DNA of 44,480 nucleotides from Zoogloeaceae bacterium (GTDB taxonomy: Bacteria > Pseudomonadota > Gammaproteobacteria > Burkholderiales > Rhodocyclaceae), in NCBI GenBank assembly GCA_016791025.1, contig JAEUNX010000102.1, positions 1 to 44,480 on the forward strand, written 5' to 3'. Numbering within the stretch: position 1 is the stretch's first letter; the number at the start of each line of letters is the position of its first letter. Below, piece after piece: positions 1-44,480 of the stretch. The notes below the pieces were generated by a model. That model did no database searches, was not told the DNA's origin, and saw only the letters and a program-made list of their open reading frames with translations. The translations under genes were made by a program, and so were the position numbers.

Positions 1-2033
1 CGCCCGCCGGTATCGCCGGGGCGGTGGGGCGGCACTGTCTCATCGGCCGGGGGCCACAGGAAGCTCCACGGACGGCGGAAGAATCGCCGCAGGACCAACC
101 AACCCAGGGTCCACCCCTGGGCAAAGCTCACCCGACGCGCCCGAAGGGCCACGAGCAGGGCTAGCGAGAAACTAACCGCCAGATTCACAAGGCCGATCGT
201 CGCCACCCCTGCGGCAGTCATCCCCACCAAAGGAGCGGCCAGCTTGAAGTCGAGGGCGACGACGGCGTAGCCACTGTGGGCGGCCGCAAATGCGATATGG
301 CGGATATCCAGAGGCAGGCCGAAAAGAACGCCAAGGGCAGTCACGCCGCCCAGCATGAAGCCAAATAGCAGATTCCCGGCCAGTGCCCCCAAATTGTCAC
401 CGACGTAAGCGGCCATCGATTGCAATCGGCGCGCCCCGAACAGGCGCCTAGCCCAGCGCACCTGGCGCAGGCGTTCCGGGATGCGCTCGTAGGCCGCAAG
501 GTTGTCGTAGTAACCGGCTACCAGACCGGACAGAAACAGGCAGACGCCTGCCGTCGCCGCATAGAACGGGGCCCCGCTCAAGGGATCCACCCCGCCGAGC
601 AAGGCGGCGGCCTTCTCCGGCGTGATGAAGTGTTGGCCGTTCATACTTGCGAGGGCGAGCGCAAAGAACATGGCCAAGGGTACCGCCACCACCACGTTGC
701 CGAAAATAGCGCCAAGCTGGCTGCGGATGGTCCTGACGATGAGATCCACCAGCCGTTCGAGATTCCGCGTCCGCTCCCCCACTTCATCGATGGAGGCGGC
801 AATGGCATTGGCAGTCATCGCGGGCTGTTTGGTTGCGACCGTGAAATGCAGCAAATGGATAAGGACAAAGCCAAGGCCGTAGTTCAGGCTGGATGCCAGG
901 GCCTCATTGAGAGGCGCCATCCCCTGGTGCCCGATGGCGAGCTTGATGCCCGCCATAAACGCGATGATGGCCCCGGCCCCCATCGCGGAGCGCACCAAGG
1001 CAAAGTACTCCCACCGGCTCTCGGTGATGTAGTGCTCCCCTGTGCGACTCGCATTCTCCGTCACACGCAGTGAGAGCAATTCGATGTTGCGTCGAAGGTA
1101 GAACCCCAGGTCGTTCTTGCGACACTGCCCCTCCACCAAGTTCTTGAACAAAGGCACCCAGCCTGGGGGAAGCCCTTGTACCGACAATTGGCGCGGATCA
1201 GCGGCAAGAATGGCGAGGAGGTCGTCAATCCTGCGCAAGTTCTGATCGAGGCGTTCGAGCTTGAAAGTGAGTGAAAGGCTGGTGCCCTGCTGCGATGCCC
1301 GGCGGCGAATCTTTCGCATGACGTCCCGACATTGGTCGAGCAGGACCCGCAAATGGCGGTCGTCCTCCTCCGGCGCTTCGTCGTTGCTCCAGGCGTCCAA
1401 ATAGCGGGTCAGGTGAGCAATCATCTCGACGTTCTGTGCGATGAACGGCGAGTCATAATCCTCCAGGCTGGCCAGTACCCGCACCAACTCTGGATCGAGC
1501 CCGATCGCGGAAACGTGGTAGGAGAGGACCCTCAACGCATCCACCAACTCCTCCAGCACCCGCGGAAGCGTGCTCCCAAAGGGAAGCGGGGGTGGAAAGA
1601 GGGTGTCGGCCAAGTCCTGCCAGATGCCCTCGTCGATGGCGCTGACCCACTGGTGGTCGGTGCGATCACTGAAGACGAGGCCCAGGATGTCCTTCAAGCT
1701 ATCCCGATCCACCACCTCCGGCAGCAGCGTGCAACCAAGGCGGTGCGCGGTTTCGGAGAAGAACCCCGTCGGCGGGAAAATGCCGGCACTCACATAAAGC
1801 GAAACATGCCGGGTCCGGTTCAGCAGCCCCAAGACTGCTGCGGCCATCGCCTCCCGGCCGTCGGGATGGGCCTGGAGCAGCCGGGTCAGGGCCCGGAGCG
1901 CATCTTCGGCATCACCGGGGCGACTTCCGCGGCCCTTGGGCCGTATGTGAATCACCAATTCGCCCAACAGGGCTACTGGATCCCGATGAGGATCCAGGAA
2001 GCCGGAAATGACGGTTTCCAGATTTCTTTCCAT
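1..2033 (-). CDS. Gcr-type 'site-specific recombinase' membrane protein (partial, 3' end outside window)
   Basis: An open minus-strand frame runs from an ATG at 2033 to the window edge without a stop, giving 677 codons. The N-terminal half (about residues 1-330) is soluble and helical. The second half has about six hydrophobic segments, with landmarks MTANAIAASIDE and SGLVAGYYDN between them. These match the betaproteobacterial family annotated as site-specific recombinase Gcr (Pfam SpecificRecomb), whose members are about 650-700 residues, so only a short tail is missing. I see no tyrosine- or serine-recombinase catalytic motif, and the membrane topology argues against a DNA recombinase, so the family name should not be read as function. 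No clear Shine-Dalgarno precedes the ATG. The next gene upstream (pit) reads the same way and ends in a terminator, so this gene is probably transcribed on its own. Family call is firm; function is unknown. Confidence 0.85.
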   Translation of the reverse strand, partial: MERNLETVISGFLDPHRDPVALLGELVIHIRPKGRGSRPGDAEDALRALTRLLQAHPDGREAMAAAVLGLLNRTRHVSLYVSAGIFPPTGFFSETAHRLGCTLLPEVVDRDSLKDILGLVFSDRTDHQWVSAIDEGIWQDLADTLFPPPLPFGSTLPRVLEELVDALRVLSYHVSAIGLDPELVRVLASLEDYDSPFIAQNVEMIAHLTRYLDAWSNDEAPEEDDRHLRVLLDQCRDVMRKIRRRASQQGTSLSLTFKLERLDQNLRRIDDLLAILAADPRQLSVQGLPPGWVPLFKNLVEGQCRKNDLGFYLRRNIELLSLRVTENASRTGEHYITESRWEYFALVRSAMGAGAIIAFMAGIKLAIGHQGMAPLNEALASSLNYGLGFVLIHLLHFTVATKQPAMTANAIAASIDEVGERTRNLERLVDLIVRTIRSQLGAIFGNVVVAVPLAMFFALALASMNGQHFITPEKAAALLGGVDPLSGAPFYAATAGVCLFLSGLVAGYYDNLAAYERIPERLRQVRWARRLFGARRLQSMAAYVGDNLGALAGNLLFGFMLGGVTALGVLFGLPLDIRHIAFAAAHSGYAVVALDFKLAAPLVGMTAAGVATIGLVNLAVSFSLALLVALRARRVSFAQGWTLGWLVLRRFFRRPWSFLWPPADETVPPHRPGDTGG

Positions 2034-2179
2034 GACAGGGGGGCGTCACACCGGTTCGGGTGGGGATGGGCTCTGGCCGCCGCGGCAACCACCGACCATT
2101 CCCGGGACCGGCCCGGGTGTCAGCTGGGAATGCAATCGGGATGAGACAAGCGCGGCCGTCCGGCGTTTCCGCACTGCGC

Positions 2180-2199
2180 AAAAAAAACGGCGGGCGCCG
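2180..2199 (-). terminator. Intrinsic terminator after pit
   Basis: Read on the minus strand, a short GC hairpin (CGGC stem, GCCC loop, GCCG stem; 2188-2199) is followed at once by eight T residues (2187-2180). It lies 28 bases past the pit stop and fits a Rho-independent terminator for the DUF47-pit operon. The stem is only four to five pairs, so efficiency is uncertain. Confidence 0.65.
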
Positions 2200-2226
2200 C
2201 GCTCAGACTGACTCCGGTCAGCCCCG

Positions 2227-3234
2227 TCAAAACAAGAAATCGCTCAAGGCGTAGGCGCCAGCGGCAACAATCGCGCTGGCGGGGATGGTGAGAACCCAGG
2301 CCCAGACGATGCCGGAGGCGAGTCCCCAGCGAACACCCTTGACCCGCTGAGTCGCCCCCACCCCCACGATGGCTCCGGTGATGGTATGGGTGGTGGATAC
2401 CGGAATGCCCAGCGCGGTTGCAAGGAACAGCGTCATGGCACCGCCGGTTTCAGCGCAGAAGCCCCCGACCGGCTTGAGCTTGGTGAGCTTCTGACCCATG
2501 GTCTTGACGATCCGCCAGCCGCCGAAGAGTGTCCCTAGCCCGATGGCGAGGTAACAGGCCACGATCACCCAGACCGGCACCGGTTCTGACGCCTGCGCCA
2601 TTCCAGACGCCAGGAGCAGCATCCAGATGATCCCAATCGTCTTCTGCGCGTCATTGCCACCGTGACCCAGGCTGTAGAGCCCCGCCGACACCAGTTGCAG
2701 GCGGCGAAACCAGCGGTCCACTCGCCCCGGCGTGGAACGGAAGAACAGGTGGGACACTGCCAGCATCATCAGGGATCCCAGCAGGAAACCGAGCACCGGA
2801 GACACGACGATGAAAGCCACCGTTTTCAACAGCCCCGCCATGATGAGCGCGCCAAAACCCGCCTTGGCCACCGCCGCCCCGACCAGACCGCCGATCAAGG
2901 CATGCGACGACGACGAGGGGATGCCGTAGAACCACGTGACCACGTTCCACGTGATCGCCCCGACCAGCGCCCCGAAGATTAGATGGTGATCGACGATCCC
3001 GGGATCGATGGTTCCCTTGCCAATGGTCGTTGCCACCTTGAGCTGGAAGACAAAGACCGCGATCACGTTGAAAGCCGCCGCCCAGGCCACCGCCTGGTGG
3101 GGTTTGAGTACCCCGGTCGACACGATCGTGGCGATGGAATTGGCCGCGTCGTGGAAGCCGTTCATGAAGTCAAAGGCCAGGGCCAGGACCACGAGCAGCA
3201 CCACCACGCCCAGACTGGTTTCAAAGGCAGTCAT
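2227..3234 (-). CDS. pit: Low-affinity inorganic phosphate transporter, PiT/PHO4 family
   Basis: The 335-residue product is a polytopic inner-membrane protein of the PiT family, which moves metal-phosphate complexes using the proton or sodium gradient. The two PHO4 half-repeats are visible: FDFMNGFHDAANSIAT near residue 25 and SLGHGGNDAQKTIGI in the middle, each with the Asn-Asp/Asn core of the family. The chosen ATG at 3234 lies 8 bases after the stop of the DUF47 gene; a longer frame upstream would add 20 polar residues inside that gene. The pairing of DUF47 followed by pit is a standard two-gene operon, where the DUF47 protein is thought to control the transporter. A terminator follows the stop. 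Confidence in family is high; the exact cation is not readable. Confidence 0.95.
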   Translation of the reverse strand: MTAFETSLGVVVLLVVLALAFDFMNGFHDAANSIATIVSTGVLKPHQAVAWAAAFNVIAVFVFQLKVATTIGKGTIDPGIVDHHLIFGALVGAITWNVVTWFYGIPSSSSHALIGGLVGAAVAKAGFGALIMAGLLKTVAFIVVSPVLGFLLGSLMMLAVSHLFFRSTPGRVDRWFRRLQLVSAGLYSLGHGGNDAQKTIGIIWMLLLASGMAQASEPVPVWVIVACYLAIGLGTLFGGWRIVKTMGQKLTKLKPVGGFCAETGGAMTLFLATALGIPVSTTHTITGAIVGVGATQRVKGVRWGLASGIVWAWVLTIPASAIVAAGAYALSDFLF

Positions 3235-3242
3235 GGCCGATC

Positions 3243-3920
3243 TCAGGAATTTTCCAGGGCGATGGCTTCCAGGCGCTTGGCCACTTCCTCGCAACGATCG
3301 GTCACGGTTTCGAGGAGCTCGTAAATGGATTTGAGCCGGAACAACTCTCGCATGTCCTGCTCGTCCCGGAAGAGCCGCCCGATGGCGTTGCGCATCACCC
3401 GATCCGCCTCGGACTCCAGAGCATCAATCTCCTCGCAGGTCTTGCGCATGGCCGCGATGGCGTCGGCGTCGTCGATCAGGGCCACCGCAGTCTTGACCCG
3501 CTCGACGCAGGCCAGAATGAGGTCACACAGTTGCCGCGCCTCGGGGGTGCTGCGCCGCAGATCGTAGAGATTGACGGAGTGGGCGGCGTCCTGCATCAGA
3601 TCAAGGATGTCGTCCAGGCCATTGATGAGATCGTGGATCTCGTCCCGGTCCAGGGGGGTGATGAAGGTCGTGTGGAGCAAGGTGACGGTCTCGTGGGTGA
3701 TCCGGTCGGCCCGGGTTTCCGCCACCGACACCGCTTCACTCATGGCTTTCACCTGCTGGGCATCGGTCCCAAGCGCTTCCATCAGGGCCTTGAGAGCCTT
3801 GGCACCTTCAACCAGTTGCACGGCGTGGGCATCAAACAACTCGAAAAAACGCCCTTCGCGGGGCATGAATCGACCGAACATGGCGTCACACAACTGAAAA
3901 AAACCGGCGGAGTCTAGCAT
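3243..3920 (-). CDS. DUF47 family PhoU-like phosphate transport regulator
   Basis: A 225-residue, mostly helical cytoplasmic protein with [16 protein letters not shown] near the N terminus and [16 protein letters not shown] in the middle, typical of DUF47 (YkaA-like) proteins. These resemble PhoU in fold and are nearly always encoded just before a PiT transporter, as here. Role as a regulator of Pit activity is inferred from that partnership. Start choice: the ATG at 3920 is preceded by AAGGGTGAGG, a good ribosome-binding site, whereas the internal Met at 3881, where many homologues begin, has none. The 13 extra residues are therefore probably translated. It is transcribed divergently from miaA across about 100 bases. 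Confidence 0.92.
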
Positions 3921-4005
3921 GCCTCACCCTTGCCGACCGTCCGGACGGCGCAATGAACTCGCGATGGGCCCCTAGGCGACTCCGGGGGAAACACGCCCGG
4001 GACGG

Positions 4006-4011
4006 TAGAAT
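4006..4011 (+). promoter_or_regulatory. Candidate -10 box of miaA (possible leaderless transcript)
   Basis: TAGAAT lies only 7 bases before the miaA ATG at 4019. If used as a sigma-70 -10 element, transcription would start at or next to the A of the ATG. No Shine-Dalgarno is visible before this ATG, which fits a leaderless message. No convincing -35 is seen, so this is tentative. Confidence 0.35.
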
Positions 4012-4018
4012 CCGACCC

Positions 4019-4975
4019 ATGGACCCGGCCCATCTGCCCCCCGCCCTCCTCCTTCTTGGTCCAACCGCGAGTGGAAAGACGGCCTGCGCCCTGGCGTTGG
4101 CCACCGCGCTGCCACTGGAGATCATCAGCGTGGATTCCGCCCAGGTGTTCCGCGACATGGACATTGGCACAGCCAAGCCGACCCTCGCCGAGCGGACCGC
4201 CTGCCCCCATCACCTCATCGACGTGGTGAGTCCAGAAGAATCGTACTCTGCGGCGCGCTTTCGCGAGGACGCCCTGGCACGCATGACCGACATCACCCGT
4301 CGGGGCCGGATTCCGCTCCTCGCCGGAGGCACGATGCTGTATTTCAAGGCGCTGCGCGAAGGTTTGTCGGACCTTCCCCAGGCCGACGCCGCCCTGCGGG
4401 CGGCCATCACCGCTGACGCAGCGGCCCGCGGCTGGCCGGCGCTCCACGCTGAATTGGCCAGCATCGACCCCGAAGCCGCCCGCCGCCTCCACCCCACCGA
4501 CGCGCAGCGTATCCAGCGCGCCTTGGAAATCGTCAGGCTGACCGGGGCCCCGCTGGCGGCAAGCTACGCTCGCCGGGAGATGGCCCCTCCGCCATACAGG
4601 CTGTTGCCCATCGCATTGGCTCCGGCCTTCCGGGCCGAGCTCCACCAGCGGATTGCGCTGCGATTTGACCAGATGCTGGTTGACGGGCTGGTGGAGGAAC
4701 TCGAGCAACTGCGCCGCGGCTATCGCCTCGGGCCGGATCTGCCATCGATGCGATGCGTTGGCTACCGACAGGCCTGGGACCACCTGGACGGTCGGACCGA
4801 TGCAACCGGGCTGCGCGAGGCCGGAATCGCCGCCACCCGCCAGTTGGCCAAGCGCCAGATCACCTGGATGCGCCAGTTCCGGGAGACTTGGCCAGACTGG
4901 CAAGAACTCGATGCATTGCGCCGTGACCTGCCGGCCGCAGCCCTTGCCCTGGCGCGGCGACTCCTTGGGGACTGA
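4019..4975 (+). CDS. miaA: tRNA dimethylallyltransferase MiaA
   Basis: The 318-residue enzyme transfers a dimethylallyl group to N6 of A37 in tRNAs that read U-starting codons. Seen: a P-loop LGPTASGKT at residues 13-21, the substrate-binding [16 protein letters not shown] stretch (normally DSAQVYR, here Phe in place of Tyr), the [16 protein letters not shown] segment, and [13 protein letters not shown] and [10 protein letters not shown] further on. Length is normal. The ATG at 4019 is chosen because it starts the conserved domain at once; an upstream extension would add 22 arginine-rich residues without support. In many proteobacteria miaA is next to mutL and hfq; here it is instead flanked by DUF47 (divergent) and purM (convergent, 6 bases away). 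Confidence 0.96.
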
Positions 4976-4981
4976 TCCGCG

Positions 4982-6028
4982 TCAGGCCACTACCGTCGGG
5001 GCTTGGCCGGGCTGGCGGGGGACAATCCGTCCGATGGAAAACACGGTCTCGCCACTGGCTTTGAGATGCGCAGCAGCGGCGGCGGCATCGTCGGCCGACA
5101 CCACCACTACCATGCCGATGCCGCAATTGAAGACCCGATACATTTCCTGGGCGTCAACATTGCCCGCCTCCCGCAGCCATTGGAACAGGGGCGGGAGCGG
5201 CCAGGCACCGGCGTCGATCTCCGCCGCCAGACCGTCGGCGAGAATGCGCGGTACATTTTCGGTCAGACCGCCCCCTGTAATGTGCGCCAGACCCTTGACC
5301 ATGCCGGGATGCGCTTTGAACATGGCCAACAGTGGTTTGACGTAGATCCGCGTGGGCTCAAGGATCACGTCCCTCATCGGCCGGCCCTGGAAGTCCGCTG
5401 CAAGGTCGGGCTGGGCCAGGTCGATGATCTTGCGGATCAGGGAATAGCCGTTGGAATGGGCGCCACTCGACGCCAAACCCAGCACCACGTCGCCCGGCAC
5501 GATCCGGCTGCCGTCGATGATTTCTGCCTTTTCAACGGCCCCCACGGCAAAACCCGCGAGGTCGTATTCCCCCGGCGGATACATCCCGGGCATTTCCGCC
5601 GTTTCACCGCCGATGAGGGCACAGCCTGCCAATTCGCACCCCCGGGCAATGCCGCCCACCACGTCCGCCGCCGTCTCCACCTCGAGCTTGCCGCAGGCAA
5701 AATAATCGAGAAAGAACAGGGGCTCGGCCCCTTGAACGAGGATGTCGTTCACGCTCATGGCAACGAGATCCTGGCCGACGGTGTCGTGCTTGTTGAGCTG
5801 AAAAGCCAGCTTGAGCTTAGTGCCCACCCCATCAGTGCCCGATACGAGGACTGGCTCGCGGTACTTGCCGGTCAGTTCGAAGAGGGCACCGAAGCCACCG
5901 ATACCCCCGAGGACCTCCGGACGGAGCGTCCTCCTGGCCAGGGGCTTGATGCGATCCACCAGGGCATCGCCCGCTTCGATGTCAACACCGGCGTCGCGAT
6001 AGGAAAGAGAGGGATTGTGGGAGGTCAA
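4982..6028 (-). CDS. purM: Phosphoribosylformylglycinamidine cyclo-ligase (AIR synthetase)
   Basis: PurM closes the imidazole ring in de novo purine synthesis, turning FGAM and ATP into AIR. The protein begins with [18 protein letters not shown] and continues with [15 protein letters not shown] and [16 protein letters not shown], all hallmarks of PurM; the LTENVPRIL stretch is also present. I choose the TTG codon at 6028-6026, giving 348 residues, close to the 345 of the E. coli enzyme. The TTG is preceded by AAGAGGA at good distance. An upstream ATG at 6136 would add 36 arginine- and proline-rich residues not found in the family. It is divergent from hda with 221 bases between the starts, a conserved betaproteobacterial neighbourhood, and ends 6 bases from the miaA stop on the other strand. 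Confidence 0.96.
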
Positions 6029-6249
6029 GATGGGTCCTCTTGGAGGGGAAAGTCCGGGAATTCGCGGTAGGGCCGGCTTGAGCCCGCCGGCGCGACTGGC
6101 TAGAGTATGGCGTCTCGCCGCGCCCTGAAGCCCCATCCGGGGCCACCGCGATCGTTTGCGATTTTACTTGAAATGAGCTCAGCCCGGACCGCCCGGCCCC
6201 GTCACCGGGGTATGGCCAACGCCGTGTCCCCTACCGGTGGGGGCGCCTC

Positions 6250-6921
6250 TTGAAACAACTGGTCCTCGATATCCGTCTCGATGCCCCGCCCAGCCTGGAC
6301 AATTTCATTGCGGAAGCCAATCGCCCCGCGGTGACCGCCCTCGGCGAGGCGGCCGTCCGCTCCGGTCTCCACGTGTACCTCTGGGGCTCCACGGGCAGCG
6401 GCAAGACCCATCTCCTGCGCGCCACCGCCTCCGCGGCCGAAGCTTCTGGGCGCCCCGCCCAGTACCTGCGCGCCGCCGACAGCGAGGAGTTTACCGCCCC
6501 GCCCGGCGCGGTCCAGACTGTCGACGACGTGCAGAACCTGACGGAATCAGGCCAGGTAGGGCTCTTCAATGCCTTCAATCGCGCCGGAGTGGCGGGGCAC
6601 ACCCTGATTCTGAGCGGATCCGCGGCTCCCTTGGGTTTGCAATTGCGCGAAGACCTGCGCACTCGTATCGGTCAGTGTCTGATCTTTCATCTCCAGCCCC
6701 TGGACGATGTCGCGCGGGCGGCCATCATCGCCAGCCAGGCCACGCGGCGCGGCCTGCGCCTGGAGGAAAGCGTCGTGAGCTATTTGCTCCGTTATGGTCG
6801 GCGGGACCTGCCCAGCCTCCTCTCGGTTCTTGACGCCCTGGATGCAGCGTCCCTCGAACACAAGCGCCCGATCACCCTGCCCCTGCTACGCCAGATCATG
6901 CAGGCCGGTCTCGATATTTGA
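6250..6921 (+). CDS. hda: DnaA regulatory inactivator Hda
   Basis: Hda is a short DnaA-like AAA+ protein that, bound to the DNA-loaded beta clamp, drives hydrolysis of DnaA-ATP and so prevents over-initiation. This one is 223 residues and lacks the DNA-binding domain IV of DnaA. Seen: an N-terminal clamp-binding peptide QLVLDI at residues 3-8, Walker A GSTGSGKT at 46-53, Walker B VDDVQ at 91-95, and LREDLRTRIGQ near 132-142 holding the likely arginine finger. The start is TTG at 6250, preceded by a GGTGGGGG run; it gives the usual MKQLVLDI start. The neighbouring HAD gene follows 21 bases later, probably co-transcribed. Confidence 0.93.
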   Translation: MKQLVLDIRLDAPPSLDNFIAEANRPAVTALGEAAVRSGLHVYLWGSTGSGKTHLLRATASAAEASGRPAQYLRAADSEEFTAPPGAVQTVDDVQNLTESGQVGLFNAFNRAGVAGHTLILSGSAAPLGLQLREDLRTRIGQCLIFHLQPLDDVARAAIIASQATRRGLRLEESVVSYLLRYGRRDLPSLLSVLDALDAASLEHKRPITLPLLRQIMQAGLDI

Positions 6922-6942
6922 TGAAGCCTTGGAAAGCCCCCT

Positions 6943-7608
6943 ATGAATCTCGTGCTGTTCGACCTCGATAACACCTTGCTGTCCGGGGATTCGGACTTTG
7001 CCTGGGCCCAGTTCCTGATCTCCCGCGGCGTGCTCGACCGGGAAATCTACGAAGCCAGGAACCTGACCTTCTTTGAGCAGTACAAGGCAGGAACCCTCGA
7101 CATCTTCGAATTTCTCGATTTCCAACTCGCCCCGTTGGCCCGTCATCCCCGCGCCCTCCTGGATGCGTGGCATCGGGAGTTCATGGCGGAGTGTATCCGT
7201 CCAATGATCACCCAAGCCGCCCGGATCTTAGTGCGGCACCATCTTGCCGCGGGTGATCTGGTGGCGGTCGTCACGGCAACCAACAGCTTCGTCACCGGCC
7301 CGATTGCGCGGGAATTTGCCATTCCCCATTTGGTCGCCACGATCCCCGCGCAGGAAGCAGGCCGATTCACCGGAAAACCACGGGGGATGCCTTCCTTCAA
7401 GGCGGGCAAGATCCAACGGGTGGACGACTGGCTAGAATCACTTGGGCTCTACTTTGGCAGCTTCGCCGACACGGTGTTCTACAGCGACTCCCATAACGAC
7501 CTGCCACTGATGGAGAAGGTCCGCCGTCCTGTGGCGGTGGACCCGGATGACATTCTCCGCCGTCACGCCCTCGGCGCTGGTTGGGATATCCTTTCACTAC
7601 GGGATTGA
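6943..7608 (+). CDS. HAD superfamily, subfamily IB phosphatase
   Basis: A 221-residue soluble HAD hydrolase of the SerB-like IB group. Motif I is DLDNT (residues 7-11, nucleophile Asp7 and acid/base Asp9), motif II is VVTATNSF near residue 110, a conserved lysine lies in GKPRGMPSFKAGK, and motif IV is YSDSHNDLPLM near residue 185. The long insert after motif I is the C1 cap typical of this subfamily, whose members include phosphoserine-type phosphatases and CicA. The substrate cannot be read from sequence. It sits directly behind hda, an arrangement repeated in many betaproteobacteria, and meets dnaQ tail to tail 10 bases downstream. Confidence 0.88.
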   Translation: MNLVLFDLDNTLLSGDSDFAWAQFLISRGVLDREIYEARNLTFFEQYKAGTLDIFEFLDFQLAPLARHPRALLDAWHREFMAECIRPMITQAARILVRHHLAAGDLVAVVTATNSFVTGPIAREFAIPHLVATIPAQEAGRFTGKPRGMPSFKAGKIQRVDDWLESLGLYFGSFADTVFYSDSHNDLPLMEKVRRPVAVDPDDILRRHALGAGWDILSLRD

Positions 7609-7618
7609 ACCCTGCGCA

Positions 7619-8353
7619 TCACGTCACCGTCGGGGTAGGTGCGTCCAGGGTCAGCCACAGGCAGGCGCCTTTGTTACCCTTGGCAATCTCGGCCAGCACC
7701 GCATCGTGGACCGCCAATTCTGCCGTGGTAGCCCGGCGCACCCCCAACGGTCCTCGCTCGGCCACCAGGCTGCCCCCCGTCGCCGCGGCATCGGCCCCTC
7801 CCGGACCATCGTCCAGGGCCATCATGAGGCTCTCCTGGCCCCGGGTCATGGCCAGGTAAACCTCCGCCAGCAACTCTGCATCCAGTAGCGCCCCATGGAG
7901 GGTGCGGTGGGCATTGTTGATCTCGTAGCGATCACAGAGGGCGTCCAGCGAAGCCTTCTTGCCCGGATGCTGTTCTTTGGCCAAACGAAGAGTATCGACA
8001 ACCCCCGCGCAGACTTCACCAATCCGCGGCCGGCCGAGCAGGCCCAGCTCATGATCAAGGAATCCAACGTCAAAGTTGGCGTTGTGGATTACCAGTTCGG
8101 CCTCAGCGACAAAAGCCTCGAACTCACCGACCACCTCGCGGAACCTTGGCTTGTCAGCAAGAAAATCACGGCTCAGTCCATGGACGGCTTCGGCCGCCGC
8201 GTCGATGTCCCGTTCGGGGTTGAGATAAACGTGAAAGTGCCGCCCGGTCAGGGCGCGATTCATCAGTTCGACACAGCCGATCTCGATCACCCGATGGCCA
8301 TTGCGCCATTCCAGACCCGTGGTTTCCGTGTCGAGCACGATCTGCCGTTTCAT
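7619..8353 (-). CDS. dnaQ: DNA polymerase III epsilon subunit (3'-5' proofreading exonuclease)
   Basis: A 244-residue DEDDh exonuclease that proofreads for the replicative polymerase. Exo I is DTETTG (Asp8, Glu10), Exo II is [13 protein letters not shown], and Exo III is [14 protein letters not shown] with the His-x4-Asp pair. Length matches the E. coli subunit (243). After the catalytic domain, QESLMMAL resembles the clamp-binding motif of epsilon, and the final stretch would bind the alpha subunit. Its ATG overlaps the rnhA stop as ATGA, with GGAGGGGA just before it, so translation is coupled to rnhA. In E. coli dnaQ and rnhA are divergent; here they are co-directional. Confidence 0.96.
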
Positions 8354-8814
8354 TCCCCTCCCTCCACGGCCCGGCCTTGGCGGCGCACCGCGTCCACCCC
8401 GCGGCGGGCCAGGGCATCAGCCCGTTCATTTTCCACATGACCTGCGTGCCCTCGCACCCAGATCCACTCCACCTCGTGACGGCGGGCCGCCTCATCCAAC
8501 GCCTGCCAAAGATCCACGTTCTTCACGGGCGCCTTGGCGGCGGTCTTCCAGCCCCGCGCTTTCCAGCCGTGGATCCACTCCGAAATGCCCTTCTGGACAT
8601 ACTGGCTGTCGGTATGGAGCCGCACCCGCACCGGCCGCTTCAAGGCGTTCAAGGCGCGAATCACAGCCAGCAGTTCCATCCGGTTATTGGTGGTGGCTGG
8701 CTCGCCGCCCCAGATCTCCTTCTCGGCCGGACCCGTGCGCAAGAGGGCACCCCACCCCCCCGGGCCGGGGTTTCCGCTACAGGCGCCGTCGGTGAAGATC
8801 TCGACCTCATCCAT
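8350..8814 (-). CDS. rnhA: Ribonuclease HI
   Basis: The 154-residue enzyme cuts the RNA strand of RNA-DNA hybrids, removing primers and R-loops. All active-site residues are seen: Asp9 in [17 protein letters not shown], Glu47 in [10 protein letters not shown], Asp69 in LHTDSQYV, His123 in [10 protein letters not shown] and Asp133. Each lies one position earlier than in the E. coli protein, so the alignment is nearly gap-free. The ATG at 8814 starts right at the domain; it overlaps the end of the upstream methyltransferase gene by 8 bases, and the stop overlaps dnaQ by 4 bases, so the three genes form a coupled operon. Confidence 0.97.
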
Positions 8815-9571
8815 GGGCGCGCCCATCCCTGCGTTGCGCCACCTTGCCCTCGCGTTGGGCAACCGGGGCCAGGGCCTTGGCGGTCGCGCGCCCCCGCCGC
8901 CACTGGGGCTGGATCAACCGCATTCCACTAACCCTCTTAATGCCATGCAGCACGTAGGCGCCGCCCAAAACCGGCCACCAACGCGCTCCGATGAATTCGA
9001 GAAAACGGCAGCGCTCCAGGGATTGGGCGAGGCGCGCCGGCGGACGATGGACGCCAAAGCGCGCCGCTCCCGCCTCGAATCCGAGCAGCGCAAACCAGTC
9101 CTTGATCCGGCCGACCGACAGATACTGCCCCTGCCACGGAAAGTCACCGACGGCCCCCGCCAGTCGCCGCCGCAACCCCCAAAGGCTGTAGGGATTGAAA
9201 CCGCTGACCACGACGCTACCCTCCGGTACGAGCACCCGCTCGACTTCCCGCAGCACTTGATGGGGATGCGGGGAAAACTCCAGCCCATGGGGCAGCAACA
9301 CCAGATCCAGGCTAGAACTGGCAAAGGGAAGCGCATCCCCCGCCGCAAGGACCGCCACCCCGGCCTCCCGGCCGCAGCGAAAGCGAAAAGGCATGCGATT
9401 CGCCCGCAACAGATCCAACTCGCACAAGGAGACCTGGAGCGCGTTGTAGCCGAAGATATCGGCCACGATGGCATCGAACTGCTCTTCCTCCCAAGCGACG
9501 ACGTATCGCCCCTGGGGCGTCGCAAGCCAGTCGGCGAGCCCAGGCATTGACATGAACCACTTTCGCGCCAT
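8807..9571 (-). CDS. Class I SAM-dependent methyltransferase, YafS-like
   Basis: A 254-residue protein with a Methyltransf_11-like core: [20 protein letters not shown] (motif II/III region) followed by [27 protein letters not shown]. The usual first glycine-rich SAM loop is not clean; the region around residues 40-75 is diverged. It lies between gloB and rnhA, the same position as E. coli yafS, which supports orthology. Its substrate is unknown. Its start at 9571 is 9 bases from the divergent gloB start, with a weak GAAGA before it; Met7 and Met9 are possible alternatives. The C terminus is very basic, rich in Arg and Gln. Confidence 0.8.
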
Positions 9572-9580
9572 TCTTCAAGG

Positions 9581-10342
9581 ATGGAGATTATCCCCCTTCC
9601 CGCATTTCGCGATAACTACATTTGGACGCTTCGGCACCACCGATCCGCGGTCGTGGTGGACCCCGGCGACGCCGATCCGGTCCTTCATTACCTTGAAGAT
9701 CAGGGCCTCGACCTGACCGCGATCCTGGTGACCCACCATCACGCCGATCACGTGGGTGGCATCGGCACCCTGCGCCGGCGATGGCCGGTCCCGGTCTTCG
9801 GTCCCGCCCGGGAAGCCATTCCGGCCTGCAGCCACCCCCTGGCCGAGGGGGACAGGGTGCGCCTCGCGATCCCATCTCTTGAATTGGAAGTTCTCGAGGT
9901 TCCCGGCCACACCCTGGGGCACATCGCCTACCTGGGCGCCGGATTCGTGTTCTGCGGCGACACCCTGTTCAGCGCCGGCTGCGGTCGCCTGTTCGAGGGA
10001 ACGGCGGCCCAACTCCAGGCTTCTCTCGCAAGATTGGCAGCCCTGCCGCCGGAGACGCTGGTCTATTGCACCCACGAATACACCCTCGCCAACCTCCGGT
10101 TCGCCAGGCAGGTTGAACCCGACAACCCCGGTCGAGAGGACTATCGCAGAGACTGCGAAGGCAGGCGGGCGATCGGCGCCCCGACACTCCCCAGCACTAT
10201 CGGCCGCGAGCGCGCGGTCAATCCATTTCTGCGTACCACCGAGCCGGCAATCATTGCCGCAGTGACGACGTGGCAAGGTCGCCCGCCAGAAGACGACGCT
10301 GCCTGCTTTGCAGCCCTCAGAGAATGGAAGAACCAAGCTTGA
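9581..10342 (+). CDS. gloB: Hydroxyacylglutathione hydrolase (glyoxalase II)
   Basis: The 253-residue metallo-beta-lactamase-fold enzyme splits S-lactoylglutathione to lactate and glutathione, the second step of methylglyoxal detoxification. Metal ligands are seen in THHHADHVGG (residues 51-60; His52, His54, Asp56, His57), PGHTLGHI, FCGDTLFSAGCGRLFEG (bridging Asp) and the YCTHEYTLANL stretch, the last being a glyoxalase II hallmark. Length equals the E. coli enzyme. The start lies 9 bases from the divergent methyltransferase start, so the two promoters must lie within each other's coding sequence or be very short. No good ribosome-binding site is seen. Confidence 0.95.
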   Translation: MEIIPLPAFRDNYIWTLRHHRSAVVVDPGDADPVLHYLEDQGLDLTAILVTHHHADHVGGIGTLRRRWPVPVFGPAREAIPACSHPLAEGDRVRLAIPSLELEVLEVPGHTLGHIAYLGAGFVFCGDTLFSAGCGRLFEGTAAQLQASLARLAALPPETLVYCTHEYTLANLRFARQVEPDNPGREDYRRDCEGRRAIGAPTLPSTIGRERAVNPFLRTTEPAIIAAVTTWQGRPPEDDAACFAALREWKNQA

Positions 10343-10348
10343 GGCGGA

Positions 10349-11293
10349 TCAGCTTGCCAGAGCCACCCGATTTCGCCCGCCACGCTTGGCTTGGTAGAGG
10401 GCCTGATCTGCCGCCTTGAGGAGGGCAAACACCCCGCCCTCAAGGGCCGGCGAGGCCCGCTGCACGGCCACGCCGATACTGATCGTCACCACCGGTCCCG
10501 CCGTTGAGCGGCCATGGGGCATTTGCAGTCCCTCCACCCCCTGGCGCAAGCCCTCAGCGACCTGGAGGGCCCCGGACCGGCAGGTCTCCGGCAAGATGAC
10601 GAAGAATTCCTCGCCGCCGTAACGAGCTACCAGGTCCGTAGGCCGCCTGAGCTGTCCCTGAAGGCAGCGCGCCACCGCTTTGAGACAGTCGTCCCCCGCC
10701 TGATGACCCAGGCTGTCGTTGTACTGCTTGAAGCAATCCACATCGGCGGCCAGCAAAGCGATCTCGGATTCCGACCGCGCCGCCCGCTTCCACTCGCGCA
10801 TCAAGGTGTCGTCGAACCGGCGCCGGTTCGGGATCCCCGTCAGGCCATCGACACCGCTGAGCCGCGTAAGCTCCTGATTCGCCTCGTCAAGCTTGCGGGT
10901 GAGGACCAACAGGGAATAACGCATCTGGGCAATCCGCTGCATCGCGCGGATCTTTGCCCCGAGGACCACCTCCGAAATTGGCTTGACCAGGTAGTCGTCG
11001 CCGCCAACTTCGATGCCACGGCGAAGGTCCTCGTCACTGGTGCGGGCCGTGAGGAAAATGATGGGTGTCCATTCGCCGGCCTGTTCCAGTTGCCGGAGCT
11101 TCCGGGCGACCTCGAACCCGTCCATGCCCGGCATGATCACGTCAAGCAAGACCAGGTCGGGCTTCTCGCGCAGAAAGATGTCGATCCCCGTCGGACCGTT
11201 GGGAGCATAGAGCGACGTCAACCCGATCTTCGCCAGTTGGTGGCGCACCAGCGTCGCGCTCGTCATCGTGTCTTCAATGAGGAGGACTTTCAT
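10349..11293 (-). CDS. Response regulator diguanylate cyclase (REC-GGDEF)
   Basis: A 314-residue cytoplasmic regulator. Residues 1-120 are a receiver domain with acidic pocket Glu7/Asp8, phospho-acceptor Asp51 in LLDVIMPGMDG, and Lys104 in YLVKP. A helical linker (about 120-145) leads to a GGDEF domain with DGLTGIPNRRRFD, DVDCFKQYNDSLGHQAGD and the active-site loop RYGGEEF at 225-230. The product-inhibition I-site RxxD is present (RPTD, 217-220), five residues before GGEEF. It should therefore make cyclic-di-GMP when phosphorylated and be feedback-inhibited. No histidine kinase lies nearby, so the input is unknown. Start at 11293 begins the receiver domain directly. Organisation resembles WspR. 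Confidence 0.93.
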   Translation of the reverse strand: MKVLLIEDTMTSATLVRHQLAKIGLTSLYAPNGPTGIDIFLREKPDLVLLDVIMPGMDGFEVARKLRQLEQAGEWTPIIFLTARTSDEDLRRGIEVGGDDYLVKPISEVVLGAKIRAMQRIAQMRYSLLVLTRKLDEANQELTRLSGVDGLTGIPNRRRFDDTLMREWKRAARSESEIALLAADVDCFKQYNDSLGHQAGDDCLKAVARCLQGQLRRPTDLVARYGGEEFFVILPETCRSGALQVAEGLRQGVEGLQMPHGRSTAGPVVTISIGVAVQRASPALEGGVFALLKAADQALYQAKRGGRNRVALAS

Positions 11294-11377
11294 AGCCGGG
11301 CCGGATCCACCACCTGTGGCGCTTAACGGGAAGAAGTGTATCCCGCCGAAACGCCCGTGCAGCAACGAAAGAGCGGA

Positions 11378-11393
11378 AAAAGCCCCGGCTTTT
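11378..11393. other. AAAAGCC/GGCTTTT hairpin in the divergent REC-GGDEF/mltD gap
   Basis: A perfect inverted repeat, AAAAGCC then GGCTTTT, separated by two bases (a six-pair stem with a four-base loop if drawn conservatively). It is flanked by A and T runs so could act as a weak terminator in either direction. It lies in the gap between two divergent genes, where a terminator is not expected; it may be a 5' leader element of either gene or chance. Confidence 0.35.
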
Positions 11394-11442
11394 CTCACCG
11401 CGAGACCCCATCATGGCCTGTTGGACCCGCTCAAGATCGGGT

Positions 11443-11472
11443 TTGACGCTGGCCAAGGGTCGGCGCTAGCAT
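11443..11472 (+). promoter_or_regulatory. Candidate sigma-70 promoter of mltD
   Basis: TTGACG (11443-11448) is followed after 18 bases by TAGCAT (11467-11472), five and four matches to the consensus hexamers. It would give a leader of about 30 bases before the mltD ATG at 11509. Confidence 0.5.
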
Positions 11473-11508
11473 TCGCCGCTTTCCCGGCGCGACCCTCCGC
11501 AGCGGCCG

Positions 11509-12990
11509 ATGGCGACTCCACACCTCCGCATCCTCCTCCTGGGCCTGGGCCTTTCCCTCGCAGTGCCAGGCCATACCCAGGAAGGACTGGAGCCCGCCCT
11601 GCGTCCAAGCTCCGGCTTTCGCTGGCCGGAACCCGAGAGCCGCCCGATGTTCCTTGAAAAGCCCCGCCCAGGCCGGGGCGCGGAAGGGCTCAGTGCTCCG
11701 GCCATCGGCGTGCTGGAGGTGGGGGACCCCCTCCACCGCATGCCCACCATCGATCTCACCGAGGATGCGGAAGACCTCTGGGATCGCATCCGGCGCGGTT
11801 TCGCCATGCCGGACCTGGACACCGAGCCTGTCACCGAACAACAGATTTTCTATCTCAACCGCCCAGGCTTTCTGAAGCGGGTGTTCGAGCGAGGTCGGCG
11901 CTACCTTTTCTACATCGTCAGCGAGTTGGAGCGCCGTGGGATGCCTACGGAACTCGCCTTGCTGCCCATGGTGGAATCCGCCTACAACCCGATGGCCTAT
12001 TCCCGGGCCCACGCGTCGGGCCTGTGGCAATTCATCCCATCGACGGGACGCAGCTACAACCTGACCCAGAACGCCTGGGTGGACGAGCGGCGGGACGTCA
12101 TTGCTTCCACCAACGCTGCCCTGGACTATCTCCAGACCATCTACGAAATGCACGGCGACTGGCATTTGGCGCTGGCTTCCTACAACTGGGGAGAGGGCTC
12201 CGTCGGGCGTGCGATCCAGAAGAACCAGGCCGCGGGGCTGCCCGGCGAGTACGCCCACCTGTCGATGCCCAATGAGACCCGCAACTACGTGCCAAAACTC
12301 CAGGCGCTGAAGAACATCGTTGCCCAGCCGGAATTATTCAACTTCGTCCTGCCCTACGTGCCGAACCGACCGTATTTCGTCACCGTGGAGATGCCGGCAT
12401 CCCTGGATCTCACCACCGCCGCCCGCTTGGCCGACACGCCGCTGGACGAATTCATGGCCTTGAATCCCAGCTACCGCAAACCGGTGATCCCCAAGGGTAG
12501 TCAGTCACTTGTGATTCCGGCGGACAAGGAGGCGGTCTTCCGGGCCAATCTGGCGGACTTCAACCCCGGCGCACCGCGCTGGAAGGCTTACGAAGTGGCC
12601 GCCGGCGAACGGGTCGATGCCATTGCATCTCGCCTGGGCTTGAGTCCTCAGCGCCTGCGCGAATTGAACAGTCTGTCGGCCGGCGCCCGGCTTTCCGAAG
12701 GCCAGACTCTCCTCGTCCCGGCGACACCGGAGCTGGATTCACCCATGCCACGACTGGGGCCGGCGCTCGCCCCCCCGGCCACCGACCCTGCGCCGGAACC
12801 CACCGTCCGGCATCGGAAAGCCGCACGGGAGCCCCGTAGCACCGGAAAATCCCCGGTCCGCCCAGCCGTCAAGGCAGCCACGCAGAAGACATCCGCCGCG
12901 CTGGCCCCACGGGCCAAAGCGAAGACGTCTGCGCCCCGGCCGGCGGTGAAGAAGCCCCCTCCTCCCGGCAAGGGAAAGCCCGCAAAATAA
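11509..12990 (+). CDS. mltD: Membrane-bound lytic murein transglycosylase D with LysM
   Basis: The 493-residue exported enzyme cleaves peptidoglycan glycan strands to 1,6-anhydro ends. An N-terminal signal (hydrophobic residues 7-20) is followed by a spacer, then the SLT domain with catalytic Glu156 in LLPMVESAYNP and downstream SGLWQFIPSTGR and ALASYNWGEG. A first, weaker LysM-like stretch (about 296-340) and a clear LysM (about 360-405) would bind the wall. The last 80 residues are a low-complexity Lys/Pro/Ala/Arg tail with several KPAVK-like units, probably a basic wall- or DNA-charge-binding tail. No lipobox Cys is seen near the signal, unlike E. coli MltD, so this form is probably soluble or anchored by its signal. 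It is convergent with the ABC gene, 25 bases apart. Confidence 0.92.
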   Translation: MATPHLRILLLGLGLSLAVPGHTQEGLEPALRPSSGFRWPEPESRPMFLEKPRPGRGAEGLSAPAIGVLEVGDPLHRMPTIDLTEDAEDLWDRIRRGFAMPDLDTEPVTEQQIFYLNRPGFLKRVFERGRRYLFYIVSELERRGMPTELALLPMVESAYNPMAYSRAHASGLWQFIPSTGRSYNLTQNAWVDERRDVIASTNAALDYLQTIYEMHGDWHLALASYNWGEGSVGRAIQKNQAAGLPGEYAHLSMPNETRNYVPKLQALKNIVAQPELFNFVLPYVPNRPYFVTVEMPASLDLTTAARLADTPLDEFMALNPSYRKPVIPKGSQSLVIPADKEAVFRANLADFNPGAPRWKAYEVAAGERVDAIASRLGLSPQRLRELNSLSAGARLSEGQTLLVPATPELDSPMPRLGPALAPPATDPAPEPTVRHRKAAREPRSTGKSPVRPAVKAATQKTSAALAPRAKAKTSAPRPAVKKPPPPGKGKPAK

Positions 12991-13015
12991 CCCGCACTCG
13001 CCAAGCGCGGTCGCG

Positions 13016-15082
13016 CTAGGGCTGGGGTGGCAATGGCCAATGACAGGCCACGCTGCGCCCAGCCCCGGCTTTCTGCAAAGTCGGATACTGCTGACGGCAG
13101 ATGTCTGTGGCACGCGGGCAGCGGCTTTGGTAATGACAGCCGCGGGGCGCCGCCGCAGCCGAGGGCATGTCCACCGCCATCGGGTCAGACGCCACGGCGG
13201 AAGGCCCGGATTCTCCAGGCAATCGTGGCACCGCCGCCGCCAGGGCCAGGGTGTAGGGGTGGCGCGGATCGTCGAGGACTGCCCGGGCGGGGCCCCGCTC
13301 GACGATACGGCCCAAATACATGACCGCCACATCGTGGGCCAGGTAGTCCACCACGGCGAGGTTGTGGGTGATGAAGAGGTAGGCCAGCCCGAGTTCACGC
13401 TGCAATTCGGCCATTAGATTCAAAATCTGGGCCTGGACCGAAACATCCAGCGCGCTGGTGGGTTCGTCGCAGATCACCAGTCGTGGTGAAACCGCAAGCG
13501 CCCGGGCGATGGCGATGCGCTGCCGTTGACCGCCGGAGAATTCGTGGGGGTAGCGCGCCATCATCCCCGCCGACAGGCCCACCCGCTCCAGGAGGGCCGC
13601 CACAGTCACCTCCCGCTCAGCGGGATCGGCGGCGACCCCTAGGGCAGTCATGCCTTCGAGGAGCGTCTCTCCAATGGTAAGGCGGGGGTTCAGGGAGGCA
13701 AAAGGATCCTGAAAGATCATCTGCATCCCACGCCGGGCCTGGCGAAGGATGGCCGCCGACGCTTGGGTCAGGTCATCCCCTTCAAAATACACTTCGCCCT
13801 CGGTGGGCGTCACCAATTGGAGGATCGCCTTGCCGACCGTGGTTTTACCACAGCCCGACTCCCCGACCAGTGCCAGCGTGCGCCCAGGCAGGATCTCCAG
13901 ATCGACGCCATCCACCGCCCGAACGGCGCCTACGGTCCGCTGGAGGAACCCGCGCCGGACGGGAAAATGCACCGCAAGTGCCCGTACGTCGAGGACCGGG
14001 TGGCGGGCGGGCGGGCGATCCGGCGCTCCCGTGGCCGGAATCGAGCTTGCCGCCAATGGCGGGCGCGGCTGCCCGTCGCTGTATAGGTGGCACCGCACCG
14101 CTTGCCCGCCGTCCCGCCAGGACCAGGGCGGTGCCTCGACGTGGCAACGTGCCATTACCTGTGGGCATCGATCGGCAAAGCGACAGCCCGGCGGAACCTG
14201 CTCGAGGCCCGGCACCCGCCCGCCAAGGGCTAGCAGGGGCGCACCCCGGCCCTGGCGCCTGGGCAAGGCGCCGAACAGGGCTCGGGAATAGGGATGGAGA
14301 GGCTGGGCGAAGAACGACTCTCGCGGGCCAGTCTCGATAATCTGGCCGGCATACATCACCCCCACCCGGTCGGCCATGCGGGCCACCACGCCAAGGTCGT
14401 GGGTGATGAGCAACATGCCCATCCGGTTTTCGGCCTGCAACCTGGCCAGGAGATCCAGAACCTGGGCCTGGATGGTGACATCCAGTGCCGTGGTGGGCTC
14501 GTCGGCAATCAGCAGCTTAGGCTGTGGCGCGAGCGCCATGGCGATCATGACGCGCTGCTTCATCCCGCCGGACAACTGGAACGGATAGGCCGCAAGGCGC
14601 CCATCGGGGTCGGGGATGCCGACAGTGCGAAGCAGGCGGATCGCCTCCTCTTCCGCGTCGGCCGACGCCAGCGCGCGATGAAGGCGCAAGCTCTCCACAA
14701 TCTGGGTGCGGATTGTCAGCACGGGATTGAGGCTTGTGGCCGGCTCCTGGAAGATCATCCCGATCCCCGGGCCACGCAAGCCCCGCATTCGCCCCTCCGG
14801 CAGATCGGCCAGAGACTCGCCATAAAAGCGGACGTCCCCCGCCGCAATGTGTCCCCCTGGCGGCAAAAGCCGCGTCAGGGCAAGGGCCGTCATCGATTTA
14901 CCGCATCCGGATTCGCCCACCAGGGCAAAAGTTTCCCCTGGGCCTATGGCAAAGCTCGCGTCAACCACCGGTTCCAGGGGCCCTTGGGGACCCGCCAGGG
15001 CCACCGTGAGGCCGATTACCTCCAGCAGCGCCGGGGGCACGTCCAGATCGAGAGAGGCCGAGCGAGACTCCAGCTGAGACAC
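13016..15082 (-). CDS. Double-ATPase subunit of a dipeptide/oligopeptide-type ABC transporter (YejF-like)
   Basis: One 688-residue polypeptide carries two nucleotide-binding domains, equivalent to fused DppD and DppF or YejF. First domain: Walker A GESGCGKS, signature LSGGMKQR, Walker B LLIADEPT. Second: [24 protein letters not shown]. Each is followed by an oligopeptide C-terminal extension with a Cys cluster ([14 protein letters not shown], and [14 protein letters not shown], each with one further Cys), which in related proteins can hold an iron-sulfur cluster. Such ATPases pair with two permeases and a solute-binding protein, none of which is in the window; this is therefore an orphan locus. 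The start is GTG at 15082 with no good ribosome-binding site, so the N terminus is uncertain by about 15 residues. Confidence 0.92.
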
Positions 15083-15152
15083 GGGGCAATCAGGGAAAAC
15101 GGAAGATGGGGAATCTCTGGCAGGTTCGAGTCGCCCGAAACCCTGCCGAACG

Positions 15153-15172
15153 GGCGCCGGCCATCCGGCGCC
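15153..15172. other. Perfect 8-bp GC hairpin between slyD and the ABC ATPase gene
   Basis: GGCGCCGG and CCGGCGCC flank a four-base loop, a stem of eight pairs all G-C. It lies 22 bases after the slyD-like stop. There is no T tract on either side, so it is not a classic intrinsic terminator; it could protect the 3' end of the bcp-slyD message. Confidence 0.5.
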
Positions 15173-15193
15173 ATGGAGCGACGCGCGCGATCG

Positions 15194-15676
15194 TCAGTGG
15201 TGATGATGGCCACCGGGACCGTGAACATGGCGGTGGGCAATTTCCTCCGCACTGGCCTGGCGCACCTCGGAGATGGTGATGTCGAACACCAAAGAGGTTC
15301 CGGCCAGGGGATGGTTGCCATCCACCACAACCTTGCCATCTGCGATGTCGGTGATGCGATAGAGGATTTCGTCCTCGCCATCGTCGGTCACGCGCTCGAA
15401 GGACATGCCCACCTCGATGTTGTCGGGGAACAGCGTGGCGTCCTCGACAAGGACGAGTTCCTCGTCATAGTCGCCAAAGGCCTCATCAGGCTGGAGCTTG
15501 ATCTTGAACTGATCGCCCTGACTCTTACCCTGGAGGGTCTCTTCGAGCTTGGAAAAAATTCCGTCATAACCGCCGTGCAGATAGATCAGGGGGTGCTGAC
15601 CATCGTCAATCATGTTGCCGTCCGGATCCCGCACCTCATATTTGAGAGTTACGACGGTATTCTTGACGATTTGCAT
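15194..15676 (-). CDS. slyD: FKBP-type peptidyl-prolyl isomerase, SlyD-like, with His-rich tail
   Basis: A 160-residue cytoplasmic isomerase/chaperone. The FKBP half-domains are visible (KNTVVTLKYEVRDPDGNMID at the start, and NHPLAGTSLVFDITI near residue 125) with the inserted IF (insert-in-flap) chaperone domain between them (PDEAFGDYDEELV through about residue 115). The C terminus ends HRHVHGPGGHHHH, a metal-binding tail like that of SlyD, which delivers nickel during hydrogenase maturation. Start choice: AAGGA lies six bases before the ATG at 15676 but abuts an ATG at 15682, so the inner start is favoured. The first 41 bases lie inside the 3' end of the upstream bcp gene, implying coupling. 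No hydrogenase genes are in view. Confidence 0.9.
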   Translation of the reverse strand: MQIVKNTVVTLKYEVRDPDGNMIDDGQHPLIYLHGGYDGIFSKLEETLQGKSQGDQFKIKLQPDEAFGDYDEELVLVEDATLFPDNIEVGMSFERVTDDGEDEILYRITDIADGKVVVDGNHPLAGTSLVFDITISEVRQASAEEIAHRHVHGPGGHHHH

Positions 15677-16154
15677 GTCCATTCCTTGAATTGAGTTGCT
15701 TCACCAGATTGAAGACCGCGGCCGCATGGCCCCGGGGGGTGACATTGTATAGGACATGGCGGATCACACCGTCCTTGTCGATGATGAAGGTCGATCGCAG
15801 CACTCCCATCTTCTGAATGCCGTCGACCTCGCGGGGACGCCAGACGTGATACAGGCGACAGACCTCGGTCTCGGTGTCGGACAGCAGGCGGATGGAAAGC
15901 CCATGGTCATCGCGAAACTGTGCATGGGTCAGACAGTCGTCCGGACTGATGCCGAGGATCACGCAGTCGTGGGCAGCAAAATCCCCCTCCCGATCGCTGA
16001 AATCTGCCGCCTGAAGCGTGCATCCGGGCGTGTTGTCCCGGGGATAGAAGTAGATTACCGCGTGCTGATTACCCCGCAGGGATGCCAGGTCGAACATCTC
16101 CATGTCAGCATCAGGCAAGGAAAACGATGGGGCCAGGTCTCCGCTCTCCAGCAT
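15636..16154 (-). CDS. bcp: Peroxiredoxin, Bcp/PrxQ family
   Basis: A 172-residue thiol peroxidase that reduces hydrogen and organic peroxides. The peroxidatic cysteine is Cys45 in YPRDNTPGCTLQAADFSD. The usual resolving cysteine five residues on is absent (Ala50), so this is either a 1-Cys type or uses a distant Cys such as that in DDCLTHAQF. The core ends at about residue 154 (AAVFNLVKQL); a polar tail of some 18 residues continues into the slyD reading region, giving a 41-base same-strand overlap. Start at 16154 has GGGAGAG before it; a start at 16238 (MYSQTHHARR) would add 28 residues and has AAGGA at a longer distance. Divergent from the alcohol dehydrogenase gene across 223 bases in which I see no clear operator. 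Confidence 0.9.
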   Translation of the reverse strand: MLESGDLAPSFSLPDADMEMFDLASLRGNQHAVIYFYPRDNTPGCTLQAADFSDREGDFAAHDCVILGISPDDCLTHAQFRDDHGLSIRLLSDTETEVCRLYHVWRPREVDGIQKMGVLRSTFIIDKDGVIRHVLYNVTPRGHAAAVFNLVKQLNSRNGHANRQEYRRNSQI

Positions 16155-16377
16155 GGGCTCTCCCGTCAATTCAGGCGATTCAAGGTGGGGCGATTTCTTG
16201 GCGCCGGAGCGCCGCGCGTGGTGGGTTTGACTGTACATGAAAGGAAGTCCTTTTTTCCAAGTTGTTCGGAAAACCAACCTCCCGGCACCTCCAGGGGTCT
16301 CTACTACGAATAGACTAGTATCGTGACAGCCACAAGCTCCATTGCGCGGCCCGCCCATCATTCCAAGGAACGTCGTG

Positions 16378-17409
16378 ATGTCTTCCGCTTCCATGACCAC
16401 CCCAGTACCGCCCCTGGCTAATCGCATGAAGGCCATGGCCTTGCTGGGACCGGGACAGCCCCTGTCCCCCGTCGAGTTGCCAGTGCCGGCCCCGGGCCCG
16501 GGTCAGGTCCTGATCCGGGTCGAAGCTTGTGGCGTATGCCGGACCGATCTGCATTTGGTGGACGGCGATCTCCCGGACGTGGGCATGCCACTGATTCCTG
16601 GCCACGAGATCGTCGGCCGGGTCATGACCCCGGGCCTCGGGGTGGCGGGGCTCGCGCCAGGGCAACGCGTCGGTGTCCCTTGGCTAGGCTGGACCTGCGG
16701 GGATTGCACTTTTTGCAGCGCCCACCAGGAAAACCTGTGCGACCACGCCCGCTTTACCGGGTACCAGATCCCCGGCGGCTACGCTGAATACACGGTGGCG
16801 GACGCCCGATACTGCTTCCCCCTTTCGGATGCGCCGGATGCCAGTCACTTGGCGCCCTTACTCTGCGCAGGACTGATCGGCTATCGGGCCCTCAGTATGG
16901 CAGGAGACGCCAGACGGCTAGGCATCTATGGATTCGGCGCTGCCGCCCATCTGATCACCCAGGTGGCGCGCTGGCAGGGCCGCGAGGTGTATGCCTTCAC
17001 CCGGGCCGACGACACAGAGAGCCAGACCTTCGCCCGCTCCCTCGGCGCGGTCTGGACCGGTGCATCCACCGCGATCCCCCCCGTCGCCCTCGACGCAGCG
17101 CTACTCTTCGCGCCGGTCGGCGCCCTGGTTCCCGCCGCATTGCGGGCCGTGCGCAAGGGGGGCATCGTGGTCTGTGCCGGCATCCACATGTCGGACATCC
17201 CGGCCTTCCCCTACGCCATCCTGTGGGGGGAGCGGCGCATCGTCTCGGTAGCGAACCTGACCCGCCGGGATGGCGAGGACTTTTTGGCCCTCGCAGACCA
17301 GGTGCCCGTCAAAAGCGACATCCATCGCTTTCCCCTCGCGCAAGCCAACGAGGCGCTCTCCCGCCTGCGGGACGGCAAGCTTCAGGGGGCGGCGGTCCTG
17401 ATTCCCTGA
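16378..17409 (+). CDS. Zinc-binding alcohol dehydrogenase family protein (MDR)
   Basis: A 343-residue medium-chain dehydrogenase. Catalytic zinc ligands: Cys54 in ACGVCRTDLH, His76 of PGHE and Cys163 in LLCAGLIGYR. Structural zinc: Cys107, 110, 113 and 121 in WTCGDCTFC...ENLC. The nucleotide-binding loop is GIYGFGAAAHL rather than the common GxGGxG, as in the zinc-ADH subfamily often labelled adh_fam_2. Thr-Arg in AFTRAD after the second strand suggests NADP(H) preference, an inference. Start at 16378 has AAGGA eight bases upstream; an earlier in-frame start at 16342 has none. Substrate not readable. No partner gene; a membrane protein of unknown role follows. Confidence 0.9.
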   Translation: MSSASMTTPVPPLANRMKAMALLGPGQPLSPVELPVPAPGPGQVLIRVEACGVCRTDLHLVDGDLPDVGMPLIPGHEIVGRVMTPGLGVAGLAPGQRVGVPWLGWTCGDCTFCSAHQENLCDHARFTGYQIPGGYAEYTVADARYCFPLSDAPDASHLAPLLCAGLIGYRALSMAGDARRLGIYGFGAAAHLITQVARWQGREVYAFTRADDTESQTFARSLGAVWTGASTAIPPVALDAALLFAPVGALVPAALRAVRKGGIVVCAGIHMSDIPAFPYAILWGERRIVSVANLTRRDGEDFLALADQVPVKSDIHRFPLAQANEALSRLRDGKLQGAAVLIP

Positions 17410-17508
17410 GCTTGCGGCGAACCCTGCCCTGGTGTCAGGGAGCCCGCGCGGCTAGCCAACTTGCCAGGGGCCCCGTACACTCCGGTCGCCCTGGCTTGCA
17501 ACCGACCC

Positions 17509-18060
17509 ATGACCCCGATCATTGCCCCCATCCTCCCTTCCTTTCCTGGCGATCGACCCCGACGACTTGCCGGGCGGTGGGCCATGGCCTGCCTTCTGGC
17601 AACCATCCTTGCAATCCTGCTGTTTCGCGATCTCGCCCAGCTTTGGCGGGAAATCGAGCCCCTCGAGGGCCTGGCCTTCCTCTCTTCAGCGACGCTGTTG
17701 GGCGGCGCACTGGCGATTGCGCCGCTAACGGCCGCGGCAAGCCTTCTCCTCTGCGTCTGGCACGGGGTCGAAAGCGTGTTCCTGCCGCGCTCCCATCCGA
17801 CGCCAACCCTGGACAATCTCATCGTCGCTGGGGGGATGCTGGTCTGGTTCAGCCCCTGCCTGGCCGCCCTCGGCGCCGGCGCCATGGCCTTGGTCACCGG
17901 TCGGATCCATTTCTCCCGCCCGCCACGGGACTATTTCCTGGCCACTGACCCCATCGCATTTTGGCAAGGCGTGGGCTTTTGGATCATCGTCGCCGCCAGT
18001 TTCGGCTATGTGGCGTGGCGGTACTGGCAGGGCAAGCTCCGCCGACCCAGGTCCTTCTGA
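17509..18060 (+). CDS. Unrecognised integral membrane protein, about four helices
   Basis: I do not recognise the 183-residue product. It has four hydrophobic stretches, around residues 26-46 (MACLLATILAILLF), 55-85 (LSSATLLGGALAIAPL), 105-130 (VAGGMLVWFSPCLAALGAG) and 150-172 (GVGFWIIVAASFGYVAWRYW), with a basic C-terminal end (GKLRRPRSF) likely on the cytoplasmic side. The first 20 residues are proline-rich. Codon use matches its neighbours. The start (ATG at 17509) has no clear ribosome-binding site; 17584 is an alternative. It sits between an alcohol dehydrogenase and the NAD(P)HX repair gene and may be co-transcribed, but no function can be proposed. Confidence 0.65.
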   Translation: MTPIIAPILPSFPGDRPRRLAGRWAMACLLATILAILLFRDLAQLWREIEPLEGLAFLSSATLLGGALAIAPLTAAASLLLCVWHGVESVFLPRSHPTPTLDNLIVAGGMLVWFSPCLAALGAGAMALVTGRIHFSRPPRDYFLATDPIAFWQGVGFWIIVAASFGYVAWRYWQGKLRRPRSF

Positions 18061-18130
18061 CCTGGCCGGAGCCAGATAGCCGCCGGGGGCCGTTGCCCAA
18101 CTTTTCCCAACCTCCACCGCGACCGCCCCC

Positions 18131-19633
18131 ATGCACACTTCCGCCCCGCCCATTTATTCGGTCGCCGACATCCGCAGTATCGAAGCCATCGTGCTGCCAA
18201 GTGCCCGGCCAAGTCTGATGGAACGAGCCGGTCGGGCGGTGGCCGAAGACGCCGTCCGCCTGACCCTCGACCGCCCCGGCCCGATCCTGATCGCCTGTGG
18301 GCCCGGCAACAATGGGGGAGATGGCTTCGTGATGGCACGCCATCTTCATCTCTCCGGACGACCAGTGGTCGTGGCCTTTGCGGGCAACCCGGCAGAACTG
18401 CCCGACGATGCCGCCGCGGCCCACCGGGCCTGGCGGGCCAGCGGCGGCGTCACCACCTCGGACCTCCCCGCGCCCCCGGCGGAGGGCTGGAGCCTGGTGG
18501 TGGACGCCCTGTTTGGCATTGGACTGCAGCGACCCATCGAAGGCCGCTACCGGACCTGGATCCAGACGCTCAACGCCCAAAAGTGTCGCCGGCTCGCCCT
18601 CGATGTCCCGAGCGGCATCGACGCCGACAATGGGCGGGTCCTCGGGATCGCCTTTCAGGCCACCCACACCAGCACCTTCATCGCCCTCAAGCCCGGCCTG
18701 CTCACGCTCGACGGCCCCGACTACGCCGGCGAGGTCTTGGTCCAGCGGCTGGAGATCGACCCGCGCAGCTTCCTCCAACCCAAAGGGCAGACCGTGATTC
18801 CCGGCCTGTTCCGCCATTGCCTGCGTCCTCGCCCCCGCAATTGCCATAAAGGTCTCTTCGGCGACGTGGCCATCATCGGCGGTGCTCCGGGCATGGTGGG
18901 GGCCGCCCTGCTGGCTGGCCGGGCGGCCATCAAGCTCGGCGGTGGTCGGGTCTTTGTCGGCCTCCTCGATCGACACGGGCCGGCGGTGGATTTCTTTGCC
19001 CCGGAATTGATGCTGCGGGCGCCGGAGAGCCTGCTGGAATGCGCGTCGTGCGTGGCGATCGGCCCCGGTCTCGGCCAGTCGGAGTCCGCCTCCGGCCTGC
19101 TGGGCATCGCCATTCTCCAAAACTCACCTTTGGTGATCGACGCCGATGGCTTGAATCTGCTGGGACGCTTTGCGCATCTCAAGGCGGCGCTAGCCAGCCG
19201 CGAGCAACCTGCCGTCCTGACGCCCCACCCAGCGGAGGCCGGTCGCATGCTCGGCTGCAGTACTGCCGACGTTCAGGCTGACCGCGTGGGAACGGCCACC
19301 CGCCTCGCCAAGGAACTTCATGCCGTGGTGGTGCTCAAGGGCTGCGGCACGGTGATCGCCGGCCCCCAGGGCGACTGGTACATCAACGGCACCGGTCATG
19401 GCGGTCTGGCCACCGCCGGCTCCGGCGACGTGCTTACTGGCATCCTGGTCAGCCTGCTCGCCCAACACTGGCCTCCCCTGGATGCGGCACTGGCGGCAGT
19501 GCACCTCCACGGGCGATCGGCCGAATGGCTGGCCCAGCGAGAGGTCGGGCCGGTGGGCCTCACAGCAGGCGAGTTGGTGGATGCCGCCCGCCAGGTCTTC
19601 AACGCCTGGATCCAGCAGGCCCGATGCCTTTGA
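18131..19633 (+). CDS. nnr: Bifunctional NAD(P)HX epimerase / ADP- or ATP-dependent dehydratase
   Basis: The 500-residue enzyme repairs hydrated NADH and NADPH. The N-terminal YjeF/NnrE domain (about 1-215) has MERAGRAVAE and CGPGNNGGDGFVMARHL, and epimerises the two hydrate forms. The C-terminal NnrD domain (about 230-490) is a ribokinase-fold dehydratase, with GGAPGMVGAALLAGRAA, LTPHPAEAGRML and the nucleotide loop TAGSGDVLTGI. The fused layout is the normal bacterial form. The stop lies 25 bases before the EamA transporter start, on the same strand. The start is the first ATG at the beginning of the domain; the preceding region has no strong ribosome-binding site. Confidence 0.94.
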   Translation: MHTSAPPIYSVADIRSIEAIVLPSARPSLMERAGRAVAEDAVRLTLDRPGPILIACGPGNNGGDGFVMARHLHLSGRPVVVAFAGNPAELPDDAAAAHRAWRASGGVTTSDLPAPPAEGWSLVVDALFGIGLQRPIEGRYRTWIQTLNAQKCRRLALDVPSGIDADNGRVLGIAFQATHTSTFIALKPGLLTLDGPDYAGEVLVQRLEIDPRSFLQPKGQTVIPGLFRHCLRPRPRNCHKGLFGDVAIIGGAPGMVGAALLAGRAAIKLGGGRVFVGLLDRHGPAVDFFAPELMLRAPESLLECASCVAIGPGLGQSESASGLLGIAILQNSPLVIDADGLNLLGRFAHLKAALASREQPAVLTPHPAEAGRMLGCSTADVQADRVGTATRLAKELHAVVVLKGCGTVIAGPQGDWYINGTGHGGLATAGSGDVLTGILVSLLAQHWPPLDAALAAVHLHGRSAEWLAQREVGPVGLTAGELVDAARQVFNAWIQQARCL

Positions 19634-19658
19634 GACCGTCGTTTCCCCAGCAGCCGAA

Positions 19659-20534
19659 ATGAGCGCCCCACCCGCCGGGCGGCCAATTGTCGGGGTAGCT
19701 CTGATCGTCATGGCCACGGCCTGCTTTGCCCTGCTCGACGGCACCGCCAAGAGCCTGGCGGCGATGTGGCCGGTGATCTGGGTCGCCTGGGCCAGATATA
19801 CCGCCCAGGGTCTGCTGATGGCCGTGGTCCTCGGCCCCCTGCGGGGCCGCCGCCTCTGGCACACCCGCAGCCCTGGCCGCCAGGGGGTGCGGGCCCTTTT
19901 CCTTTTGTTGACGACCCTGGCCGTTGTGACTGCGCTCCAGCGCATGCCCCTGGCAGAGACCACGGCCGTGGTCTTCACCGCGCCCCTCTTTGTGGTGCTC
20001 CTCTCACGGCGGATCTTGGGCGAGACAGTAGGAGTACGGCGCTGGATCGCCACGGCGCTGGGGTTCGCCGGCGCCCTGGTGGTCACCCGTCCCGGCGGGG
20101 GCCTGACGGCGGATGGCGTGCTCCTCGCTGGGTTCGGCGCCCTGAGCCTCGCGCTCTACCAGGTCATGACCCGCCAGCTAAGCCATCAGGAGGATCCCTT
20201 CGTGATGCTTTTCTGGAACGCCCTGGTCGGTACCGCGCTGCTGACACCCGTACTGCCCTGGGTTGGCACCCCAGATCCGATAAATCTGGGGACGATGGGC
20301 CAGGTCCTGGGCCTGGGATTGTCCGCCGGGCTGGGTCATTTCCTGCTGATCCGTGCCTTTCGCGAAGCGCCGGCATCACTGCTCAGCCCAGTGAGCTATC
20401 TGCAGATCCTGGCGGCCGCCGGCGTCGGATGGCTATTCTTCGGCCAGCTGCCGGACGTCACCAGCTTCCTGGGGATGACGGTCATCATCCTTGCCGGCGC
20501 TCTTTTGGCCTGGGACGGCCGCAAGCCCGCCTGA
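19659..20534 (+). CDS. DMT-superfamily (EamA) transporter
   Basis: A 291-residue inner-membrane protein with about ten helices arranged as two EamA repeats. The first starts at VGVALIVMATACFALLDGT, the second near GGGLTADGVLLAGFGALSLA. Typical DMT residues such as the PLAETTAVVFTAPLFVVLLS segment after helix 3 and REAPASLLSPVSYLQIL before helix 9 are seen. Family members export amino acids, sugars or nucleotide-related compounds; the substrate cannot be read here. The frame is open well upstream, overlapping the NAD(P)HX gene, but the ATG at 19659 starts exactly before the first helix, so the shorter form is chosen. Convergent with the nitroreductase gene, 30 bases apart. Confidence 0.88.
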   Translation: MSAPPAGRPIVGVALIVMATACFALLDGTAKSLAAMWPVIWVAWARYTAQGLLMAVVLGPLRGRRLWHTRSPGRQGVRALFLLLTTLAVVTALQRMPLAETTAVVFTAPLFVVLLSRRILGETVGVRRWIATALGFAGALVVTRPGGGLTADGVLLAGFGALSLALYQVMTRQLSHQEDPFVMLFWNALVGTALLTPVLPWVGTPDPINLGTMGQVLGLGLSAGLGHFLLIRAFREAPASLLSPVSYLQILAAAGVGWLFFGQLPDVTSFLGMTVIILAGALLAWDGRKPA

Positions 20535-20564
20535 GTTCGCGGCTCTGGCGATCCCGTCAGCCCG

Positions 20565-21386
20565 TCAACGCAACACGAAGCCCAGATTGTTGAGCGCCTC
20601 GACCAGGCGATCGCGCCCTGAAAGGGATTCCGGACCGGAAATCCGCTTGGCGGAATGAACCGACCAGGTTCCGCGCACGTTCATCCCCTGGGCGGTGTAA
20701 AAAGCCGCCATGGCCTCATCGTAGGAAGCAATGCCCGCCATCGCCTGATCGGCGGAGTAGGTTTCACGGTGAAGCACCACCGGCTGGGCCGGGCGCGGCT
20801 TGATAGCCGCCGGCGCGGCTGGGTCTGGATGGCCGACGCACATGCCAAAGACAGCCATAACCTTTGGCGGCAGCCCGAGAAGCCGGGCCACCTCTTCGGG
20901 TCGATTGCGCATGGCGCCGATATACACCGTGCCCAGGCCGAGGGATTCCGCTGCCACAGCGGCGTTCTGGGCGGCCAGCGCGGCATCGATGGCCGCCACA
21001 AGAAACATCTCGAGGTAATCGAGGGCCGCCGAGGGCCGGGCAACCTGGGTTGCCACACCTTCCAGACGGGCAAGGTCCGCGAGCCAGACGAGTTGCAGGG
21101 GAGCCTGGCGGATATGGGCCTGCCCCCCTGCGAGATCGGCCAAAGCCGCCCGCCGCTCTGGGTCGCGTACGGCCACCACGCTCCAGGCATGGAGATTCGA
21201 GGAACTGGAGGCGGACTGGGCTGCGGCCACCATCGCCTCGAGCTGGGCTTCGCTGACCGGATCGGGCAAAAACGCCCGCACCGAGCGGTGGCTCACCAAG
21301 TGTTCGATCACCGGATTCCAATCGGGGTCAAGAAAGGATCGCCCGACCCCATATCGTTCGGACAACAAGGTTTCGCGTGCGGTCAT
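20565..21386 (-). CDS. NADPH-dependent nitroreductase, NfsA/FRP family
   Basis: A 273-residue flavin reductase. Seen: HRSVRAFLPDPVSEAQLEAM near the N terminus (the FMN phosphate-binding Arg-Ser-x-Arg motif), SASSSSNLHAWSVVAV, ESLGLGTVYIGAMRN for FMN ring contact, and VFGMCVGHPD. The C-terminal arm, common in NfsA-type proteins, is present, ending in LNNLGFVLR. It reduces quinones, nitroaromatics or flavins with NADPH; the physiological substrate is not clear. The start at 21386 (MTARETLL) lies right before the domain; an earlier in-frame codon at 21434 is less likely. It is divergent from the GGDEF-EAL gene across 175 bases that hold an imperfect inverted repeat. Confidence 0.9.
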   Translation of the reverse strand: MTARETLLSERYGVGRSFLDPDWNPVIEHLVSHRSVRAFLPDPVSEAQLEAMVAAAQSASSSSNLHAWSVVAVRDPERRAALADLAGGQAHIRQAPLQLVWLADLARLEGVATQVARPSAALDYLEMFLVAAIDAALAAQNAAVAAESLGLGTVYIGAMRNRPEEVARLLGLPPKVMAVFGMCVGHPDPAAPAAIKPRPAQPVVLHRETYSADQAMAGIASYDEAMAAFYTAQGMNVRGTWSVHSAKRISGPESLSGRDRLVEALNNLGFVLR

Positions 21387-21479
21387 GGTTGGTGTCGAGT
21401 GGTCAATTCCGGGGTCGATTGTACGCCCCATCACGCGCGTCAGCCCCGCTGGGGGCAGATCCGCCAGGTCCCTTCCGAC

Positions 21480-21523
21480 AATGCAAAATCAATGGCACCA
21501 TCGCGCTCAAAGCCATTTGCATT
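21480..21523. promoter_or_regulatory. Inverted repeat AATGCAAA...TTTGCATT in divergent control region
   Basis: AATGCAAA (21480-21487) and TTTGCATT (21516-21523) are exact reverse complements, and the inner flanks ATGGC and GCCAT continue the symmetry with a four-base shift. The patch is AT-richer than its surroundings and lies between the nitroreductase and GGDEF-EAL starts, so it may be an operator or hairpin in the leader. TTGACA occurs just after it (21526-21531) but without a matching -10. Confidence 0.45.
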
Positions 21524-21561
21524 CATTGACACCGCCGCCTCGTGACCAGGACTCCATCCTG

Positions 21562-24500
21562 ATGCGCAAGCTCCTTGCCCAGAACGTCCTGATCGCCGCC
21601 GGCTACAGCGTCGTGGGGTGGCTTGCGCTCATGGTGGCGGTGCCCCCCGGCTATGCCGCACCCATCTTTCCGCCCGCTGGAATCGCAGTAGCGGCCCTAC
21701 TCACGTTTGGCCGATGGGTACTGCCCTCGATCTTTGTCGGGTCGTTCCTGGTGAACCTCCTTGCCGGCCAGAACGTCGGCACCGAGTCGCTCACGACAGC
21801 GATCTTTCCGGCCCTCATGGCCTCGATTGGTCCGCCCATCCAGGCGCTTCTGGCCATGAAGTGCCTGCGATTTCTGGGCAACCCACCCGGACATTGCTTC
21901 GAAAGCTCCCGCAATGTCCTGATCTTCTATTGTCTGGTAGCGCCGATCACCAGCTTGCTCGCCCCCAGCCTGGCCGTCCCGCAACTGGTCCATGCGGGGG
22001 TGATATCCGCCAATGACGCCCTTTTTTCGTGGTGGAACTGGTGGATTGGCGACACACTGGGCGTCATTACCGCCACACCCCTTGCGCTGGCGCTTTTCGG
22101 CAAACCTAGAAGCATCTGGGCACCCAGACTGATCAACGTAGCCCTACCCCTTATTGCTGCCCTCGTTCTCGTGGGCGGCGTATTCATGCAAGTGCGACAG
22201 TGGGAAGGACGGCGCTTGGACATCCAGTTCGCCCGGGACGCCGAAGGCATTTTCGGCCTGGTACAGCGGCGTCTGGAGGTTCAGGAAGAGATCCTCCTGG
22301 CGCTCGAGCGCTTCGTCCGCGCGAGCACGGAGGTCACCGCGGCCGAGTGGCACGAGTTCGCCGGCCTTTGGTTGGATCGCTATCCCGGAATTTTGAATCT
22401 TGCCTGGGCACCCCGGATTGGCGCTGCCGAGCGACGTGCCTTCGAACTCGAATTGAGGCGAGACAAGGATCACCGCCACGGAATCATGGATCGGACCCCC
22501 GAAGGCGCACTCTATTCCGCCCGACCGGCCCCGGAGTACCTGCCCTATCACCTGATCGAGCCAATTCGGGGCAACGAATTGGTCGTCGGACTCAATCCGC
22601 TGTCGCTGCCGGCGGCGCGTTCGGCTATCGAACGATCTCGGGACGAAGCCGCACCCATCGCCACACCCAGCCTAGCCTTGGTTCAGGATGGTGGCACGGG
22701 CAACGGTGTGGTGATCTATCAAGCCGTCTTCCACCACGATGCGGACGCCTCTAAGCGGCCATTGCGGGGCGTCGTCTCCAGCGCGCTTCGCCTTACTGAT
22801 GCCCTCACCAGCGCCCTGGCCGATGCGCCGGTAACCACCCTGGATGTCTGCCTGGTGGACCGCACGGACTCAGCCAACCCTTCCCCCCTCGCAGGCCCGC
22901 TCACCTGCGTCGATGACTCACGGATCAAACCGCTGCCAAGCCTGAGCCGTGAAACCCGATTCGCCGGCCGGGTCTGGCAGATTCGAGTGCAGGCCACTGA
23001 ATCCTACCGGACCGCCAATCTCAGCTGGGCGGTGTGGGTTACCCTTGCGGTGGGCCTGTCCTGTGCCGGGATGCTTGGAGCATTCCTTCTCATCAATTCC
23101 AGCCGCTCCCGTCGAACCCAAGAACTGGTCGCTGAGCGCACCGCAGAGCTGGCTTCTGCAACCCAGCGTCTGCGCCACCAGAGGGCGGCGCTGGCCGAGG
23201 CCCAGCGCATGGCGCGCATGGGCAGCTGGATCCTGGCCGACAATCAGATGGTCGAGTGTTCCGCGGAACTGGTGCGGATGATGGGACTGCCCGCAGGGCA
23301 ACCCTTGCCCCTCGCCCGCTTTCTCCTTCCGCTCCCGCCAGATGACCGGGATCGCCTGGACTCCCTGGTCATTGAGGCCCAGCACCAGCCACTGACCGAG
23401 GCCATTGATTGCACGCTCCCCACGGCCGACGGAACACCAGAAGTCCTCCATTTCCAGATCGAGAGTGGCTATGTGGACCAGGCATTGCGCGTCCGGGGAA
23501 CGGTGCAGAATGTGACAGCGGCGCGCCAGGCAGAGGCCCATATTCACTTCCTCGCGCGCTATGACGCTCTCACCGGATTGCCCAACCGCACCCACTGGCA
23601 AGAACACGCTCGCACCGTGGTGGCGGACGCCCAGCGCCACGGCGACCCGGTGGCGGTGCTCTTCCTCGACCTTGATAACTTCAAGACGGTCAATGATTCG
23701 CTGGGCCATCCAGTCGGCGACCGCCTCCTCACAGCAGTCGTGGCGCGGTTTGCGTCGTGCCTGCGCGCCACCGACCTCCTCGCCCGCCTCGGCGGCGACG
23801 AATTCGTGGTGCTGATTTCCCGCTTTCACCAACGCGAAGATGTGGCCCGGGTCGCCGCCAAGCTGATTGATTCGCTACGTCGACCGGTGGCCATCGACAT
23901 GCATGAACTTTCGGTTGGCGTGAGCATCGGCATCGCCCTTTACCCTGACGACGGCAATGACGTGGATACCCTGCTCAAACATGCCGATGTCGCCATGTAT
24001 GGCGCAAAGCAGGCCGGGCGCAATGCCTATCATTTCTTCGAGGTCCACATGAACGACGTGGCCCTCGAACGCCTGCAGATCGACCACGCCCTGCGCCGAG
24101 CGCTGGAGCGCAAGGAGCTGGTCCTCCACTACCAGCCCAAGCTGGATCTTGTCAAAGGGCGGGCGACCGGCTGCGAAGCCCTTGTCCGCTGGCAGCACCC
24201 GGAGCGGGGCATGATTCCCCCCGCCCACTTCATCCCGATTGCCGAGGATACCGGCCTTATTCTGCCGATCGGTGAGTGGGTTCTGACCGAAGCCTGCCGC
24301 CAACAGGCCGAGCTTGCCCGGCAGGGCGTCGACCTTTCCATCGCCATCAACATTTCTGCCCTTCAGTTCCGCAGACCGGATTTCGCCGATCGGGTCAAAC
24401 GGATTCTGGCCCAGACCGGTGCAGACCCCGCAAGGATAGAACTCGAGATCACCGAAAGCGCGCTCATGGAGCCCGACGAAGCGATGCTGGAACGCCTGGC

Positions 24501-24867
24501 CATCCTGCGGGAACAAGGCATCACGCTGGCCCTGGACGACTTTGGTACCGGCTACTCAAGCCTCGCCTATCTGCGCCGCCTGCCCATCCAGTGCCTGAAG
24601 ATCGATCGCTCTTTCGTGCAGGATCTGCCGGGAGACCCGGAAGACGAGGCCATTGCCACCGCTACCCTGTCCCTTGCCCGGGACCTGGGACTCAGGGTGG
24701 TGGCCGAAGGGGTGGAGACCGCAGCGCAGCGCGAATACCTCGCCGACCGGGGCTGCCATCTGATTCAGGGCTACTTGGTCGCCCGACCAATGCCCATCGG
24801 CGATCTCATTCATTGGTTGGCGGCGTTTGACGCGAAACCTGAGCCCGACTCAAGCCGGGTCGGGTGA
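21562..24867 (+). CDS. MASE1-CHASE-PAS-GGDEF-EAL membrane cyclic-di-GMP enzyme
   Basis: An 1101-residue sensor. Residues 1-195 form the multi-helix MASE1 domain (start MRKLLAQNVLIAAGYS). A CHASE-type periplasmic sensor (about 220-470; DRYPGILNLAWAPRI) is closed by a helix near 487-512. A diverged PAS (about 545-660) follows. The GGDEF loop RLGGDEF (GGDEF at 744-748) is intact with I-site RATD (735-738). The EAL domain has EALVRW from Glu872, the metal pair Asp992-Asp993 in DDFGTGYSSL, and loop-6 residues that look complete. Both cyclase and phosphodiesterase should be catalytically competent. Start at 21562 has AGGA about ten bases before; the upstream in-frame ATG (21481) lies in the inverted repeat. 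The last 18 bases overlap the convergent GTPase gene. Confidence 0.93.
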   Translation: MRKLLAQNVLIAAGYSVVGWLALMVAVPPGYAAPIFPPAGIAVAALLTFGRWVLPSIFVGSFLVNLLAGQNVGTESLTTAIFPALMASIGPPIQALLAMKCLRFLGNPPGHCFESSRNVLIFYCLVAPITSLLAPSLAVPQLVHAGVISANDALFSWWNWWIGDTLGVITATPLALALFGKPRSIWAPRLINVALPLIAALVLVGGVFMQVRQWEGRRLDIQFARDAEGIFGLVQRRLEVQEEILLALERFVRASTEVTAAEWHEFAGLWLDRYPGILNLAWAPRIGAAERRAFELELRRDKDHRHGIMDRTPEGALYSARPAPEYLPYHLIEPIRGNELVVGLNPLSLPAARSAIERSRDEAAPIATPSLALVQDGGTGNGVVIYQAVFHHDADASKRPLRGVVSSALRLTDALTSALADAPVTTLDVCLVDRTDSANPSPLAGPLTCVDDSRIKPLPSLSRETRFAGRVWQIRVQATESYRTANLSWAVWVTLAVGLSCAGMLGAFLLINSSRSRRTQELVAERTAELASATQRLRHQRAALAEAQRMARMGSWILADNQMVECSAELVRMMGLPAGQPLPLARFLLPLPPDDRDRLDSLVIEAQHQPLTEAIDCTLPTADGTPEVLHFQIESGYVDQALRVRGTVQNVTAARQAEAHIHFLARYDALTGLPNRTHWQEHARTVVADAQRHGDPVAVLFLDLDNFKTVNDSLGHPVGDRLLTAVVARFASCLRATDLLARLGGDEFVVLISRFHQREDVARVAAKLIDSLRRPVAIDMHELSVGVSIGIALYPDDGNDVDTLLKHADVAMYGAKQAGRNAYHFFEVHMNDVALERLQIDHALRRALERKELVLHYQPKLDLVKGRATGCEALVRWQHPERGMIPPAHFIPIAEDTGLILPIGEWVLTEACRQQAELARQGVDLSIAINISALQFRRPDFADRVKRILAQTGADPARIELEITESALMEPDEAMLERLAILREQGITLALDDFGTGYSSLAYLRRLPIQCLKIDRSFVQDLPGDPEDEAIATATLSLARDLGLRVVAEGVETAAQREYLADRGCHLIQGYLVARPMPIGDLIHWLAAFDAKPEPDSSRVG

Positions 24868-25755
24868 TTCGGGTGGCAAGGGATTGACCGCCTCAGCGAG
24901 CATGGCGGCCCGGCTGTCGGGCGTCTCCAGACTGAGACGACCGAGGGCGCCGCCGCGGAAATCCGTGAGCAGGATGATGGCCGCCTTTTCCAGATCCGGG
25001 TGGGTGCCGTAGCGGGACCGTCGCAGGCAACCTCGCCGCCGCGCAATCGCCTCCACGACCCCAGGGCCATCCAGGTCATTTTTAGCGAAGCCATACCGCG
25101 CGGCCAGGACGCCGGGGTAGCGGGCCATGAGGGTGTCGGCGAGAAATGCCGCCACCTCTTCCTCGGCCACAGCATTGACCCCCACCGCGTGGCTCGCCGC
25201 CAACATATACCCATCGCTGTCGTGCTCAATCTTGGGCCAGAGCAGGCCGGGCGTATCGGTGAGGGACATGTCGGCGCCGAGATCGAGACGCTGCTGATTC
25301 TTGGTGACCGCCGGTTCGTCGCCCACCGCCGCCACCCGACGCCGGGCCAGGGCGTTCATCAAGGTCGATTTCCCGACGTTGGGAATGCCCATGATCATCA
25401 TGCGCAGGGGTTTGGTGCCGTCATTCCGATGGGGTGCCAGCTTGCGGCACAGGCCCGGTACCCGCGCGACATCGCTGGGCCGTTTGCAGGAGATTGCCAC
25501 CGCCATCACGTCGGCTTGGCCATTGAACCAATCGAGCCAGGCTCGGGTCGCCTCAGGATCGGCCAAATCCGCCTTATTGAGGATTTTCAGGCAGGGACGC
25601 TGACGAAAGGCGCGCAGTTCCGCGACCATCGGATTGGCGCTGGCCTCCGGCAGGCGCGCATCCACCACCTCGATCACCAGGTCGGTGTGAGCCATGGTCT
25701 CGGCGGCCTTCTTGCGGGCCGCGGCCATATGACCGGGAAACCACTGAATCGTCAT
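24850..25755 (-). CDS. ylqF: Circularly permuted GTPase, YlqF/RbgA-like (ribosome biogenesis)
   Basis: The 301-residue protein has the permuted order G4-G5-G1-G2-G3: NKAD at 60-63, G1 GIPNVGKS at 123-130, and G3 DTPG at 167-170. WFPGHMAAARKKAAE at the start is typical of RbgA/YlqF. In Bacillus, RbgA acts late in large-subunit assembly; in betaproteobacteria the role is inferred to be similar. The C-terminal helical domain (about 200-285) is present. It is the last gene of the mltG-to-GTPase chain and ends inside the 3' end of the convergent cyclic-di-GMP enzyme gene. Confidence 0.92.
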   Translation of the reverse strand: MTIQWFPGHMAAARKKAAETMAHTDLVIEVVDARLPEASANPMVAELRAFRQRPCLKILNKADLADPEATRAWLDWFNGQADVMAVAISCKRPSDVARVPGLCRKLAPHRNDGTKPLRMMIMGIPNVGKSTLMNALARRRVAAVGDEPAVTKNQQRLDLGADMSLTDTPGLLWPKIEHDSDGYMLAASHAVGVNAVAEEEVAAFLADTLMARYPGVLAARYGFAKNDLDGPGVVEAIARRRGCLRRSRYGTHPDLEKAAIILLTDFRGGALGRLSLETPDSRAAMLAEAVNPLPPESPDPA

Positions 25756-25773
25756 CGAACGACGGCCACCTGG

Positions 25774-26424
25774 TCAGCGGCCGGCGCGGGCAGCCTTGAC
25801 GAGGTCCGCCGCATCCGTGTTGCCATTGGCAGCCGCCCACGCATCAGCGGTGAAGCCCTGGTCGTTGCGGACCGTGGGATCCGCCCCAGCCTTGAGGAGC
25901 AACCGTACCGCGTCCAGGTGTCCGTTGCGAGCGGCCAACATCAGCGGTGTGGCTTGGTTCGGTGCCCGGGCGTCCACCTCCGCGCCCCGGGCCAGCAGGA
26001 GGGACACCAGGTCGGCTTGGCCTTCAAAGGCCGCGTACATCAGGGGCGTCCAACCCCCGTGGTTGAACGGCGCACCCGCATCGAGTAGCCGCGACACCAC
26101 TGGCTTGTTGCCCTTGAGGACGGCCATCATCAGCGCCGAATCCCCGGCGGCATTGCGGGCCGCGACCTTGGCCCGATAGCCCAGCAGCAAGTCAACGGTG
26201 GAAAGATGACCATCCCGGGCCGCGAGGATGAGGAGGGTATTCCCACTGGCATCGACGGTCTCCGGATCCAGTCCGCGCTTGAGCAGGGCTGCGAGGTCGC
26301 CATCGTGGCCAAGTGCTGCAGCCGACAGGGCATCGTCATACGTATCGGCCCAGGCGGGGCCCGCCAAAGCCAGCAGAAGGAGGGCGCGCGCGGCGTGCCT
26401 AGCGGCAAGAGTCTTGATCAGCAT
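25774..26424 (-). CDS. Exported ankyrin-repeat protein
   Basis: A 216-residue protein with a Sec signal (residues 1-26, ending AGPAWA) and about five ankyrin repeats, seen as recurring LLxAARxGHxxxVxLLLxxGAxxxxR units (for example SGNTLLILAARDGHLSTVDL and PLMLAARNGHLDAVRLLLK). Ankyrin repeats bind partner proteins; with a signal it should act in the periplasm. It sits between the tatD-like and GTPase genes and starts 26 bases before the tatD-like stop. No ribosome-binding site is seen before the ATG, consistent with coupling. No partner can be named. Confidence 0.87.
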   Translation of the reverse strand: MLIKTLAARHAARALLLLALAGPAWADTYDDALSAAALGHDGDLAALLKRGLDPETVDASGNTLLILAARDGHLSTVDLLLGYRAKVAARNAAGDSALMMAVLKGNKPVVSRLLDAGAPFNHGGWTPLMYAAFEGQADLVSLLLARGAEVDARAPNQATPLMLAARNGHLDAVRLLLKAGADPTVRNDQGFTADAWAAANGNTDAADLVKAARAGR

Positions 26425-27181
26425 GGGAAAAGAGGCGAAAAAAATTGGCGGTGGTGGCCTCGGCCACCGCCTCGACGGGGAGGCCGCGCAGTCGGGCGAT
26501 CTCCTCGGCGACGTGGATCACGTAGGCCGGTTCATTGGTCTTTCCCCGGTGGGGAACCGGCGCCAGATACGGCGCATCGGTCTCAACCAGAAGGCGATCG
26601 AGCGGGACGAAGCGCGCCACGTCCTTAACCTGGCCCGCATTGCGGAAGGTGACGATTCCGGACAGGGAAATATAAAAACCCTGATCCAGGGCGGCGGCAG
26701 CGACCTCGATCGATTCGGTGAAGCAATGCATAACTCCCCCCGCAACCCCCGCGCCCTCCTCCGCCATGATGCGCAGGGTGTCGGCCGCAGCATCGCGAGT
26801 GTGTACGATCAGGGGTTTGCCGCAGGCCCTGGCAGCACGAATATGGACCCGAAATCGCTCCCGCTGCCACTCCGGCTGGTCTTTGTGCCAGTGGTAATCC
26901 AGGCCAGTCTCGCCGATCGCGACCACTTTGGGGTGGTCCGCCAATTGGCATAGCAGACCCAGATCCGGCTCAACACCTTCGGAATGTTCCGGATGGACCC
27001 CGACCGAGGCCCACAGCCTGGGGGAAGAATCAGCAAGGTCCCGCACGGCCGGGAATCTTTCGATATCGACCCCGACGCACAACGCGCCCGCCACGCCAGC
27101 CTGGGACATATGGGCGAGCACGGCGTCCTGGCGAGAGTGGAGATCGGGGAAATCCAGGTGGCAGTGTGAATCAATGAGCAT
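26399..27181 (-). CDS. TatD-family metal-dependent hydrolase (YcfH-like)
   Basis: A 260-residue TIM-barrel nuclease-type hydrolase. Metal-binding residues are in DSHCHLDF (His6 and His8), IGETGLDYHW (Glu), PLIVHTRDA (His), HCFTES (His) and ETDAPYLAP (Asp). TatD proteins are magnesium-dependent DNases with a role in DNA repair and quality control. In Pseudomonas the equivalent gene follows pilZ directly, which supports orthology to YcfH. It starts 27 bases after the pilZ stop and its end overlaps the ankyrin gene. Confidence 0.93.
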   Translation of the reverse strand: MLIDSHCHLDFPDLHSRQDAVLAHMSQAGVAGALCVGVDIERFPAVRDLADSSPRLWASVGVHPEHSEGVEPDLGLLCQLADHPKVVAIGETGLDYHWHKDQPEWQRERFRVHIRAARACGKPLIVHTRDAAADTLRIMAEEGAGVAGGVMHCFTESIEVAAAALDQGFYISLSGIVTFRNAGQVKDVARFVPLDRLLVETDAPYLAPVPHRGKTNEPAYVIHVAEEIARLRGLPVEAVAEATTANFFRLFSHADQDSCR

Positions 27182-27208
27182 CTGGCAGAGACAGTGGCGG
27201 GGATTGGT

Positions 27209-27571
27209 CTAGAGAGTGTGGGTCGGCCGGTTCGAGCCCAGATGGCCAGCAAGGATCTGTTCAATGCGATGGCGCAGGCCTTTGCCCGCTTCGTCATCGG
27301 AAAAATGGACACCGACACCCTGCGTCTTGTTCCCCTGGGCGCCCTGGGGGGTCACCCAAGCCACCGTGCCGGCCACTGGGTGCTTGGTCGGGTCCTCGAG
27401 AAGTTGCAGCAGCATGAATACCTCATCGCCAATCTTGTAGGCCCTCGGCGTTGGCACGAAGATCCCGCCATTCTTGAGAAAGGGCATGTAGGCGGCATAG
27501 AGCGCTGACTTCGACGAGATATTGAGGGACAGCACGCTGGGACGGGCCACCGGTCCGGCACGATCGCTCAT
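27209..27571 (-). CDS. pilZ: Type IV pilus assembly protein PilZ
   Basis: A 120-residue PilZ-domain protein. The sequence LYAAYMPFLKNGGIFVPT and KIGDEVFMLLQLLEDP closely follow the original PilZ of Pseudomonas type IV pilus assembly, as does WVTPQGAQGNKTQGVGVHF. The RxxxR and D/NxSxxG motifs needed to bind cyclic-di-GMP are absent, as in that protein, so it probably acts by binding partners such as FimX or PilB rather than the nucleotide. Start at 27571 overlaps the holB stop by 4 bases (ATGA) with GGAGGAGGT five bases upstream. An earlier start at 27598 would add an Arg-rich nine residues. No other pilus gene is in the window. Confidence 0.92.
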   Translation of the reverse strand: MSDRAGPVARPSVLSLNISSKSALYAAYMPFLKNGGIFVPTPRAYKIGDEVFMLLQLLEDPTKHPVAGTVAWVTPQGAQGNKTQGVGVHFSDDEAGKGLRHRIEQILAGHLGSNRPTHTL

Positions 27572-28611
27572 GGGCCACCTCCTCCGACGGCGCGACAATA
27601 GCGGATCAACATATCTTCCATCATCAACCGGGAATTGAGCGGATGCTGGGAGACTCGCCGCAAGGCGATGAAGTCATTGTAGCAGGCGAGGGCATCGGCC
27701 ACGGTCATCGTGCCGGCGATAGCCGCCAGAGCCCGCCCCTGGTCGGGAAAATAGCGAGGGATGCCACCGAGCCGGAGTGCTGCCAGGTCCGTCACCCAGC
27801 GCTGCACCCAGCCCACCAGCATCGCCAGGTCGAGCCCCGCTGCCTGGGCCTCCTTGCCCCGCAGCCAGGCCTCCCACTGCCCGGCCAACCGCACGGGGTC
27901 CACGCCCGGCCGCGCGGTCAGATCCGCCACGAGCCGCGACCGCAGGCCTTGTCCCCCCCGGCCGGACAAGTCGGCGGCCGCCAATGGCGCCCCGCCAACG
28001 AGATCGACCAGCTCCTGGGGCGTTCCCGGATGGCTATCCCGCAACCAGCCCGCCACCGCCTCGGCCGAGGGCATGGGAAAGTCCCACCGCTGGCATCGGC
28101 TCCGCAGGGTCGGCAGCAGGCGCATGGGCCGCGCGCTCACCAGCAGGAAGACCACCCCGGCCGGCGGCTCCTCCAGAAGCTTGAGGAGAGCATTGGCGGT
28201 AAACGGGTTCATCGCTTCGGCCGGGTCCACGATCACCACCCGCCGTCCACCCCGATGGGCGGTCACGGTCAGGATCGGAGTCAGCGCCCGCACCTGCTCG
28301 ATGCGGATTTGGGCCGACTTGGCCTTGCCCCCGTCCTTGCCTTCGGGGTCTTCACCGGTGTCGCCATCCAGGTCCGGCACCAGTCGCAGGAGATCTGGGT
28401 GACTGTCCGCCTGCACCCATTGGCAAGCCTCACATTTGCCACAGGCAAAGTCCCTCACCCCTGGTGCCTCACACAATAGGCGCGCGGCCGCGGCTTCGGC
28501 GAACTGACGCTTTCCCTGGCCTGCCGGCCCAGCCAGAAGCAAAGCATGGTGCAGGGTCGGCAGCCCATCGACCAAGCGCCGCCAGGTGGCTTGCTGCCAA
28601 GGCAAAATCAT
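27568..28611 (-). CDS. holB: DNA polymerase III delta' subunit
   Basis: The 347-residue clamp-loader subunit. Seen: [21 protein letters not shown], a degenerate Walker A (delta' does not hydrolyse ATP), a zinc-binding Cys set in CGKCEACQW plus an upstream Cys, [28 protein letters not shown] in the Walker B/sensor region, and the SRCQRW segment holding the SRC motif with its arginine finger. The start at 28611 overlaps the tmk stop by 4 bases; a GTG-free alternative ATG sits nine bases earlier. The gap between tmk and pilZ is the same as in Pseudomonas. A short acidic, Gly-rich insert at about residue 85-95 is not general in the family. Confidence 0.92.
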
Positions 28612-29231
28612 CGAAACCATGTCGCCGCGTCGGCCTCAATGGCGGATGCGATCGTCTCCCGGCTCCGGTCGGCCGCGATGACGCAAAAGCGCCCGGGGTC
28701 GGCATCAGCCCGGCCCAGATAGGCCGCCCGCACCCGTTCGAAGAACTCGGCCTGCTCCCGCTCGAAACGATCTGGCCGATCGGTGGCCCGGGCAACCCGG
28801 GAAGCCGCCACCTTGGCGGGCAGGTCGAACAGGAATGTCCGGTCAGGCTGGAATCCGGGGTGGACCCAGGCCTCCAGCGTACGGAATTTTTCCTCCGCCA
28901 AGCCCCGGCCACCCACTTGGTAGGCATAGGTGGCATCGGAAAATCGATCGCACACCACCCACTTTCCCGCCGCCAAGGCGGGCAGAATACGCTGGGCAAG
29001 ATGCTCCCGCCGGGCGGCGAACATCAACAAGGCCTCAGTTTCGAGATCCATGGCTTCGTGCAACACCAGCTCCCGCAGCCGCTCGCCCAGGGGCGTGCCT
29101 CCCGGCTCCCGAGTCTGCACCACCTCGCAGCCCCTTCCGGCCAGGTAGCGGACGAGTCCCTCGATCTGACTGCTCTTGCCCGCGCCATCGATGCCTTCGA
29201 AGGTGATGAACTTCGCCCCGCCGGCCCTCAT
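28608..29231 (-). CDS. tmk: Thymidylate kinase
   Basis: The 207-residue kinase converts dTMP to dTDP. Seen: P-loop [25 protein letters not shown] for substrate contact, [20 protein letters not shown] (the DR motif), and the lid region [17 protein letters not shown]. Length is normal. It overlaps mltG by 4 bases (ATGA) upstream and holB by 4 bases downstream. The protein begins [13 protein letters not shown], so the start is secure. Role: essential nucleotide supply, here linked in one operon with a clamp-loader subunit. Confidence 0.96.
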
Positions 29232-30226
29232 CCTCGTCCTCGCTTCTGATAACGGGCCACAGCCCGGTTATGGTCCTCCAGGGAGCGGGTAAATTCGCTG
29301 CTTCCGTCCCCGCGGGCGACGAAATAATAGAAATCGCTGGCCGGGGGTTGCAGCACCGCCCGCAAAGCCTCCGCCCCGGGCATGGCAATGGGCGTCGGGG
29401 GCAATCCCTGGCGCTGGTAGGTGTTGTAGGGCCCATCGGTCGCCAGGTGGCGTCGGGTCAGGTTGCCGTCGAAGCTGCCGCCCAGGCCGTAAATCACGGT
29501 GGGATCGGTCTGCAGCCGCATCCCGACCCGCAACCGATTGAGAAACACCGAGGCCACAAGGGGTCGATCTGCCGCCAGGCCGGTTTCCTTTTCCACGATC
29601 GACGCGAGAATCAGCGCCTCGTAGGCGCCCGCCAGGGGTAGGTCAGGCGCCCGGGCCGCCCAGGCCCCCGCAAGGCGATCCTTCATAGCCTGGTAGGCCC
29701 GCTCCAGCACCCGCAGATCGCTGCTTTGCTTGTCGAAGAGATAGGTATCCGGAAAGAACAGCCCCTCCGGGGAGGACTCCACAGCGCCAAGGCGGGCCAT
29801 CAACTGCGCTTCGTCAAGTCCAGCGCTGTCATGGCGGAGATCAGGGTGCGCATCAAGGGCGGCTCGAAACTGACGAAAGGTCCAGCCTTCCACCAGCGTC
29901 AGCTCCCCCTGGCTGACATCGCCCCGGGTGATCTTGAGCAGCAGTTGCCACGGCGTGAGTCCAGCCGCCACCTCGTAGCTACCCGCCTTGACGGTCCGGT
30001 CGATGCGCGCGATGCGGGCAAGCCATTCGAGGATCACGGGATGGACCTCGACCCCCGCCGCTTCGATCCGCCGGGCGGCCTGCTTCATCGGGGTGCCCAG
30101 CGGGAGGTTGAAATCCACCACCGGCCGGGCCAGCGTCAGCGGATGCTGGGCGTACCAAGCGAGGCACCCCGCCAGGACCGCCAGGGACACCAGGACCAAT
30201 GCGCAAACGGTCAGAAATCGCTTCAT
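29228..30226 (-). CDS. mltG: Endolytic transglycosylase MltG (YceG family)
   Basis: The 332-residue enzyme cuts nascent glycan strands inside the chain and helps set their length. A single N-terminal helix (residues 4-26) is followed by a LysM-like region and the YceG domain, with the catalytic Glu in [10 protein letters not shown], then [21 protein letters not shown] and [18 protein letters not shown]. The helix contains LAGC at 18-21, which fits a lipobox, so lipidation is possible though unusual in this family. The ATG at 30226 is preceded by GGAAG; a longer frame to 30361 adds 45 non-conserved residues and would cross the promoter. It is the first gene of the minus-strand chain and divergent from ygfZ. 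Confidence 0.93.
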
Positions 30227-30292
30227 CTTCCACAGGTCATGATGGCGCCAGTCCCGGGGGCTGCACCACCGCGGAGCCACGTCGGGGGCGCT

Positions 30293-30299
30293 TATAATA
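30293..30299. promoter_or_regulatory. Back-to-back -10 boxes for ygfZ (+) and mltG (-)
   Basis: TATAAT (30293-30298, plus strand) and TATTAT (30299-30294, minus strand) occupy the same AT island in an otherwise GC-rich gap. On the minus strand, TTGGGG lies 16 bases upstream of TATTAT as a weak -35. No -35 is seen for ygfZ. Both genes may start transcription from this shared spot in opposite directions. Confidence 0.55.
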
Positions 30300-30351
30300 C
30301 TGCATCGTCCCCTGCCCCCAAGTCTCACCATTGCATCCGGAGTAAACCAGC

Positions 30352-31389
30352 ATGCCAGCATCTTGGTCCGACTTTCTCGTCAGCCGCGGCGCACAGCGCG
30401 ACGGCATCGAGATCCATTTTGGTAACCCCCGCGTGGAGATCGCCCGCGCCGGCCAGGGGCCGGCCATCGTTCCGCTGACCCACCTCGCGCCCTTGAGAGC
30501 CCAGGGCGAAGAAGCCGCCCCGTTCCTCCACAACCTATTCTCTAATGACGTCAAGACCCAGGGGGTCGAACGGGCCCGCTGGAACAGCTTCAGCAGCCCC
30601 AAGGGCCGAATGCTGGCAAGCTTTCTCGTCTGGCGCGAAGGCGCGGATTTCATCCTGGCGCCGGCGGCAGATCTTCAGCCTGCTTTCCTTAAGAAGCTCT
30701 CGATGTACGTGCTGCGGGCGAAGGTCAAAATCACAAACGCCGCCGAAGAGAGTGTCCTCCTGGGCATCACGGGCGCCGGCGCGGACAAGGTCCTCGCCGC
30801 CGTGGGCATCGCCCATCCGCCCACTGCCCTGGCCATCGCGGAATCCGGCGGTATTCATTGGGTGGGGATTGCCGAGAAGTCCTGGCTGCTTTCCGTTCCC
30901 ACGGCAAGCGCCCCGGCCCTCTTCGATCGGCTGGTGGACGCCGGTGCCACCCCAGCCGGAACCGGCGTCTGGCAGGCGGCGATGGTGGCGGCCGGGCTCC
31001 CCTTGATCACCCTGCCGACCCAAGAGGAATTCGTTGCCCAGATGCTCAACTATGAGCTGATCGGTGGCGTCAGCTTCACAAAAGGCTGCTACCCCGGCCA
31101 GGAGATCGTTGCGCGCACCCAGTACCTGGGAAAACTCAAGAAACGGATGTACCGCCTTCACCTGGGCGACGGCTTCGCATCGCCTCCCGCCCCGGGCCAG
31201 GACCTCTACGCGCCGGATTTTCCCGGGCAATCAGTAGGCAAGCTGGTCAATGTGGTTCCGGGGCCTGCCGGAGGCTATGAAGCCCTGGCCGTCCTCCAAA
31301 CCAGCAGCGCGGAGGGCGGAGACATCCGCCTGGGCACACCGGAGGGGCCCCAGGCCGCCCTCCTGCCCCTTCCCTATGCCCTCACCTGA
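30352..31389 (+). CDS. ygfZ: Folate-binding iron-sulfur cluster repair protein YgfZ
   Basis: The 345-residue GcvT-like protein helps maintain [4Fe-4S] enzymes such as MiaB, using tetrahydrofolate. The family signature KGCYPGQEIVARTQYLGK (conserved Cys) is seen near residue 245. The N-terminal half includes FLHNLFSNDVKT, close to the usual LxGQxT motif. Start at 30352 has GGAG ten bases upstream. It is the plus-strand partner of the divergent mltG promoter, a neighbourhood common to betaproteobacteria, and lies 9 bases before the DUF4936 gene. Confidence 0.93.
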   Translation: MPASWSDFLVSRGAQRDGIEIHFGNPRVEIARAGQGPAIVPLTHLAPLRAQGEEAAPFLHNLFSNDVKTQGVERARWNSFSSPKGRMLASFLVWREGADFILAPAADLQPAFLKKLSMYVLRAKVKITNAAEESVLLGITGAGADKVLAAVGIAHPPTALAIAESGGIHWVGIAEKSWLLSVPTASAPALFDRLVDAGATPAGTGVWQAAMVAAGLPLITLPTQEEFVAQMLNYELIGGVSFTKGCYPGQEIVARTQYLGKLKKRMYRLHLGDGFASPPAPGQDLYAPDFPGQSVGKLVNVVPGPAGGYEALAVLQTSSAEGGDIRLGTPEGPQAALLPLPYALT

Positions 31390-31398
31390 CAGCGGGCC

Positions 31399-31662
31399 GT
31401 GAATCTCTACGTCTATTACGCCGTCCAGCCCGGCCAAGAAGTCCCGTGCCGTGCGGCGATCCAGGCGATTCAGGACCGACTTGGCCAACCGGCGTCCCTA
31501 TTGCGACGCCAGGAAGACTCCGCCACCTGGATGGAGGTCTATGAAAACGTGGGGCCGGAATTCGCCGCACGATTGGAAGCCGAGGCGCAGCGCGCGGGCT
31601 TCGAAGCCTACCTCGCACCCCAATCACGCCGCCACGTGGAGTGCTTTGTCCCATGTGTCTGA
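31399..31662 (+). CDS. DUF4936 family small protein
   Basis: An 87-residue soluble protein starting with GTG at 31399 (MNLYVYYAVQPGQE). It matches the betaproteobacterial DUF4936 family, which has no known function; the alternating strand/helix pattern and WMEVYENV suggest a ferredoxin-like dimeric alpha-beta barrel fold. It contains RHVECFVPC at the end. It overlaps the NRDE gene by 10 bases and follows ygfZ closely, so the three are probably one operon. A functional link to iron-sulfur repair is only by position. Confidence 0.85.
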   Translation: MNLYVYYAVQPGQEVPCRAAIQAIQDRLGQPASLLRRQEDSATWMEVYENVGPEFAARLEAEAQRAGFEAYLAPQSRRHVECFVPCV

Positions 31663-32426
31663 TCCTGGTGGCCTGGCAAGCGCACCCGGAGTTCCCGCTC
31701 GTGGTGGCGGCCAACCGCGACGAATTTTTCGCCCGACCTGCCCGTGCCGCGAGCTGGTGGCCCGAGCAACCGGACCTTCTGGCCGGGCAGGACCTGGAGG
31801 GCGGGGGTACCTGGCTTGGGATGACCCGAGACGGCGGATTTGCCGCCCTGACCAACTATCGCGACCCCACCCGTCAACGATCCGGCACCCCCAGTCGGGG
31901 GAGTCTGGTGCCAGACGCCCTCGCCGCCCCAGACGTGAGCGACCACCTGGCCCGGCTTGCCGCCAAGGCGCCGGCCTACAACGATTTCAACCTCATCTTC
32001 AGTCGAGATGACACCCTGGCGGTGTTCGAGAGCATGTCCGGACAAGGAAGGCTGCTCAGCCCCGGCGTCTATGGCCTGTCCAACCACTTGCTGGACACCC
32101 CCTGGCCCAAGGTCGCCCGGGCCAAGTCGCGCCTGCATGCCGCGCTGGACCGCCTACCTGAAACGGATTCGCTGCTGGCCCTGCTGCGGGACGACCTTCC
32201 GGCGGATGACGAAACCTTGCCCCGCACCGGAGTCAGCCTGGAATGGGAGCGCCTGCTGTCGAGCGCCTTCATCCGCGCCCCCGGGTATGGAACCCGCTGC
32301 TCGTCCGTCGTGGTCCGGGACCGGCTGGGCCGGACCACTTTTAATGAATGGACCTGGAACCCGGGCGGAGAACGGGAAGGCCTGATTCAACACGAGTTTC
32401 AGGTGGCGAAGAGCTCCGGGGGCTGA
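31653..32426 (+). CDS. NRDE family protein (TANGO2-like)
   Basis: A 257-residue protein starting MCLILVAW, with the family-naming motif AANRDEFFARP, followed by GGGTWLGMTRDGGFAALTNYR and YGLSNHLLDTPWPKV. The Cys at position 2 is typical and suggests an N-terminal nucleophile form after Met removal, as in Ntn hydrolases; that is inference. Eukaryotic TANGO2 relatives are linked to heme or lipid handling, and the bacterial role is not settled. The ATG at 31653 overlaps the DUF4936 stop region; a start at 31641 is less likely because Cys2 would be lost. Confidence 0.9.
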   Translation: MCLILVAWQAHPEFPLVVAANRDEFFARPARAASWWPEQPDLLAGQDLEGGGTWLGMTRDGGFAALTNYRDPTRQRSGTPSRGSLVPDALAAPDVSDHLARLAAKAPAYNDFNLIFSRDDTLAVFESMSGQGRLLSPGVYGLSNHLLDTPWPKVARAKSRLHAALDRLPETDSLLALLRDDLPADDETLPRTGVSLEWERLLSSAFIRAPGYGTRCSSVVVRDRLGRTTFNEWTWNPGGEREGLIQHEFQVAKSSGG

Positions 32427-32484
32427 CTCAAGTCCCTGCGCCCTGCGCCGTTCACCCTGGCCACTCCCGCGCGAGGTTTCGCCC

Positions 32485-33087
32485 ATGGCCTCTCCTGCCC
32501 CGACCGTTCGCCGCCGCTTCGCCGCCGCCGTACTGGCCCTGGGCCTCGCCTGGTCGGGAACCGCTGCCGCCATCGACCCCGTCACCCTCATCCTGCTGCG
32601 CATGCTGCGCGACAAGGTGGTGCTTCGCCTGGCAGACGCGGCCATGGAGCGCGCGCTGCGGCCTGCCGAAGCAACCACCACCCTCCAGAGCCCGCCGGCC
32701 CTACCCGGAATTCCCCCGGCGACCATGCCGGAACGGGAGCGTCTGCGATTTCTGGTCGATCGGAACTTCACCTATCTGTCAGCCGGCGAGCGCGACCGCG
32801 TTTACGACGCCCTGATCGTGGCCGTCGATGATCCGGCCAATGTATCCCAGCGCGAAGAGATCATTGCAGCCTTCACCCAGACCGCGATCGCTGTGGGCGA
32901 AGCGCAGCGGCTCCTGGACCGCCTCAGCACCCGCGAAAAACGCGAAATCGCCCAGGCCGCTGCCAGCGCCTACCAAGCCCTGTCAGCCGAAGACCAGCGA
33001 GAGATGCTTAGAGTATTGCGCACGCGAGAGGCCCCGATTCCTCAGGACCTCAATGGCATGATGCTCCAAGCCATGGCCGGCGACTGA
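32485..33087 (+). CDS. Secreted protein of unknown function
   Basis: I do not recognise this 200-residue protein. It has a clear Sec signal (Arg-rich start, hydrophobic core, cleavage after GTAAA near residue 28). The mature part is helical and charged: residues 60-82 are proline-rich, then several heptad-like helices (DRVYDALIVAVDDP, EIIAAFTQTAIAVGEAQRLL). No cysteines in the mature part. Codon use fits the genome. It lies 58 bases after the NRDE gene on the same strand and is convergent with the YkuD-GNAT gene. Probably periplasmic. Confidence 0.75.
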   Translation: MASPAPTVRRRFAAAVLALGLAWSGTAAAIDPVTLILLRMLRDKVVLRLADAAMERALRPAEATTTLQSPPALPGIPPATMPERERLRFLVDRNFTYLSAGERDRVYDALIVAVDDPANVSQREEIIAAFTQTAIAVGEAQRLLDRLSTREKREIAQAAASAYQALSAEDQREMLRVLRTREAPIPQDLNGMMLQAMAGD

Positions 33088-33096
33088 CCCCGGCCG

Positions 33097-34004
33097 TCAG
33101 GCCAGGAGGCTGCGCGCCATGCGCTGATGGGCGATACCGGCTTCCTCGAATACTTCGCCTTCAGGGGCGAAGCCTTCGCGGCGGTAGAATTCCACCGCAC
33201 GACATTGGGCATGCAGGACCAGCCGCGGAAACCCACGCCGGCGAGCCTCGCTGATCAAGGCTTCGAGGACCCTCCTGCCGATTCCCTGCCCCCGGTTGCC
33301 CCGCCGCACCGCCATTCGCCCCAGGTGACCATCCGGCAGCAACCGCGCGGTGGCCATCACCTCGCCCCGTGGATCCCGCAGGGCCACGTGGAGTGACAGC
33401 GGGTCGTCCGCGTCCTCCTCCATCTCCGTCGGGACCCCCTGCTCGGCGACGAACACCGCCAGCCGCAGGGGCAACACGAGGGGGCGGGCCGCCCGCCACG
33501 GCAGCAGCGTCAGGACAGGCGGCGCGCCTTCGAATATCTCCACTGAAATCCCTGGCCGCACGAGGTCCGCCAGTTCGATCACGTCCCGATTGCGCATGCG
33601 CACACAGCCGATGGAGCGCGGCTCGCCCATGGGCTGATCATCGCCCGTGCCATGGATGTAGATGTAGCGGCGCATGGAATCCACATTCCCCAGCCGGTTG
33701 CGGCCCGGCTCTGCGCCGGACAGCCACAGGATGCGGGAGAGAATCCAATCCTTGCCTGGCTGCGCGGCCGCCCGTTCCGGCGTCCAGATTTCACCGGTGG
33801 GGCGACGTCCCTTGAAGGCCGTGCCGATCGGCCTGCCGCGCCCGATGATGGCCCGCACCGTGTGCAAGCCCCGGGGGGTGCACCCGGAACCGGATTGCTC
33901 GCCGGGGCCATTGCGGGCGGTGGACACGGCGTACTGTCGGATCAGCGCTCCGTCGTCACCAAAAAGTGCCAGGGTCTGGTGATCGAGCCGGATCTGGATC
34001 CGCA

Positions 34005-34005
<1 letters not shown>
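33097..34005 (-). CDS. Fusion of L,D-transpeptidase (YkuD) domain and GNAT acetyltransferase
   Basis: A 302-residue protein with two domains in one frame. Residues 1-158 are a YkuD domain with the catalytic motif: His118 in IYIHGTGDD and Cys134 in SIGCVRMRN. Residues 165-302 are a GNAT domain (LPLRLAVFVAEQGVP, ElaA-like), with the acetyl-CoA loop RGNRGQGIG ending at 243. There is no signal peptide: residues 1-30 are MRIQIRLDHQTLALF, charged and beta-rich. YkuD proteins usually act in the periplasm, so a cytosolic L,D-transpeptidase or L,D-carboxypeptidase on recycled muropeptides is one possible role, with the GNAT part acetylating the same or another amino compound (inference). The ATG overlaps the tadA stop as TGATG. 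It is the last gene of the pgi operon. Confidence 0.87.
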
Positions 34006-36093
<2,088 letters not shown>

Positions 36094-36106
<13 letters not shown>

Positions 36107-36282
36107 GTCGTCGCTCCGGCCGGACCGGGGGCCACCAAGGGGCCGTCCCACCAGCGGTGGAAACCATCGTTCAGAAAATCCAGGGGCGCCTCCGCGTCGG
36201 CATGCCGAGGGGCGCAAGCATAGCGCCTGCCGCCCCGGACCGGGAGGGTCGGCAGGTCTTCAGAGGCGCAGGCTGCCCTCAC
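36094..36282 (-). CDS. Possible small protein between the OmpA lipoprotein and pgi genes
   Basis: A 62-codon frame starts at a GTG that overlaps the lipoprotein stop (GTGA, 4 bases) and ends 13 bases inside pgi. Codon choice is GC-rich at third positions, as in real genes here, and it contains [16 protein letters not shown] know no family for it, and it could be a chance frame in the 172-base gap; it is offered as possible only. Confidence 0.25.
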
Positions 36283-37553
36283 GTCTTGGCCTGGCAGGGG
36301 ATCACCTTGAACTCGACCCGCCGGTCGAGGGCGTCGGTGAGATCGTCACGGCCATTGCCGATCAACGTTTCCCGCGATCCCATGCCATGGGCGATCACCC
36401 GCTTCGAGAGACTTGGCGAAAGCTGAACCAGGCGGGACTTGACGTAGTCGGCCCGCAGCTGAGATAGCCGCTCATTCACCGGTTCCGGACCGCTGGGACT
36501 GGAATGCCCAGCCACCTCCAGGCAGGCATCCCGGCGGGCAGAACGGGTCGAGATCTGGGACACCCACAGCGGGTAGGCCTCACTCAGGCTGCGTTGGCTC
36601 ACGAAGGCCGCGGTCCCCGGCCGGAACAGAAATTTTACCCCCAGGCGCTGGTGCTCGAGACCGAAGTCCACCAGCTGGCCAAAGGCGCCGGCCGCGGTCT
36701 CCCGGTGGCCGAGCTTCCAGTTGGTAAGGTACAGCCCCGAGAACACGCGGAACTGGTTGCCATATGGCACCCGCAGGGCGTTCTCATAAAGCGCCAGGGC
36801 ATCGGCGTAGCGCCCGGCCTCGTAGGCCTCCGTGGCTTCGCTGATGAGCGAGGCGGCCTGGATACGATCCACATAGAGCGGGTTGATCGGGTCGCCGGGC
36901 TTGGTGCCCTGACAGGTCCGGATGTAGCCCAGGGTCGAAGGGTCCTCGGTCCACGTCGGGCTGTCCTGGAAGAAGGGCGTCGGGGTGATGTCGACGCCCG
37001 CTGGCTTGGCAAAGGCCAGACCCTTGCTCACCAACTTGCCCGACTTGAGGTCCGCCAGGGCAAGGCAGATGCGGAAAGCCTCCCGCATTCCGGCAGTCTT
37101 GCGCTCCTGATTCACCCCGGTGAAAGTGCCCACCAGTACCAACGGGGATTTCGCCACATTCGCGGCACTGAAGGGCAAGACCTCATATTGCGGGTACTTC
37201 TCCTTGATGAGGGCAATGATGCGCGCGCCCATGGCCTGGGTGGCCTGGGACTGGGCCCCTGTCATGCCGTCGATGAGGGGGTCGATGACGACTGGGTAGC
37301 GGCCCGCAGAACCACCCTCTCCTGCCGGTAGCTGGGCCTTGCCCAACAGGTTGTTGGCGGCGCTCAGCACCGCCTCGTCGTAGGCCAGGATCGGTGGTGG
37401 CGCCGGGGCTGCCGCTGGAGCGGGCGGCGGGGCGACCACCTCCGCCGGGGCGGTGGCGATCTTGGAAGGGGTGGCGCAGGCGGTCACCAAAACAATGCAA
37501 AGTGCGCCAACACCTTGGCGCAGCAAACGCTGGGCCAGGCGAGCGAGGTTCAT
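36279..37553 (-). CDS. OmpA-type lipoprotein with FlgO/CsgG-like and TPR-like parts
   Basis: A 424-residue lipoprotein. The signal ends in lipobox VTAC (residues 23-26), followed by an Ala/Pro linker to about residue 60. The next part (about 65-235, VIDPLIDGMTGAQSQATQAM) resembles the FlgO/CsgG-like periplasmic fold (weak). A helical TPR-like repeat follows (ATEAYEAGRYADALALYENALR). The C-terminal OmpA domain (about 310-424) has the peptidoglycan-contact pattern EVAGHSSPSGPEPVNERLSQLRA and GRDDLTDALDRRVEF. It should sit in the outer membrane, attached to the wall. It starts 5 bases after the kinase stop, on the same strand, so they are very likely co-transcribed. Confidence 0.88.
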   Translation of the reverse strand: MNLARLAQRLLRQGVGALCIVLVTACATPSKIATAPAEVVAPPPAPAAAPAPPPILAYDEAVLSAANNLLGKAQLPAGEGGSAGRYPVVIDPLIDGMTGAQSQATQAMGARIIALIKEKYPQYEVLPFSAANVAKSPLVLVGTFTGVNQERKTAGMREAFRICLALADLKSGKLVSKGLAFAKPAGVDITPTPFFQDSPTWTEDPSTLGYIRTCQGTKPGDPINPLYVDRIQAASLISEATEAYEAGRYADALALYENALRVPYGNQFRVFSGLYLTNWKLGHRETAAGAFGQLVDFGLEHQRLGVKFLFRPGTAAFVSQRSLSEAYPLWVSQISTRSARRDACLEVAGHSSPSGPEPVNERLSQLRADYVKSRLVQLSPSLSKRVIAHGMGSRETLIGNGRDDLTDALDRRVEFKVIPCQAKT

Positions 37554-37558
37554 CTCAT

Positions 37559-39136
37559 TCACTTTTGACACTCCTTTCGAAGCACGGCAAGTAACTCGGG
37601 CGACAAGCTTTCGCCCAATTGGACCCGCTGCATCAGGGCTTCGCAACGGGCGGGGGAAACACTTCGCGACTCCGGGGCCGCCGCTTCCCTGCGCGGCGCC
37701 GGCCGGGGCACCTGGGCAGGCCCCATCGGTTTCACCACTGGCGCCGCAGGGGCCTTCGGCGCCGGCGGCTTGCTGACCGGGGCCTCGGCCTCCAGCGGTG
37801 CTGGGGGCGCAGGGGTCGGTGGCAGCGTCGCCGACCCGCGCTCACCCACCGCAGTGTCGGGAGGAAGTGGAGTCGGGGCGGCCAGTGGGCGTGCCGGCAA
37901 TTCCGCCGCGGGGAGGTGAACTGGGGGCGATTGAAGTGGGGGGGACGCCGGCGCCATGCCACTCCGCCCCCCCCACCAGAGCAAGCCCGCCGCCAAAACG
38001 ACCGCCACCGCCAGAATGGCCACCCACCACGGCCTGGTGAAGCGGGACACGGCGGGCGCCTGGGTCGGCACCGGAGGTGACGGGGTGTCTGACGCAATGG
38101 AGTGGGGCATCCGCGGTGCCATGCCCCGTACCGGGGGGTCTGCCACCGAAGCCTGGAGCGTCGCCGCCGTGATGCCCACACCCCCTTGCCCCCTCTTATC
38201 CTGGGACGGCGTCAGAACGATGGTGGCCTCCTCGGCCTCGCCTGGCCCGAACGCCGGAAGCGTCGCGGTGATGCCGGAACCCGGCACCGCAGCCATCGTT
38301 TGGAGCGTGGCCAAAGCCCGGGAGAATTCCGCCGCCGAAGCGAACCGGTTTTCGGGATCCTTGGCCAGGGCCCGGATGATGATCGCATCGAAGCCCGTAC
38401 CCAGCTCGGGCCGACGGACCGACGGGGGTGGCGGATCGTCATGGATGATCTGCTTTTGCACCGCCCAGACACCAGATCCCCCAAAGGGTCGGGCGCCGGT
38501 GAGACATTCATACAGCACGATCCCCGCCGCGAAGATATCGGTTCGGGACCCGACGGGCAGCCCCTGGATCTGCTCCGGCGACATATGGCTGGGGGTACCG
38601 ACCATGGTCCCGGCGACCGTGCGGTCGGTACTGCCATCGATCAGGCGGGCGACGCCGAAATCGGTGAGCTTGACCCGACCCTCGTCATCAAGCATGACGT
38701 TGGCGGGCTTGACGTCGCGATGGATAACGCCTTGCCGATGGGCGAACTCCAGGGCGTCAAGGAGTTCCCGCACGATGCGCACCGCCTCGGTCGCCGTAAA
38801 CCGGACGCCTTGGTCGAAGCAAGCCTTCAGCTCCCGCCCCTGAACAAACTCCATCACCAGGTAGCTCAAATCTCCTTCATCGCCAAAATCGAACACGGTG
38901 ACGATGTGGGGATGATTGAGCCGGGCGACTGCCTGGGCTTCACGAACGAAACGCGCCGACGCGTCGGTGAGGGTCCCGGCGTCGGCAAGGGCGCTGTGGA
39001 GGATGGTCTTGATCGCAACCCGGCGATTGAGGGCCGGATCCATCCCCTCATAGACCACCCCCATGGCGCCCTGACCGAGCACCCGGGTGATCTGGTAACG
39101 GCCCAGGCGAGCTGGCAGGCGTTGAGAACCCGTCAT
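37559..39136 (-). CDS. Transmembrane Hanks-type Ser/Thr protein kinase
   Basis: A 525-residue kinase. Kinase domain about 13-280: glycine loop GQGAMG (21-26), Lys43 in VAIK, catalytic HRDVKPANV (139-147, Asp141), DFG (159-161), then an activation segment rich in Ser/Thr ending SPE (186-188). A linker (280-365) and one helix (371-389) follow. The periplasmic part is mostly Pro/Ala-rich (395-490), ending in CEALMQRVQLGESLSPELLAVLRKEC with two Cys that could form a disulfide. This is the PknB-like layout but with no PASTA domain. Start at 39136 puts MTGSQRLPARLGRYQI at the domain edge; upstream in-frame Met codons add residues lacking support. It leads the OmpA-lipoprotein gene in a two-gene operon. 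Confidence 0.92.
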   Translation of the reverse strand: MTGSQRLPARLGRYQITRVLGQGAMGVVYEGMDPALNRRVAIKTILHSALADAGTLTDASARFVREAQAVARLNHPHIVTVFDFGDEGDLSYLVMEFVQGRELKACFDQGVRFTATEAVRIVRELLDALEFAHRQGVIHRDVKPANVMLDDEGRVKLTDFGVARLIDGSTDRTVAGTMVGTPSHMSPEQIQGLPVGSRTDIFAAGIVLYECLTGARPFGGSGVWAVQKQIIHDDPPPPSVRRPELGTGFDAIIIRALAKDPENRFASAAEFSRALATLQTMAAVPGSGITATLPAFGPGEAEEATIVLTPSQDKRGQGGVGITAATLQASVADPPVRGMAPRMPHSIASDTPSPPVPTQAPAVSRFTRPWWVAILAVAVVLAAGLLWWGGRSGMAPASPPLQSPPVHLPAAELPARPLAAPTPLPPDTAVGERGSATLPPTPAPPAPLEAEAPVSKPPAPKAPAAPVVKPMGPAQVPRPAPRREAAAPESRSVSPARCEALMQRVQLGESLSPELLAVLRKECQK

Positions 39137-39327
39137 GCCCACGTGATTTTTTTCCGGTGATTCTCCGCCACCTGGCCTCCCCGGGAACGCGTCCCGCATC
39201 TGAGAAAAAAGTATCGGGACTTCCCCCTGGCCGGTCAATCCGTCGTGCCCAAACAATGGCGAGCGCACGCCGGACCTCAGAGCGGACTAAGATGGAATCC
39301 GACCACCATTTTCCCCTGGAGATCGCC

Positions 39328-40017
39328 ATGTCCACGCCGCTGCCCATCCTTCAGGGGAAGCGCATCCTCGTCACCCAGGCAGATGCCTTCATGGGACCCG
39401 TTCTGAGCGAGGTGCTGGCCGGGCACGGCGCCACCGTCATCGCCAGCACGTCGCCCCTCGATGACCCATCCAGCCCCGCCACCGTCGTCGGGGAAGCGGG
39501 CGAAATCGACGTCCTGGTGGCGAATCTGGCGTTGCCGGCGCCCGGAACGGCGGCCCCGGAAGTGACGGAAGACGAGTGGCGGTCCGTCTTCGCCACCCTG
39601 GTGGATCCCCTCCCCCGCCTGTGCCGCGCGGTATTGCCCGGGATGATGACGCGAAGGTCCGGAAAGATTCTGCTGATGGGCAGCGCCTCCGCCCTGCGCG
39701 GTATGAAGCGCCGCAGCACATACAGTGCCGCCCGTGGGGCTCAACTCGCCTACATCCAGGCGCTGGGCGTCGAGATGGCCCCCCACAACATCCAGGTCAA
39801 CGCCATCGCGCAGAATTTCGTCGAAAACCCGACCTACTTTCCACCGGAAGTCCAGGCCGACCCCCGCTTCCAGGAACGCCTGAAGTGGGAGGTACCCCTG
39901 GGTCGCCTGGTCTCGGCCCGGGAGGACGCCGAATTTGCTGCCTATTTGTGTAGCGACGCGGCGAATTGCTTCGTTGGGCAAGTGTTTCCGGTCTGCGGCG
40001 GCTGGGCGCCACGCTGA
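39328..40017 (+). CDS. Halohydrin-dehalogenase-like SDR
   Basis: A 229-residue short-chain-dehydrogenase-fold protein that lacks the glycine-rich cofactor loop. In its place is T16-QADA-F21-M-G23, matching the T-x4-F-x-G nucleophile-pocket motif of halohydrin dehalogenases. The catalytic triad is Ser119, Tyr132 and Arg136 (S-x12-Y-x3-R), where ordinary SDRs have Lys in the third place. The segment ENPTYFPPEVQADPRF and VPLGRL near the C terminus also match that group. These enzymes form epoxides from vicinal haloalcohols, and open epoxides with halide, azide, cyanide or nitrite, without NAD(P). Start at 39328 has GGAG upstream; an earlier ATG at 39292 is possible. It stands alone, divergent from the kinase and upstream of the PhoX-like gene. 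No other dehalogenation gene is in view. Confidence 0.82.
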   Translation: MSTPLPILQGKRILVTQADAFMGPVLSEVLAGHGATVIASTSPLDDPSSPATVVGEAGEIDVLVANLALPAPGTAAPEVTEDEWRSVFATLVDPLPRLCRAVLPGMMTRRSGKILLMGSASALRGMKRRSTYSAARGAQLAYIQALGVEMAPHNIQVNAIAQNFVENPTYFPPEVQADPRFQERLKWEVPLGRLVSAREDAEFAAYLCSDAANCFVGQVFPVCGGWAPR

Positions 40018-40054
40018 GGCCAGCTGATCATTAACACGCCGGTCCAGCGACAAA

Positions 40055-40072
40055 TATTCATATTGCTGTCAC
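40055..40072 (+). promoter_or_regulatory. Candidate Pho box upstream of the PhoX-like gene
   Basis: The 18 bases TATTCATATTGCTGTCAC match the E. coli PhoB-box consensus at about 13 of 18 positions; the second seven-base repeat CTGTCAC is a full match and the first, 11 bases earlier, is partial (TATTCAT). It lies 83 bases before the PhoX-like ATG in an AT-rich patch. No convincing -10 follows, so it is tentative. Confidence 0.4.
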
Positions 40073-40154
40073 GGCTGTGAAACCTGGCTCCGCGAGAGTG
40101 CCGGGCTGCGTGGATTCCCGCGTCACCCACCCACTCTCTCATCTGGAGTCGTGC

Positions 40155-41561
40155 ATGAAGCTTTCCGCCCTTTTTATCGCCCTCGCCGGGGCCTTCACCC
40201 TCAACGTCCAGGCCGGCGACATGGGCCCCAGCACCCACACTGCCCCGTATCTGGTAGCGTCCCCCGGGGTGGAACTGACTTCCATCCTGACCGTGGGGGA
40301 CAGCGTCAAAAAGAAGCACAAGGGCAACGAAACCTACCGTATGGTAGGCATTCCCGATGGCCTGGGTGCCTACGACAACGGCGACGGCACGATCACGGTG
40401 CTGATGAATCACGAATTGCGGGATACCGCCGGCATCGTGCGCTCCCATGGCGCCAAAGGGGCCTTCGTCTCCAAGTGGCAGATTCGCAAGAGCGACTTGA
40501 AGGTGCTCAACGGCGAAGACCTGATCCAGAACGTGGTACTGACCAGTGGCACCACCACCATCAACCGGCTGTGCTCCGCGGATCTCGCCGCTCCCTCCGC
40601 CTACTTCAACAGCAACACCGGCAAGGGCTTCAGCGAAGGCCGCATTTTCCTGAGCGGCGAGGAAGCCGGCGCCACGGGCCGGGCCTTTGCCCATCTGGCC
40701 TCCGGTCGCCAGCACGGGACCAGCTACCAGCTCCCCGCGCTCACCACGGCTTCCTGGGAGAACCTGGTGGCCAGCCCCTTCGAGCAGGACAAGACCATTG
40801 TCGCGGGCCTGGACGACGGCAACGCCAACGCCAGCAAGGTCTTCCTCTACGTGGGCACCAAGCAGGAGTCCGGTAACCCGGTGGAAATGGCCGGACTGAC
40901 CAATGGCACGGCCTACCAGGTGAAGATTGACGGCTACCCCACCGAGGGCAGCATCAATGGCTCCGTTGCCATTCCCAACAGCATCCATGCCAGCTTTAGC
41001 CTGGTGACCGACGGCAGCGGCAGCGGCCTCAACCGCGTGGAAGACGGCGCCTGGGATACCCAGAACCCCAACCGGTTCTACTTCGTCACCACCGACAGCT
41101 TCAGCGGCAACACCCGCTTGTGGCGCATGACCTTCCTCGACATTGCCCAACCTGAACTCGGCGGCAGCATCGAGATCCTGGTCAATGGCGCCGTGACCGG
41201 CCAGAAAATGCTGGACAACATGACCGTCGATGCCGCGGGCAACGTGCTGATGCAGGAAGATCCGGGCAACCAGTCCTATCTGGCCAAGATCTGGTCCTAC
41301 AACCCGGTGAGCGGCGCCCTCACCCAGCTCGCCGCCTTCGATCCCGCCCAGTTTGTCTCCGGCGCCCCGGCCTTCCTCACCCAGGACGAGGAATCCTCCG
41401 GCATCACCGAGGTCTCCCACCTCTTCACCGGCGTCGAAGGCTACGACACCGAGGGCTACCGCTACTTCCTTCTGGACGCCCAGGTGCACAAGAGCATCGC
41501 CGCGACTGATCCGGAACTGGTGGAAATGGGTCAGTTGCTGATGGTGAAGATCGCTAAATAG
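40155..41561 (+). CDS. Exported PhoX/DUF839-like protein
   Basis: A 468-residue protein with a Sec-type signal (residues 1-20, cleaved after NVQA). The mature part resembles the DUF839/PhoX group of metal-dependent alkaline phosphatases: [57 protein letters not shown] and [18 protein letters not shown] fit the repeated six-bladed propeller of the family. True PhoX enzymes use a twin-arginine signal and Fe/Ca cofactor; this signal has no twin Arg, so the substrate may differ. Start at 40155 has GGAG seven bases upstream. The candidate Pho box supports a phosphate role; a strong terminator follows the stop. Confidence 0.8.
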
Positions 41562-41584
41562 CGCGCCATTCCTCCCCCTGCGGA

Positions 41585-41611
41585 CGGACGGGCCCTGGCC
41601 CGTCCGTTTTT
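41585..41611 (+). terminator. Strong intrinsic terminator after the PhoX-like gene
   Basis: A perfect nine-pair hairpin (CGGACGGGC, loop CCTG shared at the tip, GCCCGTCCG; 41585-41606) is followed by TTTTT then CTTT. It lies 24 bases after the stop and separates the PhoX-like gene from mfd. Confidence 0.9.
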
Positions 41612-41649
41612 CTTTGTGTCCCCGGCCGTGCCGGGCTCGCCCCCCTCCG

Positions 41650-41655
41650 TATAAT
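41650..41655 (+). promoter_or_regulatory. Candidate -10 box of mfd
   Basis: A perfect TATAAT in a GC-rich gap, 36 bases before the mfd ATG and just after the terminator. A -35 at the right spacing is not recognisable, so an activator or an extended contact may be used. Confidence 0.5.
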
Positions 41656-41691
41656 TGCGCCTCTCCCGCATTTCCCGCAGTCCTGTTCAGC

Positions 41692-44480
41692 ATGTCTCAC
41701 CCCGGTTTCCCCCTCCTGCCTCACCTGGACGCCCTCAAGCCCAAGCCTGGCCAACGGCTCGACCTGGAAGGCCTGGCCGGCTCTGCCGACGCCCTGGCCC
41801 TGGCCCGCCTCGCCCGCGCAGGCCGGATGCTGGCGGTGATCACCGCCAACCCCCTGGACGCCCAGCGCTTGCAGGAGGAAATCACCTGGTTTGCGCCGGA
41901 CCTGCGGGTGCACCTTCTGCCGGACTGGGAGACTCTGCCCTACGACAGCTTCTCACCTCACCAGGACCTGATCTCCGAACGCCTGGCCACGCTCTACGCG
42001 GTGGGCCGGGGCGAGACCGATGTGCTGCTGGTACCGGCCACCACGGCCCTGTACCGGATGGCCCCCGCCGCCTACCTGGCCGCCTACACCTTCTTTCTCA
42101 AGCAAGGGGCGAAGCTCGACGTCGACCAGCTCCGGGGCCAGATGACCACCGCCGGATACGCCCACGTCACCCAGGTGGTGAGTCCAGGTGAATACAGCGT
42201 ACGGGGCGGGCTGATCGACCTCTTCCCCATGGGCGCCACCCTGCCCTACCGGATCGACCTCTTCGACGACGAAGTGGAGAGCATCAAGACCTTCGACCCG
42301 GACACCCAGCGCACGGTCTACCCGGTGAAGGAGATCCGCCTGCTGCCGGCGCGCGAGTTCCCCATCGATGACAAGGGTCGCACTCGTTTCAGGAGCCGCT
42401 TTCGCGAAACCTTCGAGGGTGACCCTTCCCGGGTGGCCCTGTACAAGGACGTTTCCAACGGTATTGCACCGGCGGGCATCGAGTACTACCTGCCGCTTTT
42501 CTTCGACGAAACAGCCACCCTCTTCGATTACCTGCCCAAGGACGCCAGCGTGGTGCTCCACCAGGACGTGCCCGGCACGATTGCCGAGTTCTGGCGCGAC
42601 ACCAAGAGCCGCCATGAGCTCCTGGCCGGTGACCGCACCCGGCCGGTGCTGCCGCCCGCCGACCTGTTCCTCGACGAAGAGCGCTTTTTCCTTGCCTTCC
42701 GGGAGCGGCCCCGCCTAGTACTGCGGTCCGGCGGCGACGGGCCGGCTCATGGCGTGCCGGACATCTCCGTCGAGCGCAAGGCGGCCGATCCGCTCCATCG
42801 GCTCAAGACCTGGACGACCAGCTTCTCTGGCCGGGTGCTGATCCTCGCCGAATCCGCCGGGCGGCGGGAAACCATGGCCGAATATCTGGCCGAATATGGC
42901 CTGAAGCCGGCGCCGGTGGCGGATCTGGCCACCTTCCTGGCCAGCGATGCACCCCTGGGCATCGCCACCGCGCCGCTCGCCGCCGGCTTTGTGCTGGCTG
43001 ATCCGTCCCTGGCCCTCGTCACCGAGGCTGAGCTGTACGCCACCACCGCCCGCACCCGCGCCCGCCGCGACACGCGCAAGGCCGCCACCATGGAAGGGTG
43101 GCTGCGGGATCTTTCCGAACTGAGGGTCGGCGACCCGGTGGTCCACGTCTCCCACGGCATCGGCCGCTACCTCGGCCTGGTGCACATGGATCTGGGCGAA
43201 GGCAGCACCGAGTTCCTGCACCTAGAGTACGCCGGCGCCGACAAACTCTACGTCCCGGTGTCCCAGCTGCACGTGATCACTCGCTACGCTGGCGCTGACC
43301 CGGAGGCGGTGGATCTGCACAAGCTGGGTTCCGGACAGTGGGAAAAAGCCAAGCGCAAGGCCGCCCAGGAGGTGCGCGACACCGCCGCCGAGTTGCTGGC
43401 CCTCTACGCCCAGCGCGCCACCCGCTCCGGCCACCGCTTCAGCTTTCAGCAGCACGACCTGGAGGCCTTCGCCGACGGCTTCGGCTTCGAGACCACCCCC
43501 GACCAGCAGGCCGCCATCGACGCCGTGGTGGAAGACATGAAATCCGGCCGCCCGATGGACCGTCTGGTATGCGGCGACGTGGGCTTTGGCAAGACCGAAG
43601 TGGCCCTGCGCGCCGCCTTCATCGCGGTGGCCGATGGCAAGCAGGTGGCGGTGCTATGCCCCACCACCCTGTTGGCCGAGCAGCACTGGCAGACTTTCAA
43701 CGACCGCTTTGCCGACTGGCCGGTGAAGGTGGCCGAGATCTCCCGCTTCAAATCCGCCAAGGAGCAAGCCGAAGCCCTCCAGCTCCTGGCCGAGGGCAAG
43801 GTGGACATCCTCATCGGCACCCACCGCCTGCTGCAGAAGGACGTGACCTTCAAGCGGCTGGGCCTGGTGATCATCGACGAGGAGCACCGCTTTGGCGTGC
43901 GCCAGAAGGAGGCCCTAAAGGCCCTGCGCAGCGAAGTGGACATCCTCACTCTGACCGCCACCCCCATCCCCCGCACCCTGGGCCTGGCCATGGAGGGACT
44001 ACGGGAGTTCTCGGTGATCGCCACTGCGCCGCAAAAGCGGCTGGCCATCAAAACTTTCGTGCAGCGCTTTTCCAAAGGCATCGTGCGGGAAGCGGTGCTG
44101 CGGGAGTTCAAGCGCGGCGGGCAGGTGTATTTCCTCCACAACGAGGTGGAGACCATCGAAAACCAACGTCAGGCCCTGGCGGAGCTGCTGCCCGAGGCCC
44201 GGATCGTGGTCGGCCACGGCCAGTTGCCGGAGCGGGAGCTGGAGCGGGTGATGCGGGACTTCACCCAGCAGCGCGCCAACCTCCTGCTGTGTTCCACCAT
44301 CATCGAGACCGGCATCAACATTCCCACCGCCAACACCATCCTCATCAACCGGGCGGACAAGTTCGGCCTCGCCCAACTCCACCAGCTCCGGGGCCGCGTC
44401 GGGCGCAGCCACCACCAGGCCTACGCCTACCTCCTCACCGACGCCCACGCCAAACCCTCCGCCAGCGCCCAGAAGCGCCT
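41692..44480 (+). CDS. mfd: Transcription-repair coupling factor (partial, 3' end outside window)
   Basis: Mfd removes RNA polymerase stalled at DNA damage and recruits UvrA. In the window 929 codons are present of a usual 1150 or so. Seen in order: the UvrB-like N-terminal part with [19 protein letters not shown]; the RNA-polymerase-interacting domain ([17 protein letters not shown]); Walker [18 protein letters not shown]; the DEEH box [27 protein letters not shown]; and motif [19 protein letters not shown]. Start [12 protein letters not shown] at 41692 lies downstream of a perfect -10. The missing part is the end of helicase domain 2 and the TRCF C-terminal domain. Confidence 0.97.

Follow-up and report, generated by a model that had tools for sequence, protein, structure and literature searches.

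A very probable D-type halohydrin dehalogenase, stand-alone and patchily distributed, in a Zoogloeaceae bacterium

The window, a 44,480-nucleotide stretch of a Zoogloeaceae genome, contains a gene of the SDR type (Table 1) that raises two questions: whether its product is a halohydrin dehalogenase (HHDH) or an ordinary NAD(P)-dependent SDR, and which function such an enzyme could have in a region where we recognised no pathway for halogenated compounds near the gene. HHDHs are defined by the two motifs T-x4-F/Y-x-G and S-x12-Y-x3-R (PMC4989007), and NAD(P)-dependent classical SDRs by T-G/A-x3-G/A-x-G together with S-x10-14-Y-x3-K (PMC11976700). We found that the window gene very probably encodes a D-type HHDH, a cofactor-independent enzyme of the SDR fold. 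It is a new sequence of a type that has already been described and is not rare in related bacteria.

Table 1. Features of the halohydrin dehalogenase locus, in positions of the window
Feature	Position	Strand	Remarks
Very probable D-type halohydrin dehalogenase (HHDH) gene	39328..40017	+	229 aa, ATG start at 39328
Motif 1, Thr16-Gly23, T-x4-F-x-G	39373..39396	+	expected nucleophile-pocket loop (role as given in PMC4989007)
Motif 2, Ser119-Arg136, S-x12-Y-x3-R	39682..39735	+	expected catalytic triad
NPTYFPPE segment, residues 167-174	39826..39849	+	expected substrate-side loop
VPLGRL segment, residues 189-194	39892..39909	+	read from the sequence
Neighbour: divergent Ser/Thr protein kinase	37559..39238 (start approximate)	-	PF00069, E 3.7e-54; context, outside the enzyme
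Neighbour: 469-aa protein without family match	40152..41561	+	context, outside the enzyme

A preliminary description of this DNA had placed both HHDH motifs in the protein, and the translation of the open reading frame confirms them residue by residue: Thr16, Phe21 and Gly23 fit motif 1, and Ser119, Tyr132 and Arg136 fit motif 2. The NPTYFPPE and VPLGRL segments to which it had drawn attention are both present as well. At the sites of the SDR motifs the protein reads T-QADA-F-M-G and Y-SAA-R, which departs from the classical SDR signature, and a motif scan detected no glycine-rich cofactor motif. An alignment of 25 sequences showed F21, G23, S119, Y132, R136, N167-P168, Y170-F171-P172 and V189-L194 to be invariant, with T16 kept at 90% or more. 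The two motifs occur together in 79 of the 80 relatives from the species scan (the best 80 of 129) and at 31 of 32 order and family loci, some of which duplicate other loci; the two relatives without the full pair retain motif 2 and lack motif 1. By eye, two natural variants of motif 1 were seen, with Leu in place of Thr in Plasticicumulans acidivorans (L031) and Ala in place of Gly in L092 (genome G137). Neither classical SDR pattern was found in the 112 relatives scanned. Among the SDRs of the own genome, S-x12-Y-x3-R was present in none of six rows and S-x10-14-Y-x3-K in all six, two of these rows (L002 and L003) being one protein and a seventh (L008) having given no alignment. Motif 1 alone is not specific, as it also matches the L002/L003 protein, an ordinary SDR.

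The closest enzymes of solved structure are D-type HHDHs, in line with the identity initially proposed, and HheD2 was the best match by both sequence and fold. In a phmmer search against PDB sequences, HheD2 (337.7 bits) was followed by HheD8 (304.2 bits) and HheB (184.6 bits), with the dehalogenase 6a41 (118.5 bits) and the best cofactor-dependent SDR (89.4 bits) further down. HheG, HheA and HheC rank below some FabG reductases in this list, and similarity alone is therefore insufficient to define the HHDH family; such scores below SDR reductases are usual for HHDHs (PMC4989007). We modelled the protein with AlphaFold2 as a monomer from 25 sequences (mean pLDDT 80, pTM 0.80), the pocket loops 164-173 and 186-194 lying below pLDDT 50 and the NPTYFPPE and VPLGRL segments having low pLDDT. 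Foldseek ranked HheD2 first for this model (68-70% identity), the HheD8 mutant with chloride second (64%) and HheB third (45-46%).

HheD2 (PDB 7b73), from a gammaproteobacterium, has the same motifs as the window protein and near-identical substrate-side segments, but about 30% of the residues differ and it comes from another host and other surroundings. HheD8 (PDB 8xxb) shares NPTYFPPE and VPLGRL; its solved form is an engineered triple mutant, crystallised with chloride according to the title of the entry, and about one third of its positions differ from those of the window protein. The B-type enzyme HheB (PDB 4zd6) carries the motifs of the window protein except for Tyr instead of Phe21. 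FabG-type 3-oxoacyl-ACP reductases, which are cofactor SDRs, have the Rossmann fold and a Ser-Tyr pair in common with the window protein, but score no higher than the 89.4 bits given above and possess a glycine-rich cofactor loop and Y-x3-K, both of which are missing here.

The tree that the preliminary description had suggested as a check comprised 41 rows, namely 36 HHDHs (the query, 19 species-scan relatives, 11 order-level sequences and five solved enzymes, with HheA and HheG left out) and five SDRs of the own genome. All HHDH rows, query included, were split from these SDRs with support of 100/99, and the query grouped with HheD2 and HheD8, paired with L009 (100/94) and with L010 next to this pair (99/95). 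HheD2 itself paired with a Ferrovibrio MAG sequence (96/90). Long branches were flagged for HheC, HheB and three of the SDRs, and the position of HheB inside the D-like group, on its flagged branch, means that the border between D- and B-type is not clean. The identity of the window protein to HheD2 lies within the 57-95% that D-type sequences show to verified D-type enzymes, and the 19 motif-based HHDH picks that were tested were active (both PMC4989007).

Pfam and NCBIfam returned only generic SDR families for the protein, the NCBIfam matches shown all being below their curated cut-offs, so that automatic annotation would probably name the gene simply "SDR". Together with the limited specificity of motif 1, these matches speak for an ordinary NAD(P)-dependent SDR that carries both motifs by chance, a reading that we reject as very improbable: HHDHs are the best matches by a wide margin, the active site has Y-x3-R instead of Y-x3-K and lacks the glycine-rich motif, and the tree separates HHDHs from the own-genome SDRs.

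In the own genome, which is 79% complete with 2.5 Mb in 208 contigs, the HHDH gene is present once, among ten SDR-like places. The kinase that the preliminary description had named next to it is supported by its Pfam match, whereas the label "PhoX-like" for the downstream gene is unsupported, since Pfam gave nothing for this 469-aa protein at E ≤ 10, nor did any PDB match improve on E 0.47. By eye, the downstream protein likely has a signal peptide. Its gene occurs in two of 150 family genomes at E ≤ 1e-40, both of them in the genus. A promoter and terminator scan gave no promoter-like site on the + strand upstream of the HHDH gene and no terminator-like site. That gene or contig might be an assembly or binning artefact is hardly credible, even with both genus genomes fragmented (208 and about 180 contigs), and was rejected: a 3,144-base block from the kinase through the HHDH gene to the downstream gene is aligned at 83% with L009, which is apparently the congener contig G326:C43, and GC (66.7%) and GC3 (81%) of the gene are in line with those of its neighbours.

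The preliminary description had furthermore held that such enzymes are few, a view that our counts contradict. HHDH genes were present in both genomes of the genus examined, in 20 of 150 family genomes (own genome counted) and in 26 of 300 order genomes at E ≤ 1e-40 (own genome and four members of a divergent type counted), and a pattern-limited scan with one genome per species yielded 129 relatives. D-type sequences had been numbered up to HheD38 by 2016 (PMC4989007). The D-type gene is thus patchy yet not rare. It is also under purifying selection, with dN 0.064 and dS 0.69 (dN/dS about 0.09) against the congener sequence L009, dN 0.13 and dS 1.5 against L010, and dN 0.15 and dS 1.4 against L016.

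The four divergent members (L110-L113, from genomes G185, G276, G018 and G109; contexts L131-L134) are HHDH-like: they share 39-42% identity with the window protein and carry the motifs T-x4-Y-x-G and S-x12-Y-x3-R. Their hosts belong to one genus with genomes of 1.8-2.1 Mb, and they branch as a clade of their own (98/97), apart from the group that contains HheD2, HheD8 and HheB; for L110, the PDB search gave HheD8 and HheD2 as best matches, with about 188 bits. In three of the four, the gene adjoins a divergent photolyase-type gene. These sequences possibly represent an undescribed HHDH subtype.

The gene had been described as stand-alone, which proved right and holds generally. We counted neighbours at 90 loci (80 from the species scan, nine family regions and the window) with codon-model gene calls and the HHDH position fixed; Pfam scans of the nearest neighbours, based on earlier gene calls, covered 77 and 76 proteins and, of the 85 and 69 families obtained, the first 25 in each case. 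No neighbour family occurred at more than 12 of the 90 loci, and the commonest, ABC ATPase, was scattered in place and orientation. At least three of the nine family regions look like species-scan loci (L123/L021, L124/L026 and L130/L054), so that the 12 ABC ATPase loci are at most 11 distinct ones. The HHDH gene is thus a stand-alone trait without fixed partner genes. Smaller sets of loci do have surroundings in common: one block is shared by L010, L011, L012 and L015, and at four Zoogloea loci (L016, L027, L038 and L041) the gene has a two-partner secretion pair nearby, so called after the proteins of L016.

We compared HHDH identity with host kinship, using the Mfd protein of 18 host genomes, 17 of which were usable; for the L009 genome the only match was a distant helicase, and it was left out. 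Across these 17 hosts, several of them MAGs, Mfd identity to the window ranged from 81% to 46% and HHDH identity from 73 to 78%, a range narrowed by the choice of loci for high HHDH identity (Spearman 0.33, p 0.19). The 11 hosts without "MAG" in the title gave a similar picture (Mfd 54-81%, HHDH 73-78%; Spearman 0.36, p 0.28), and among family genomes HHDH identity to the window protein went down to 63%. Patchy occurrence, shifting location and an identity that barely tracks host kinship together suggest horizontal spread as the simplest reading.

How would the enzyme work? In HHDH catalysis, Ser positions the substrate, Tyr acts as the base, Arg lowers the pKa of Tyr, and the motif 1 loop lines the anion pocket (PMC4989007). 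From its characterised relatives, we infer HHDH chemistry for the window protein with confidence, and its catalytic steps, tetrameric assembly and cofactor independence would be theirs. Ser119 would hold the substrate hydroxyl while Tyr132, its pKa lowered by Arg136, takes the proton; the substrate oxygen would then displace the neighbouring halide to form an epoxide, and the loop around Thr16-Phe21-Gly23 would bind the released halide. In the reverse direction, epoxides would be opened by an anion such as halide, azide, nitrite or cyanide.

The sole contextual hint of a physiological role comes from five loci (L017, L018, L039, L049 and L061), at which the HHDH gene is immediately followed by a gene of HMG-CoA lyase type. 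The gene just ahead of HHDH in L018 and L049 is of biotin-carboxylase type, in L017 and L039 one gene separates the two, and an enoyl-CoA hydratase-type gene is nearby in four of the five; judged from these gene families, the loci are apparently a leucine-degradation cluster. In L061 (7943-10669), a biotin-carboxylase-type protein and HHDH are encoded in a single open frame of 908 residues, a fusion that is maybe a sequencing artefact, as the translation has an undetermined residue.

Could the enzyme then be an HHDH in ancestry and active site alike whose physiological work is other than dehalogenation? It would act on an epoxide or haloalcohol from the cell's own metabolism, perhaps that of branched-chain acyl-CoAs, or with a non-halide anion. 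We regard this as possible, though rather doubtful. The five loci with HHDH between biotin-carboxylase-type and HMG-CoA lyase genes would fit such a role, but the window gene lies outside a cluster of this kind, the arrangement is missing at 85 of the 90 loci, and the five may be one lineage. HheC is encoded together with an epoxide hydrolase, and the authors of that work consider the compounds tested on HheC as probably not its natural substrates (PMC11976700), which also speaks for another role. So does the own genome, in which PF06441 (EHN-type epoxide hydrolase) found no match; against this, the genome is 79% complete and PF06441, which matched in one of 14 controls, was the single informative hydrolase family (PF02332 matched in none of the 14). 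Among the literature matches listed for the physiological role, the natural substrate or leucine degradation, PMC11976700 is the only one in which the enzyme is mentioned. The broader notion that D-type HHDHs, as single-gene traits of wide occurrence passed on horizontally, naturally serve to handle an epoxide or haloalcohol of the cell itself, possibly one from the catabolism of branched-chain or isoprenoid acyl-CoA, and not to dehalogenate xenobiotics, appears distinctly unlikely to us. With low confidence and at about an even chance, we weakly favour a stand-alone, horizontally spread function in detoxifying or salvaging small haloalcohols or epoxides.

HHDHs are in use as biocatalysts. Since some D-type members show outstanding thermostability (PMC4989007), a further sequence of this type is of modest practical value for such use. 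The wider point concerns the biology of the family: this is an epoxide enzyme that is patchily distributed over environmental Proteobacteria, with no fixed partner genes and no agreed natural substrate, and the loci of the apparent leucine cluster make one specific role of HHDHs testable.
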